Shown: positions 1-64,000 of the stretch, piece by piece | Position numbering within the stretch: the stretch's first letter is position 1 | Layout of the letters: each line of letters opens with the position of its first letter | NCBI GenBank assembly: GCA_001247695.2 | Contig: LGRX02003734.1 | Span: 47,318-111,317 of the forward strand | DNA length: 64,000 bases | Source: Cymbomonas tetramitiformis | Taxonomy: Eukaryota > Chlorophyta > Pyramimonadophyceae > Pyramimonadales > Pyramimonadaceae | Direction of reading: 5' to 3' | Notes under the pieces: model-generated | The model's input: the letters and a program-made list of their open reading frames with translations, nothing else | Databases searched by the model: none | What the model was told of the DNA's origin: nothing | Translations under genes and position numbers: made by a program

Positions 1-1260
1 CATCTTTGCGAAAGGGTTGAAGGGTAGAGGTACATGAAACTTGATATTTGCGTGTGGAATAATAATGATAATATTATAATAATAAACATGTACGTCGATG
101 AGTAAGGCAAAGCCTTCGGAACGATCTACAAGAGTCGGTTCCCCTCATACATAACTGTCGGCTAGAGCAGGAAGCATTCCACATAGCATGGAAGCAGGAG
201 CGGCGCTGCACTTTGCGTGTGGAATAGGAAACTGTATTGTGACTCTGGGTGGAGAGAAAGTGACTGGCAACTGCTGGTGCCTGAGGTGCAGCTGAGGTAA
301 ACACCTCCCCCCCCCCTGAGCGGAGACGGCGTCGCCAAGCGAATTAGCTGCTGCATCGATCCGTGCAAGTCAGCCACCGAGGTCTCCAGCTGCCTAATCC
401 GCCCGCCGGCCACATCGAAGTCCAGCGAGTGAGTATACTCACGGGGAACACCGTCGGAAACCTACGATTCCCGACGAACGGACGAACGTCGGAGCCTCCG
501 GCGGGAGTTCCGCGGAGCATCTGACCGTGATGGCCCTGAATTGCGGAAGAGCGCGGCAATCGGGAAGAGTCGTGCTGGTGCGCTGTCGGCAGGCCCGAGG
601 GAAACTCACCACGGTGCGCCGTCAGCGCCCGTTCGAAAGTGCGCCGCCGGCTGCCCCGTCAAATCAACAGATTTCCGCGCGACATTCTCCGTGATCACCT
701 GCGGGACCGCATATCCGAGCGGAAAGAAGAAACCGCAAGATCCGCCGGTGGGGACCGTTGATGATGGTGTACATCCCCATAAAAGTGCGGCGTGCGGCGG
801 TGAAGAAATTATACCGATTCCGGCGAAGATTCTCCGCGACGGGAGCCCGGAGCCGAAGACGGTCTGGTCATTATTGTTTTTAAGTACGTTAAATTTGAAT
901 TCGCACGGAGCCTTACGGAAATAAGGCAGGAAGGAGCGGCTTGAAGCAAGAAGCCGCGATAAATTCTTTGGCACGGGCGAAATAAAATAACGCCAACACC
1001 GCAAATTTGTACGTAGAAGAATTCCGAGTGGTACCCCAGTAACTGTCAAGAATTCGAATTCAGAGCGGAAACGGTCGAAAAGAGCGTCCGCGCCTGCGCA
1101 AGCTGTGCAAAAAGAACAGCGGATATGAAGATGGTGCAACGATTGGTACAACGTGATAACTACGATCAACGCGGCACCTAGCGGTAATGTACAGGCAGTG
1201 TAGAAGTCGTAGACGTTCCGAAGATACCAGTTGTCGTGGACACACTATGCGGATAGTAAC
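1..1260. other. No confident gene; possible retroelement coiled-coil exon
   Basis: The one segment that looks coding lies on the minus strand at roughly 310-460. It opens after a possible splice acceptor and contains a short coiled-coil-like stretch (IRQLETSVADLHGSMQQLI), followed by a Pro/Ser-rich tail and a run of Cs on the plus strand at 303-317. Short coiled coils of this kind are common in retroelement Gag proteins, but there is no zinc knuckle, protease or reverse transcriptase nearby. The plus-strand open stretch at 541-924 has no recognisable motif. I see nothing else here. Confidence 0.2.
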
Positions 1261-3901
1261 CCATTGTATTAACTTATTAACTCTTACTTTCTAGCAGTCC
1301 TGCAGTGTGGTATATGATTACTAAATTAAAAGCCATCAGTCTGAGCGATCGCTCACCCTAAATAAATAAGCTAGAAGACTGCCATGCCAGATTCTGTTAG
1401 ATCCGTCATCTGTCATTTGGTAGCTGCATGTCAGTGACCCAATCTATAAAGGGGAACCCAAAATTTGAGGATTTTTTAATATATGTATGAAATCAAGTCA
1501 GTTATCTATGAAAACAAGTCAGTTCTTCTTTAACGATATCTTTTTAATTATGATCTCTTAACTGATTCAGCATTTAGCATCACTCATGCATATGACTCTG
1601 GATCGGTCATTCCTGTAAGTGTCATACAGTTCCTTTGTCATGTATCGTAGACTGATAATGTTGTGGCATCCTGCTATACTGGCATACCACGTCATACTCT
1701 GTCCCCTAGTACATGTTGAGCTGGGATTTCGGCTACCCTTAATTGATGTATCCTCTCGTAAATTAAACATATCCTTGCTTCCAACTTCAAACAACACCAT
1801 ATCACAAAATTTCCGATATGGTACAATAAGTTCTTATCCACACCCCCATCATCTTACAATTAAGGGGCACCCAAATTTTCAGGAAATAATTTAAAAAAGT
1901 TGTTGGTAGTTTGAATATTATGATGATAATGCATTTAGTTTGGGGAAACTTAAAGGTTTGCGAAAACGGGAGTTCAAAATTTTAATTTGTTTGCACGTGG
2001 TGTGACCTTTAAATGCAGGTTTTAATAAGTATTTAATAACTTTGAGATTGAGACTCCAGGTCTGTGTCGCATGCGCTGTTGAAATTTCGAGTGTCGTGTA
2101 ACGTGCTGAGTGATGACATGTCTCATGTGACGTCAGTTCGCCTCGCGGCGCATCGCGTGTCAGCTATCAACCTGTCATAAAAATTTGATTGTCATGTCAC
2201 ATGTCACGCACTGACGCACACCGTGACACACCGCACAAGATCACTGAGATTCGTGAGGGACTGGTGTGGGTCACACACGAACAGCTCAAGACAAAGCGAG
2301 AAGCCTGTGCGTTAAGAATTTCACCGTGGCGGCTGAGCGGTTTATTTGTTTTGCTTGTTTGAGTTTGATCTGTGTTGAGTTTTGTTTGAGGATTATATGC
2401 TTGGAGGAAGTGTTTTACGGACGGAGTGCTGTTACAGACATCCAGATCTTTCGTGAACGAAGGAATCTTTGAACGAGATCTGCAAGGTTATTTGGGATGT
2501 TCACCTGTTGTGGCCTGATCATAGCGCTGTGTTCGCATCAGCAGGCTGTGGAGCGTTTGCGTACCCTGATCTCGTTTTTTTTTCTTCTCATTCTTCTTTC
2601 CATCTATAGTGATCGCGTGAAGGCTTGTGTTAGTTTGAAAAGCGTTTTGCAGCATTGCACCTCCGTTTGTTCGCTGATGAATCGTGGCAGCGTGATTGGG
2701 GTGTGCCCCTGGCGGGAATGTTCCCCGGTCTTTGCCGACCATGCCACCGAAAGAAGGGATTGATGGTGTCTTTGTTTCTTTGTGCTAGAGGTGTTTTTCA
2801 TTCGTAACACTGACAAAAAATAAGATGTGTCCACGCAGGATCTGTAACGTGCGCGCAGCCACTACATGCACGACTGGGATGATTCAGGTTGTAGAATTAC
2901 AGTTGTAGCAAATTAATAGTAATTCTGCATGTTTTCGTTTTCATGCTGCTAGAAATGTATGAAGATCTCGTATGGGATCGACCTTGTGTTTGCAGTCGGT
3001 GATATCGTATTTATTCGAAGTAAGTGCGAATTAAGTATTAAAGTATATATTTGTTTGACTTGAACCTGTTCTATTTATCTCGGAACCCGCTTTTCCGTTT
3101 GACTCAATAATTTCGCGTTTCAGACCACTATCAGGGAGGTCATAAATAATATGTATGACAAGGCTCAGTAAAGTCTGCCTAAACGTCTATTCTAGACGTT
3201 ACGTACATCTTTTTTTAAAACGTGTAATAATTAAAATTTCGGCAAGAATAATGGAGACTCGTTAAGCATCAGCAAAATTTATATAAATATAATATATTAA
3301 ATCAGCAAAATTTATATAAATATAATATATTAAAGATAAATAGGGGCACGTGCTTCGTTGTACAAGGCAGGCACCTCCAATGACCAAAGAAACCATTAAA
3401 GTATAGATGGCATACTGGCCATTCTTCCCTCACAACGACTTCACAATAAATGCAATATGAAATGTTAGAAAACAATAATTGGTGTTTCTATTGAGGAAAA
3501 CATAAACATCATGCAAATTTTGCATCGATTGACTTTTGTCCACTGCAGAATCTGCAAGACAACCTCAGCAAAACATTGACCTGGGTTTCATCTAGCCCTT
3601 TAGCCAATTAATCAAAGAACACTTCCAGCAGTCATGTTGCTGGTGTGCAATATTCTCAAACTTCACAAAACTCGTCAACCAGTGATAGAGGGTCTACAAG
3701 AACTGCTTACACTCCCGATCGTAAACACGACACTATTCAAGTACATATTTCAAACACTCCATTCCCATATGGGATAAGCTACCGCCCTCCCGTGAACTGA
3801 GAATAAAAGTCTATGTGATGACAAGAAATTGTCACCACTACGCCTTGCCTGTGACAGGCATAATCTTCTGCATAGAATTGGGACACTCGAAGTACAGCTT
3901 C
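1261..3901. other. Gene-poor stretch
   Basis: Only short open frames occur and none has recognisable motifs. A perfect TGACGTCA (CRE-like) octamer lies in a run of GTGACA/TGTCAC words at about 2098-2250, which could be regulatory but has no adjacent gene. The interval ends at the last exon of YKT6 on the minus strand. Confidence 0.4.
3268..3333. repeat. 33-bp tandem duplication, two copies
   Basis: Two adjacent identical 33-bp units (3268-3300 and 3301-3333), AT-rich, each beginning ATCAGCAAAATTTATATAAA. Perfect identity suggests a recent slippage or duplication event. Confidence 0.9.
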
Positions 3902-6388
3902 TCAAACAATGATACAACACTGTGAAACCACACGCCTTCTTTCAGACCACTCTATGAAATACTTAATATAAACATACAGAACAATAAAAACAGCAGCAAC
4001 GTTTTTAAGTACCAGTCACTTAAATTGCATCTTGGGGCCGCGGGGAAGGACAAAGAGTCGAGCAAATGTTGTGTACGGAAACAATACTCCAGAGTGGGCT
4101 GGCACTTGGGAAGCAGGGATGCTACCTGATTTTGCTTTCTCGCTTGCTTGTAAAATACCTGCAGGACAAGGGATCTACCAGCCTATCAGGCAAACAAATA
4201 CACAGCTAGGGATAGACCGTGGCGAGCTCGAAACTATTCATCTAACAGGGGCACTTCAGAAACCTACAACAACAATAGACATGTACACAGACAGCTACCA
4301 GCAAAACAGATGACTGATAGCAAGATAGCCGAGCAGTAACTGAACACACGTAGACTCGAACACACCTGAGAGGCGAGACTGAGATCGTTGCTCCTTTCCA
4401 CCAAAGAGTCGAGCTTCTCTCCTCGTGCCAACACGCTATCAATAGTTTTATGCTGCGGAAATCAGGCCCCGGCAGCGCAACGTGGGCCCGTCACGAGGTG
4501 TTCTTCCCAAGGATCCAGCGCTTTTAGTGCAATCTGGAAGGCTGGTGGCCGTCTGCTACAGTCCGAAAGGACAACGGCAAGTAACTCCACGGAACTCGGA
4601 TTAAGAAGCTACACACGTGCAAACGAGACACTACACACCTTAAAGCCGTGCAAACAGCTAGCTATCGAGCTCAGGGTGGTTCCAGCGAAGTCACAACAAT
4701 ATTTTGGGCAGAACTGAGGTGACGTGGGATAACCCTTACCAAAATGACTTTGGTTTCGTCCAGCTCCCGTTGGATCTTTAGAAGCTTATCTGCAGCTGCA
4801 GGGTCCTGTGACATCACCACCAACCAGTTAAGAATGTTATAGGCCTTCAATATGGTTTCACAAATGTTTCCAGGCATATTGCCGAAGTGAGGAGAAAGAA
4901 TGCAACGAAGTAATCTAAACGCCACAAACTTCGGCAGATACAACAAAGCGGCCTCACAAGCTTTGAACCGGAAAAAGCTTCAGGATAAGCTTAAAAATTG
5001 TCCAGGGGTGAAGCTAACGAAAGCGAGATGTCCGCTTCGTACAACCCTATTGTACAGCCACCCACCTGGAATTCTTTCAGGGCGGATTCACAAATAGGAT
5101 TGGCAGCTTCGGTATCCTCACTGATTTTCTTCCAAACCTCACCGAACTTCTGCTCGTAATCCTCGATCACCTAAGGCACCTCAAAGACCTCGCGTCAGTG
5201 TTTGCGAAAGCTTGATTTCCTTGGGTATATTCTAAGGTGCTTTTAGCAGATCACGGGTGGTCTGAGTGGGAGATCGATTCTGCGCAAGAAAACAACTGCC
5301 TAGACCCCAAATCACTTCAGAACAAAGAAGAGAAGACATCGGTCACTAAAGGACCGGTACGTGAAGGTCCAACCGGCAGCCTCCTGCATGGGAGACTATT
5401 TGCTATCAACATACAACTGGTACCGGACCAAACTCAGCAACAACTCAAAGTGCGACAGGGGACGGCCAGTTCCGTTCAGCAATCGTACGAAGCAAAGAGC
5501 ACAACCACAAAGATCGCGAACCAAAAGTCTCAGTTGCATATTGCAAAAAAATATTTTCAAGGACGATACCGGACTATCAACGACAGCGTCATACACTCAT
5601 GTACAGTACCGAACAGAAGGAGTGAAGCTTTCTGCTTTCAGCATCGAGAAGCTCAGAAACAGAAACACAGTCACCCATAAGTCAGGTTATGTAGTCAGTT
5701 TATGCATGGCACTTCAGAACGCACTTAAACCTCGTGCTATTAACAACATACAACATAACTTAGCAGCTTCACGTAGAGCTGCTGAGTAAAACTTCCAAAA
5801 TTTGGGAATATCTCCTTTTCAGACGTGTCTTGAATCCGAACCTACAGGTAGAACTTGGCATCTAAGTCTGGTGGCAGAAAACCCTTGTAGTTTCATACTC
5901 CCTTGTTGAGAAAAGCATAGAACTGCTTCAGTGGAACACGTTTAAAAACGGAGAGAAACGGGCCCGGCTCCCAGGATGGGATCACTGTCAGAGAGAGGGG
6001 GAGCATCCTGTGTGGCACCTTGTTAAGGACGCAGAAGGTACTACGGGACGGGTATTCCCTATCCACAAATGCAATGGCAGAGAGACCATTTTTGTTACAA
6101 GAGTGAACCATATACTCTGCGCAACAGACGTTGAGTGAGTGTGAGGCCCGTTTTCGTTGTCGTCGAAAGAAAGCAAAGCATTGTAGGGAAGACACCTTCG
6201 TGCTCCACAGATTGACGTTGACCCGCGCAAGTTCGCCTGATGATAGTCCTTGAAACGAAGTTTAGCATTTCTTTCACGCCTCCGCGGTGGAAGTAGCCAA
6301 AACTGCTCAAGTCGCTCGCGATACCCAACAAATAAGGGTCGGTGTCTGGATCAATATGCCTCAGAATAGCGATACACGTTATCTTCAT
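3902..6388 (-). CDS. YKT6: YKT6-type prenylated R-SNARE, seven exons
   Basis: Exons on the minus strand, each bounded by GT-AG with compatible phases: 6388-6196, 6116-6019, 5170-5066, 4805-4740, 4452-4366, 4158-4126 and 3919-3902. They total exactly 600 nt, giving 199 aa, the usual YKT6 length. The N-terminal ~130 residues form the longin domain (starts MKITCIAIL; includes AGQRQSVEHE and DREYPSR). The SNARE helix follows (ADKLLKIQRELDETK, then HKTIDSVLARGEKLD with the zero-layer Arg near residue 164). The protein ends in CCIIV, a double-Cys CAAX-type motif like the palmitoyl/farnesyl site of the family. YKT6 acts in ER-Golgi, endosomal and autophagic membrane fusion. It is divergently arranged with the PDI-like gene. 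The last exon is only 18 nt and was assigned from its splice acceptor and the family C-terminus. Confidence 0.93.
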
Positions 6389-6717
6389 CTTTATAGCCTT
6401 TCAGAAATTTGACGTTTGATTCCCAACACAGGTGACACGCTTACGATAATATTTTCAGCTTAGGAGTGCTTCGGTTTACAGCCCTCAGGTCAAAGGCGTG
6501 AGAACTCAAGTTGTTTGCTTGCACCTGCAACAAACAGTTCAACAGTAAGCGGACGGGAGCCGGAGCGGAGCTGACGTGAGCTGGGATGTGGGAAGCTGTC
6601 CAACCGAACGTAATTGGTAATTCGCATTTGGCAATTCGTTTAACGTTGAACGATGAACGTAAGATGGCTAGTTTTAATAGAGTATGTTACAGTATACAGT
6701 CATCACATCACAATCGA

Positions 6718-6905
6718 GTGACATGACATGACATGACATGACACAGAGGCGCGTGGCGCTGGCGCTGGCGCTGGCGTATGGGACGCTGCGCTGCGCTGCG
6801 CTGGCGGACCGCGACCGTGCCGATATAAACTGCGACCAGTGAATGACAATGAGTGCCGATGCGATGCTGATGCTGATGTTCATGTTGATGCTGTTGGTGT
6901 TGAGC
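6718..6905. repeat. Cluster of short tandem repeats
   Basis: Four different short-period repeats follow one another: a 5-bp ATGAC period, a 6-bp GGCGCT period, a 5-bp GCTGC period and a degenerate GATGCT/GATGTT tract. They lie between the two divergent genes. Confidence 0.85.
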
Positions 6906-7472
6906 TGCAGGTGTCATCACTGTCTCATCGTCTTCTCCTAGAGCCTATAGAATACAATTCAATAGCTGTCTGGAACTGACAGCACACCCGCAGTCCCGCA
7001 CCCAGATACCTATACCTCCGCTCGTACGGTATAAACCCGAAACCTCATCACGTCATCAGTGACCAACAAACATCATCACAGATTCACAGCGCAGCGTCAC
7101 CCTCAGGGAGCTAGGAACAAAGTGTCACGGTTCTATAATTTCGTAAAGACGTAAACAGCGTTGAGCGTGACACGGTGCGGTGCGGGATGCGGTGACACCC
7201 CGCCCCGCCCTGTAGATAGCAATATAAAGAATAGGTGACACCTCGTCATTATTCAGTCGTGTGTGTCTGTCGATCTGTCGCCACCCTACAGGCGCTACAG
7301 TACGAGTAGGGTTTATGCTTGTGTTGTTGTCACACAATCGGTATCGCGTGTCTATCACTGTGCCTCTCTCTCTGCGCACCGTCAGTCGATGAATGACATC
7401 TCTCATCTGCGATCCACATCTTGAAAGTTGAAACCGCAACCGTTCAACAGTTGAACAGATCAACAGATGGAG

Positions 7473-7587
7473 ATATAAATAGAGACACAATCGAATGATA
7501 CATTCAACGTTGAACATTCGTCGAACAGTTTATACAGATCAACAGAAACACTAGCACTAGCGTATGAGCGTAGGGCTCTCTCTATAA
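7473..7587 (+). promoter_or_regulatory. Candidate TATA elements for the PDI-like gene
   Basis: TATAAATA at about 7473 and CTATAAACA at about 7580 lie 270 and 160 bp upstream of the ATG at 7741, on the same strand. Position is the only support; no transcription start is known. Confidence 0.25.
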
Positions 7588-7740
7588 ACAAATAACAATC
7601 AATGACGGGTGACACCGATTCGATTCTAGTCAAATAGAAATACAAAAGAAACACGTTTCGTATTGACAACTTCAGTAATAACTCTAAGCGCAAGCTGCAT
7701 CAAAACGACCTCGTCCACGTTTTACTCAAAGCAAGTCGTC

Positions 7741-9372
7741 ATGAACTCCCGAAGCATTATTCTTTTTGCCGCGCTTAGTGCATTTTCAGCTGTATGCCAA
7801 GCTGAACATGCCAACGTGGCCGCACTGTCAGACAGCGACTACCAATCTTCAGTATGTCCTGAATCCTGCCTGCCTCTCCGAAGTTGTACGATCTGATCGA
7901 TGGACATCATTGACTTATGAGGTTGTGCAGATTGAAGATGGAAAAGTCTACTTCGTGAAGTTCTTCGCGCCGTGAGTATGAATATTTTCGTTTATGCTCT
8001 CCGAGGTTACCATCTTTTGCAAGCTCCTGACTAGAGTGGGTTGCGTTTATTTTCAGGTGGTGTGGACACTGGTACGGTATCTGTCATACCTCTGTTATCA
8101 CTGTTCTTAAGTGCAGTTTCTCCTGTTTCTCCTGACACCTCCTTGCTGAAGAAGGCAGATCCAAATCGGAACACACAATGTTGCCCCTGGCACTCGATCG
8201 CTAACTTGTTCGGCGCTTGCCTCGTGGCCCTACCGAGTTGCGATTCTATACAGTTAGTAGCTCTTCTGACCAGCTACGATGAAGTAGTCATAAAAGCAGT
8301 TGATATTCTGGCGATTTACGTTTCATTCTTGTGCACACCTTCTTGATCTGCACTTCTGCAATGAACGGCGGATTGCCGCGCCGCGCATCCTCATCAACTG
8401 AACACTTTTAAACTGCTCAAATATGCTTGCAGTAAGCGCTTGGCTCCCACTTGGGAGCAGCTAGGCTCTGCGCTTTCGGGCAACGCTGATATTGTCGTGG
8501 CCAAGGTCGACTGCACTGTATCCAAGGACATCTGCTCGAAGGCCGGGGTGCGTCTGCTCTTGGATATATATTTCCGCTTACATATCTACACGATTTTCGA
8601 GAGTTTGTCTTCTCGGCAGCGGAAATGTTTCGCGTCAAAATTTTGTGCATAGTCGCAAGATCCCGCTTGTTCTCCGGGTCGTTGCGTGAGGATGATCGAG
8701 GTGCAGAACTAGCTTAAGATGCAGAGGCTGCGAAGCTACTGTTGTTTGTAGAGTAGCCACCCTTTAAAATTCTCTTCTCACGTAACTAGCATCAGCATAC
8801 ACACATACTGTTCACACCAAATGAGGTTTACACGTTCTGAACTGGCTCCCTCCCGGCGAAGGTCGTTTAGAAGTAGTTGAAGCTTCTGGCTCTTTGTTGC
8901 CACGTCGACTGAAAAAAATAACACGCACTTTATTTAACTTTAACTGTTAACGTATAACGGTGCTCTTGATACGGCTATTTTCTTCTTCGCTACGCTACAG
9001 GTGAGAGGTTACCCAACTCTGAAGTTGTTCCACAAGGGTGCTGAGCAACAAGCGTACAAGGGTATGTGTCTCGAAGCCCTTCCTTCACACCAATAGCAAT
9101 CACTTTGCTGTGGCTACATGTCATCTCAGTACCCATCGAAAGCAAACAACCCTTGACAATCTGAAGCCGCTTTTACGGGATAACGTCGTGCAGTTGTGCG
9201 TATGAGTTACGATGGTCTCCGAATGTTCTACACTCCATATATACACTTGATTCTAGAATACTGTGTGCGCTGATAAGTTTTCTCTGATACTTTCTTAGGT
9301 GCTCGTGATCTCGCTGCCCTCAAGAAGTTTGCTGAGGATAGTGCATCCTCTCTGATTGAGACTACCAGTTAA
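7741..9372 (+). CDS. PDI-like secreted/ER thioredoxin-domain protein, six exons
   Basis: Exons: 7741-7851, 7931-7971, 8057-8071, 8433-8547, 9001-9061, 9299-9372. All junctions are GT-AG and phases agree, giving 138 aa. Residues 1 to about 21 form a signal peptide (hydrophobic ILFAALSAFSAVCQA). A single thioredoxin fold follows, with VKFFAPWCGHCKRLAPTW (catalytic Cys 53 and 56), VAKVDCT and VRGYPTLKLF containing the cis-Pro near residue 99. This is the classic a-type PDI domain, which catalyses disulfide exchange in the secretory pathway. The active-site WCGHC is carried by a 15-nt microexon. The C-terminus (IETTS) shows no KDEL/HDEL-like retention signal, so a secreted or adaptor-retained form is possible. 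The family is certain; the exact PDI subclass is not. Confidence 0.9.
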
Positions 9373-12300
9373 AGGCATCTGTGGAGTCGATGTTTTGCTG
9401 CAAACAAATAGACTTAGGAACGCACTATTACTTCTATTTTCAATGTAGTATTACGTCTAGTACTCATCACATTTAGGGACCTTCGTGCTACTTGCTATTG
9501 TCTTGTTGACAGTGTTCCGCGCTAGCACTTGAGTGTGTTTTGGGCGAGCATACATCCAAGATACAGAAGTCAACTATTGTTAGGTATCGAGCTGGTATGG
9601 ACATCGTGTGGCGACAACGATCTTTCCTGAAATGTTAGGAGAGTTAGGAGTGCTTGCGAAAGCATCCTCGTCAATAGACTTCCACATCGAATGCCAAGAG
9701 GAATCCTTCTGGGGAACTGCCCGGGGACCACCCCTAGTCTCTTGAACTTACTAGAAGCAAGAGATAGTATTTTAAAGTTGATGTTTCACATTGGTATGTG
9801 AAATTCTACTTAAAAATCGTACTGACCCACGCACACAATTTAATTTGTGCTTGACCGTTGCACCCGTACTTGCAGTAGTCGGGTGCATATAGCATCCCTT
9901 ATGCTGTACACCATAAAGGGTTGCTTGCCAGATGATAACTTTGAAATAATGATCACTTTAAAGGTGAAATTTGCCATCTTTTAATTTTTTGGCCATGACC
10001 TATCTAGAAATGTTGCAAATCCGGGTGATCCACATTGCCATATTCGGACGAGCGCGGTATACTTTCAGCGGTAAATTGCAGTATTGTGGCGGCAGCATGA
10101 CTGGAAATTGTAAGATAGCCCGGTGGCAACAATTTTTATTCCTATCTGGCCCGGTGGATTAAATTCTAATTCTAAAGCAGCCCGGTGGCTTAAATTTGAT
10201 TTTGTAATGGCCCGTGGCTTTAAAACACAGCCCGTCGGCATGTTTGACATTTGTCTCAGATTGTGTCGTGATCATCCTTATGATGCGTATACAAATAGCG
10301 GTTGCTCACGACATTGTGCAATACGATGCGATATAAGACGATTCCATACAAATTGATCCTGATGCGTGATGGCACACTAACGATACCCGGTCGAATGTCA
10401 TTTGATTCATGCCGACCTGATCATAGACATACTATTTCCATCTATACGCGCCGGGCAGCTTTGATTTAATCCTTATGGTTGCTGCTATAAAAACAAGGTT
10501 GGCAAGTCGTCTGCTGAATTCCGATCTGAATTCCGATCTGAATGGTCTGAACTGGACGTACTTGTCTGAATTGTCTGAATATCTCTGAATATGAGTCGTT
10601 GCATATTCATATAAAAGGCTATTCCCGCTTCTACACGACGAATTGAGAGCACTTAAGGACGATACCCCAACATACTAGGATGCCAACATGGCCCATAGAT
10701 GATCCTTCAGGACTTGTCGCGGCCTCTGATCACCATTTGGAGACAATGCCGGCAATCAACCTGATATCCGCCTGATATCCGCCTGATCGGCATCTGATAC
10801 CTGATTTCGGCCTGATTTTCCTGATCGCCGAAGTGCTCACCGAGGTCATTATACGTGTTGTAATGCCATAAAGGCCAACACCAAAATGTTTACCTAATTT
10901 TATCTGATTTTCACCTGATTTGTCTGATGTATAATTAATTGGAGAGACAATCCGCCTGATCTGATCTGATTCTGATTTCTGATCATCCGTCTGATTTCTG
11001 ATCGCTGTCTGATTAATCGGATTGTCTGCATTGTTTGGAGACCTCTGGAGGTCTCGGAGGCTCTGCAGGTGACTCGGTATTCATCTATGAGGCTACTCCC
11101 GGCTCGACACGACGAATTGTGCGGCACCCGAGCGATATCCCAACATGCCAGGATGTCAACATGACCCATATATTATCGGTCGGGACTTGCCGTGGCCTCT
11201 GATTCGCAAACGTTCGAGTGTTGGAGACCTCTGGAGGCCCCGCATCAGTGTCTCAAGTCGCATTGACATCGCAAATCGCAAACGGGTTACATCACATGAC
11301 CCCGTCGGGCTTTTGGGGTCATCGACTCATCGTATGATATTTGCTTATTTGGTATATTGATACATGATGTTATTTTGCGCGTTACTCGATTCTCTGGATC
11401 GCTGGTACCTGCGCCCAGGCCGCAGCAGGAACACGCGAGACAACGATCGGGGGGTCGTGAATCATAAAATGGTTGGCAATTCAGATTCAGAATCGGAATT
11501 CAGAGTTCATATCGAAATTCATATCGCAACGTAATTCAGACAAATTCAGACAAATGACATATGACAAATTTCAGGATTCGGGATTGGGATTTTGAGTTCA
11601 CAGTGTAATTTGCACCCGTCGTGCGGTCGTTATTGTGGCCATAATAGACTTTAACACTTAAAAGGCGATATGGGAAATACAGTATGAATATCAGCAATTG
11701 TACATGTAGTTACGTTTCGGCACATTGTGGATGCATTAGGCACCCCGGTGAGGCGTATATGGTATCCCCTGTGAGTATACACATATGCGAAATTATTTCT
11801 TTGACGAAAATGTCACCGAGCACTCAAATATCACCGGTTGTCCAAACCGAAAAGAAGGAATTTTCTCTGCTCCACTGCAAACGCCTCGTCCATGACCTGT
11901 GTAACGTGCGACGTTGCGTATAGTTCTATAGTAGGGATTGATTTTAAACCCCGGAGACGCAACCACAAGTAGGTATGCCACCCATCTCTTAAATACGTCA
12001 AGATGGGCGTAAATGGACGAGTAATGTGCTGGAAGTGACGCCCCGACTGTCATTCCTATAGTTAGGGTGTATGACTGCCACCGGCCCCGGAACCCTAGAC
12101 CCCGACCATATAACGGGAAGACTGAGTATTCTCACCGGTTATCTATTCTGATTATCTGTCTCACACCGAATATACAGTCCAGCTGATATATTCAGCAGGT
12201 TTGGTCCCACGCACTCTTAATTTTACACTGCGACTTTGGCCATGATTGGCTAAGCACCGACGCTTGAGATGGGGTGAGGAACCCGCGTTAGAGAGGTTTT

Positions 12301-12590
12301 CGGTATGGGCGGTATGGCTCAGTTACGGACGCGCGGTTGATTAGACATGATTGGGACGCGCGTTATGGCATCCTATTCTCCGTGCAGTATCGTTGGGCTG
12401 GATTTTGTTGTTTCTGGTCACTAATATACCGTCCGGCATTGATCACGCCCTTTCGTCCCACACGACCGCGGATTATTTGCTGTTTCCCCCGATTTATCCT
12501 CGGCGACCCGCCACAACTCGCAAGCCGTCGCCCAGACCGTTAGCCTCATCTAGCATTGTTCACCTCACCCTGTCTCTATAGTCATTTCAT
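9373..12590. other. Repeat-rich intergenic stretch without a recognisable gene
   Basis: Open frames are short and carry no motif. The segment holds repeated CCCGGTGG words (10120-10190), clusters of TCTGAATT and CCTGAT words (10510-11010) and a diverged ~150-bp direct repeat listed separately. It looks like old non-coding transposon sequence. Confidence 0.45.
10595..11215. repeat. Diverged ~150-bp direct repeat pair
   Basis: The segment at about 10600-10745 recurs at about 11080-11215. Shared landmarks in the same order are CACGACGAATTG, CCCAACAT, ACATGGCCCATA/ACATGACCCATA, GGACTTG and GGCCTCTGAT. Identity is moderate, so the duplication is old. CCTGAT-rich sequence lies between the copies. 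Confidence 0.6.
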
Positions 12591-12591
12591 C

Positions 12592-12760
12592 ATGGGTACT
12601 TCTACGAGATCACACACTGCGGCCGCACGCCGCTCACTAGTTACCATTTTCGACGATGCCGCAGCCAGACATGCAACCACTCCAGCCAGTCCTACGGTTG
12701 CGACTGCGCCGGCTGCCCAATCAGCGGGAGCGATGTTCCTCGACGAGACTACATGTATGT
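12592..12760 (+). other. Possible short coding exon, Ala/Thr-rich
   Basis: An ATG at 12592 opens about 55 codons (MGTSTRSHTAAARRSLVTIF..., Ala/Thr/Pro-rich). The style resembles the short Gag-like N-terminus at 45511 (MASTRREWLGSALRAARTQQ), but there is no alignable identity. It could be the start of another decayed retroelement. Confidence 0.2.
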
Positions 12761-12784
12761 CGCGTAGGGGTGGCATATGTCAAT

Positions 12785-13010
12785 GGATGACATGTGTGGT
12801 CTATGGTCTATGGTCTATGGTTTGTGTAAACATATATTTATGGTAATCTTATGTATGTCATATGTATATTTTATGTAAGTCTATGGTCTATGGTCTACGG
12901 TTTATATAAAGATATTTATTGTATTTTATATGTAAGATATATGTAAGATATATGTAAGATATATGTAAGATATATGTGAGTCTACAGTCTACGGTCTACG
13001 GTTTACATAA
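12785..13010. repeat. Short-period tandem repeats
   Basis: Runs of GTCTATG at about 12800-12825 and 12878-12900, and about five copies of an 11-bp GTAAGATATAT unit at about 12930-12980. They abut the left end of the virus-like element. Confidence 0.8.
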
Positions 13011-13250
13011 ACATATTTCTTGTATATTTATGTATATCATATTGTCGATCTACTGATGTAAACACCACTATGTCATTTTTATTTCTTTTCGTATCTTATG
13101 ATGACCCAGTTATTCCACTATTTTAAAGATATAATATTTACCCATTCAAGATATGCCGAATATTCTTTTTCATCGTCATTTTCAATATTCAAATCATAGA
13201 TTTGTTTAGTTTTTATATGTGTAGGGGAGTCTTTATGTTTTGAATCCAAA

Positions 13251-13550
13251 TTATGCAAAAAAATGCCCTTTATCGTTTATTGCATTAGTTATGTTTTCAT
13301 ATCCTTTCTTTGTAATTTTTGTTAATATCTTTGTAAATGTAGAATCCATTCTAAAATCACAACCACAATCATTTTTGTCGGGGTTATCTTTAACAATTCT
13401 TGGCTTGACATATATAAGTTCACAAAGAATGTTTTGAGATTCCTCTTCATGCCTTTCTTTGAGTAAATTGCAAAATTTTAAATACTCATCACTTGATAAT
13501 TTTGTTTTAACTTCGTCAACAAGATTTTGGATATCATGTGAAGTAGTCAT
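13251..13550 (-). CDS. Small hypothetical protein of the virus-like element (99 aa)
   Basis: An intact 99-aa ORF (starts MTTSHDIQNLVDEVKTKL) with a helical, charged N-terminal half and a C-terminal part containing CGCDF. It lies 70 bp downstream of the second fibre gene on the same strand and shares its AT-rich composition. I do not recognise the family. Confidence 0.45.
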   Translation of the reverse strand: MTTSHDIQNLVDEVKTKLSSDEYLKFCNLLKERHEEESQNILCELIYVKPRIVKDNPDKNDCGCDFRMDSTFTKILTKITKKGYENITNAINDKGHFFA

Positions 13551-13619
13551 TCTTGCTTTGTTTACCCTACTTAGTTACACTCTTTAGGTGGATTTTATCT
13601 TCATTTTTATTCATTTTAT

Positions 13620-14490
13620 TCATTTATTCATTTTTATAAAATTATTCTCGTCAACGTATAAACAACCTAACGGTAATGTTGAAGCATCAGTCGTAACTGG
13701 GAATTTATCAACTTGAAAGATAAATATAGTTTTATTTCTCGCTTGGTCTGGATCAGCCTCTAAAAAGAAAAAACTAAAACCCAAATCCCCGTTTGGTAAT
13801 GTGTTATTCATGGAATTGGCACCGATCACAGATGCAGAATCATTAGTTTTATATAATATAATATCATTTGTTGATTTATTATTGACAGATGTAACCGATT
13901 GTAAATTTGGCGTTTGTACTGATGTGCCAAGATCAATCGCTTTGATAACATTGTTGTCCCATACCAAGACTTCTTGATTTGGAACAGATGCTATTGTTGT
14001 CGGTTTCGACTTTACTTCCAATGCCGTTTCAGCTTGAATAGTAGTTGCTGCTACGTTACGAGCTCCAATAATATCACCAGACATGTTAATTCTGAAAAAC
14101 TTATTATCTAACCTATCAGGTTTCTTTTGCATTTGTACTAGATATATAGTTTCAGCATTTGTAAGGTCAACGTCGGCGGTATTGACATCTATGTATGTTG
14201 AATTATTAGATCTGTCTCCTCCCATTAGTAAAATGTCTTGAGAACCGAGTTTCGCAATTAATTCCGTTTTACCATACAACAGTGAAGGTCCATCCCCAAC
14301 TGTCAAAGTATCATTGATTGTTGCAGTTTCAGCTATTAATTCATTCTTAACTATTACATTTCCATTTGTTCTTTCAATATTGTCATTTCCAACATTTGTC
14401 CATTTGCTCGATCCACCGTCTGGGGGATTGCCATTAATCGTATCACATGTTAAATTCTTACAAACTAAACTTTGTCCAAAGCTACGTCCG
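13620..14490 (-). pseudogene. Fibre-like virion protein, 5' end displaced by an insertion
   Basis: About 290 codons of viral sequence. The N-terminal part (SFGQSLVCKNLTCDTING) resembles the beginnings of the neighbouring virion proteins (MSAFGSNLIVTEINGKE). Later there is LQSVTSVNNKSTNDI, the repeat style seen in phage and viral tail-fibre shafts, and a C-terminal YVDENNFIK. The open frame runs back to 14534, but sequence upstream of about 14488 belongs to an inserted block. The likely original start codon is at 17900, on the far side of the insertion, next to the second copy of a 14-bp direct repeat. Even with the insert ignored, a frame offset remains at that junction, so the gene is dead or has changed its start. 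Confidence 0.55.
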
Positions 14491-14534
14491 GAAATTTGGA
14501 GGTTGTTGGACCAACGTAAAAAAGAGTTGTACAA

Positions 14535-15130
14535 CGCCTACGTTGATCTACGATCTTCACCATCGACAACGTTGGTACATGAGGCTGTATATCAACGCTA
14601 AATCAACGAGTATGTTGATTGAATATTGATCTACTGCCATGTTGGATCGATGTCGGTCAGCATCAACGTTGGTCTACGGTCTTTACCATCGACAACGTTG
14701 GTACACGAGGCTGTAGATCAACGCTAAATCAACGAGTATGTTGATTGAATATTGATCTACTACCATGTTGGATCGATGTCGGTCAGCATCAACGTTGATC
14801 TACGATCTTTACCATCGCCGACGTTGACCAACGTGCCGTTTATGTAAGCGTTGGAATACGTTGTGTCGACGCCTACGTGCTGCCTATATTGCTCTACACC
14901 AACATGTCTCCGATATATATTCGACGGTCACATTGACTCAGCATTGGCCCGACCTCCACGTTGATATACGATCTTTACCATCACCGACGTTGACCAACGT
15001 GCCGTTGATACACGCATTGGGCAACGTTGACTCGACGCCTACGTGTTGTCTACACCGTTATACACCAACGCACTTTCAACGTAGTTTCAACGTAGTTTCA
15101 ACGTAGTTTCAACGTAGTTTCAACGTTCAC
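14535..15130. repeat. Minisatellite with ~126-bp and 11-bp periods
   Basis: Units beginning ACGTTGATCTACGATCTT recur at about 14540, 14667 and 14792, with a diverged unit near 14959. The words CAACGTTGG and CAACG recur throughout. An 11-bp TTTCAACGTAG unit is repeated four to five times at 15070-15125. Confidence 0.85.
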
Positions 15131-16645
15131 ATCGACTCAACATCGACCCGACATCCACGTCAATCTACGATACACATACACACGCACGGGGCAGGCTTTG
15201 ATTTAAGGCATTACAACACTATTCACAATAACGATGATATATACCATATTAACATGCAAGGCCATGTGAGTATTGTAGTCCTATATTCATTTAGTCGACT
15301 AAAAAATAAGGTTTTTCTACATTACACAAAGTCACTTTAACAATACTCGCATATGGATACCATTTAAATTGATCTGTCCGGAATCGGAAGTTTGCAATTA
15401 TACTTCTATAGCCCTCCATGCATCATGGTGTCCTTCAAGTACTTCCTGAAACCACAGGAACTTGTCAACACGTAAATACCCAATACATGTGTGACATGCA
15501 CCGGATGCACATTGTACTCTCATGTAGCCACAAGTAGTCTCGTCATCACCAGCAAAAGCGATAAAGTTGCAGCATGTACGAATATATAGGTGGGGTGTTC
15601 ACAGTTAGGTGATTCAGTGAATGACTGAGCGAGAGTGTACGTTTGTGCATGCAACTTAATAAATACGAAGGGTGCGTGTAAGTGTATGTACGTCGGCCAG
15701 CGGTATCGCGTACGAGAGGGTGTGTGGACAATTAGCTCGTGGTGAATATGTTGCTTAGACTATCAATCAGTCAATCATTTGCTCAATAATCAGTCAGCAG
15801 TATATAGTCAGGGAGTTGGTCAATCACGAACCATCCAGTCGCCCAAACAATAGTCCCGTTCTTGATTGACTGAATGACTCATCCATTCACTCACATGCCC
15901 ACTCAATTAATCTATTAAGTCAATCTTGCGATCTTAATCACTCTGTCATTACCTCACCAATAATTACGTGTGCAATCTTAAGTAATTTGTGTGATGCTCT
16001 TAAGTCACTGCATTCTTAAGAATTTACTCATGCAACCTGAAGGCATTCATGCTAGCTTCAGTCGCTAATCTATCTAATCTTGGCTCCTTTGTGTGATTAT
16101 AAGTATATCAACAGAATCGGTCAGTGAGCATCACAACAATCATTGTACCATCATAAACTTGTGGAATCTTAAGTCGCTTTGTCGGTATCTCATCAATCAC
16201 TCATAATGATATCATCAGTCACGCATGCCATCTTAAGTAACACACCGTCTTTAGTTAGCAATGTAATTTTGAATTATTCATGCCATCTTACATCACTCTG
16301 TATGCGTATCATTAGACACTCAATATTGCATGCGTACAATCTCGAGTAACTCGTGCAATATTGAGTCATTATTGTGATGCAATATCAACTTGCTCAATCA
16401 TCTCATCGGTCTCTCATAAAAGCTTGCTCGGATATTATGCCCTTCACGCAATCTTATATAAGTCACTCTGTCGGCGCATATTGCATCAAGGTATCATCAT
16501 TCATTCAAGTCGTGATATCTGAAGTTCATGGCCACACATACAATTACAAGTAAACCAAAGTTACTTACTCATCAGTCATGCGGTTCTAAGTTATACATGT
16601 GTATGATGGTCTAAGTTGGCACATACCTTATGTGTCCCATAATAA
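15131..16645. other. No recognisable feature inside the inserted block
   Basis: Sequence rich in TCAATCA/AATCTTAAGT words (15770-16500), repeated imperfectly, which suggests degenerate satellite DNA. No ORF with a recognisable motif. Confidence 0.4.
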
Positions 16646-16993
16646 TTATTCCACTTCTTGATGGTCCACCAGTTCTAATGTTGGGCTGCTCATTAATTTC
16701 ACCGCTTTTTGTATTTTACAAAATTCAGTTCGCAAATACTCCGTGTGTTGAGATTTGTTTGAAGTGCAAGTCATTTTTTTAGCGTAACTACTAAGATCAC
16801 AACCATGCAACGCTGCATAAATTATCAATATGACAAATGCCACCATTGAGCTCGTCAAAGTGCCGTCCAAAGTTTGAAGATCATATGTCATCTGTAAAAT
16901 TGTGGCAGTTTCATGTGTGCCCATGGGGTCCTCAGCTTCGTCTTCCATAGCGGGAACACAACGAAAGCGGTCACCTATCACAACAAAAAGCAC
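16646..16993 (-). CDS. Unassigned ORF, 115 aa
   Basis: One open frame with an acidic N-terminal segment, a central hydrophobic stretch (SSMVAFVILIIYAALHG) that could be one membrane helix, and a basic C-terminal part. It lies inside the inserted block beside the microsatellite array. No homology is recognised, and it may be chance coding. Confidence 0.2.
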   Translation of the reverse strand: MLFVVIGDRFRCVPAMEDEAEDPMGTHETATILQMTYDLQTLDGTLTSSMVAFVILIIYAALHGCDLSSYAKKMTCTSNKSQHTEYLRTEFCKIQKAVKLMSSPTLELVDHQEVE

Positions 16994-17004
16994 AAAAATG
17001 CGCA

Positions 17005-17370
17005 GTTCATTTCTCTATATGATGTGTTTGATGAAATGGTGGTGGTGGGGTCAGCACATTAATATATATATGTACGGTTGTGGGGGAACTCGGCTCAGCA
17101 TGTGAATAAATGCATAGTATTCGGTATACACATGCGCAGCTCATTTCTCTATATGATGTGTTTGATGAGATGGTGGTGGTGGTGGGGTCAGCACATCAAG
17201 TATACATACATACATATATACACACACACACACAACGTATATATATGGTTGTGGGGGGACTCAGCTCAGTATGTAGATAAATGCATAGTATTCGGTATAC
17301 ACTTGCGCAACTCATTTCTCTATACGATGTGTTTGATGAGATGGGGGTGGTGGTGGGGTCAGCACATCAA

Positions 17371-17405
<35 letters not shown>

Positions 17406-17826
17406 ACGTATATACGTATATGGTTGTGGGGGGACTCAGCTCAGTATGTAGATAAATGCATAGTATTCGGTATACACATGCGCAACTCATTTCTCTATAC
17501 GATGTGTTTGATGAGATGATGGTGGTGGGGTCAGCACATCATCAATATATATATCTACATATATATGGTTGTGGGGGGGGCTCAGCTCAGCATGTAAATA
17601 AATGCAATGTAGTATTATACAAATGGACAGCTCATTTCTCTATATGATGTGTTTGATGAGATGGTGGTGGTTGGGTCAGCACATTAATATATATATGTAC
17701 GGTTGTGGGGGAACTCGGCTCAGCATGTGAATAAATGCATAGTATTCGGTATACACTTGCGCAACTCATTTCTCTATATGATGTGTTTGATGAGATGGTG
17801 GTGGTGGTGGGGTCAGCACATCATCA

Positions 17827-17859
<33 letters not shown>

Positions 17860-17880
17860 ACGTATATATATATGGTTGTG
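17005..17880. repeat. Variable-length tandem array with CA/TA microsatellites, six units
   Basis: The block TCATTTCTCTATATGATGTGTTTGATGA, followed by a GGTGGTGG tract, GGGTCAGCACATCA, a (CA)n/(TA)n tract and GGTTGTGGGGG, recurs at about 17007, 17131, 17311, 17487, 17630 and 17765. Unit length varies (about 125-180 bp), mainly through the dinucleotide tract. Most apparent ORFs here are translations of this array. Confidence 0.9.
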
Positions 17881-17900
17881 GTCCAAAGCTACGTACTCAT

Positions 17901-17920
17901 CTGTCTATAGTATAATTATG
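17901..17920 (-). promoter_or_regulatory. AT-rich leader with ATACTATA-like motif (displaced fibre start)
   Basis: Read on the minus strand, TATACTATAGACAG immediately precedes an ATG at 17900. The same kind of short leader precedes the other virus-type ORFs. See the entries at 19779 and 23106. Confidence 0.4.
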
Positions 17921-19778
17921 TAAAATAATTGAATCCTGGGCTTACCCAAATCAATACACCGCCACCCGCACCTGCCACTTTTGATTCCATAGCTGTTCCG
18001 ATATATGAATCGCCCGCTGTGATCTGAGCACTATTGATTTCCCCACCTACTATGCATTTCACACGTTGGCCCTTCACATACGTATTATCTGTAGCAGCGG
18101 CATTTCTACATGTGGTGAAACCGCGTCCGATCAACACGAAACAACTCTGAGATGCAGCACTGTCTTGAATACAGACATCGATGGGTGTGCAGTTTTGGTT
18201 ACTTTGAGTATACGAGTTATTGAATGGTTGAACTCCATTCACGGTGTTTATTCCATCATCATCAAACATGACAATCGTTGAAGCCGTAATCGTATTGGCG
18301 GTATTATTAACAAATGTAAATACATCGCCGGTGAATCTCAATGGATTTGCTGGAAGGGTGGTATTAGCGTACGCTTTCGTAATGAGTGTCAAAGGTACGC
18401 CTGATAGTGTGAGTGAGTTGGTTGAACTTGGATAAGCGTAATTCAACGAGTTACTTAAAATAACAGACGCAGAATTTAATTCATCCAATTCCGCAATTGA
18501 ACCGGTATTTCCCACCGCCAATACTTGAGATAAACTCGGAATACCGCCGCCACTTGAAACAGGACCGTATCGCACCTCATTGGATGCTGTGTCATAATGC
18601 AACATTTGTGACTCGCTTGCTGGATCAGGACTGACCCTGATAGGTCTGATATAAAAACTACTTGCGACACCGGCATTTAATTCTACCCCGCTCGCGTTCA
18701 AAACGATTGTGTTATCGGTGTTAACCGCACTCTGAGCAGAGTTTTGTCCTGCCAAAGCACCTATGTTTATGGAACTTTCACCGGCTGTATATTCACCTGC
18801 ATATTTTCCATTCAGCTCCAAATACTTACGCAGCAATGTTCACTGCTGCATCTTTGCAGTTAACCTGACCACAGTCGTCGCCTATAGACACGACGTAGTC
18901 ACCACAATTACTATTACACGAACCGGAACCAATTGCAATCGTATCATTACTTGTTGTATTGTTAATAGATAATGCATTGCGGCCGATCGCGATAGAACGG
19001 TCTCCAATGTGGTCGGCGTTTGTATACCCTTGAGTCTGCTCACCGATACTAACTTTCCCAAATCCACCAGAGCCACTTTCAATTCTAAGATTATTCCCAC
19101 TAAGTTTTTCTTGATTGACAATCATGGTACCTGTACCTGTATATGAAACATCGGCAATTGTCGTCGTGCTTCCTTGATCAGTGACCGATTGTAGATTCTG
19201 ATTTGCCCCGGACGGCAGGTTTTGGAGCAAAGAACCGTCTCCACGATATTTACCTGTAGTCAATGTTAGATCACCGGTATTGAGTACAAGTGGACCGTCG
19301 TTTATCAATACCCCACTGCCGAGAGGCTCTATATTGATTGTTGTCTGCAAGCATGTTATCTCGTTGACGCCCGTTTCGCCTATCTTAACTCGTGTTTGTT
19401 CCACAGGACCAAAGCTTTTAATCTCGAAAGAAGCATCTAAATCATCAAGACCTGCTGAAAACTTATATTTGATTTAGACGCTGGGTTGTTTAACACGTAG
19501 TCTGCAAATTTTATGGAAGTGTGCACCTTTAACGATCCATCTGTCAACAAGGACATTTGTTCTCGTTCATTCAATGGGTCTTGAGTATCTATGAATTTGA
19601 TATCGTTTTGATAGCGTATGTCTGACCCGATATGCATGGTCTCAAGCGGCGATTCAACGCTGCCTATCGCTTGACAAACAACCGTTTCGCAAGTGAGAGT
19701 ATCAGTTGGACCTGGGGCTGGCACGTATTCTTTGCCGTTAATTTCTGTTACAATTAAATTGGAACCAAAAGCTGACAT
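17916..19778 (-). pseudogene. Long fibre/spike-like virion protein broken by frameshifts
   Basis: Three consecutive open frames (19778-19437, 19404-18826, 18836-17916) read as one protein of roughly 620 residues with frameshifts near 19440-19460 and near 18830. The start (MSAFGSNLIVTEINGKE) is shared in style with neighbouring virion proteins. The middle has the shaft-type repeat NLQSVTDQGSTTT and SIAIG/TIAIG/SINIG repeats like those in trimeric fibre heads, continuing across the second frameshift. The C-terminal third has MLHYDTASNEVRYG, similar to a motif common in viral fibre tails. The likely role is virion attachment. The breaks may be real decay or sequencing errors. Confidence 0.6.
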
Positions 19779-19803
19779 TATATATAATATAGTATTTGAT
19801 AAT
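19779..19803 (-). promoter_or_regulatory. AT-rich leader with ATACTATA-like motif (long fibre gene)
   Basis: On the minus strand, AAATACTATATTATATATA ends directly at the ATG at 19778 and fills the whole 25-bp gap from the upstream stop codon. Comparable leaders precede the ORFs starting at 23105, 22906, 21873, 20514 and 20175. Confidence 0.45.
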
Positions 19804-20175
19804 TTACGGTGGAGGAGGTGGGGGTAGTTTCATAAATATTTGTGCAGGTAGAGTATCTGCAGTCCGATAACCATACAATCCATTTAATGGAACTACATCG
19901 TTAGCTGGTGGTGTATTAGCCGCTCCAGTCACAATCGGAAGATTTTCTATTCTAAATTTGCTTAGCTTTCCCGCCATGTTGAAATCTGCAATACCGGGGT
20001 CCCCGCTTTGGCTTGCATCAAAATTAAAAATAGCTTCAGTTCCTAACAAATCAATTTGAGTTCTTGCTTCCGGTACATTACCATTTCTACCATCACGACC
20101 GATTGTCATTCCTTTACCATAGAAATCGGCTGCCGTAACTTTTGTTGCATTTAATTCATTACCAAATGAGCTCAT
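19804..20175 (-). CDS. Small virion-like protein (123 aa)
   Basis: Intact ORF starting MSSFGNELNATKVTAADFYG, with the same opening pattern (MSxFGxxL..T) as the adjacent long fibre gene. It ends in a poly-proline tail (KLPPPPPP). It contains GLYGYRTADTLPAQIF and looks like a short paralogue or minor fibre component. It lies 18 bp from the next ORF. The function is inferred from position and N-terminus only. Confidence 0.45.
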   Translation of the reverse strand: MSSFGNELNATKVTAADFYGKGMTIGRDGRNGNVPEARTQIDLLGTEAIFNFDASQSGDPGIADFNMAGKLSKFRIENLPIVTGAANTPPANDVVPLNGLYGYRTADTLPAQIFMKLPPPPPP

Positions 20176-20193
20176 TACTTATTATACATTATG

Positions 20194-20514
20194 CTATGAA
20201 AAAAACAGAGGTACAGGTTGCAACAATCGACTATTTAATGGATGCTCCATCGGGAAATGGAACATTTCCATTTCTTTGGACACTTTTTGATTGTGCCCTA
20301 AAGTATAACTTTTGTATCCCGCCAAAGGATGAACGTTGCTTATCCTGAATGGTGGATATGTGATGTCATTGATTGTTTTACACGGGAGTTGTTGCATCAT
20401 AACCGGTCTAAAACCTGACATTTGAAACATCGTCGCGGTGTGAATTTGTTTGTCCACGTTCGGTCCTACATCTTTTATCATGTTGTACCCAACCAATCCT
20501 GGTTGTTGAGCCAT
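20194..20514 (-). CDS. Small hypothetical protein of the virus-like element (106 aa)
   Basis: Intact ORF (starts MAQQPGLVGYNMIKDVGPNV), with no signal peptide or membrane segment and rich in Met, Pro and Gln. It sits directly downstream of the capsid-like gene with a 23-bp gap, suggesting a minor virion component. I do not recognise the family. Confidence 0.4.
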   Translation of the reverse strand: MAQQPGLVGYNMIKDVGPNVDKQIHTATMFQMSGFRPVMMQQLPCKTINDITYPPFRISNVHPLAGYKSYTLGHNQKVSKEMEMFHFPMEHPLNSRLLQPVPLFFS

Positions 20515-20537
20515 GTTTGTATACTATTAACCGCTTT

Positions 20538-21873
20538 TTAAAATACCGTTTCGATTACACGGTTTTGACCAATACGAAGAACGGCTGTCGTTTCGCAAAT
20601 AATCATTACCTCGTTACTGCTTGTCAGACCTACCGTTTGTGAAGCGTCAGCTGGTTGTGCGACATGAGTTTGAAAATAGACGGAACTGTTCAAACCCCGA
20701 GAATCCAATCCTGTCATACTGCGGACACCCATTTCTGATGGAAGATTTAAACGTACCATAGGAATGAACTGATTGTTGAGCCAATCGTCGTAACTGTTAT
20801 TTTTACAACCCGACAACGTTCCGTAATTGTCAGCTTTACCGATGGTCAAGAGATTGAATGCAGCAAGAGGATCGACTCTATAGTTAGGAACGAACAGGTT
20901 ATTCAAGTTAAATTGTAGAGCACCTAAATGACCAGCTGAAAATCTAAAGTAAGACGGGAGGTAAGCTGTACCACAGGTGTTTTCCAATTTGATAAGTCCT
21001 AAAGGTTTATCCCGATAATCCCCTGGACGTTGAACAGCATATATGTCATCAATACACTGTGAACTCAAAGAGAATCGCGTACTTTTGTCCATCGTAGAGG
21101 CCCCTTCAAAAAAACGAAAAATAGTTCTTATACGGAATTTCCAAAAAACCGTCACGCAATTTTGATTCCACGGCGGCATCGTAGACACCTGAACTGAAAG
21201 TGATTGTTTCTACGGTAAAGTAAAGGTCGTCTAATAAAAAGTCCCCTTGTGGTATTAAAGTCTGTTGGGCTTTTTCCGTGAGATCGTCTTCAGGTGGATT
21301 ACCTTGGACAAACGTTCCTAACACCTCAGGCCCATGCAAATACAATCTGATTTGAACTGGAGGAAGAAGACTTGTATCGATATAACTGGGCTCGGCTTCT
21401 CCTAATATGCTGAGCCAGGTATTCAAGATGTATGGACGTGGTGTGGCATAGAAATTGTCAGCAACATTGATTTCTTGATTTTTGAGAACACGTTGATAAG
21501 TCATTTCTTTACTGAGTGTTGTTTTGATAGTGTCGAGAACGGTTGCTACTGTGCTGTAACTTTGAAAACCAGTGGTCAACTGCTGCCCTCCTGCGAAGAC
21601 CTCACAGCGAGAGATGAGCTTTTCAAGTCCGTTGGGAAGCGTAACAATTAAATTTTTAGCTGTAGTGTCCGTATATGCTATAGGAGTTCTGCACGAACCT
21701 TTGCAATGCATACTGAGACTTTTCATATTAACGATGGAATTGACAGGCAGATTCAAAGTTATAGTTGAATACCTTGATGCTTTAGTGAGATTTGTCGTTT
21801 CTAATCTGAAGTAATTAGTTGAATACGAATTCATTTTCGATAAGCCGTAGGCCAATGACATGGGAAGGCTCAT
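20538..21873 (-). pseudogene. Major-capsid-like protein with a frameshift
   Basis: The first frame (21873-21106, 255 codons) starts MSLPMSLAYGLSKMNS. It contains the beta-rich stretch STITLNLPVNSIVNMKSL and SYIDTSLLPPVQIRLYLHGP, a pattern typical of double-jelly-roll capsid proteins of polinton-like viruses. It stops at TTT TGA (21108-21106), at the end of a seven-T run. The frame entered by skipping one T continues for 189 codons to 20538 and completes a beta-rich capsid-sized protein (about 444 residues in all). Either an indel has broken the gene or a +1 shift at the stop is used. Given the lesions elsewhere, decay is more likely. The gene sits between the penton-like gene and the small virion genes, as expected for a capsid gene. 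Confidence 0.6.
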
Positions 21874-21895
21874 TCTTGTATATATATTATAAAGA

Positions 21896-22906
21896 TTATA
21901 AAATATCTGAGAGACCAGCAGGTGCCAATTCTTCGACCTTGATGCTATTAGAATAATTTACGCTGCCGTCGCTAGCTGAAGTAGGGGACGCTAATGGTAC
22001 AAGTCGGGCTTTACTGTCAGTCAAGGTGATTCTAAAGGAAGTGAATTGTGATCCTGAAACTTCGATGACAAAGTTGTCGTTTGGATCTATGTATCTTATG
22101 AAATCTGTCGTTGTGTCACTTGGCAATAACATTTTCGCCCAGATATCAGAACTGATCATTTCGTTAGTATTTGTAAAAGTAGAAAGATTGGTTGATTCTA
22201 TATTGTGTGTAGGGAGAGCTGTTATCCTAAGATACAATGCATCGTTAGTTTGAATGTTGCATGGATATATTGAATTTCTTTGTTCATTAGGCATTAAATT
22301 ATTTGAATCAAACAAGTCTATAAGATCAGATATCTCTCTTAAACCAGCTGTGCTTCTATTGACACGCCCGCCCAAAATTTGATCGACGTCGTTGTATTTT
22401 CCAGCAATAGAAACTGAATATAAGGCATTTTGTAGGTTACTTCCAGGTATAGCTTGAAAATCCCCGCTGACGCTAAACGATACAAGTTTGATAGTGGGCT
22501 GAGCTGGTGATAATGTTATACGAAATTTGTTTTGGAAATTTTGAACATTTCCGCCATCGTAAGTAACGGTTACTGAAGTGATGGTTGTTGAAGTGGCACC
22601 GATAGCCTTCATTAATTCAGTTTCTAACAAAGATGTAATTTGACTTAACTCTGTATAATTTGCATAACGTATTTTCACTTCCGTTAAAGTATGATTTACC
22701 GTATCACCCACATAGAAGATGCCATTTGTTTCGTTAATACTATACCATGTCTTTGCACAAGAGAAAGTATTCAAAGTTAATCTCAATTTCGATTCCACTC
22801 GATAATTTGTCAACTGAGTTGGTACGTTCATCTGTAGAACTCGTGCATCTCCATTACTATTGTCTTCCGAAGACAAGAATAGTGTTCTTGTGCTAATTAC
22901 GCTCAT
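21896..22906 (-). CDS. Putative penton/minor capsid protein (336 aa)
   Basis: Intact ORF starting MSVISTRTLFLSSEDNSNGD, predominantly beta-type with few charged helices. The stretch WYSINETNGIFYVGDT followed by NYTELSQITSLLETELMKA resembles the pattern of viral vertex or attachment jelly-roll proteins. Its position directly upstream of the capsid gene fits a penton. Its start overlaps the end of the 70-aa ORF by 14 bp, as in compact viral genomes. The alternative is another structural protein of unknown role. Confidence 0.4.
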   Translation of the reverse strand: MSVISTRTLFLSSEDNSNGDARVLQMNVPTQLTNYRVESKLRLTLNTFSCAKTWYSINETNGIFYVGDTVNHTLTEVKIRYANYTELSQITSLLETELMKAIGATSTTITSVTVTYDGGNVQNFQNKFRITLSPAQPTIKLVSFSVSGDFQAIPGSNLQNALYSVSIAGKYNDVDQILGGRVNRSTAGLREISDLIDLFDSNNLMPNEQRNSIYPCNIQTNDALYLRITALPTHNIESTNLSTFTNTNEMISSDIWAKMLLPSDTTTDFIRYIDPNDNFVIEVSGSQFTSFRITLTDSKARLVPLASPTSASDGSVNYSNSIKVEELAPAGLSDIL

Positions 22907-23105
22907 CTATATTAATATAACAATTATCTTTTATGGAATCAATAGTATCCCGATCTAAAGGAATTGGTTCTTCAATGTTTCCAGTACAAAGGTCATCGTA
23001 AAATTCAGGACGTTTGATATAATCATCTACAAGCAATTCTACATGAGCTTCTTTAATATCGGGGTATTGAAGTTTGGCCAATCGTATCAATTCTTCACGG
23101 TCCAT
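22893..23105 (-). CDS. Small hypothetical protein of the virus-like element (70 aa)
   Basis: Acidic, helical 70-aa ORF (starts MDREELIRLAKLQYPDIKEA) between the polymerase and penton-like genes. It overlaps the latter by 14 bp and is preceded by the AT-rich leader. Not recognised. Confidence 0.45.
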   Translation of the reverse strand: MDREELIRLAKLQYPDIKEAHVELLVDDYIKRPEFYDDLCTGNIEEPIPLDRDTIDSIKDNCYINIDERN

Positions 23106-23131
23106 TGATATAGATTATAGTATTATTATTT
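23106..23131 (-). promoter_or_regulatory. AT-rich leader with ATACTATA motif (70-aa ORF)
   Basis: On the minus strand, AATACTATAATCTATATCA runs into the ATG at 23105. The match to the leaders at 19779 and 17901 (shared TACTATA core) suggests a common late-type promoter of the element. Confidence 0.45.
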
Positions 23132-24570
23132 CTTCCCAACCGTCGTCGTCATTATCAGATTCATCCATAACATCAAACTCGGGATCGTTATGCACAGCTC
23201 GAACAATTAATGCCGTACTAAGGGCATTATGAATACCGTCCATATCTAAACATTCATACTTTTTATCTTCAACCAAAATATTGTACAACTCATCACAAAA
23301 TGCAACTTCGTTACAATAATCGACTATATTTTGAAGTGTTGCTCGTCCATATTGGAAAACCTCCATCATGTGATACTTGTAAGCGGAACACCATTTGTCA
23401 ACCACAAATCTTCCTTCCAACTCAAAATTAAGCTCATGTTTCACTTTTTTGGTATATGTGTCTACAGTAAAGACCCACCTATAAGAAAACCCACCTTTGG
23501 ACTTATCGAGAGTCACTTGTTCGTGTTCTTGAAATTGTTGAACTCGATGCTCTAATTCTTCATCGGTTGGTTCTTTGAGTTCCCCGCTTTCGTCATATAC
23601 ATCAATGCCACTTGATTCTGCCTTCAATTTCATGAATGTGTCAATGTAACCCTTAAAGATATTGCGAGACGTGCTTTCCCAATGTGCCACTTCGTAGATC
23701 TCTTCTATAACGTATCCCATATTGATGGCTTCGTTGACTTCCGGAGTAATCCATGTGCCGATCATCGGGTACTTTGGAAATACCAACTTATCAATTTTTG
23801 GGTCTCTATACGGCAACACACCAATGAGTATGTCCTTGGGTGGTCGTATCTTGCATTTGATAATGCCAAAGAAGTTGTTGATATCGGTGCTTGTAAACTT
23901 TCTGATAATCTTTGGATGACCCTCGGGAAACAATTTATATTTCATAACATAAGGGTACTCTGAATTGACATCTAGCTTTCTTATGTGCACATCGGTAGAC
24001 GGTGAAAAGTATGTTCGTACGATCTGAACCCGACCCCCGTGGTAAGCATCTCGATATACAAGTGGTGAAAGATGCTTTTGCCGTTCTAGAAATATATTTC
24101 CTCTGTCCGTCTGTTTGAGTTTCGCCACTTGCTTATCCCAATCACTTTCCCATATGAAGGTAATATTGTACCCGGCACTTTGTAAGTGTCTAATCTCATT
24201 TATAGTTTTTTTATTCACTCTTTCAAATGTCAAGCCTGAGTGTCGACCACTTTCATATTGAATGTCGCCTTTGTGAAACACATTCAAATTTCCATGAAAC
24301 CAATCTCCCAAAAACATAAACACATCTTTGTCTGTTTCGAACCGTCGACCATCGACTGATATACCTAAGTCCTTCAATTTGTAATTTCGATTACCATCCA
24401 GGTCACGGTACATTAGAATTCCCTCTTCATTTTCCTAGTAATCGAGCCATTGATTCTCTTTTATTGATGTGTTTTTTTGGTTTTTGGAGCACACGAGCTG
24501 AGGATGGCTACCGTTCTTTCGGGCATATATTTCAAGGCAGGGTATCGCGGTTTTTTGAACTTATCAAATA

Positions 24571-24740
24571 ATGATGAATAATTGCATCGAACTAATCGAG
24601 CGATATGAATAATTGCATCGAACTAATCGAGCGATATGAATAATTGCATCGAACTAATCGAGCGATATGAATAATTGCATCGAGCTAATCGAGCGATATG
24701 AATAACTGCACCGAACTAATCGAACGATATGAATAACTAG
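24571..24740. repeat. 31-bp tandem repeat, about five units, in the hAT subterminal region
   Basis: Units of GATATGAATAATTGCATCG followed by AACTAATCGAGC are repeated head to tail. The first three are nearly identical and the last two diverged. Confidence 0.9.
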
Positions 24741-24936
24741 TTCAAGCCCGATTAATCATGCTACCTATCGATACCTATCATGATATCTGTCGATATCATA
24801 TGTGAGTTGTGATAGACTGTGAACATGCACTAGCATGCAGTTAGCCAGTTACACGCATACAAATTGTGAAGATAACAAGCGTTGTTGTTCATTTAGTGTT
24901 AATAGATGCCATTAAAGAGTGCTCTAAAGTGCCCTC

Positions 24937-25867
24937 TTAAACGGACTTTCTAAGGTCAGAATGCATCTGACCACACGCGCTGAACGTGCGTTCTACCCCT
25001 GCAGTGCTCGCCGGAGCGGCCAAAAACTGCCTAGCCATCCTAAACATATTTGGCAAGTCTTCCTTATGGGTTTTCCACCAAACACACGGGTCAGCGTTCT
25101 TGTCACAAGCAGGCAGGTTCTGGTATTTCGTGAACTCATCCTCAACAGAGATTTCAGTCGTTCTAGTTTCTACCTCTGAACTAGGCGCAGGATCTTCAAA
25201 CTCCTCATCGTCACTGTCATCTAAGAAAGTGGCAAGCTTGCTCGTGAGTGGCTTGGCTACTGGCACCGCAGCGGGTTCTTGCGCTGCCCGAATCTCCGCA
25301 GGCTTAAAGTTAAGGAAGAATGCCGATCGTGCCCAGGACACTATCCCTGGCTTCGTGAGGGTACCTTTTTTCCACTTCTCGAGCTGCTTGAAGTCTAGAT
25401 TCTTGTATCGGGGGTCTAAGTAGGAAGCCACCGAAAAGTCTTCCAACTTACACACCGTCAGGTTCCTAAAGTACCTATCGATCACGACACCCAATTTCGT
25501 TGTGCATCAGGATCCCACGCACTTCGGAAATTCTTCAAACGTTGGGATCACACGCAAACTATACCATCGATAGTTACATAACAGGCGATATCGAGCTTGG
25601 GAGGGTACAGATAGAGGAAGTATTGACGCACCTTTCTTCAATGGCATTTGCCAGCTTTGCACGAGCCTCAATCACTTGCGAGTTGTCGATCTTCCTTAGC
25701 ACACCATCGTACTTCACAACACTCGTGGGCCCCAACTTGTGCACCAAATGTCCCACCACAGGCAGCACAAGGCTTACGGTAATGTGGGAGAGGAAGTCGT
25801 TTGCATCAAGTCGATCGCGTTGGTAGTCAACTCCAGAAGATATAACGACTGCTTCACGATGTCCCAC
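24937..25867 (-). pseudogene. hAT transposase remnant (C-terminal part)
   Basis: The 25494-24937 frame ends with the hAT dimerisation region. It contains WWKTHKEDLPNMFRMARQFL followed by the signature APASTAGVERTFSACG. The 25867-25574 frame supplies an upstream piece (IEARAKLANAIEERC). The N-terminal BED finger and most of the catalytic core are absent, and the two frames are not continuous. The element would need a transposase supplied from elsewhere. Confidence 0.85.
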
Positions 25868-27296
25868 GACTAGATGAATGGGACCACCCAGATCGATTCC
25901 GGATTTGAAAATTTTGGATATGCATCGCGAGTATCATGATATATCGCGATATATGTCTGATATATCGCGATATGTGTCATGCATCACGATATCGATTAAT
26001 CAAATAACAAAAACGATTTGAACATATCGGTTGATAACGATAGTTGTTCCAAACATATCGAACGATAACGATAGTTACCGCGAACCTATCGATTGATAGT
26101 GAGAATTGAAACGAACTAATCGAACGACAGTAAATAAGCACGATAAGTCATTTGAACTAATCGAACGACAACGATAAGTCCGATTAATCGATTAATCGCA
26201 CTTATCGTACTATCGATACCCTGCCTTGATATATTTGTTTCTCCACATATTGATAGCCATCTGGGGTTCCGTAAGATAGCTAAATGGATCGAAGTCATTA
26301 GAACTGATGTCTAAAAAGATCTCTCTGAATTTTGTCACTGCTTGTCTTAGAATTGCCACATTGGAAGTTCCGTGTTCGACCTTAAAACCATATGTCGATG
26401 GCAATTTGTATACCGGTTCTGTCATGAATAAGTTGGAATCAATAAATCGTATACTCTTTATGTTCATGCACATTATATCAGCCCCTGTGTATAAAACACT
26501 GCCCGGTGCTCTTTTGAGCACATTAATGAAATGTTCAAACAAAATTCTGAAGTGCTCTTGTGCACCTCTATGAGCTACTGTATGAAGGTGCATTTCTTGT
26601 GTTCACATGCCCAATCTGCAAAGTCTTTGATATTCTTGTGATATATATGTTGGTGTGCTATCATTCAAGTATTGGCTTTCGACACGAGTAACAACTAATT
26701 TGTTGCTCTCATCTGCGGTGAGTTCAAAATCAAAGCAAATGATAGTCTCCGGTGATAGAATTGGTCTTGGTTCGACCTTTGTCATGTAGCACGTGTGTTC
26801 ATAAAGATCGCACACTTGATTGCAATTTAAACAAGCACGGTAGCCACAACGATGTTCTTCGCGAGGATCGAACAATGTGTCACATGTCGTGCATTTGTGT
26901 ATCCTTGAACATGTCACCAACTTCTTATGCAGGTTATAACAATTTTCATTCATAAACTTTCGATTGCAATCGGTGCAATAATGCCAACATTTATTCCCTT
27001 TGCGGTCACGTTCTGCTTTGTCGGCAAATATGCAGGTTTTTGACTTGCATTGTGTGCAATGTGGCTGATATTTATGACAATGGAAAGCCTCGATGTTTGT
27101 GATGGGGTCATAATGATGATCATACAAAACAAGATGAAACGAGTCATGATAGCTAGTATACTCGTTTGTTTCGGTGAAGTAAGGTGGATAGTATTGCGGG
27201 TTATGGCCACCCAATGCTTCGCTCATACCCCAAACATATATGTTTCGTTTATCGTGTTTTTCTAACACATGGATTTCGGTATGACATAAGTGTTAG

Positions 27297-27797
27297 CTAC
27301 CAAGCATACGTCTCCTCATTGCACGCGCTGGCATCAAATATGCGCGCCAGGGTGCAGGTTCTTAACATACGCCCGCAAACTGCGCATCTCCTTTCATCTT
27401 CCTGCAGCAGATCGCTTTCCAGCTCTGTCAGGGCACCGTGCGTTGTTTCGCTGTAGCGGCTTCTATTTCGCCAGGCCCGCCACTCCAAATCTGAGTATCG
27501 GTGGTAGATCCACCCGCCCTCATACCAGTACACGAGATGCCTCACACCGAACCTTTCGCTGGATCTACGGCCGTGGACGTACATCGGCCAAAAACTCCAC
27601 CAGTGATAGGTCCTGAGATTATTTGCATGTTGCCCGAAGTCCTCCCAGTCTTCTTCTGCTTGTTTCCGCGCTCGCTGCCACAAGCAGAGAATTAAAGGGT
27701 CTTCAGGAACCCATTGGGCTTGTTGTAACTGGCAGTCGCGAAACGTAAAAGTATCGAAAGGCCATATCCAATACTGCAATATTCCAATATTGGCCAT
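27297..27797 (-). CDS. Unassigned Trp-rich ORF (166 aa)
   Basis: Intact ORF immediately upstream of the polymerase remnant on the same strand. It is unusually rich in Trp and Arg (YHWWSFWPMYVHGRR) and ends with a C-x2-C...C segment (CAVCGRMLRTC). It may belong to the virus-like element or mark sequence beyond its end. It is in a different frame from the polymerase. Not recognised. Confidence 0.35.
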   Translation of the reverse strand: MANIGILQYWIWPFDTFTFRDCQLQQAQWVPEDPLILCLWQRARKQAEEDWEDFGQHANNLRTYHWWSFWPMYVHGRRSSERFGVRHLVYWYEGGWIYHRYSDLEWRAWRNRSRYSETTHGALTELESDLLQEDERRCAVCGRMLRTCTLARIFDASACNEETYAW

Positions 27798-28096
27798 ACT
27801 GGTGTAGGTAGTCTAAGGTGCGGATTGTGGTTCTATGTCACGAACGCAGGTGTGTGCAAACGACCTCCTGTTACGACTCCTCCAACATATACCCTAAAAC
27901 CCTGAACCTTGGACGCCCCGATATATCCATGTGCAGCACACCTGTAGGAACACCTGCCGCGGGATATTTTGCCTCTGACGTATTTTAATGTTTCCCGCGA
28001 AATAATACAGTTAACCGGTCTTCTTAGCTGCCGAGAATCGTGCTGGAATAGCCTGTTCAGGGCAAATTGACCCGCTGAATGCCCATGTTGGGTCAC
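27798..28096. other. Spacer before the CACTA transposon gene
   Basis: No coding potential recognised. It should hold the left end and promoter of the CACTA element, but I could not find a CACTA-type terminal repeat here that matches the right side. Confidence 0.3.
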
Positions 28097-31015
28097 ATGA
28101 AGCCTGAGGGAGCATCACCCCTACAAGTACGGGAACGTGAAGTGGCAGATTGTCTCGTGGCCATTGCCGCGAAAATCATGCACATTGTCGCCGCCTCCAT
28201 CGATGCCAGCAACCTGGCGAGGTGAGCCCCCCTTCCCCCCCCCTTGCTTTGGAATGTTTGCATGTCGGCGTTAGGGTCCCTTTGATACTCCGTTAGCATG
28301 CTAACGGCATAATAAGTGCGTGCTATCTCCAGGCTCGGCCACGACTCCCCGCTGCCCGCCTCGCCTTCGCCACTCCCCGAGCCGATGGGCGACCCCAACG
28401 ACGACACCACCCCTCCCCCGTCCCCGTCCTTGAGAGAGGGCGAATCTGACTCTTCATCCATGATGGAGGTCGATGCCGAGCCCCAGGTCGCCGACCTCTT
28501 CATGAGCCATAACGATGCCAAATTGGCGAGGTGCGTCCCTACTCGTGATGTTATCGCCGGGCGTTAGTACATTGTTAGCATGCCTGTAGCATACTAACGG
28601 CATATAAATGCGTGCTATCTCCAGGCTCGGCCACGACTCCCCGCTGCCCGCCTCGCCTTCGCCACTCCCCGAGCCGATGGGCGACCTCACCGACGACACC
28701 ACCCCTCCCGCGTCCTTGAGAGAGGACGACTCCGACTCCAGCACCGACCGTACCACTCCTCCCGCGTCTTTGAGAGAGGGCGACGACGAGCAGTATGACA
28801 ATCGACTTCGCAATCTTGTGCGAGGATGTACCGTGGAATATCGCAAAGCCTACCATGACCCTTGGGCATCGATACTTGTTGGTGACTTGGTGGACCAGAT
28901 GCCTGAGCCCTCCTATACAACCTTTTGCGCGGATCGGTTACTAGAGGTGCGGTTCGCGGGCAAGGTTTTTCGATGTGAGGCAACGGACGGGGTCATGACG
29001 TTGGCTGCGATGGTCCACGTTTTCTACGACCTCTTTGATTGGGTTGATCATTGTATGTCCACGGGCTTCCAAGGGGCACCGGCAAATTGGAGTTACGCCC
29101 AAGACGAAGGCAGTGATCATGAGCCTACCCGCGCACATCCCGAGACGACCGAGCTCCCCGACCACTCTCCGCGTCATGGGGATGTGAACCTGGCGAGGTG
29201 ACCCCCCCCCCGCCCTTAGGAATGTTTGCATGTCGGCGTTAGGGTCCTTTGATACCCCGTTAGCATGCTAACGGCAGTATAAGTGCGTGCTATCTCCAGG
29301 CTCGGCCACGACTCCCCGCTGCCCGCCTCGCCTTCGCCACTCCCCGAGCCGATGGGCGACCCAATGCAGGACTCAACCCCTCCCGCGTCCTTAAGAGAGG
29401 ACGACGACGCCTCTCCAGCCGCCACGCTTTTGCCACACCCCGAGACGACCGAGCTCCCCGACCACTCTCCGCGTCATGGGGATGTGAACCTGGCGAGGTG
29501 ACTCCCCCCCCCCTAGGAATGTGTGCATGTCGGCGTTAGGGTCCCTTTAGGACGCCGTCGGCATGCTAACGGCATAATAAGTGCGTGCTATCTCCAGGCT
29601 CGGCCACGACTCCCCGCTGCCCGCCTCGCCTTCGCCACTCCCCGAGCCGATGGCCGACCTCACCGACGACACCACCCCTCCCGCGTCCTTGAGAGAGGAC
29701 GACGACGCCTCTCCAGCCGCCACGCTTTTGCCACACCCCGAGACGACCGAGCTCCCCGACCACTCTCCGCGTCATGGGGATGTGAACCTGGCGAGGTGAC
29801 CCCCCCCCCTTAGGAATGTTTGCATGTCGGCGTTAGGGTCCCTTTAGGACGCCGTCGGCATGCTAACGGCATAATAAGTGCGTGCTATCTCCAGGCTCGG
29901 CCACGACTCCCCGCTGCCCGCCTCGCCTTCGCCACTCCCCGAGCCGATGGGCGACCCCAACGACGACACCACCCCTCCCTCGTCCCCGTCCTTGAGAGAG
30001 GGCGAATCTGACTCTTCATCCATGATGGAGGTCGATGCCGAGCCGCAGGTCGCCGACCTCTTCATGAGCCATAACGATGCCAAATTGGCGAGGTGCGTCC
30101 CTACTCGTGATGTTATCGCCGGGCGTTAGTATATTGTTAGCACGCCTGTAGCATACCAAACGTGTCCTAACGACATACTATCCGCAGGTCGGTGTCGACG
30201 GAGATCCAGGCCGAACATGTGTGCATGACGCCTTTAGAGATGGCATGGAAGCTGCGAGACGACGCACATGAAAAGGCAATACGGGAGGGAGAACTGCGAG
30301 AAGATGGATTCTTGCTATGTGATTGTGGCATGTGCTATGGCACGGCCACGTGGTGGGGTAAAACAACCGTATGGCGTCACCGGAAGCTATTTAAAAGGAT
30401 TCGCCGCGCACGTGCCTACGCGGATGCGGTAGATGTCTCCGTACCGGATGTGCGTATGGGCATGGCTTTGGACGATGACCCCGAGACGACAGAGCTCCCC
30501 GACCACTCTCCGCGTCATGGGGATGTGAACCTGGCGAGGTGACCCCCCTTCCCCCCCCTAGGAATGTTTGCATGTCGGCGTTAGGGTCCCTTTAAGACGC
30601 CGTCAGCATGCCGGCTAACGGCAGTATAAGTGCGTGCTATCTCCAGGCTCGGCCACGACTCCCCGCTGCCCGCCTCGCCTTCGCCACTCCCCGAGCAGGT
30701 TCAAGTGGACGATCGTGAGGTAGCGGATTCCGACCGCTCCGACGATCCGACGATCCACGAGGAGGATTTGGAAAGTTTCGACGATGACCGCTCCTATAGC
30801 GATGATTTCGCATCATGCCAAGGCGAAAACTTTGAGGAATGCGGGGATCCATTTGCCGAGGTTGAGGGTGATGACATTGGCGAAGCCGGATCTATGAAAG
30901 GCGACGACGATCGGATGGATGCAGACGATGCGATCATGGACGACATGAGAACAGCGACGGCCGACGGGCCGAGTTGATCGCAGGGATCAAGAGGTTGATG
31001 GCCGGGCAGCAAGAG
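28097..31015 (+). CDS. Modular N-terminal exons of the CACTA gene
   Basis: Exons with consistent phase: 28097-28221 (ATG, MKPEGASPLQV), 28333-28530, 28625-29197, 29300-29497, 29598-29795, 29895-30092, 30188-30538 and 30647-31015. Every internal exon length is a multiple of 3 (198, 573, 198, 198, 198, 351), and each junction reads ...AR|LGHDSP or AR|SVST. Most exons start LGHDSPLPASPSPLPEPMGD; four of the first seven end HSPRHGDVNLAR and two end SHNDAKLAR. The product is acidic and disordered, with no known domain. The 30647 exon has an in-frame TGA at 30975, but another frame stays open to the donor at 31015, so this copy has an indel or alternative splicing. These exons probably belong to the same transcript as the transposase, because they run into it on the same strand with the same intron motif. 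Confidence 0.6.
28291..28306. repeat. 16-bp perfect palindrome in an intron of the CACTA gene
   Basis: CGTTAGCATGCTAACG is its own reverse complement. The copy here lies about 27 bp before the 3' splice site, and its right half (GCTAAC) matches a branch-point consensus. Variants recur in the other introns and downstream of the gene. Confidence 0.8.
28333..30092. repeat. Exon-intron cassette tandem repeat (~298-bp period)
   Basis: The cassette is a 198-nt exon plus a ~100-nt intron. Copies starting at 29300, 29598 and 29895 are spaced 298 and 297 bp apart; further copies start at 28333, 28625 and 30647. Exons at 28333 and 29895 are almost identical, as are those at 29300 and 29598, showing recent duplication or conversion. 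Confidence 0.9.
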
Positions 31016-31079
31016 GTGAGCACATATGTGTTGGCATGCTGATAGCATACAAACAGTATGCCTTTAGCATGATCCAAGT

Positions 31080-34000
31080 GTGCTAGGGACGCACTGTGAC
31101 ACCGATTGTTATATAATGATCACGGCGTTCGATGGTGACCACACGCAGGAGATGGACGCGAACCCCGTGGCAGACCCGCGCCACCCACCGATTAACTCCT
31201 TCAAGATGCTTCTCGACCTCTTGGAATGGAACACCGAAGGCAAGATGTCGCGAGACTCGTTTGACAAGCTCCTCGCCATCATTCATGAACATTTCGGAAA
31301 ACATTTGGGAACCTTTCCAACGAACTTCAAAGCCGCATGGAAACAGTTCGAAGTGTTCGACGCCCCCTGCAACATGGTTGACTTATGTGTGAAAGGATGC
31401 GTGTTCTTCGAGGGAGAGTACGCCACCGCCGACGTGTGCCCGAAGTGCAATGAGCCCCGGTGGGAGGCATTGGGCGAGATGGGGGAAGTGGACGCGGGGA
31501 AGGGCAAGAAAGCGCGATCACAATTCTTTTGGTGGAATGTTGCGGACTTGCTGAGACGTGTGTACGCAAATCCATACACCGCGGAGATGATGCTCGCTCA
31601 CTCCAGGCACGTTCCACCGGCAGACGGATCGGTGCGCACTATCTGGGGTAAGTCTTCCACACAGTACCCCGTTATCATGTGGTTAGCATGTAAACGACGT
31701 CTTACGCCTGTCGTTAGCGTGTGTTTAGCATGTCTAACTCATATACACGTGTTCTATGCCTTCATCAGATGGTAAGGAATGGCAGGAGCGGAAGAACGTG
31801 CGACACGTCGATTTTTTCAAGGAGGCCAGGAACGTGAGCATTCTGTTGAGTGCGGATGGGGCGGCTTTGTGGCAAAACAAAATGGGGGTGTTCCCTATCT
31901 ACTTTCAAATCTTGAACCTACCTCCGGAGCTTCGCACGAAGTATGAGAACATGGAGGTATACGGAATCATTGAAGGACAGCACCCTGCGAACTCCCAATT
32001 ACTGTATGGCAAGCTGGTGGATGAGCTCGTGGAGTTGTGGGACGAAGGCTTTGTGTGTTGGGACTCATACACCGACGAGCACGTGCGGTTGAAGGTCATG
32101 CTCTTTGCCATACTCATGGACTATAAGGGAGCGGTTGATGCCGCACAAGTCATGGACGTCGGTTCGTACGCTGGGTGCCTAGTATGCAAGATCCGGGGGA
32201 CATTCGCAACATGTTTGCACAAGATGGTGTACATGTTCAGCAAGCAAGATCCACCAGGTATGTATATAGCACGTTCTTAGCATACTATCGGTATCGTACG
32301 AACATGCTAAAGGCATGCTATCCGTATCATGAATGCATTCTGGACGTATGTTTGACGATTTCTTTGTTCTCACTTCGGCTTAGGCACTCAACCGTTGCGC
32401 ACGGACGCCGAGTACAAGCGTCATGGCGCAAGGCACGAAGATCTACGGGATAGTGGAGACCCAGAACTTTCGGGCGCGACCTTGGAGGAGAGCATGAGAA
32501 AGACGGGCGTGAAGTTCTTGAGCGTGTTTACTCGGTTGGTTTACTTCAAGCTCTACCGTGATTTCATCCTGGATGGCATGCATGACATCATGAACTTAGC
32601 GAACAGGATTGCCGCATCATTGCTCGGGGTCGACTTCACCGACGCCGTCCGCCAGCAAGCGAGAGAGGATGGTGTCCACCCCACGTGGCATGCCACAACC
32701 AAGGTGAAGAATAGTAAAGGTAGACAACTATTCGCGTGTTAGCATGTTCATAGGGTTGTGTTAGGTTGTTGTGGCAATATTACCGACAGCCTAAACGCAT
32801 GCTAACAGTATTTTCATGTTTTTTTAATTGTGCCGCAGGGGCGGAGGTTTTGGTGTACAAGATGACGCATGGACCTTTCGCGATTCCACCCCGCCCTAAC
32901 AAAACGTCCACCACGAAGCGATGTTTGGAGACCGCGCGCTTGTTTTTGCGGAGCATCAGGGCGACGGAGGGATGGGGGCGTGGTCACTTACGATTGCTAC
33001 AAACTACCGCCGATAAGAAAGCCGCCAAGCACATTCGGGCTCATGACGGTTTGAAGCTCGTGCAGAACGGTACCATGGCGACAGTCTGCGCTTGGCCACG
33101 AGATTACGGGCAGCCCGCCAATCCATTGGCGAAGATATTGGGCCGAATGACCATGATCGTGCGGGAGCTGACGACGAAACAAGTGCGGCCTCAGGTAATC
33201 TGTTAGCATGTCGTTAGTAGGTAAGCATGATACCGTTAGCACGTTAAGCACAATATATGGGCGTCCTAACATACTGCTATGTGCAGGATATGGGGCTACT
33301 TGCACGAGAAATAGAGCTATTTTTCAAGGACTTGGAGGCGGCCGGACCAGCGTATATGTGGTGTGTTATTAACACTCACATGTTTTCTCACATGGTCACG
33401 CAACTTGAGAAGTATGGTCCAATGCGGGAAGTGTGGATGTACGCCTTTGAGTCCTTGAACGGCCACATCAAATCCCTAGCGAGGAGCAACTCCATGCCCG
33501 TTCCAGCCATAATGAATTACTTCAGTCGCGTGAAGCTGTTGCGTCTGGTGCGTGGGATAATCACTTTCATTACGGCAGGCGTCTCCACCCGGGTGCCGGC
33601 GGCCGTGACCATGGGGAGCCGCGGGGCGATTGCGGTTGAGGTATCGGCTAGGGGGAAGCGGGTGGTCTTGCGAGATGATGAAATCCAACACATTAAGGTT
33701 TGGATGCGCACTCACATTCCGGCGTATGGAGACCTGGTGGAGAGATGGGAGAAGTATGCGGAGGACGCGCGCAGGTGATCCCATCATTTCCTGAGCAGTT
33801 GTTGGCCCTGTACGTTCTGACGCCGCTATTACGTCGCTAGTACGCCTTTAGCATACTAACAACAATATATGACTGTGCACAGATGGAATGCCAAGATGCG
33901 GGCGCGAAACAAAAATCACAGGCTCGCGGCTTGTACAAAGGAGGGTAAGCCTGAGCACATACGCGAACCCGTATTTGGAGCATATGCGGATCCGACAGAA

Positions 34001-34715
34001 TGGCTGGGCCGAAAGTTCACAAAGGACGAGATGTTGCTCATGGCGGGGCCGGCACCGGTTTGCTATAGTTTCGCGCACATTAAGATCGGCGACGCCCATT
34101 ACCGCACGGCTACGACCGATCGGAATAAGCGCACCGTGCATAGCTATTTTCGTACGTTCTTCGTGAATGAGGAAATGGACAGTGATGGGAACGTAATCTT
34201 CAACGAGAAGGGTGAGCCAAAAACCGATGAAATCGACAGGTGAGAAAGCAACGACAATGTATCGTGCAGTTATGATGTCTTTAGTGTTTCGGTAGCATGT
34301 GATTAGCACAAGGATACCATTCTAACCGCATATTAAGGGCATTTGGACCAGCAATGGTGGTTTTCACAATCGTGGGCTTGGCGAAATGCAGGCACGGCCG
34401 CATTACCAAAATACTGCGAGTGGAGATTGCTGGATTGGAGAGTTGTACACCTTACTCAAGTGCGATTGGCTTGCAAAGCCGACCGAGAAACATATCAAAG
34501 CCTACCGTCTACGAAACTCCATTCTCGGCCCGGATGATTTGACTAGGACGGTCTACACCTTCAACCCGCACGTTGACCCAGCAGCCTTTGAGCACAAGGA
34601 GCCATTCATATTACCCAATCGAGTAGAACAACAAGTTGTTATTGTGCCACATCCGTGCATGGAGACCGCCGTTATTCTCGACCCAACGGCCGACTTCTTT
34701 GAGTGCATAGGATGA
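31080..34715 (+). CDS. TNP2-type CACTA transposase, seven exons
   Basis: Exons: about 31080 (5' edge uncertain; acceptor possibly near 31150)-31647, 31769-32257, 32384-32719, 32839-33194, 33287-33774, 33883-34239 and 34352-34715. All internal junctions are GT-AG with matching phases. They encode up to ~985 aa. Family landmarks in order: an N-terminal CPKCNEPRW zinc motif; FFWWNVADLLRRVYANPYTAE; ILLSADGAALWQNK; the Leu/Pro-rich FPIYFQILNLPPELR; VMLFAILMDYKGAVDAAQVM with a downstream C-x2-C; FKLYRDFILDGMHDIMN; and a DUF4218-like part (INTHMFSHMVTQLEKYG, YAFESLNGHIKSL). TNP2 proteins cut and paste CACTA elements using a DDE-type core. No frameshift is seen in these exons, so the transposase may be intact. 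Confidence 0.85.
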
Positions 34716-34730
34716 CATTAGAATGTTAAA

Positions 34731-35576
34731 TGTGTGATAATGACATGCTAACACCGACGTGCTATCGGCGTCCTAAGAACATGCTAGCGACATACTAACG
34801 TCCCTACCTTTCCGAGGAATTCCGCTCGCTTACCACCTGACCCGAATCGCATCATACTCCGTGGCATAACCTTCCCCTGCCCTTCTAATCACCATATAAC
34901 ATGTTCCTGGTGATCTACGCACCCCCACATGCCTCACCACTCACTACCCCTCAAGTTGGCGCGAACACATGCTTAAGACGCAGTGGCGTTAGCATGCCTT
35001 TAGCGTGTCTGATGTGTGATAATGACATGCTAACACTGACGTGCTATCGGCGTCCTAAGAACATGCTAGCGACATACTAACGTCCCTACCTTTCCGAGGA
35101 ATTCCGCTCGCTTACCACCTGACCCGAATCGCATCATACTCCGTGGCATATCCTTCCCCTGCCCTTCTAATCACCATATAACATGTTCCTGGTGATCTAC
35201 GCACCCCCACATGCCTCACCACTCACTACCCCTCAAGTTGGCGCGAACACATGCTTAAGGCGCAGTGGCGTTAGCATGCCTTTAGAGTGTCTGATGTGTG
35301 ATAATGACATGCTAACACTGACGTGCTATCGGCGTCCTAAGAACATGCTAGCGACATACTAACGTCCCTACCTTTCCGAGGAATTCCGCTCGCTTACCAC
35401 CTGACCCGAATCGCATCATACTCCGTGGCATATCCTTCCCCTGCCCTTCTAATCACCATACATATAACATGTTCCTGGTGATCTACGCACCCCCACATGC
35501 CTCACCACTCACTACCCCTCAAGTTGGCGCGAACACATGCTTAAGGCGCAGTGGCGTTAGCATGCCTTTAGCATGG
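34731..35576. repeat. 282-bp tandem repeat, three copies
   Basis: Units start at 34731, 35013 and 35295 (TGTGTGATAATGACATGCTAACAC...), nearly identical. The third carries a small insertion at about 35460. They lie just after the transposase stop codon and contain the GCATGCTAAC-type half-sites. Confidence 0.95.
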
Positions 35577-35710
35577 ACATGCTAACACGCCTATGGGGCT
35601 TTAGCATGCCGTTAGCACGCATGCTAACACCTATCTGGCGTTAGCATGTCATAGCATGTCCATGGCACGCGTTTAGCATGTCGTTAGCAGCATACTAACG
35701 TTTTCCAGGA
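35577..35710. repeat. Dense TTAGCATGC half-site cluster
   Basis: About ten copies of TTAGCATG or CATGCTAAC in both orientations within 130 bp. This is the layout of subterminal transposase-binding repeats in CACTA elements and probably lies close to the right terminus. Confidence 0.7.
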
Positions 35711-36639
35711 CCGTAGGGGTAGGCTAGACTCCGAGACCGTCCGAGACCGTTCCGGGTATATCTAGCTTAGGGTTTATTTATCTTATACAGTTTATCCACA
35801 CGAGTACGGGACTTTCTGATATCTAGTGTACTTGGATATTCCGGTAACCTCTCTCTGGGTTGCTATCAAAGCTTCCCAGCCCTCTTCTTCCCAACTCACC
35901 ACCTCACCCCGAGCTGCTGCCAGTGCGATGGCCTTCTGACGCTCTTCTGGAAGACACTCAAAAGCCTGGTCCCGCAGAGCTTTGTCTTTGAACAAGGTTC
36001 TGACAGCCATCCCTTCCGTCAGCTCAGACTCCAGAGCTGATACTCGAGAGGCAGGCTCCTCTTCTACAGCCTTCCCTTGTGCTGCCTTGACTGCCCTCTT
36101 CTTAGCCAACTGCTTCTTCCGCCTCCGTTGCCGCCTGCTGCTGCCGCTGCTGCTACCTCTGCCTCTACGCCAGCTGCTGCCGCGGCTGCCTCGTTCCGGG
36201 GAAACTGTGGAGTCACTGGAGTCACTGGACCCGCTGCTGTCGCTGGGAGGGAAACGGGGAATTGGTGAAAAGCCTGGTGGATATGCCAATCCGCATCTGG
36301 GTATTTCCTCCCACTGCTGCACGACTGGCTGCCTCTGGGCTTCTGCTGGGACCGCCGAGAGTGCTGTGAAGGCGTTGCGGGTGGGGGTCGCTCCACTTCC
36401 CTTAACACGCGCTCTGCCAAAGTTCACTCCTGCAAAGAGTTTCCTTGGTAGCCCCTCCTGGTGTAACAGGGTTCCGTGTTTGAGGGCGCGCCTGTATTCC
36501 CTTTCTGTCACTCCTGCTTGCAGCACAGCCAACTCCTGCGGGGAGGCCGGATGCCAAAGGATCTTCCCGCTCCGGGTGCGCGGCTCACTATAGAACCACT
36601 GCGTGAGGGTCTTCTTCTCTCCAGCTGACAGTGCGACTA

Positions 36640-37022
36640 CAGTAATCACTCGGTAATAAGAAAACCGGAGATTTGGGACCAGCCAGCAATATTCGCCAAC
36701 TTGGATACCCCCCGCCCCCCGCCAGCGCCAGCGTCCTATGAAAATCGTAAGAATAGTGGGTCATTTGTTTTCAATCACCCAGCAAATTTCTTAAATTTTC
36801 AGTGATAAACCCGTGAAAATGCAACATTTTAAAAAAATTCCGCCTACGGCGCACCAATAAGAAATATGGCGCCAGTGCCCATATTTCTTATCACCCCATA
36901 TTTCATAGCTCAAAAAAGCCAGCCAGCAATGTTCACCAAATCGGGCACCCCCCCCCGCCCCCCCCCCAGCAAAGCTGGCTACTTTCTTATTGGCGGGTTT
37001 TCTTATTACTGAGTGATTACTG
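36640..37022. mobile_element. MITE-like insertion, 383 bp
   Basis: 27-bp inverted repeats with one mismatch, CAGTAATCACTC(G/A)GTAATAAG... at 36640-36666 and its complement at 36996-37022. Inside are C-rich tracts and an inner hairpin built on AATAAGAAATATGG/CCATATTTCTTAT (36846-36890). It has no ORF. A target duplication is not clear. It truncates the surrounding ORF, whose apparent start at 36649 lies inside the repeat. Confidence 0.75.
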
Positions 37023-37779
37023 CATCTGTAACCTTACAGGGGCTGAAGCTTGTGACTCCGCGCTGTCTCCACTGTGGTCACTCCACGAAGTGCCGGCTCC
37101 CTCTATCCATCTTACCACCCTGACCTTCTTTCTGGTCCTTCCCGCACTTACTGTACGCACGGTCCAGGGCCATCTGCTCAGGCGACCGGAGATCCTTCCT
37201 CCTGTCTGGCGACCTCTGCCTGTCCCCTTGAGGAACTGAGGGCTGTCCAGCTGGCTGAGCCTGCCGAGCTGGCTGAACTGGGAGCTCTGATGGCTGGAGA
37301 CTGGCTGATTCCCTCAGAACTCTGACAGACCGCGCTCCTTCCTGCAGCTGCGGTCCGACTCTCTCCAGGGCAGCTATCAACTCCTGGCTGGCCAGATCCT
37401 TCCTTGTTTCCATTGCTGGGCGCGGTGTCGCTGGAAGGGGCAGTGCCGGGAAGTCCTCTGCGGAGACACTGGAACTTGGTAATACAAAATCCACGTGTTG
37501 TAATGCTGACGCTGGCTGAGTCGGATTCTCGCCAGAGCCTCCGGCGCTCAGGACAGGTGAGGGATTCTGATCGCGAACCGCTGGGACTGCGCTTGCTTGG
37601 GCGGCTGGGGCCACACCTGCATTGGCCGCTGAAGCAGCGTTTGCTGGCTGTTCCGGCGTTGAAGATGAGGATGCCGTGGCAGTCGTGCGCTTCTCGCTGG
37701 CTACTGCTGATGCGCTAGTCACACCAGGCGTTGCCACCGCTGCCAGTCCTCCCAGCGTCGTCGTCGAGCCAGTCAGCGT

Positions 37780-38360
37780 GCTCGCGGAAATTTCGCCAGA
37801 GCCTCCGGCGCACAGGGTCGATGTGGGGACCCTATCCCCCACCGTTGGGCAAGCAACCACAGCTGCGCCTCCAGATGCTGGCGATGTCGAAATTTCGCCA
37901 GGGCCTCCGGCGCACAGGGTCGATGTGGGGACCCTATCCCCCACCGTTGGGCAAGCGACTGCAGCGGCACCTCCAGATGCTGGCGACGTCGAAATTTCGC
38001 CAGGGCCTCCGGCGCACAGGGTCGATGTGGGGCCCTATCCCCCACCGTTGGGCAAGCGACCACAGCGGCACCTCCGTGATAGCCGACGACGTCGAGCCTT
38101 CGCCAGAGCCTCCGGCGCGTGTCGATGTGGGGGCCCGATTCCCCACTTTCGGGTAAGCGATCACGGCTGCATCTCCGCACACCGGTGACGCTGGCCTCGC
38201 TGGGCCTCCGGCGCACAGGGTCGATGGGGACCCTATCCCCCACCGTTGGGCAAGTGATAACAGCTGCATCTCCAGTCACCGGTGACGTTGAAATTTCGCC
38301 AGGGCCTCCGGCGCACAGGGTCGATGTGGAGGCCCGATTCCCCACTTTCGGGTAAGTGGT
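37780..38360. repeat. ~100-bp coding minisatellite
   Basis: Units marked by GAAATTTCGCCAGGGCCTCC recur at about 37787, 37889, 37989, 38089, 38187 and 38287. Most keep a multiple of three, but the units near 38025 and 38225 have lost bases (for example CGATGGGGACC for CGATGTGGGGACC), which shifts the frame. Confidence 0.85.
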
Positions 38361-39374
38361 CGCAGAGACTGACTGTGTTGCCAATGCCGCCATGTTCATC
38401 CTTTCCAGCTCCTGCAACTTAGTGGCAACCGGAGTGAAAACAGGGGAATGAACAGGGGTCACCAGTGCTGGAATATCCCCTACTGGCTCACTGGGCAATG
38501 TACCCGGTGGTACTGGGCTCACTGGTACTTGCACAACCTCTCCCCCCCCTGCCGAGGGGTTAATTCCTGCACTGGCAACGTTCACCAAAGGTGTCACAGC
38601 AGGTGGTTGCTGCGCAGCTGCTTCTGCCACCGCCGGAATAGGACAGGACAGAGCCCAATTCGTTGTCACCGACGCCGCTGGATACGGGGAGAGCTCGGGC
38701 ACTGGCAAATTTGGTACCGCGGGAGACAACATACCCGGTGAAGGATAATCTACTGGCACACCGTACGCGGCTGCCGGCAACGGAGTGTCCTGCGGCCACA
38801 AGGCACGTGGCGGCAGTTGGTGTTGTTGACCGTAGTGCTGCTGCTGCAGGAAAATCTGCTGCTGAAAATTCCGCTGTTGAGCCAAATCTTCACGGAACTG
38901 CTGCTGCAGCCAGAATTGACCGGCTGGCGTTGACATAATTGGGCTGCCGTTGGAATTACGCTCGTCGTACCCACTGTTGGAGGTAGGAAAATTGTAGGAA
39001 TTCTGCGGAAGTTGTGGCGGCGCCGTCATAAAATTACGCTGCGGCAAATCTCGCACAAATCCGTACACGGAATTCCCATCAAGCTGTTGAGTTGCGTTGA
39101 CATACGAGAGCCCAGGTTGCGTTTGTGCAGCCGATTGCGGAAAGGGCCAGCCCGGTTGGGAAATACCCCTGGGGTCGATTGATTCGGAGTAATTCGCCGC
39201 TGAAAAGAACGGCGATTGCCCCGCGGAAGTCGCCACAGCTGCGTGCTGCGGAATTCCATGCCGAGAGTCCATGACTGCGTTGTGACGCGAACGCACGTTA
39301 ACGGCAGTGAGCTCACACGGTACGGGCGATAAAATTCTGCCGATTGACGCTGTTTTTGGTCGAACAAAAGGCAA

Positions 39375-40772
39375 TTCCCGCGGAAAGCCACCTGCAAGGA
39401 CAAATTACGATCACACTTGTGCGTGTGGTATATGCATTCAGGAACAGTTGTCGATATTTTCTGTCGATATTCGCAGCCCTGACGAAAGACAGACGCAATT
39501 AAGCGCGTTTTACGTCGTTGTCTTCAGAATTCTTCTGGGAACTCGCGGAAAGGTCTCCCGGAACTCGTGTGCCGGCAATTGTACACCCGAAGTTGCAGTC
39601 GGCACAAACAGGTCGCGTCTAACGTAGCCACGCTGATACCAGTTGTTCGGGGGTGCTCTCTAAGAGCTTCTCAGTCTACTTACACAATGCAGGGAACCTA
39701 GTTCAGTCCTACAAAGAGATATATATTGCTGTAAGCATGATATATATATGTGAATCGGATCTTTCTTTAATGTCGAAGTTACAACACCAGGTGTGGCTGT
39801 TCACAGTAACAAATTCAAAAACTGATTCATTCAGCCTGCTCGGCTGCCTTATGCCATGGTTTCAGATCTCGAACTTTCGAACATAACTCGATGTCGACTC
39901 CTGTCAGGTCCCATCATGCTTCATGAGAACTCGATCTGTCACATCATAGAATCTGCCGACTAGCCCAGTTATATTATCACTCATTCCAGGCCACTCCATA
40001 TCACTCTGAATAATTATAACTGTGCTGACTCGGCAATATTGGAGGTCTACCAGCTTTCCCTCCAATTTCTCTGACTGCTGGTTTCCCCACCAAAACTCAC
40101 TTTCGGGTCAGGCATTTCTGTCAGTCATTTCTGTCAGACACTCTCGTCATCTGGTCATATAAACGCCTGCCATTGGTGACTGTCATAGTACCCGTCACTC
40201 GTCATTCTGACACGCTGTCGTTCTGTCTCGTGACTTACCCTAGCACACATTTATTTGTCCGGGTTTCAGCGAATAACCGATAGTTTCAGCAAATAACTAG
40301 ACACGATGGTAAATTGTAAACACTTTTTAATTTGCTTGCTCACACTATGTTATGGTCGCATCGTGTTCTGCTTCACAGTAGTTCATGAGTTTTATACAGA
40401 ATTTAGCACAACAGAGCTACTCCTAAAGGCCAAAAGAAAAATCATACCATTTGCTAATGGTATACAGGTGTGCCATCATTATATATTGTACCTTTACCCT
40501 TATTTTAACAAAATCATAAACGGGCCATGCCAAATTCTTACAAAAAGTTGATGACTCAATAACCTGACTTCAACATTCATCTGCCATTAGTACCTCAGTA
40601 GTACTGCACACTAACTATAACCGTACATGCCATATGAGCAGACAAAATACACATAACATAATTTTACCTAAAAACTAATCGCTCCATTAATATAATTTAC
40701 TTTATGCCAAAATTGTTTCCCCGGTGAGCATTTGCAAAGCTATCTAGTGTTCTCAACATATCTTCTATTTGT
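39375..40772. other. Intergenic, no feature recognised
   Basis: Short ORFs only, without motifs. The 3' end of SHMT (minus strand) begins at 40773; its poly(A) signal should lie just below that, but no canonical AATAAA is evident on the minus strand. Confidence 0.4.
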
Positions 40773-43551
40773 CTATTTGACGATGTCGAAACCTGGCATG
40801 GCGAACTTGCTGGCAAATGCCTCCACATCAATCCGCAGGGCAGCGATTTCTTCGTTGTCGGGAAGTCCCTGTTCAAATCAAAGCAAGATTCTCTCAGTGT
40901 GTATGGTGAGCCGCCACCAACAAAAAGCGGACTAACCTCTCAGGAACTCGATATGAAATCAAAACCCATCAATAGAAAGACTTACCAGGTTGAAGTCCTT
41001 GAGCATCTTGCCTCGCTCTTCCTGGATCTTCAAGCAAATGCCGACCGCACGGTGCAAGAACTCGCCGATCTGCTCGAAATCGCCGCAGTTGAGGCCACGG
41101 GACGTCATGGCAGGGGCACCTGTACCCAAAGGAGGTCAATATTTTCAGCTTTTCCTTGGTACTCTTCTAGAAAAAAGCTGAATAAGATACTAAAAAGAGA
41201 GAAATATTGAGTGCGGGGCTCGCTTAGTGGGGCATACCGATTCGCACTCCACCAGGAGACAGGGCACTGGCATCGCCGTAAACAGCGTTTTTGTTCAAGG
41301 TGATATGCGCCATTTCGCAGACCTAAAGAGAAAGCAACAAGTTCAACCACATAGGAAGTAAATACAAGATACAGAAAGTACGGCTCGTTCAACAACTAAC
41401 CTCACTGTAAGAGGTTTAAAAAGGACTACTAGATGAATAAAGTTTTACCTTCTCGACCTTGTTTCCGGTCAAAGAAAGGGGGCGGAGGTTCCAGAGAACA
41501 AGATGGTTGTCAGTTCCTCCGGTGACGAGCTCATAATTTTTCCTGAAGAGGAGAGTCAAAAGTTATGAGTGTTTCCAGTTGATACCAAGGGGCACCTGTG
41601 TATAGCGTGACTAATACTGCATTTCAAGTCACACGGAAGGATTCACTCCGAACAGCGAGCATTTTGTTTTTCAAGTTGAAAGAGAGCTTACTTCATGAGG
41701 AAGGAAGCCAGCGCAGACGCGTTGGCCCTCACTTGCTTAGCGTACAACGTAAAGGCAGGGTCCTTAACCTGCACGTCTCAGAACAGCTCGTATGAGTGCA
41801 CATATATTGTGGATCAAAGGAGAAATAGGATAGACTCAAGAGAATACAATACTTCAAGCCTTATTGCGAAAAGAAAGTCAAGTACCTGCTTCAATGCCAC
41901 GGCGAGGGCACCAATTTGATGGTTGTGGGGACCACCCTGCAGGGAAGGGAAGACAGCGAAGTTGATCTTATCTTCGAACTCGTACACAGCTCCCTCGGGC
42001 ACGCCCTGTGAGGAAGGAAGACTTCGCAAAGTCAGTCGAAATTCTGGAAGGCCATAAACGAAACACCTGAACGAAAGCACCTGAATGAAAGGACTGACCT
42101 TTTTGGCCTCTTTAGGTCCCTTCCTGAAGAAGATCATGCCAGATCGTGGGCCTCGGAGAGACTTGTGTGTTGTGGTAGTGACAATGTCGCAATAGTCAAA
42201 AGGTTGGTTGAGTTCCTTGGTAGCAACGAGGCCGCTGGTATGAGCCGTGTCACACATCAACAGGGCACCGACTTTGTCTGCGATGGAACGGAACCTCGCA
42301 TAGTCCCAGTCCCTTGCATATGCAGAGCCTCCACAGATGATCATCTTGGGACGGAAGTCGAGCGCCTTCTCCTCAAGGGCGTCATAGTCAAGGAGACCGG
42401 TCTGATAGCTAACCTTGTAAGGAAGTGACTCGAAGTAAATAGAGGTCGCAGAAACCTTGGTACCCCTTGCTGCGCCCACACCCCGCAAAGTAAACGCTTC
42501 AAAAGCTCACAAACACAGAGTCAGACACAACAATGACTGCACAAATCATATGCGGCACAGCTCACGGCTGGACGGAGTGTATAGATTCGTTATAACATAC
42601 CATTATAGAAGCCGTGAGTAAGATGGCCACCAGAGGGCAAATCAAGACCCATGATGCGATCATGTGGGTTCAACAATGCGGTGTACACCGCGAAGTTTGC
42701 AGGGCTGCCAGAGTAGGGCTGGAAATTCACCCAGAAACACTGTCAGCAAGGGTCGAAAGCGAGGCAGTCCTCGGTGCATCACAAAGAAAGAATAGGTGGA
42801 AATCAAATATCAATCGAAAAACCTCACTACATGTATTCACAAAGCGCCGCCAGTGATAAATAGTCAAGACTGACAAGTCGTACACACCTGGACGTTGACT
42901 CCCCACTTCTCGGGATCAAGGTCGAATGCTTCCAGAGCGCGATTACGACAGATGTTCTCGATCTGCCAGTTCGGTGTGATAGTGAGTAGGGTTGCTGACT
43001 TTCAAAACTAAAGCCGTTGGAACTTGCAACACTTTGTGTATATGCTAAAGCTACATAACACCTACGAGATATGCAGCAGAAAGGGGGAAACACCTTATCA
43101 ATGTTCTCGTTACCACCATAGTAACGGGCTCCAGGCAAACCCTCGGAGTACTTGTTAGTAAGGCAAGAACCAAGGGTCTCAATGACAGCCTTGGAGGTGA
43201 AGTTTTCGGACGCAATGAGCTCAACTCCCTTCCTGCTCGAGTGCACGGACCAGTGGGAGTAAAATTCAGAATTTCCTAAAAGCGCAGGTCCTCTGGGAGT
43301 CAAAATCGCCAAGTTCTGAGATCGCGCACTGAAAGCGAACCGGAGGTACTGTCTCGATAGACATTTCAAGACTAACTCTCATCGAAATATTTCACCAGGA
43401 ACCTAGTTGACCACAGGCACAACTAGGAGCAAGCGATTTGGAACATACCACTGGCGTACTTTCTCGGCCTCAATAAGGTCGTAAATCTCAGGATCAGCTT
43501 CCTTGAGAGGGGTCAGGCCAGCAGGGAAGACAGCATTCATTGCTTCCATTT
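40773..43551 (-). CDS. SHMT: Serine hydroxymethyltransferase, eleven exons
   Basis: Exons on the minus strand: 43551-43449, 43232-43094, 42962-42888, 42718-42601, 42469-42099, 42005-41886, 41768-41692, 41542-41449, 41322-41238, 41119-40986 and 40868-40773, all GT-AG and in phase from the second on. The product is about 469 aa, the usual cytosolic/organellar SHMT size. Signatures: [73 protein letters not shown] (PLP-binding Lys near residue 247), and [13 protein letters not shown]. It interconverts serine and glycine while charging tetrahydrofolate. One anomaly: reading from the ATG at 43551 ([17 protein letters not shown]) does not join the conserved [16 protein letters not shown] frame without a 2-nt shift near 43500, so the true first exon may differ or the sequence has an indel. 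No targeting peptide can be judged. Confidence 0.93.
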
Positions 43552-45016
43552 TCAAAAGATTTTACAACTGCGAAAGTTGCTGTGAACAAGATGTGCAAAA
43601 GAAGAAGACACAATCTCAGGAGCAGACGTCAATATGTGTGGCGTGTATGTGGCGCAACGTGACACAAAGCACGAAGGAGCGGGACGGATCATATGAACCG
43701 CAAGATCATATATCTAACGTTTGAACCAGACCCAGCACTGAGCGTTGGTGGAGAAATGTCCCATAGACCTACCAGTCGACGACTTGAGGTGCAGTGTCAA
43801 TAGCACAATCCGACAGGGATTGCGGCGGCATACGCGGCAATTTTCTGAAGAATAATTGGACAGTTGTGAAGCCCAGCGTAACGGTGATTATATGACGCGT
43901 CAGCATTTCTACTTTTCGATCAAATCGATCTATGTCGATGGCGCATGTGGGGTATTGGCAGACGTCAGATTGATACAAAATTAATAATAGCAACATTATT
44001 GACACGTGTCAGCAGTAGGTTGCCCTCGATGCAAGGCAAAATGTGCCAAGAACCCCAAGATCTACCGTTTATAATAGCCTTCCTCCATGAAATGACAAAA
44101 GTCATAGGAGGTCAGGACGGAGCGTTTATGGTGATGGTGGTCGTAAAGGCACACAACGACACAACCGGTCTACTGGTGATCTGGTGTCGATATTTAGCAT
44201 CCAAGGGCTTATGTTCAACCCATTATTTTTGGCAAAGATATCGACGGCTGGTGGTGACTAGTCGTTGACTGGTGGTCGCTACCACTTCCACGTAGGATTT
44301 TATGGACACTAGACACAACCCGCCAGAAAAGAGCGAATGCCGTCAGATTTCCAGAGCGTTAAGCCCCATTATGAATGTCCGCAAGATCGCATCCGCAAGC
44401 AATTGAAATGGCGCTGACGCGACATTGTTGACGCTCACAATTGGTGAGATGCGATGCCGATGCGATCTGATCGTGTTCTATGGTCTCGATGGCGATAATG
44501 GCGAATGGGAACTGTGGGAAGCTCAAGCTGGGAACGCGAACGGCACTACGGCAGGTTTACGCCCTATCAGCTATCTCGTATCGGTACTGTATCTCCTGTT
44601 CTTTAAGCTCAAGCTTAAGGTAATACAGTGCAGGTGGCCCATAATTAATCCCCTTCGCCCTTGGTCGCATCGATCATCGAGCGAGCTCGATTCTCGAGGC
44701 GCTCGAGAAACTCTCAGTCCTGCTACCAGCGCGTCGCCAAGGCCAAGTTCAAGACCACTCTGGACGCGACCAAGGCGTTCCACCAGATTCCCATGACCAC
44801 TGGCTGACTAGCCAAACTCATAGTCCTACCACAAGGACACCGTACAATGCGTATTTATGAACCCATGGTCTACTCAAAGTGACCAACCTACTGGTTTCAT
44901 ATGTTATTTATGTGTGAAATCAATGTCCTAAATGATAGGGCCTAGTCCAGCAAAATGTTTTCGTTCCACGGTTGCAGCCCATGGGGCAAATTCTCGGGCC
45001 GAAGGCTCGAGTACTC
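43552..45016. other. Intergenic with retroelement debris
   Basis: Apart from a reverse-transcriptase fragment (next entry), nothing is recognisable. This interval should contain the SHMT promoter close to 43552. Confidence 0.4.
44690..44808 (+). pseudogene. Ty3/gypsy-type reverse transcriptase fragment
   Basis: A short frame reads KFKTTLDATKAFHQIPM, matching motif A of Ty3/gypsy reverse transcriptases, and stops at once. LEALEKLS in another frame just upstream looks like the preceding conserved segment. Only about 40 codons survive. Confidence 0.45.
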
Positions 45017-45249
45017 TCATGGGGAGACAGACTTTCGCCCCCCCCGCATAAAATGGGGGTGACTGTCTCTTCCTGTGTCACCCCTCGCCGTGTAGTGTCA
45101 CTTGCATCTTGCCTGCCGTCAGTTCCGTCCGATAATAAAACACCTAAGCTATTTTATTATCTCATCTTAGTCTCCGTATGTCTTTGCGAGTGCCCGACCA
45201 ACCTGTGTATATATATATATATGATATATATATTTCAGGTTCTCCATCA
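45017..45249 (+). repeat. 5' LTR
   Basis: A 233-bp sequence starting TCATGGGGAGACAG and ending GGTTCTCCATCA, nearly identical to 58088-58315. It contains AATAAAA and a TATATA tract. The 5 bp before it (TACTC, 45012-45016) equal the 5 bp after the second copy. Confidence 0.85.
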
Positions 45250-45510
45250 GGTTATGGTGCCCTTACACGCTTATTCTTACGTGCCTCGTTGACTCGTTGA
45301 CAAGATCGCTTCACGCCCCGTGATTCTACCCGACATCTATTCGACATCTCCCGACATCCCGACATCAGCGCCGTACCGCCTTACATCGGCACCGGCCGAC
45401 ACAACATTAAGCCGCCTCCCGACATCTATTCGACATCTGCCACCGTTTTTTTTGCCGCACACCCGGTGTGCTCCAATTTACCGCTGGACAAACATTATTT
45501 TATCCCCACA

Positions 45511-45747
45511 ATGGCCTCTACCCGACGTGAATGGCTTGGTTCAGCTCTGCGTGCTGCCCGCACGCAACAGGCCGCCGCCCCGTCACAATCGCCCTCGAGT
45601 TCGCAGAGTACCCCTGTTTCATCCCGTGGACGCCGTAGAATTGTAGGGACGTCTTCAGTACGTTCTATTCCGACATCTTCGCCTTCAACACTCTGGCCAG
45701 CAGCACCTCTGCTGCCGGAGAATTGTCTTACCGCACGATTTTTTTGA
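45511..45747 (+). CDS. Short Gag-like ORF of the LTR element
   Basis: ATG at 45511 after a 260-bp leader from the LTR. About 78 codons (MASTRREWLGSALRAARTQQ, then Ser/Pro-rich and basic SSRGRRR). Composition is Gag-like but no zinc knuckle is present. It could be a remnant or the start of a spliced product. Confidence 0.35.
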   Translation: MASTRREWLGSALRAARTQQAAAPSQSPSSSQSTPVSSRGRRRIVGTSSVRSIPTSSPSTLWPAAPLLPENCLTARFF

Positions 45748-46207
45748 CCTCGCCGCCGTGTTCCTCGTCAAAATCTACCCCAATTTGACTTTTTCATCGT
45801 TCGATTTGGTTATTTTTAGCGAAAGTTACGTTTTCGTTTGGGAACCCTAGGTTTTGGGCTCCAGATTTTCCAGCTTGCAGCTGCCATGGCTTCGTATCAT
45901 CAGCGTTCGCGCATTTCTGCAGTTGCCTCCGCGCTGCAGGTGGTTCGGCTACGTGGACTTACCCCTGGCTACGATCTGGTGGTGTCTGGTGGTGCTTATG
46001 CACCAGACACCAAGTCAAGTCCATCACCCTCATCGTCAACATGAGCTTTGACCACTACGAGCTCACCCCGCAGCATCCTCCACTCTTCCCTCCACCCTGC
46101 GTGCCCCTTGGCCACTGCGTGGTGGTGTTTGGTGGTGGAGCCGTCGCACGAGTGAGAATGGCTTAAGTATGTGTCACAACTATAATGGAATATTTCTATG
46201 ATGTTAT

Positions 46208-47235
46208 GTAATCGCTGTGGAATCGCAGGAATTTAAAAAATACAACTTTTTTTCATTTTCCCAAAAAAATATTTTTTCAGGGTGAAATCGCCGAAAAACC
46301 GTTGTTTTTAGCTTGATTTGGCGTCCTACTCCATTATGCGGGTGAGGAGTGCAGCGATTCGTGGAATTGAGGGGTTTCACATATCACGTTATTAATCCTG
46401 ATGGTCACCGCAATTTGAAATTTTGAAAAAAAATATTTTTTTGGCTCAAATCGGTCGAAAATCGCGGTTTTTTGCCTGTTTCGGCCTGTCGCGGGCCTGT
46501 TTTGGCGTTCTACGCCACTCGGCGTGTGTGGAGTGCACATATTCGTGGAAATGAGGGTTTTCACATATCACCTAAGCACTCCTGATGGGAATCGCAATTT
46601 GAAATTTTGGAAAAAAAAATTTTTTTGGCCCAAATTTCAACAGAAATCGATTTTTTTGCCTGTTCCGGCCTGTCGCGGGCCTGTTTTGGCGTTCTACGCC
46701 ACTCGGCGTGTGTGGAGTGCACATATTCGTGGAAATGAGGGTTTTCACATATCACCTAAGCACTCCTGATGGGAATCGCAATTTGAAATTTTGGAAAAAA
46801 AATATTTTTGGGCCCAAATTTCAACAGAAATCGATTTTTTTGCCTGTTTCGGCCTGTCGCGGGCCTGTTTTGGCGTTCTACGCCACTCGGCGTGTGTGGA
46901 GTGCACATATTTGTGGAAATGAGGGTTTTCACATATCACCTAAGCACTCCTGATGGGAATCGCAATTTGAAATTTTGGAAAAAAAATATTTTTGGCCCAA
47001 ATTTCAACAGAAATCGATTTTTTTGCCTGTTTCGGCCTGTCGCGGGCCTGTTTTGGCGTTCTACGCCACTCGGCGTGTGTGGAGTGCACATATTCGTGGA
47101 AATGAGGGTTTTCACATATCACCTAAGCACTCCTGATGGGAATCGCAATTTGAAATTCTCGGAAAAAAATATTTTTGGGCCCAAATTTCAACAGAAATCG
47201 ATTTTTGGCATGTTTCGGCAAGTTGCGGGCCTGTT
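46208..47235 (+). repeat. Left terminal inverted repeat, ~184-bp tandem units
   Basis: TTTCACATATCAC recurs at about 46375, 46559, 46743, 46927 and 47110. Each unit carries CCTGATGG, GCAATTTGAAATTTT, an AAAAATATTTTT tract, CTGTCGCGGGCCTGTTTTGGCG and GTGGAGTGCACATATTCGTGG. The outermost unit is the most diverged and matches the outermost unit on the right. Confidence 0.9.
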
Positions 47236-47656
47236 TTGGCGTTCTACATGTACGTATATTATATACTCATGCGTGCGAAGTGTGCATATTCGTGGTCTCC
47301 AGGCCTGTTTCAGTTGGAAATTTGTAATTGCATACGAGTTGCCATCACGAGGAACACAAGCCTGTCATTATCAAAACATGAATATAATTTGTTATTTGGA
47401 TAACGATTAGCTGGAGCACAATGGAAGCGTGTTGGACCCATAACCTAACACTTTTCAGGAAACATTTGCATTTCTTTTGCTCTTCACATCTCATTGCCAA
47501 TAGGCACACTGCATAGCATTTCAATAAAAATAGCTTTATTTTTACATGCTTTTAAGTGTGTGAGAGAAAATCTCTTTTCGGAATATATCTCTTCTAGGCT
47601 GATTCACAGCTTCACATGCTTTTTAGGCTGATGCACAGGCTCCAATTTAACCATAT
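47236..47656. other. Spacer inside the large transposon
   Basis: AT-rich, no ORF. It follows the left inverted repeat and would hold the 3' UTR of the 819-aa gene. Confidence 0.4.
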
Positions 47657-50116
47657 CTAGGGGCGGCGCATGCCAGGTCCATAAAACGGGTCCCATGATT
47701 GCCGCGGCTGTGAGGACCACTCAGGCGGAAGCTGCCTTGACAAGGCTGCATTCAGCCTCATCGCCTGCCGTAAAGGCATCGTGACCAGCTGCTCAGGGTA
47801 CTGCTGCTGCACCGCCAACGCATAACCTGGCATGGCATCATGGGCCGCACGGCCGTGGGGTGCCCGATAGGTCTGCGCATACGGGGTCTGCGCAGCATAC
47901 GGGTCCAGCCCCAGCATCATGGGCGGGTACTGGGGGAGGGCGGCGAGGGCGCGCCCGTGATGTTGGGGAGGTACGCTATCCGAGTTATAATAAACCCCAC
48001 CATACACCCACTCATATGGCATCTCCGGCGGAGCAGTCTCACCAGGGGAGCTGGGCGCGTGGAAAAGCACGGGTCTTGACGGTGCTGCTGCGGACGGTGC
48101 TGTTGCGGTGGCAGCTGCAGGCGGTGCATCTGTGGTGGCAGCTGCAGGCGGTGCTGCTGCGGTGGCAGCCGCAGGCGGTGCTGCTGCGGTGGCAGCTGCA
48201 GGCGGTGCTGCTGCGGTGGCAGCTGCAGGCGGTGCTGCTGCGGTGGCAGCCGCAGGCGGTGCTGCTGCGGTGGCAGCCGCAGGCGGTGCTGCTGCGGTGG
48301 CAGCTGCAGGCGGTGCTGCTGCGGTGGCCGCGGCAGGAGATGCTGCTGCCGTGGCCGCCGCTTGCGGTGCTGCTGCCGTGGCAGCTGCCGTGGCACCTAC
48401 CTCCGGCCCTGGGGAGGCAGCCGACGCAATCCCTGCCTGGGCCAAGGCGGCTGCCCCCTGCGCCAACTGCATCTTCAAGGCCTGGATCCTCACCTGAGCC
48501 TCCAACTCGGCAATCTCCGCCTGACGGGCCTTCGACGCCAACACCGGAGGTTCAGCTGAGCTCGGTGTCACCTCCCTTCGCCCCTCCCAACCTTCCGACT
48601 GTGGCCTGGCCAAGTCCGTCGTCAGGCTCCCCGTCGCCGCGCGCTCCCTGTTAAACAGCTCCGCGGCGTCTGCACTATGATGATGCATCCGGCTGTCAAT
48701 GGGCGTGTTGCGGCCCACTGAATCGTTGAAGAGGTTTAGGGGATCGAGCACTCCCCCAGGGGAGTGCTCGAAAGGCCCTGAAGGAGTACCCACCTGCGTA
48801 TCCAGCTCCTCCAATGCCAGCGGGGCTCGCGCAGACAACGGCCCTCTTGGTATGCTTGCTTCTGCCTGCTCCGTGTCCGTGTCCGACAATTCGTCCGGCT
48901 CCGACTGTGCAGCACGAGGGCCATGAACTGGACAAGGGCTCCTGCGTTTCCTGTCGGAGCCACCCTCCACTGCTGCCGCCGCTGCCTGCTGCGAGCGCGT
49001 TCGTCTCAAAGACTGCAGTGGGTCACAAACCTCAGGCACTCTCTGAGTGGAGCCGAACGCGGGGAGAGTCTCGGAGATGTTCCCCTCAGCGCCTGTCCTC
49101 CGCGCCTTCACCCTGGTGCCTGGCTCCGGTCCTTTACCCCAAACAGGGGTCTCAGTGCCCGCGGGGCTACCTCCCCGTCCACGCTTAGTCCCCCGAGGAA
49201 TTGCCAATGCCATCTTTATCCCAGACAGGGTTTCCGCCCGGAGCTTCTTCGCCTTCTCCCTCTCCGCTGCTGCAGCCTTCTCTTTCTTCGCCTTCTCCCT
49301 CTCCGCTGCTGCAGCCTTCTCTTTCCTCGCCTTCTCCCTCTCCGCTGCTGCAGCCTTCTCCTTCTTCTCCTTCTCCCTCTCCGCTGCTGCAGCCTTCTCC
49401 TTCTTCTCCTTCTCCCTCTCCGCTGCTGCAGCCTTCTCCTTCTTCTCCTTCTCCTTCTTCTCCGCTTCTGCTGCTGCTGCTGCTGCTGCTGCAGTCACCG
49501 GCGGCTTCAACTCGCCGGTCAACGTCTCCGCATGCCCCTTCCCATATGCCTGCAAACTTTTCATCACCCGAATCACCCCCTCCTCCACCAGACCGTGCTT
49601 AAAGGAATTGTATGCCTCATCAAAAAAGCCTCCTTCCTCGTTGATGTTGTCGTAGTATACTACCTCCCAATCCCTGGCTTGTGTTATCAAACTTAGCTTG
49701 CTGTTCAACGCCGTAGCGCGGAACAGCACCCTCCTCCGCGGAATCTTACTCCCCACTGGATCCGCCACAAGCCACGGCCCATATACCCAGCATGCCGTCC
49801 CTTGTTTTGCACCTTCCCTTGGCTTCACGATGGGGCCACCAATCCAGACCACCTCCTTGTGCTGTTCGTGGTACACAACCCTCCCAAAAGCCACCGTATC
49901 CCTCAGAAGCTCCCGCAACGCCAGGCACGCATCATACTCCTGTGGCTCCCCAAGCACCACACTCCTCCCCATATCCTCGTCAACCTCATTGATCGCGTTC
50001 GCGAAGTCGATCTCCCGCTCCAGGGCTGTCATTGCCTGGGAAGGCTCCGAGGTAGTGGCTCGCTCAATTCCTTGCGAGTCATAATGCTTTCTTCTGCAAG
50101 GGTCATGCCCAACCAC
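47657..50116 (-). CDS. 819-aa transposon protein with coiled coil and Ala/Pro repeats
   Basis: The N-terminal ~190 residues look globular (LREFGRV-type region: LLRDTVAFGRVVYHEQHKEV, then ACWVYGPWLV and RRRVLFRATA), with no family recognised. Then comes a long coiled coil of 11-residue KEKAAAAEREK repeats, then disordered segments, then about nine copies of a 9-residue AAPPAAATA repeat, and a C-terminal Pro/Tyr/Gln-rich tail. The first codons overlap the end of the dioxygenase gene (50029-50116), so translation may start at the internal Met near 50032. It may be a structural or DNA-bridging partner of the transposase. Confidence 0.6.
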   Translation of the reverse strand: MVGHDPCRRKHYDSQGIERATTSEPSQAMTALEREIDFANAINEVDEDMGRSVVLGEPQEYDACLALRELLRDTVAFGRVVYHEQHKEVVWIGGPIVKPREGAKQGTACWVYGPWLVADPVGSKIPRRRVLFRATALNSKLSLITQARDWEVVYYDNINEEGGFFDEAYNSFKHGLVEEGVIRVMKSLQAYGKGHAETLTGELKPPVTAAAAAAAAEAEKKEKEKKEKAAAAEREKEKKEKAAAAEREKEKKEKAAAAEREKARKEKAAAAEREKAKKEKAAAAEREKAKKLRAETLSGIKMALAIPRGTKRGRGGSPAGTETPVWGKGPEPGTRVKARRTGAEGNISETLPAFGSTQRVPEVCDPLQSLRRTRSQQAAAAAVEGGSDRKRRSPCPVHGPRAAQSEPDELSDTDTEQAEASIPRGPLSARAPLALEELDTQVGTPSGPFEHSPGGVLDPLNLFNDSVGRNTPIDSRMHHHSADAAELFNRERAATGSLTTDLARPQSEGWEGRREVTPSSAEPPVLASKARQAEIAELEAQVRIQALKMQLAQGAAALAQAGIASAASPGPEVGATAAATAAAPQAAATAAASPAAATAAAPPAAATAAAPPAAATAAAPPAAATAAAPPAAATAAAPPAAATAAAPPAAATAAAPPAAATTDAPPAAATATAPSAAAPSRPVLFHAPSSPGETAPPEMPYEWVYGGVYYNSDSVPPQHHGRALAALPQYPPMMLGLDPYAAQTPYAQTYRAPHGRAAHDAMPGYALAVQQQYPEQLVTMPLRQAMRLNAALSRQLPPEWSSQPRQSWDPFYGPGMRRP
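48095..48385. repeat. 27-bp Ala/Pro minisatellite (copy 1)
   Basis: GCTGCTGCGGTGGCAGCTGCAGGCG units, about ten. They follow a unique entry sequence (GGTCTTGACGGTGCTGCTGC) that is also present at the start of copy 2 in the neighbouring gene. Confidence 0.9.
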
Positions 50117-52170
50117 AAACTCCCAGGGCGACCAGTTACAGTGGCGGATCCAGTGACCGGAAAAGTGGTGTTTTCCGGAAAGAGGTCTTCCGCCGCTGTA
50201 ATGTAGGTGTGCGCCGACGCACGAAAAGTTCCACCGTGCATCTCCACCGCGTTGTGGATTAGCCTGCCGTCAAAGATCACCACGCTCTTTGCCGGCAGGA
50301 AGCAGGTCACCGGCCGAAGGGTGTCCGGGGTGGCCCCATCCCCCAACTTATGCGACTGGGGGTACACCGTAAACGGGTACATGTCCGTTAGGACAAGCAT
50401 GACGGACAGCGCACCATAGTCCCGATGCTTCTCCTGAACCAACGCCGCCGGGTAGGTGAGCAGGGCGGTTCGCGCCATGTCACCTTTCGGCACCTCCAGC
50501 TTCCCGAACGTGTCCCCCACCGCAGCCATGACGTCCTCAGCCACCTGCTCAAACCGTTTGTAAAACGGCGTGCCCTCCACCAGGTTCCCGATCCACCTCT
50601 TCGGGTCCTTCAGGGTGTCCAGCTCCCCATTGGCCTTCTTCTTGAACGCCCTGAAGTTGTTTCTGAACGCGGAGTTTGGAGCCAAATCCTTCTGGAACTC
50701 TGCAACCAGAGCCTTAGCGGATATCGTGTCCTGCAATTGACCGACACAATACCCACCCTCTGCAAGCCTATGCCTCCAGTGTTCGTCCAGCAGCACGCCT
50801 TTTGTGAAGTGAGGCTGCTCCTCCGCATTCTTTGCCCCCTCCGCAGCAGGCACCTTAGGAGCAGGCGTCTCTCCAGCATCTGTGCCCTCCTCTGTATCTG
50901 GCACCTCCCCAGCGGACTGATGCTTTGAAACTGGGGCCTCCACAGCAGGCACGTCCACGGCAGCAGGCGTCTCTGCAGCAGCCGTGCCCTGCTCTGCAAC
51001 TGGCTGATCCTCAGCAGACTTGTGCTGAGGATCAGGGGCCTCCACAGCAGGCATGTCCTGTGAAACCGGGGCCTCCACAGCAGGCACGTCCACGGCAGCA
51101 GGCGTCTCTGCAGCAGCCGTGCCCTGCTCTGCAACTGGCTGATCCTCAGCAGACTTGTGCTGAGGATCAGGGGCCTCCACAGCAGGCATGTCCTGTGAAA
51201 CCGGGGCCTTCACAGCAGGCGCGTGGAAGAGCGCGGGTCTTGACGGTGCTGCTGCGGACGGTGCTGTTGCGGTGGCAGCTGCAGGCGGTGCATCTGTGGT
51301 GGCAGCTGCAGGCGGTGCTGCTGCGGTGGCAGCCGCAGGCGGTGCTGCTGCGGTGGCAGCCGCAGGCGGTGCTGCTGCGGTGGCAGCTGCAGGCGGTGCT
51401 GCTGCGGTGGCAGCTGCAGGCGGTGCTGCTGCGTCGGCATCGCCTGCCTCCTTCTTAGAAATTAGCGACAACTGATGCTTCTCCACCAGCCCGCCTCCTG
51501 GTTCTGCGCGAACAACGGCTGCGAACGTGGGCGCCTCCTGTAACGGAGCTTCGTCCATGTTTGCAGCAGCCTGCTGCTGCGCTGCCATTCCCTCAGCCTT
51601 CTCCGCGCTGGCAGCAGCAGCACCAGTATCCGCAGCAGCCTGCCCATCATCAGGGTTCGGCGAGGCCGTGCACGCCCATTTGACAGGAGGCTGTCCAACG
51701 CAGAGATGGCGCCCGCATGTTGAAGAGTGGCTGTCTCCGGATTTTCGGCAGTTCTTGTGGAACCCGCGCTTGCAGGTCGCGCAGGTAACAAGCACTGGGA
51801 AGTGATTCTCCGAACCCATTCCGCAAAAGAGGCAGAACAGGCGGGCCAGGATCCCGCAGCGCCCGCATTCCCCTGGAAACCGCTTTTCCCCTGACGGTGT
51901 GAGCTGGCGCGACGCGCACCCAACGTGGAAGGAGTCGGAGCACATGTCGCAGGTCGCCAACGCCAGCCTCGTTCGATCCAACGAGTCGTCGGGATGGGGG
52001 CACCCTTCCACATTGCAGGCGGGTACTCCTTCACTCTCGGCGACACCTTCCACCAGTTTCCGCTCTGACTTCCGATCTGACTTGCGCCTTAAAGCGTTTG
52101 GCACGGCTGCCCCAACCGCTGCTGCATAGGTGAATCTGTTCTGCTTCATTATTAGAATATTAGCTCCCAA
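50029..52170 (-). CDS. PHD-like zinc finger / 2-oxoglutarate-Fe(II) dioxygenase fusion (713 aa)
   Basis: Residues ~53-108 and ~114-170 are two Cys/His clusters with PHD-type spacing (CDMCSDSFHVGC; CATCKRGFHKNC). Residues ~180-460 are low complexity: the AAPPAAATA repeat and two copies of a longer PAVEAPVSQDMPAVEAPDPQ-type repeat. The C-terminal ~220 residues carry a double-stranded beta-helix dioxygenase pattern: EKHRDYGALSVML (His582 and Asp584 as the HxD iron ligands), YPQSHK, VVIFDGRLIHNAV (distal His639) and FRASAH (Arg650, 2OG-binding position). All three iron ligands and the Arg are present, so it may be active. PHD fingers bind histone tails, so a chromatin or nucleic-acid substrate is plausible but inferred. 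It could equally be a PhyH/prolyl-hydroxylase-like enzyme. It is divergent from the transposase gene across a repeat-bearing spacer. Confidence 0.7.
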   Translation of the reverse strand: MGANILIMKQNRFTYAAAVGAAVPNALRRKSDRKSERKLVEGVAESEGVPACNVEGCPHPDDSLDRTRLALATCDMCSDSFHVGCASRQLTPSGEKRFPGECGRCGILARLFCLFCGMGSENHFPVLVTCATCKRGFHKNCRKSGDSHSSTCGRHLCVGQPPVKWACTASPNPDDGQAAADTGAAAASAEKAEGMAAQQQAAANMDEAPLQEAPTFAAVVRAEPGGGLVEKHQLSLISKKEAGDADAAAPPAAATAAAPPAAATAAAPPAAATAAAPPAAATAAAPPAAATTDAPPAAATATAPSAAAPSRPALFHAPAVKAPVSQDMPAVEAPDPQHKSAEDQPVAEQGTAAAETPAAVDVPAVEAPVSQDMPAVEAPDPQHKSAEDQPVAEQGTAAAETPAAVDVPAVEAPVSKHQSAGEVPDTEEGTDAGETPAPKVPAAEGAKNAEEQPHFTKGVLLDEHWRHRLAEGGYCVGQLQDTISAKALVAEFQKDLAPNSAFRNNFRAFKKKANGELDTLKDPKRWIGNLVEGTPFYKRFEQVAEDVMAAVGDTFGKLEVPKGDMARTALLTYPAALVQEKHRDYGALSVMLVLTDMYPFTVYPQSHKLGDGATPDTLRPVTCFLPAKSVVIFDGRLIHNAVEMHGGTFRASAHTYITAAEDLFPENTTFPVTGSATVTGRPGSLWLGMTLAEESIMTRKELSEPLPRSLPRQ
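50930..51215. repeat. ~126-bp coding repeat, two copies
   Basis: The block GGGGCCTCCACAGCAGGCACG...GGATCAGGGGCCTCCACAGC occurs twice, at about 50934-51057 and 51060-51183, almost identical, within the low-complexity linker of the dioxygenase protein. Confidence 0.9.
51240..51445. repeat. 27-bp Ala/Pro minisatellite (copy 2)
   Basis: Same unit, order and entry sequence as 48095-48385 but fewer units. It lies in the middle of the dioxygenase gene, in the same coding frame (AAPPAAATA). Confidence 0.9.
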
Positions 52171-52343
52171 TTTATACCAAAGTAACCGTCAATGCCTTCG
52201 TCCTCGATCCAAACGTCAATTGCGCAACGAAAACACGCGAAGAAAGTGCTATGGTCGCAGATAGCGTACAGTTCGCAGGTTGGCGTTACCGTTACAAGCA
52301 CTCGAGCTCTCAGTGAGCAGATATCGCACTTTTGGTCCGACAT
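52152..52343 (-). CDS. Small Cys-rich ORF upstream of the dioxygenase gene (63 aa)
   Basis: MSDQKCDICSLRARVLV... contains C-x2-C, C, H and C-x2-C (CFRCAIDVW) in zinc-finger-like spacing. It overlaps the start of the 713-aa ORF by 19 bp, so it may be a separate small protein or an alternative N-terminal exon. Confidence 0.4.
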   Translation of the reverse strand: MSDQKCDICSLRARVLVTVTPTCELYAICDHSTFFACFRCAIDVWIEDEGIDGYFGINWELIF

Positions 52344-53052
52344 GCTTACGGTTTTTAGGGGTCTCGTTCAGTTGTAAGATGTCGGGGGAGGGCTCTGATA
52401 TACATTATCGCCCTCCCGATCATCCCATCTTTTGATCGTGTGGGCGAACCGACATGCCGATTCGAGCTTCCTGTGCGCAGGTATCGGACTTTTGGCCTGA
52501 CATGCTTACGGTGTCGTGACGGAATTTCAATTAAATTATCTGATATGCATTATCGCCCTCCCGATCAGCTCATCACCTAATCGTGGGTGCGATACACGCG
52601 CCACGTGAAATATGACATGTCTGGGTGATAAATCATTACACGATCGAATCTTGAATCGAAATTTATGAATCGCCCGCAGGATCGACGAATTCGTTGATCG
52701 TGGGTGCGATACACACGCCACGTGAAATATGACATGTCCGGGTGATAAATCATTACACGATCGAATCTTGAATCGAAATTTATGAATCGCCCGCACGATC
52801 GACGCAGCAGTTGATCGTGGGTGCGATACACACGCTACGTCAAATTTGACATGTCCGGGTGATAAATCAAGAAATGGCGAATCGCCCCCACGATCGAACA
52901 GTCATTCCATCCTGGGGGCGATACTTACGCCACGGATACTTTTCGTGAAAGGACTATTCATATTCCTGATGCATGTGGGAGTCCGTGCAAAAGTTCAGAC
53001 ATGCAAATATGTTAATTGAAGGCGTGCTTTCGCCCGTAGACTCCTTACATGT
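52344..53052. promoter_or_regulatory. Divergent promoter region with 117-bp repeats
   Basis: The spacer lies between the minus-strand dioxygenase cluster and the plus-strand transposase. The unit ATCGTGGGTGCGATACAC...CACGTGAAATATGACATGTC starts at about 52580, 52697 and 52814 (117-bp period). An earlier pair, CTGATATGCATTATCGCCCTCCCGATCA (52395-52425 and 52540-52568), also recurs. The units contain CACGTG E-boxes. The placement suggests shared regulatory or transposase-binding sites. Confidence 0.5.
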
Positions 53053-56000
53053 TTGCCGCTTATGAGTGGCGTTTTTCGAAAAGGGATGCCTCCTCCTTCT
53101 TACCTTGTGGATGTATTGCCATGGCTCATGAGCCTCGGCGACATGGCGCGGAACTTGCCTTTGGAGTTTCCTATTGCACCAACGAATGTGGATCATGCAA
53201 CAGAACTAGCGGGGCAGATCTCGGAGTTCGTCGATAAATGGAATGTGTTAACTGGGAATAAACCGAGCAGAGATCCTAGCGTGCTGCAGGCAGGTGGGGT
53301 TGGGAGGAATGCGAGGAATGCGCCCACACCTACCAGTACCGTTAAGAAAAGGCGCCTTGATCAGAATGCGCGAAGGAGGGAAGCTCGCTCTAGGAAGCGT
53401 TTAGACTTGGGCAAGGACGCGGTGGAGGTCTCTGCGCCTCAAGCACGGGTGAAATCGACGCTGGGTCCCTTAGGCGCCACAGCAGCCTCCGCAGGAGCCT
53501 CAGCGGTGGGTTGCCTGGTGCCGCATGGAAGTATACAACACTGGAACAACAAGCTCAAGGAGGTTTTCATGAACAAGCCGCATCTTATTGGTGGGGCGCT
53601 CTCGAACTTTGTGCGCACCTTACCCGCGGAAGAGATAGAAGCTGTGCGGCTAAGATTTCTGTCAGAGGAGGATCGCGTAGGAGGAACGATCGTGTCGAGC
53701 TTGCGGGCATCGTTCGCCGCTCTAGCTGGATATGGTTCCAGGCAGAACGCTGCCACGCGCATGGCGGGCGCAGCGATGGTATTTGGCAGAGACGTGGAGG
53801 GTGTTGAGGGTGCTGTTGCAAGCATCTTAGGGATAAATGTGAAGGTGGTGAAGGATGGACTCGTTGGGCACCGCAACTTGCTGTTGGGAGCTGCCCTTGG
53901 GACAGCGCAACGGCTTAATGCCGGTCTTCTGGCAGGGTTGGTCCTGGAAAACCTGCACATGGCCAACCGTGCTATAAGCGCGGAGCTGACCCACAAGATC
54001 CAAGCCTTCTGGCTGAGTGCTGGGATCAGTCGGGTGTCCACGTGTAAACGGGACGTGATCCAGCTGCGGCATATTGATGGAAGCGTGGAGAAGGTGTCGA
54101 AGCAGTGGTTGGAAATGACACAGTTGGAGGTGTTCCGCAAGTTCAAGAAGAAGTTTCCCGCCGAAAAGATCGAACTCCGATCTTTTGAGACTCGGAAGCC
54201 GAGGCAAGTGCAACGACTCACCCGAAGGGACACCATTTCCTGCTGCTGCAGGTACCACGAGGATATGCGGTTGGTGGTGGAGGCGTATGCTCGTTTCCAG
54301 GAGGTGGGCCACTCCGGCTGCAAGTGCACGGACGCGTCGTGTTGCCCTCGCGTTGGAGGCCTTCGGGCACGGCTGTCTGCCCGTAAACCATTTCCTGCTT
54401 TCCCGGACTTCAAGTGTGGTCGAGTGGAGGTGGGACGGTCAACCTCCGGTTTCACGGCATCGCTGCTGTGTCCAAGACAGCGGTCGAACGGAGAGCACGA
54501 GGACCACCACGACATGCCCTGCTTGGAGGGTTCTTGCAAACGGTGCGGGGGGCTGCAAAACTGGTCGTTGTGTCCGGCGGCGGTTTCCAACACTGCCACG
54601 CTGGACTGGCACACCTACGAGAACGTTCATATCGGAGTGGACGAGGACGGGAAGAACAAGCACCGGGTGCAGTTCGTCCAAAAGACGACCACTGCTGGTG
54701 AGCTGCTTGCAAAACTGCAAGCTCTGCTCCTTGGCCACGCCCCAGGGGAGTCCCCAAATTGTGTGTGTTCGGGCACGTTTGTGCGGAAAGCGGCGGACGG
54801 GAGTTGGAGGTTGGAGAAGTTGGTCGGTGTGCCTGCTGCCCAACCGTGTCGGTTTTTGAAGCCGTATGCCTACCACTGTTTCATGGCCACGCACTCCATG
54901 ACAATGTTCAACAAGTGCAAGGCGGGCTTGCCTTTGGGGCACTGCCTCATATTGTTTGACTTCAGCGAGAACCACGCTCTGAACATTCCCAGGGCGATTC
55001 AGTCGTTGCACTGGATAGTGAAGCAAGCAACGCTGCTGTGTTGTGTGTTATGGCGGCACGCGGTTGGTTCCGTGGATGGTCAGACTTCCACCGAGGCCAA
55101 CCCAATAATAGTGAAGGACCTGATCTACCTCATTAGCGACACCTTGCCGCACTCCCACCGAGGTATCCAACATATGAGGAAACTTATCGTCAGTGAGTAC
55201 TTCGTGAAGAGAGGTATACCTCTCCCCAAATTCATGCATGAGTGGGCGGATGGTAGTGCGGCACAAAACAAATGCGCAACCGCATTTGCCGACGTGGTGG
55301 AGAGCGGGCGGGAAGAGTCGGCGGAGTGGCCCCGAGGGCTTGGCATCCCGACACAGCGCAACTTCTTTGAGACGTCACATGCACGAGGTGAGCAAGACGC
55401 GATGGGAGTAGCGGTGAAGCATGAGGCGAGCTTGGCGGTGATGTCCACAACCGACAAATGGCATTGTAAAATACTGGACGCCAAAAGCTTGTACGAGTTC
55501 TGCATGGAAAGGTTGCAAAAGCCGAAGGATAGCGCTCGCGACAGAGGTGTTCAGTTCGGGCAAAGATTTTTCTTTCTGGTTGACGGCAAGGACGTGGACA
55601 TCTCTGGACCTGGGTTTGACACGGTTGACCGGACTTTGGCGTTACACTCGGTGCGTGCAGGGGTGGGGTTGTTGGTGGGCTTGAAGCGGGACCGACAATG
55701 CTATTGCGATTATTGTTACGCGCAGTGCGCGAAGGCACAACCTGACACGGAGGGTTGCCTGTACCGGAGTCACGTGGACAGCTGGGAGCAGTTCACCTTG
55801 ACGGAGGCAACCGAATCTGATGCCCGGCGCACCAGAACAAGAGTCGCGGAGGCCCGTGATGACGTGAGTGTGAAGGTTGCACGAGGAAACACTTTTGCAA
55901 GGCTGTCGGGGGGCGATCCTAATCACCCCTACTATTTGGTGAAGGCGTTGAGCGAGGTGAAGCAGGTGATCAACGCGGATGGGATGCGAGACGACTACTA

Positions 56001-56241
56001 CTCGCCTGGTGGGGAGGGCGTAAATGCTACACCGGGGGAATTTGTCGTTGAAGGCCGATTTTATGAGTGGGCGGATGAGGAAAGCTGCGAGGAGTACTAC
56101 ATAGACACATCCAAGAAATGTCTGACATATTCGCATCATGTCGTGTGTGTGGAAGTGACAATGACCAGACGCAAATACCGCGGTAAGGAGTTTTATAGGT
56201 TGACCGATGCTGAGCACCAGCGCATTCTAGGGTTGTTGTGA
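53053..56241 (+). CDS. DDE-like transposase of the large element (1,062 aa)
   Basis: Uninterrupted ORF. Residues ~80-140 are basic (KKRRLDQNARRREARSRKR) and may carry a nuclear signal. Cys/His clusters at ~394-435 (CCCRYHED; CKCTDASCCP) and ~490-510 (HDMPCLEGSCKRCGG) suggest zinc binding. The catalytic-type core is LFDFSENH (Asp636), EWADGSAAQNK (Asp733) and FFETSHARGEQDAMGVAVKH (Glu780 or Asp782). I know this pattern (DFxEN, W/SDGxxxQxK, TSHxxGxxDxxGxxVK) from uncharacterised eukaryotic transposon proteins, but cannot assign a named superfamily. A C-terminal Cys-rich part (CYCDYCYAQC) follows. It probably excises and integrates the element. No stop or frameshift is seen. Confidence 0.65.
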   Translation: MPLMSGVFRKGMPPPSYLVDVLPWLMSLGDMARNLPLEFPIAPTNVDHATELAGQISEFVDKWNVLTGNKPSRDPSVLQAGGVGRNARNAPTPTSTVKKRRLDQNARRREARSRKRLDLGKDAVEVSAPQARVKSTLGPLGATAASAGASAVGCLVPHGSIQHWNNKLKEVFMNKPHLIGGALSNFVRTLPAEEIEAVRLRFLSEEDRVGGTIVSSLRASFAALAGYGSRQNAATRMAGAAMVFGRDVEGVEGAVASILGINVKVVKDGLVGHRNLLLGAALGTAQRLNAGLLAGLVLENLHMANRAISAELTHKIQAFWLSAGISRVSTCKRDVIQLRHIDGSVEKVSKQWLEMTQLEVFRKFKKKFPAEKIELRSFETRKPRQVQRLTRRDTISCCCRYHEDMRLVVEAYARFQEVGHSGCKCTDASCCPRVGGLRARLSARKPFPAFPDFKCGRVEVGRSTSGFTASLLCPRQRSNGEHEDHHDMPCLEGSCKRCGGLQNWSLCPAAVSNTATLDWHTYENVHIGVDEDGKNKHRVQFVQKTTTAGELLAKLQALLLGHAPGESPNCVCSGTFVRKAADGSWRLEKLVGVPAAQPCRFLKPYAYHCFMATHSMTMFNKCKAGLPLGHCLILFDFSENHALNIPRAIQSLHWIVKQATLLCCVLWRHAVGSVDGQTSTEANPIIVKDLIYLISDTLPHSHRGIQHMRKLIVSEYFVKRGIPLPKFMHEWADGSAAQNKCATAFADVVESGREESAEWPRGLGIPTQRNFFETSHARGEQDAMGVAVKHEASLAVMSTTDKWHCKILDAKSLYEFCMERLQKPKDSARDRGVQFGQRFFFLVDGKDVDISGPGFDTVDRTLALHSVRAGVGLLVGLKRDRQCYCDYCYAQCAKAQPDTEGCLYRSHVDSWEQFTLTEATESDARRTRTRVAEARDDVSVKVARGNTFARLSGGDPNHPYYLVKALSEVKQVINADGMRDDYYSPGGEGVNATPGEFVVEGRFYEWADEESCEEYYIDTSKKCLTYSHHVVCVEVTMTRRKYRGKEFYRLTDAEHQRILGLL

Positions 56242-56404
56242 AGAAGTATAACTATCACAGCAGGATAGATCACTAGAATCTTAGAACCCAAACAACACCA
56301 TGCTGAATAGCATCTACTCTCGGCGTGTTGTGCATAACGCCCAACAGGGCCCACGCAAAATATGCCAACATAACAACGATTCTGTAATCGATTTGGGTAA
56401 TTTT

Positions 56405-57530
56405 CAAATTGTGAGTCCCATCAGGAGTGTTTAAGTGATATGTGTAAACCCTCATTTCCACGATTGTGTGCACGCCGCACGCGCCGAGTGGCGTGGAACG
56501 CCAAAACAGGCCCGCGACAGGCCGAAACAGGCAAAAAAATCGTTTTCTGTTAATTTTTGGGCCCAAAAATATATTTTCCCCCAAAATTTCAAATTGGGAG
56601 TCCCATCAGGAGTGTTTAAGTGATATGTGAAAACCCTCATTTCCACGATTGTGTGCACGCCGCACGCGCCGAGTGGCGTGGAACGCCAAAACAGGCCCGC
56701 GACAGGCCGAAACAGGCAAAAAAATCGATTTCTGTTAAAATTTGGGCCAAAAAAATATTTTTTTCCAAAATTTCAAATTGCGATTCCCATCAGGAGTGCT
56801 TAGGTGATATGTGAAAACCCTCATTCCCACGAATATGTGCACTCCACACGCGCGGAGTGGCGTAGAACGCCAAAATAGGCCCGCGACAGGCCGAAACAGG
56901 CAAAAAAACCTATTTCTGTTGAAATTTGGGCCAAAAAAATATTTTTTTCCAAAATTTCAAATTGCGATTCCCATCAGGAGTGCTTAGGTGATATGTGAAA
57001 ACCCTCATTTCCACGAATATGTGCACTCCACACGCGCGGAGTGGCGTAGAACGCCACAACCGGCCCGCGACAGGCCGAAACAGGCAAAAAAAATCTATTT
57101 CTGTTGAAATTTGGGCCCAAAAAATATTTTTTTCCAAAATTTCAAATTGCGATTCCCATCAGGAGTGCTTAGGTGATATGTGAAAACCCTCATTCCCACG
57201 AATATGAGCACTCCACACGCGCGGAGTGGCGTAGAACGCCAAAACAGGCCCGCGACAGGCCAAAACAGGCAAAAAAACGCGATTTTCGGCCGATTTGGGC
57301 CAAGAAAATATTTTTTTCAAAATTTCAAATTGCGGTGACCATCAGGATTAATTACGTGATATGTGAAACCCCTCAATTCCACGAATCGCTGCACTCCTCA
57401 CCCGCGTAATGGTGTAGAACGCCAAAACAAGCTAAAAACAACGGTTTTTTGGCGATTTCACCCTGAAAAAATATTTTTTTTGAAAAATATTTTTCGCAAA
57501 GTCCTAAGAATTCATGCGATTCCACTGCGA
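56405..57530 (-). repeat. Right terminal inverted repeat, ~184-bp tandem units
   Basis: Inverted copy of the left array. CCATCAGGAGTG...TATGTGAAAACCCTCAT recurs at about 56420, 56605, 56790, 56970 and 57155, with the outermost unit (57320-57500) pairing with 46210-46440. Two inner units carry GATTGTGTGCACGCCGCACG variants not seen on the left. Confidence 0.9.
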
Positions 57531-58087
57531 CCGAAGTCCGATATAGCGATTCCATGGATATCATCGATTATGCATTTCGGCCATCTCACTCGTGCGACCG
57601 CTCGGTGTTGCAGCCCTCATCCCGCCGCTTCTCCTCTCTGCTTTCGCGCTTGCGTGAGTGGAGCCGCACCGCATTTTCCACCTTCGCCCCTCTCTCAGAG
57701 TGCCAGTCACCGCACGCGCTCTGGTGGTGCCGCCCACCCTCGCCCCGCACCGCGTGGGCGTTGGTTGACCGCATCCTGGCGGCGCTCGACCTCATCCACC
57801 ATCGAGAGCTACGCCGCCATCCACCCTCGACCACTGGTGCCTAGGAATGCCGGCTGGCCTGCGGGAGTAGCTTATCCCCGCAAGCACATGCATGGGCGTA
57901 AGCCCCTAGAGCACGCATCTAGAGACCAACGCAGGCTGAGCCACACTAGTTGGGTTGAAAAAAACCCCTTTGGATCTCACGAGATGTATGTTTCCTTAGG
58001 GTTTCGCCTTTGTGCTTGCCGTAGCATCTTAGGCCTGGCTTGGCAAGTTGGCATCGTGGCACCTCACACCTTCGGGGTGAGGTGGTG
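57531..58087 (+). other. 3' interior of the LTR element
   Basis: Between the right inverted repeat and the 3' LTR. An open frame at 57554-57844 is Arg/Ser/Pro-rich without a domain. A purine-rich GGGGTGAGGTGG just before the LTR could serve as polypurine tract. Confidence 0.35.
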
Positions 58088-58315
58088 TCATGGGGAGACA
58101 GACTTTCGCCCCCCCATAAAATGGGGGTGACTGTCTCTTCCTGTGTCACCCCTCGCCGTGTAGTGTCACTTGCATCTTGCCTGCCGTCAGTTCCGTCCGA
58201 TAATAAAACACCTAAGCTATTTTATTATCTCATCTTAGTCTCCGTATGTCTCTGCGAGTGCCCGACCAACCTGTGTATATATATATATGATATATATATT
58301 TCAGGTTCTCCATCA
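58088..58315 (+). repeat. 3' LTR
   Basis: A 228-bp copy of 45017-45249, differing by a few short indels in the C-run and the TATA run. It is followed by TACTC (58316-58320), matching the sequence before the 5' LTR. Near identity of the two LTRs implies a recent insertion. Confidence 0.85.
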
Positions 58316-58661
58316 TACTCCCAAAAATGCCCGTCGGCGAATTTTTTGAAACGCGGAATATTCCTTTCCAAAAATCCTTCATCTCCGTAAAGGATAATTT
58401 ACACTCTATATTTTGTACGGAATATTCTAATATCATGAAAATACTTAAATTGTTCACACCCACATATTAGTTTGTCTTATATTCCGGTCCTTCAATGCTT
58501 CAATTATCAAATAATCGAATTTCAATATCAAACTAAAAATGAAAACTTACTCTTCTGCTTGTCCAATCGATCAATTGTTGCAGACACTCTAGACACTTGC
58601 ATTCTGTTCTGTCCATCACTCGAGGCAAAGTGCCAAAATTTCCCGGGTCCAAAATGTATGT

Positions 58662-59330
58662 TTAGGACACGTGTGACGATTCGGAGGGGACAGGTCCATT
58701 CCAATGCACCATTGCTTCCATGTTGTATCGTTCTTGACTCAAGTGACGCATGCCACTTGCATGATGGTCAATAATACTCCCCATGCCTTCAACCACTTCT
58801 TCACAAGTAGTCTTCAAGGCGCAGTGAGAAAACAAGTACAACCAGTCAGGAACCTCTTCATATAGCGCCTTGTCTGTGAAGATATCTTCCATTACGATAA
58901 CGGTGCCAGAAGTTGCGGTCCAACGCGTATCGTACTTGGCAGTGCGGAAAGCAGTCACAAGTTGTTGCTTTAAAATGAAGTGTTGTCGGATAATATTGGA
59001 CACAAAGGTCAACCGAATCTTCCCTATCTCGGTTGCCCATGCGTGCAAGTGTTTCAGACTTTCTATTTGATCGTGGTCACTCAAAGGGCACGGTGATAGA
59101 ATGAGCAAGCGCAAGTCAAAACACTTTGCCATAACTGCGAATTGTGGTGGAATATCTGTTACCACGCGCACTTGAAAGAAGTGCGGCACCACCTCACACC
59201 AATCTGCAAGCTTCACCGCCACGTGTTCGAATGCCAGGCGTTTGTTCGCGCAGCCCAACAGGGCAACCCCGGCAAACTTTCCCTTCTTAAAATCATGCAG
59301 CTTTGATTCATGTTGATTTGACACAAGCAC
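58662..59330 (-). CDS. Fragment of a transposon-like protein (222 aa)
   Basis: The open frame ends with TTCEEVVEGMGSIIDHHASG, then RYNMEAMVHWNGPVPSES. I have seen this type of C-terminus in uncharacterised transposon-derived proteins of animals and algae, but cannot name the family. The N-terminal half is featureless, and the frame probably starts after a break. It lies just outside the LTR element. Confidence 0.4.
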   Translation of the reverse strand: MLVSNQHESKLHDFKKGKFAGVALLGCANKRLAFEHVAVKLADWCEVVPHFFQVRVVTDIPPQFAVMAKCFDLRLLILSPCPLSDHDQIESLKHLHAWATEIGKIRLTFVSNIIRQHFILKQQLVTAFRTAKYDTRWTATSGTVIVMEDIFTDKALYEEVPDWLYLFSHCALKTTCEEVVEGMGSIIDHHASGMRHLSQERYNMEAMVHWNGPVPSESSHVS

Positions 59331-62300
59331 AAGGATTTCGCCATAACAAGCAACAGTACGGTAGGGGCACCGATCCCCCTTTGTCTTTGCGAGTGTCTGT
59401 CACAACTATGGACACGCCCAACCATCGGGTCGGAGGGGGCCTTTTGCAGCCCACGACAGGGTCTCCCCCCCGCTGTCCCCGCTCAGCCACATCCCTGTCA
59501 CCCCTCAGACAATCATACTCACGTTCCCGCTCAGTTGGCACCGTTTTTCCCCACTCTGCAACACCATTTTTCCCCAGTTATGCCAGTTATATTAGTTATA
59601 CCAGCTGTACCAATTATACTAGTTATACCAGTTATACCAGTCACGCCACCGCCCCGCTTTCGTACTCGGGTACCACCAGCGATCCCCGTCAGCCACTCAC
59701 CCTTAGGATATAAATCTCGCTTCAACGCGACACCAGGAAAGCACATGCCGGCATACGCCCAGCTTGCACCCCAGTTCGCCACAGCACACGCATGAAGGCG
59801 AGCCTTAGTGACTGTTTCACCCTTCGCAAGTACAAGCCTTCTTGACAGCGATACGGTCCTCTTTGATTGCTCCCCTTACAGGGGCAAGCCTCACAGGTCC
59901 ATCCCCTTTGCGAGGCGAGCCCCAGTGAAACCACGACCGCTGTGACGCCCATCAGACGGCCCCCTTCCTCACAATCAGTTATCCGCCCGATGGCGCTTGT
60001 CACGCATGCAATTATACCCCAAAAAACACCAAAGCACTACCGGTACGACTCGTCACGACAACGGCACCCCTGCACAACAGCCACAGACGCCACCCACGGC
60101 GTATCAGCCGTTACATTAACCCAAAACGTCACAGTCAGTTATTCAGCAGCACGACAGCCACGTCATCGCGTACGACAGCAACTCCAAACCCGAGTTATGT
60201 TCGCTCAGACCCAGCTCCTGTTTACCAAAATGCTTTCTCTCAGAAGCGCTCACGCCCTCGCGAACTGGATGACACTTCACCGGGTGTCACATGACGTCCG
60301 CCGGACCAGGCTGAGCCCATCCACGGCCTCGTGAAGATCGAGAAATATCACAGGCACCAAAGCATCTCAGCCGCGCCACGTGGACAAAATCTCCGGCTCG
60401 CCGCACCGGTTCACAGCTGGCACCAGCAACGCCGACGAGAACGACGCGAAGCGCTGCGCTGCGCCCCAAGCGCGAGAGTTCACGACGACTCGACACTGAC
60501 GCACCACATATGACATCGCGTCACAACAACAGCTAGCTTCAGAATGTGGTATCTCAAGAGTCACCAACGGGATGTAGCATTTGGCGACAGTTCAAATGTG
60601 GGAACAGACCGCTGATTGGAGAAGGCGAAACATCGCGAACCGAAAGGCCACGAAATGCCTCACTGCAGCTGTAGGAAACCAGCCTCTTAAGAAGAATAGA
60701 GACGATTTTCAAACATTCTGCGGATAAACCTGAACCTTTCAAAATCACCTTGGCCGTGTGTAAATTTGTATTGAATATATTTTTCCTCGCTGAATTTACA
60801 GCGACGTTGCAAATCCTCACGCACCCAGCGCCTGCTTGAATCAGTCAGGGACAGTTTGCCCGATACGCGTTCCGTACGTAACGCATAGCATAAATTCAGC
60901 GAACCCGAATTCGCAACCTCGCTCGCGCTGCTATACCGCTTAGGCGTAGATTCACACTCGTGCAACCGAAGGCGAATCCACAGTGCTAAAGGCCGCAGCT
61001 CCACGCAGTCGAGGTAAGCCCGAGGCACCGTGTGATATGTGAAAGCTTTCCGTGTTTTCTCGCAAGGAACGGGCAGTCGTGCAACACATATAGCACATAG
61101 CAAACATGCAACGTATACCGTACAGGTGAATGGAATTGGTGAATTGGAAGCCCGACATTACGCAGTGCTCAACCACGATGGACGAGGGAGACATATCGTG
61201 ATTGACGCCAGCCTTGCATTCCCTTGTTGTGCCCCGTATATAGACCGGGCTGCTCGGGAGCCGCTGCGGACTGCTCCGGTACATGAGCGAGCCAAGAGGG
61301 CATTGTACGGGCCGGTCTGGCCTCACATTCTTGTGCCTTTTGCGATGGATGAGTCTTTTGGAGGTTTGGGGAAATCATCGGCGCGTAAGTTCTTCGACCG
61401 TTGTGTACAACGCAGGCAAGACCGATTGTTTCAGGAGGAGGAGGATGCATCATGGAGCACGCGGAGCTTTTCGAACTATTGGTTGCAGCGGATGGCGGTT
61501 GCCTTGCACGGCTCGCAGGGCTACGGGCTTGCTTGCAGGGCTAGTCATGATTATCGGCATGGGTGAACGCTGGAAATTTGCATGGTGTTTATTTACGTAT
61601 GTGGTAGTTTTGGTATTTGAACGAGTTTGTTTGCTGTGCGTATGAAAGTTTAATTGTGAGATGTGAACCTTACAATATAGTTTCTGACATCTCTTTATAA
61701 ATATGTGAATGCAAACACGGCGCAGATGTGTTATGCTGCAGTTGCGCGACATCACGGTTTATGAGAGCAAACCCCGCTAGCAATAATTACTAGAATAGCA
61801 TCGTCGATGACGTCATGTACCCATCGCCTTACTCAGCATGTTGGCATTGGTGACATGCATATTTGAACCAAAGAGGCTTCTCGCGTGCGGACACTTTATT
61901 TCATGTTAAATGAGACGTCAGGAATTCGCCGAGAATTGAGTCAAATGTATGCGCCGGCAAAGCGCAGTGGCGATTCACATGCGTCCTTATCGTGCAGACC
62001 GTAATTACTCTATACTGTCAAACGTCCACAAACCATAACGAATGGCATAAAGGTCTGGCTATAACTCATTATTGTGGAAGTTCAAATCCACGCTATTACG
62101 CATTTGCAATACATGATACCACCAAGCCGTTGGCACAAGCGCGCTAACATTGATAAATTGCACATTCCAAACGCATCCAAATAGCCCATGATACCGAGGC
62201 GCATGTAATGAAACGCATCAGCGTTACAACACTTAGTGTAGTGAGCTGTTTATATGCTTTTAGAATGTGTAATTTACCACTGCCAGCGCGCTTGTGTCAA

Positions 62301-62827
62301 AAACGGCTGGCATATGCCAGCGGCGCGCTCATGCCGTAACATAAATATAAATATATTATTTACATAATTGCGTTTGCAAAAGGCAATGCAAAATAACTTT
62401 GCAGAAATAAATAAAAACTATCATAGCTATACGGAAATCCATCTGCCACTCCTTGACCTGCTATGATTAGCTTGGTAACTTCGCTGGGCATGCTTCAAAA
62501 TACACGTCCTGTAGTCGCCAGTAAAAATAATACCCTATCCCGCTATCACTGCGCCATTAACGTTGTGCCCTTTCTCTCACCTCCACACCTTCGGACAAAT
62601 CGAACATCAATGGCTTGGAGACTATATGTACACACCTTGGGTCTTATTTACAACTTCTGTACAATCCAGCATAAGCTGGGGTGCTTGGACAGCACCACAG
62701 ATAATATATACAGAGAAAACTTCTGACGAGCCCGACTTAGCTTGCCTCCAACCAAAGGGTGAAGGCAACGGCAACGAGCGATCCCTTCCAATCACCATCT
62801 TCAACCAGCAGCCGCCTGGCTGTGTCC
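59331..62827. other. No confident gene
   Basis: A nine-base tandem repeat, TATACCAGT/TATACTAGT with variants, lies at 59575-59645. Plus-strand open frames at 59867-60334 and 61039-61566 have no recognisable domain. The rest is AT-rich with short ORFs. Confidence 0.4.
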
Positions 62828-63592
62828 TCATGCAGCGGCTATGCCGGCTTCCACAACTGGCCGATGGCTTGTCGAACCTTCAGCCCCGGGGTATTCTTCT
62901 GAAAGACGGCCTAGAGTCCCGCCTGCCGATGCCACACCTGTCAGATGATCCTCCGGTTGTGATGCCCTGGCAGAAATCCCTTCGGCCATTTGGGGGCTTA
63001 CTTCTGCATCTAATTTGCCGGACTCATCCACACCGCTCTTTCTCAAGGTGCTGACGGTATCGACTGAAAGCATGGTGGCCTCTGCGCCGGCTTCCCCTGC
63101 TCCGCTCCCAAGGCTAAGCCTGATGTCCGCCAGCTCACCATTCGGCGGCTGAGCCTCCAAGGAGGGTTCCAGCGCATGCGCATCCCCGCTTGCATCCCCA
63201 GCATGGCCGCCTCGGGCCAAAGGCTTTCTGGAGCCATACACCTTCTGGAGGCGAGCATCCTTGTTGGCGCGGGCCTCACGCTGCTGCGCCATGGTGGTGC
63301 GCTCCGTCACTCCCCTATCCACCATCCCTGAGTTCAGCGCCGCCAGCTTGGAGCGCCCCTTACGGTTATTATCTGCACATCCGCCCTCCAGCCCACATCC
63401 CTCAAAGTGTGAGGCTGCCCAGCGCCGGACCGTTTCCAAGTGAAATGCGCAATCCCGACTTTGTGCTTTGAGGTGCTGCTCCGCTCCCCGCCACATAGCA
63501 AAGTTCCATGAAGCCGGTCGTGCCGTGTGTGGCTCCACAAAGGCATTGCATGCGCGGTTGCGTTGAGCCGCACCAACAGAGCTGGGATGCAA
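62828..63592 (-). CDS. Unassigned ORF (254 aa), partial
   Basis: Open frame with an N-terminal Trp/Cys/His-containing part (WNFAMWRGAEQHLKAQSRDC; RRWAASHFEGCG), a basic middle (NNRKGRSKLAAL) and a Gly/Ala/Ser-rich, probably disordered C-terminal half. A second minus-strand frame just upstream (63744-63334) suggests the true gene extends beyond and is spliced or broken. Probably mobile-element derived; not recognised. Confidence 0.35.
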   Translation of the reverse strand: MHPSSVGAAQRNRACNAFVEPHTARPASWNFAMWRGAEQHLKAQSRDCAFHLETVRRWAASHFEGCGLEGGCADNNRKGRSKLAALNSGMVDRGVTERTTMAQQREARANKDARLQKVYGSRKPLARGGHAGDASGDAHALEPSLEAQPPNGELADIRLSLGSGAGEAGAEATMLSVDTVSTLRKSGVDESGKLDAEVSPQMAEGISARASQPEDHLTGVASAGGTLGRLSEEYPGAEGSTSHRPVVEAGIAAA

Positions 63593-63744
63593 AGCAACAC
63601 ATACAGATATTGCGGACGCGACCAGTCACTGCACACAGCCATCTGGTGACCGTCCCCCGTCTGCCAGTCTGTCACCCTTGGAGTACCGTCCCATTCCAGG
63701 CGCCTTTTACCGCACGTCGACCACCCATCCACCAACCTCTGCAC

Positions 63745-64000
63745 TTGACGCTCGCAAATGCTGCATAAGGGGGTTTTGATGTGAGTGCAGGTGAATGCAC
63801 CCTACTCACTTGCCAAACTGCACATAGGATGGAGCCAAAGGGGGGAGCACTGGAAGGTTGTGCGGGGCGGCAAAAGGGGGCGCACTGGTAGGTTGTGGGT
63901 GGCGGGTATCGTCTGTTGCTGGATTTGACACATCGCGGGAGTCTCGTGGCGAGTGGTCCGGGGATTTCCTGCAACGACGCTCTCCCCCAACCAGCAACTC
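63745..64000. other. Window edge, no feature recognised
   Basis: Contains a short direct repeat (GGCAAAGGGGGGAGCACTGG-like and CGGCAAAAGGGGGCGCACTGG at about 63830 and 63868). Nothing else is supported. Confidence 0.3.

Follow-up and report, generated by a model that had tools for sequence, protein, structure and literature searches.

We describe here a large DNA transposon of the prasinophyte green alga Cymbomonas tetramitiformis, located in a window of 64,000 bp (contig C3006, bases 47318-111317; the window is the whole stretch of DNA analysed, and positions refer to it). Between terminal inverted repeats (TIRs) it carries two divergent genes, one for a DDE-like transposase and the other for a protein with two PHD-like zinc fingers, an Fe(II)/2OG oxygenase domain and a conserved C-terminal domain (Table 1). 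In a self-comparison, the left and right inverted ends are 93.5% identical over ~995 bp and form arms of ~1.1 kb built of ~184-bp tandem units; the left end begins GAGCCGTCGCACGAGTGAG and the right end, read inward on the other strand, begins GAGCGGTCGCACGAGTGAG. The 117-bp units of the intergenic region, at 52302-52921, repeat a TCGCCC...GATCG...GGGCGA-like motif and are a candidate regulatory or transposase-binding array.

Table 1. Features of the transposon and its target site (window positions).
Feature	Positions	Strand	Remarks
Whole element	46138..57603		11,466 bp; ends 5'-GAGC(C/G)GTCGCACGAGTGAG; copy alignments stop here
Target site duplication GGTG, left copy	46134..46137
Target site duplication GGTG, right copy	57604..57607
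Left terminal inverted repeat, ~184-bp tandem units	46138..47250	+	self-comparison
Right terminal inverted repeat, ~184-bp tandem units	56399..57603	-	self-comparison
PHD-oxygenase gene	47657..52149	-	ATG at 52149, as in P0012; frame-broken here near 50.1 kb
27-bp tandem array (Ala/Pro repeat), 3' part of PHD-oxygenase gene	48000..48464	-	second copy at 51137-51493
Conserved C-terminal domain	49500..50041	-	AFGRVV..HE.H..WI.G..VKP..WVYGPW..VLFR
Fe(II)/2OG oxygenase domain, PhyH-like	50110..50820	-
H582, D584, H639, R650	about 50425-50427, 50419-50421, 50254-50256, 50221-50223	-
Two PHD-like zinc fingers	51700..52017	-	conserved Cys/His pattern; Pfam PHD sub-threshold
Common intergenic region, putative divergent promoter	52171..53052		117-bp tandem units
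Transposase ORF, 1062 aa	53053..56241	+	candidate catalytic D636, D733, E773

First, comparison of copies defines the element and its target sites. The initial annotation had placed an inverted-repeat element at 46208-57530; its inverted repeats are real, and its boundaries are rejected because the copy alignments end at 46138 and 57603, which makes the element about 70 bp longer on each side. Similarity to the window is lost at 46133-46139 in all seven other left ends fetched, and at the right side the match ends at 57603-57606 in 34 of the 39 other scored right ends (the best 40 of 785 candidates), the remaining five continuing for a few bases. We examined the target sites of 15 copies of this family (family A), ten of which are readable on both sides, and found a perfect 4-bp target site duplication (TSD) in eight of these ten if the outermost element base may vary (GGTG, CACA, CCCC, GCCT, CCCA, ACAA, ATTG and CTAT). 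Among the eight, the outermost base of one end deviates from the usual in C19752, C3247 and C21561. C11890 and C22156 show no duplication; 16 bases of left flank are identical in C22156 and C3247, perhaps an artefact of assembly or recombination. No 8-bp duplication occurs in any of the ten copies, and membership of the Kyakuja-Dileera-Zisupton (KDZ) group, which the initial annotation had already doubted from the transposase motifs, is rejected on the 4-bp rather than 8-bp TSD. Many near-identical copies with unrelated flanks are present in the 852-Mb assembly (851.7 Mb, 25,745 contigs), where our copy counts are lower bounds (element copies: the best 40 of 544 candidates). TIRs, a TSD and multiple copies in unrelated flanks mark it as a DNA transposon of class II (TIR/DDE), its DDE catalytic core being putative, and the initial observation of a transposon with inverted ends, a transposase and an oxygenase is confirmed.

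The transposase frame is free of stops in 42 of the 43 scored family-A copies (the best 43 of 2746 candidates) and reaches the full self score in 18 of them, the window's own included, so the family has probably been active recently. Nine homologous proteins were found, four of them annotated in C. tetramitiformis (including P0001, CYMTET_17887) and five from ENA, JGI or NCBI sources that are 58-62% identical. D733 and E773 are invariant in all nine rows of the alignment and D636 in eight, P0007 being gapped there. Pfam gave no transposase-family match for this protein, and its motif set DFSEN ... DG..QNK ... FFE.SH.. may, in our impression, resemble a widespread animal transposase family. Short-word or tblastn searches, which would miss distant relatives, found no transposase relatives in viral_contigs or prokaryote contigs and no oxygenase relatives in viral_contigs; in phages there was no oxygenase match for family A and one at E=0.7 for family C, with the same blindness to distant relatives. 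A viral or bacterial source was thus not found in viral_contigs, phages and prokaryote contigs at the distances these searches can reach.

Second, the PHD-oxygenase is encoded by one gene. The three genes proposed initially are rejected in favour of two divergent ones, since ORFs 50029-52170 and 47657-50116 form a single gene that is frame-broken in the window copy: many other copies have one frame of ~1,500 aa (typically about 1,410-1,510 aa), and the annotated protein P0012 spans the junction of the two ORFs. An open frame of at least 1,400 aa is found in 73 of 109 first-ranked family-A oxygenase rows (identity at least 97%, the window's own included), and intact copies are present in the same genome. 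The upstream 27-bp array is apparently missing from some copies (alignments split around residues 247-291; P0012), and the occurrence of the same array twice in one gene, with the upstream one seemingly missing elsewhere, suggests exchange within the gene. The annotated Cymbomonas protein P0013 (CYMTET_29401) has the oxygenase and C-terminal domains behind another N-terminal part that lacks PHD fingers; this may reflect an error of the gene model or a different architecture.

The catalytic residues lie where the initial annotation had placed them. H582, D584, H639 and R650, which correspond to H132, D134, H189 and R200 of P0010 (the oxygenase domain), are invariant in all seven aligned domains (three from family A and two each from families B and C, described below), so that the H-x-D...H iron triad and the 2OG-binding Arg of Fe(II)/2OG oxygenases are complete in three families. 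Of the TET/JBP, AlkB, PhyH and JmjC profiles that had been suggested for comparison, PhyH is nearest: P0010 matches Pfam PhyH PF05721 with E=4.5e-4 and 21.0 bits (cut-off 22), the diverged family-A copy L075 passes this cut-off with 22.7 bits and L058 scores 19.0. AlkB and JmjC were not reported for P0010 at E<=5, in searches where the HMMER filters drop most matches above about 0.1. Tet_JBP was likewise not reported for P0010 by Pfam; the family-B domain matches Tet_JBP PF12851 weakly (E=0.05; 13.3 bits, cut-off 34.9) over the distal His/Arg part, and membership of TET/JBP was not borne out. Pfam gave no PhyH match for the family-B and family-C domains and no oxygenase match at all for family C. 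A three-family profile searched against the PDB gave weak matches in the distal His region to DhiD (8zyb) at E=0.021 and to 4xaa, a putative oxygenase, at E=0.74, the latter with a strength similar to that of an unrelated haptoglobin (E=0.34). PHROGs and NCBIfam scans returned weak, unrelated matches only, and the homologue searches with the oxygenase found Cymbomonas proteins only. In our reading, the domain belongs to the Fe(II)/2OG oxygenase superfamily and is PhyH-like in sequence and, by the same measure, not demonstrably TET/JBP.

The regions flanking the oxygenase domain are also conserved. When one sequence of each family (A, B and C) is compared, the two fingers show an invariant Cys/His pattern; as to the profile, Pfam PHD PF00628 matches family A below threshold (E=0.0062; 17 bits, cut-off 24), there is no PHD match of note in Pfam for families B and C, and the fingers of these two give comparably weak matches to other zinc-finger models (C1, E=0.073, for B; Dof, E=0.007, for C). 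The C-terminal domain, for which no Pfam family was found at E<=5, is 33-45% identical in families B and C.

Third, the oxygenase travels with the transposase, as the initial annotation had proposed, and does so in at least three related transposon families that sequence comparison distinguishes in this alga. In family A, an oxygenase lies on the same contig and the opposite strand, divergent and 1.9-2.3 kb upstream, in 40 of the 43 scored transposase copies. Copies lacking the oxygenase would have spoken against this reading; among the 43 there are three without it: the contig of C7633 starts only 1.9 kb upstream of the transposase, C2608 has about 10 kb extra between the left end and the transposase, and C20185 is unexplained. 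Family B was reached via transposase P0008, which is 63% identical to the window's and only 44% in the first ~370 residues. Here, PHD and oxygenase parts were present in six of seven informative upstream stretches (eight were fetched; the contig of C8410 ends too soon), and in the seventh, C12865, neither occurs within 9.5 kb upstream and the oxygenase is 14 kb away. Between the two genes of this copy (L078, C12865:9800-19300) lie ORFs that we take to be Helitron-like. The oxygenase is among the matches listed on the contig for 31 of the 57 scored family-B transposase copies (the best 57 of 2501 candidates; oxygenase copies, the best 150 of 876), and absence should not be read from the other 26, since only listed oxygenase matches were counted and several copies lie near contig ends. 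In family C (transposase P0007, 61% identical over the aligned parts), PHD and oxygenase were found in all five stretches fetched, from five of 49 transposase copies (the best 49 of 2671 candidates). The oxygenase is ~38-42% identical between the three families, and all share the terminus GAGCCGTCGCA, with GAGC(C/G)GTCGCA seen at the left and right ends of A, the right end of B (two copies) and the left end of C (five copies). Family B has a subterminal array of 173-bp units, and no comparable array was reported for the left end of one family-C copy. With the oxygenase beside the transposase in 40 of 43 family-A copies and in families B and C as well, chance pairing is rejected.

The arrangement of fingers and oxygenase in open frames differs between the families. 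Both parts are in one frame in family A; in family B, open frames of up to about 1,290 aa in some copies are long enough for both, and the parts are apart in L080. In the family-C copies fetched, they occupy separate ORFs a few hundred bp apart, which could reflect an intron, two genes or decay.

Fourth, dN/dS indicates that the oxygenase domain is under selection. Twenty copies from the more diverged family-A rows, each compared with the window copy, gave dN/dS values of 0.23-0.48, which share this one reference and are not independent and which point to purifying selection; a stop falls inside the domain in four of 150 scored family-A domains (the best 150 of 875 candidates). The composition of the element shows no clear footprint of 5mC at CpG. 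The flanks have observed/expected CpG ratios of 0.99 and 0.93, and the element as a whole has 0.90; of its genes, that for the transposase has 0.92 and that for the oxygenase 0.73, where the lower value may stem from composition (repeats, codon use) or from a mark; among diverged copies, CpG transitions are slightly raised (0.0085 per site, against 0.0063 for other C and 0.0047 for other G; 15 events). C5-DNA methyltransferase genes are present in the assembly, which makes 5mC a possible silencing mark; the C5-DNA methylase profile has 124 matches, on many contigs. Some of these matches may come from viral or bacterial contigs. Most are similar and short, covering about positions 57-126, and many of them lie in large ORFs (up to 2,398 aa), perhaps retroelements with a methyltransferase fragment.

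We believe that the best explanation, and one to which we lean with some reserve, is that the PHD-oxygenase is a reader-eraser protein that counters the silencing of element copies. The PHD-like fingers, perhaps together with the C-terminal domain, would bring the oxygenase to chromatin on these copies, where it would oxidise a methyl mark or hydroxylate a chromatin protein, and the intergenic promoter and the ends would thereby stay open to transcription and to the transposase. This explanation draws support from the TSDs, ends and copy number, the conserved pairing and termini, the HxD/H/R residues, the dN/dS values, the PhyH matches, the C5-methyltransferase genes and the fungal precedent discussed below; it is weakened by CpG values near expectation, by families B and C without a PhyH match, by PHD matches that are sub-threshold or very weak, by the separate ORFs of family C and by the broken frame of the window copy. 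Because the fingers are reader-like and no clear CpG footprint is seen, our first guess for the substrate, with a slight preference over 5mC, is a histone or a chromatin protein. KDM7-type PHD-JmjC histone demethylases similarly join a PHD reader and an Fe/2OG eraser in one polypeptide; unlike these products of cellular genes, the protein described here is transposon-borne and has no JmjC match in Pfam. Of the interpretation given initially, the mobile element, the co-mobilised oxygenase, its catalytic residues and the non-KDZ transposon are retained, and the gene trio and TET/JBP membership are dropped.

Part of the same evidence would also fit a transposition partner of the RAG2 kind, which we regard as unlikely though the most serious rival: the fingers would tether the transposase for targeting or licensing, and the oxygenase would modify the transposase or a local protein, with no reversal of silencing. 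RAG2 itself has a PHD finger and a transposon ancestry, and RAG1/RAG2 and ProtoRAG pair a transposase gene with a PHD-bearing partner, much as the divergent pairing here has been kept over deep divergence together with a conserved C-terminal domain. The likeness is one of gene content, RAG2 is not known to have an oxygenase, and a pure tether would not need the H-x-D...H...R residues, which are nevertheless invariant in the seven aligned domains. Less likely still, we consider it doubtful that the domain acts as a TET/JBP-like base oxidase on methylated bases of element DNA. The best match of family A is to PhyH and not to TET/JBP, and CpG is not depleted in the element overall or in its flanks, even though the methyltransferase genes of the assembly, the weak family-B Tet_JBP match (E=0.05, distal His/Arg part), the CpG value of 0.73 of expectation in the oxygenase gene and the precedent of fungal TET+ transposons in the available text of PMC12730594 would all suit such an activity. 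It is very improbable that the element captured the gene as a passenger that does nothing for it or that serves the host: giant transposons of Ectocarpus often have accessory genes of unknown use (PMC12477816, available part), but all three families have kept this one, its catalytic residues are conserved and its dN/dS is below 0.5.

Returning to the reader-eraser explanation, the nearest known kind is the TET+ transposons of fungi, and the green-alga element looks like an independent variant. According to the part of Kojima (2025; PMC12730594) available, fungal DNA transposons of 11 lineages, including KDZ, hAT, Harbinger, IS3EU, EnSpm, ESTA, Plavaka and Helitron, carry TET/JBP dioxygenases of the PU, AG and PE types, for which an escape from silencing is proposed, and Zisupton and Dileera have 8-bp TSDs. 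The elements agree in having a 2OG oxygenase beside the transposase and a proposed silencing escape; unlike the fungal ones as described in that text, ours resides in a green alga, joins a PhyH-like domain and PHD-like fingers in one protein and generates 4-bp TSDs. An independent pairing is supported, the transposon not being KDZ by its TSD. The main text of the same paper does not contain the words PHD, PhyH or AlkB, and 'alga' is matched once, in a citation concerning CMD1, an algal enzyme. Chlamydomonas is reported to have Zisupton and Kyakuja elements (PMC8226300, in excerpt). Giant Sola1 of Ectocarpus is likewise a large algal transposon with an antisense epigenetic-type accessory gene, in the available text a ParB-DNA methyltransferase gene opposite the transposase (PMC12477816), and proteins similar to a Sola1 accessory one are reported there from green and red algal transposons; unlike Sola1, our element carries an oxygenase, the comparison being one of descriptions and not of transposase sequence. 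The 4-bp TSD agrees with that of Sola2, which also captures accessory genes and whose cited transposase has 888 aa; unlike Sola2, for which the excerpted text gives AT-rich TSDs and TIRs of 12-21 bp (PMC3627910), our TSDs are of mixed composition and our ends ~1.1 kb, so that a relationship to Sola2 may be taken as a lead.

In a full-text literature search whose reach excludes most subscription papers and Repbase, no title or abstract start described this pairing. The published long-read assembly of C. tetramitiformis is reported to contain 68.3% interspersed repeats and lists 43.6% unclassified repeats, and the word dioxygenase is absent from the main text of that paper (PMC10675990, as far as available). 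The mobile element is real, its epigenetic-type gene is conserved, and the literature searched gave no earlier report from this lineage; the function of the gene would be as proposed above. Beyond this, we tentatively entertain, with more doubt than conviction, the broader possibility that an undescribed DDE lineage, marked by the terminus GAGCCGTCGCA and a 4-bp TSD, captured a PHD-PhyH-like reader-eraser long ago and independently of fungi, and that this protein acts on a new substrate (a histone, a chromatin protein or a modified base) to keep copies unsilenced. If the anti-silencing explanation is right, transposons would have gained an oxygenase against silencing on two or more occasions: fungal ones through TET/JBP, and one in a green alga through an oxygenase of different appearance, equipped with chromatin-reader-like fingers of its own. 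Such an element would offer a compact reader-eraser system open to experiment, would be a candidate source of a new oxidase of chromatin or nucleic acids, and would give access to the control of mobile DNA in a genome that is about two thirds repeats (available text of PMC10675990).

Finally, the insertion site of the window copy has a structure of its own. Two direct repeats of ~230 bp, 97% identical, lie on both sides of the element at 45012-45246 and 58088-58320 and are themselves bordered, by eye, by TACTC at 45012-45016 and 58316-58320; judging by this pair, the transposon seems to have inserted into a short non-autonomous element of LTR type.
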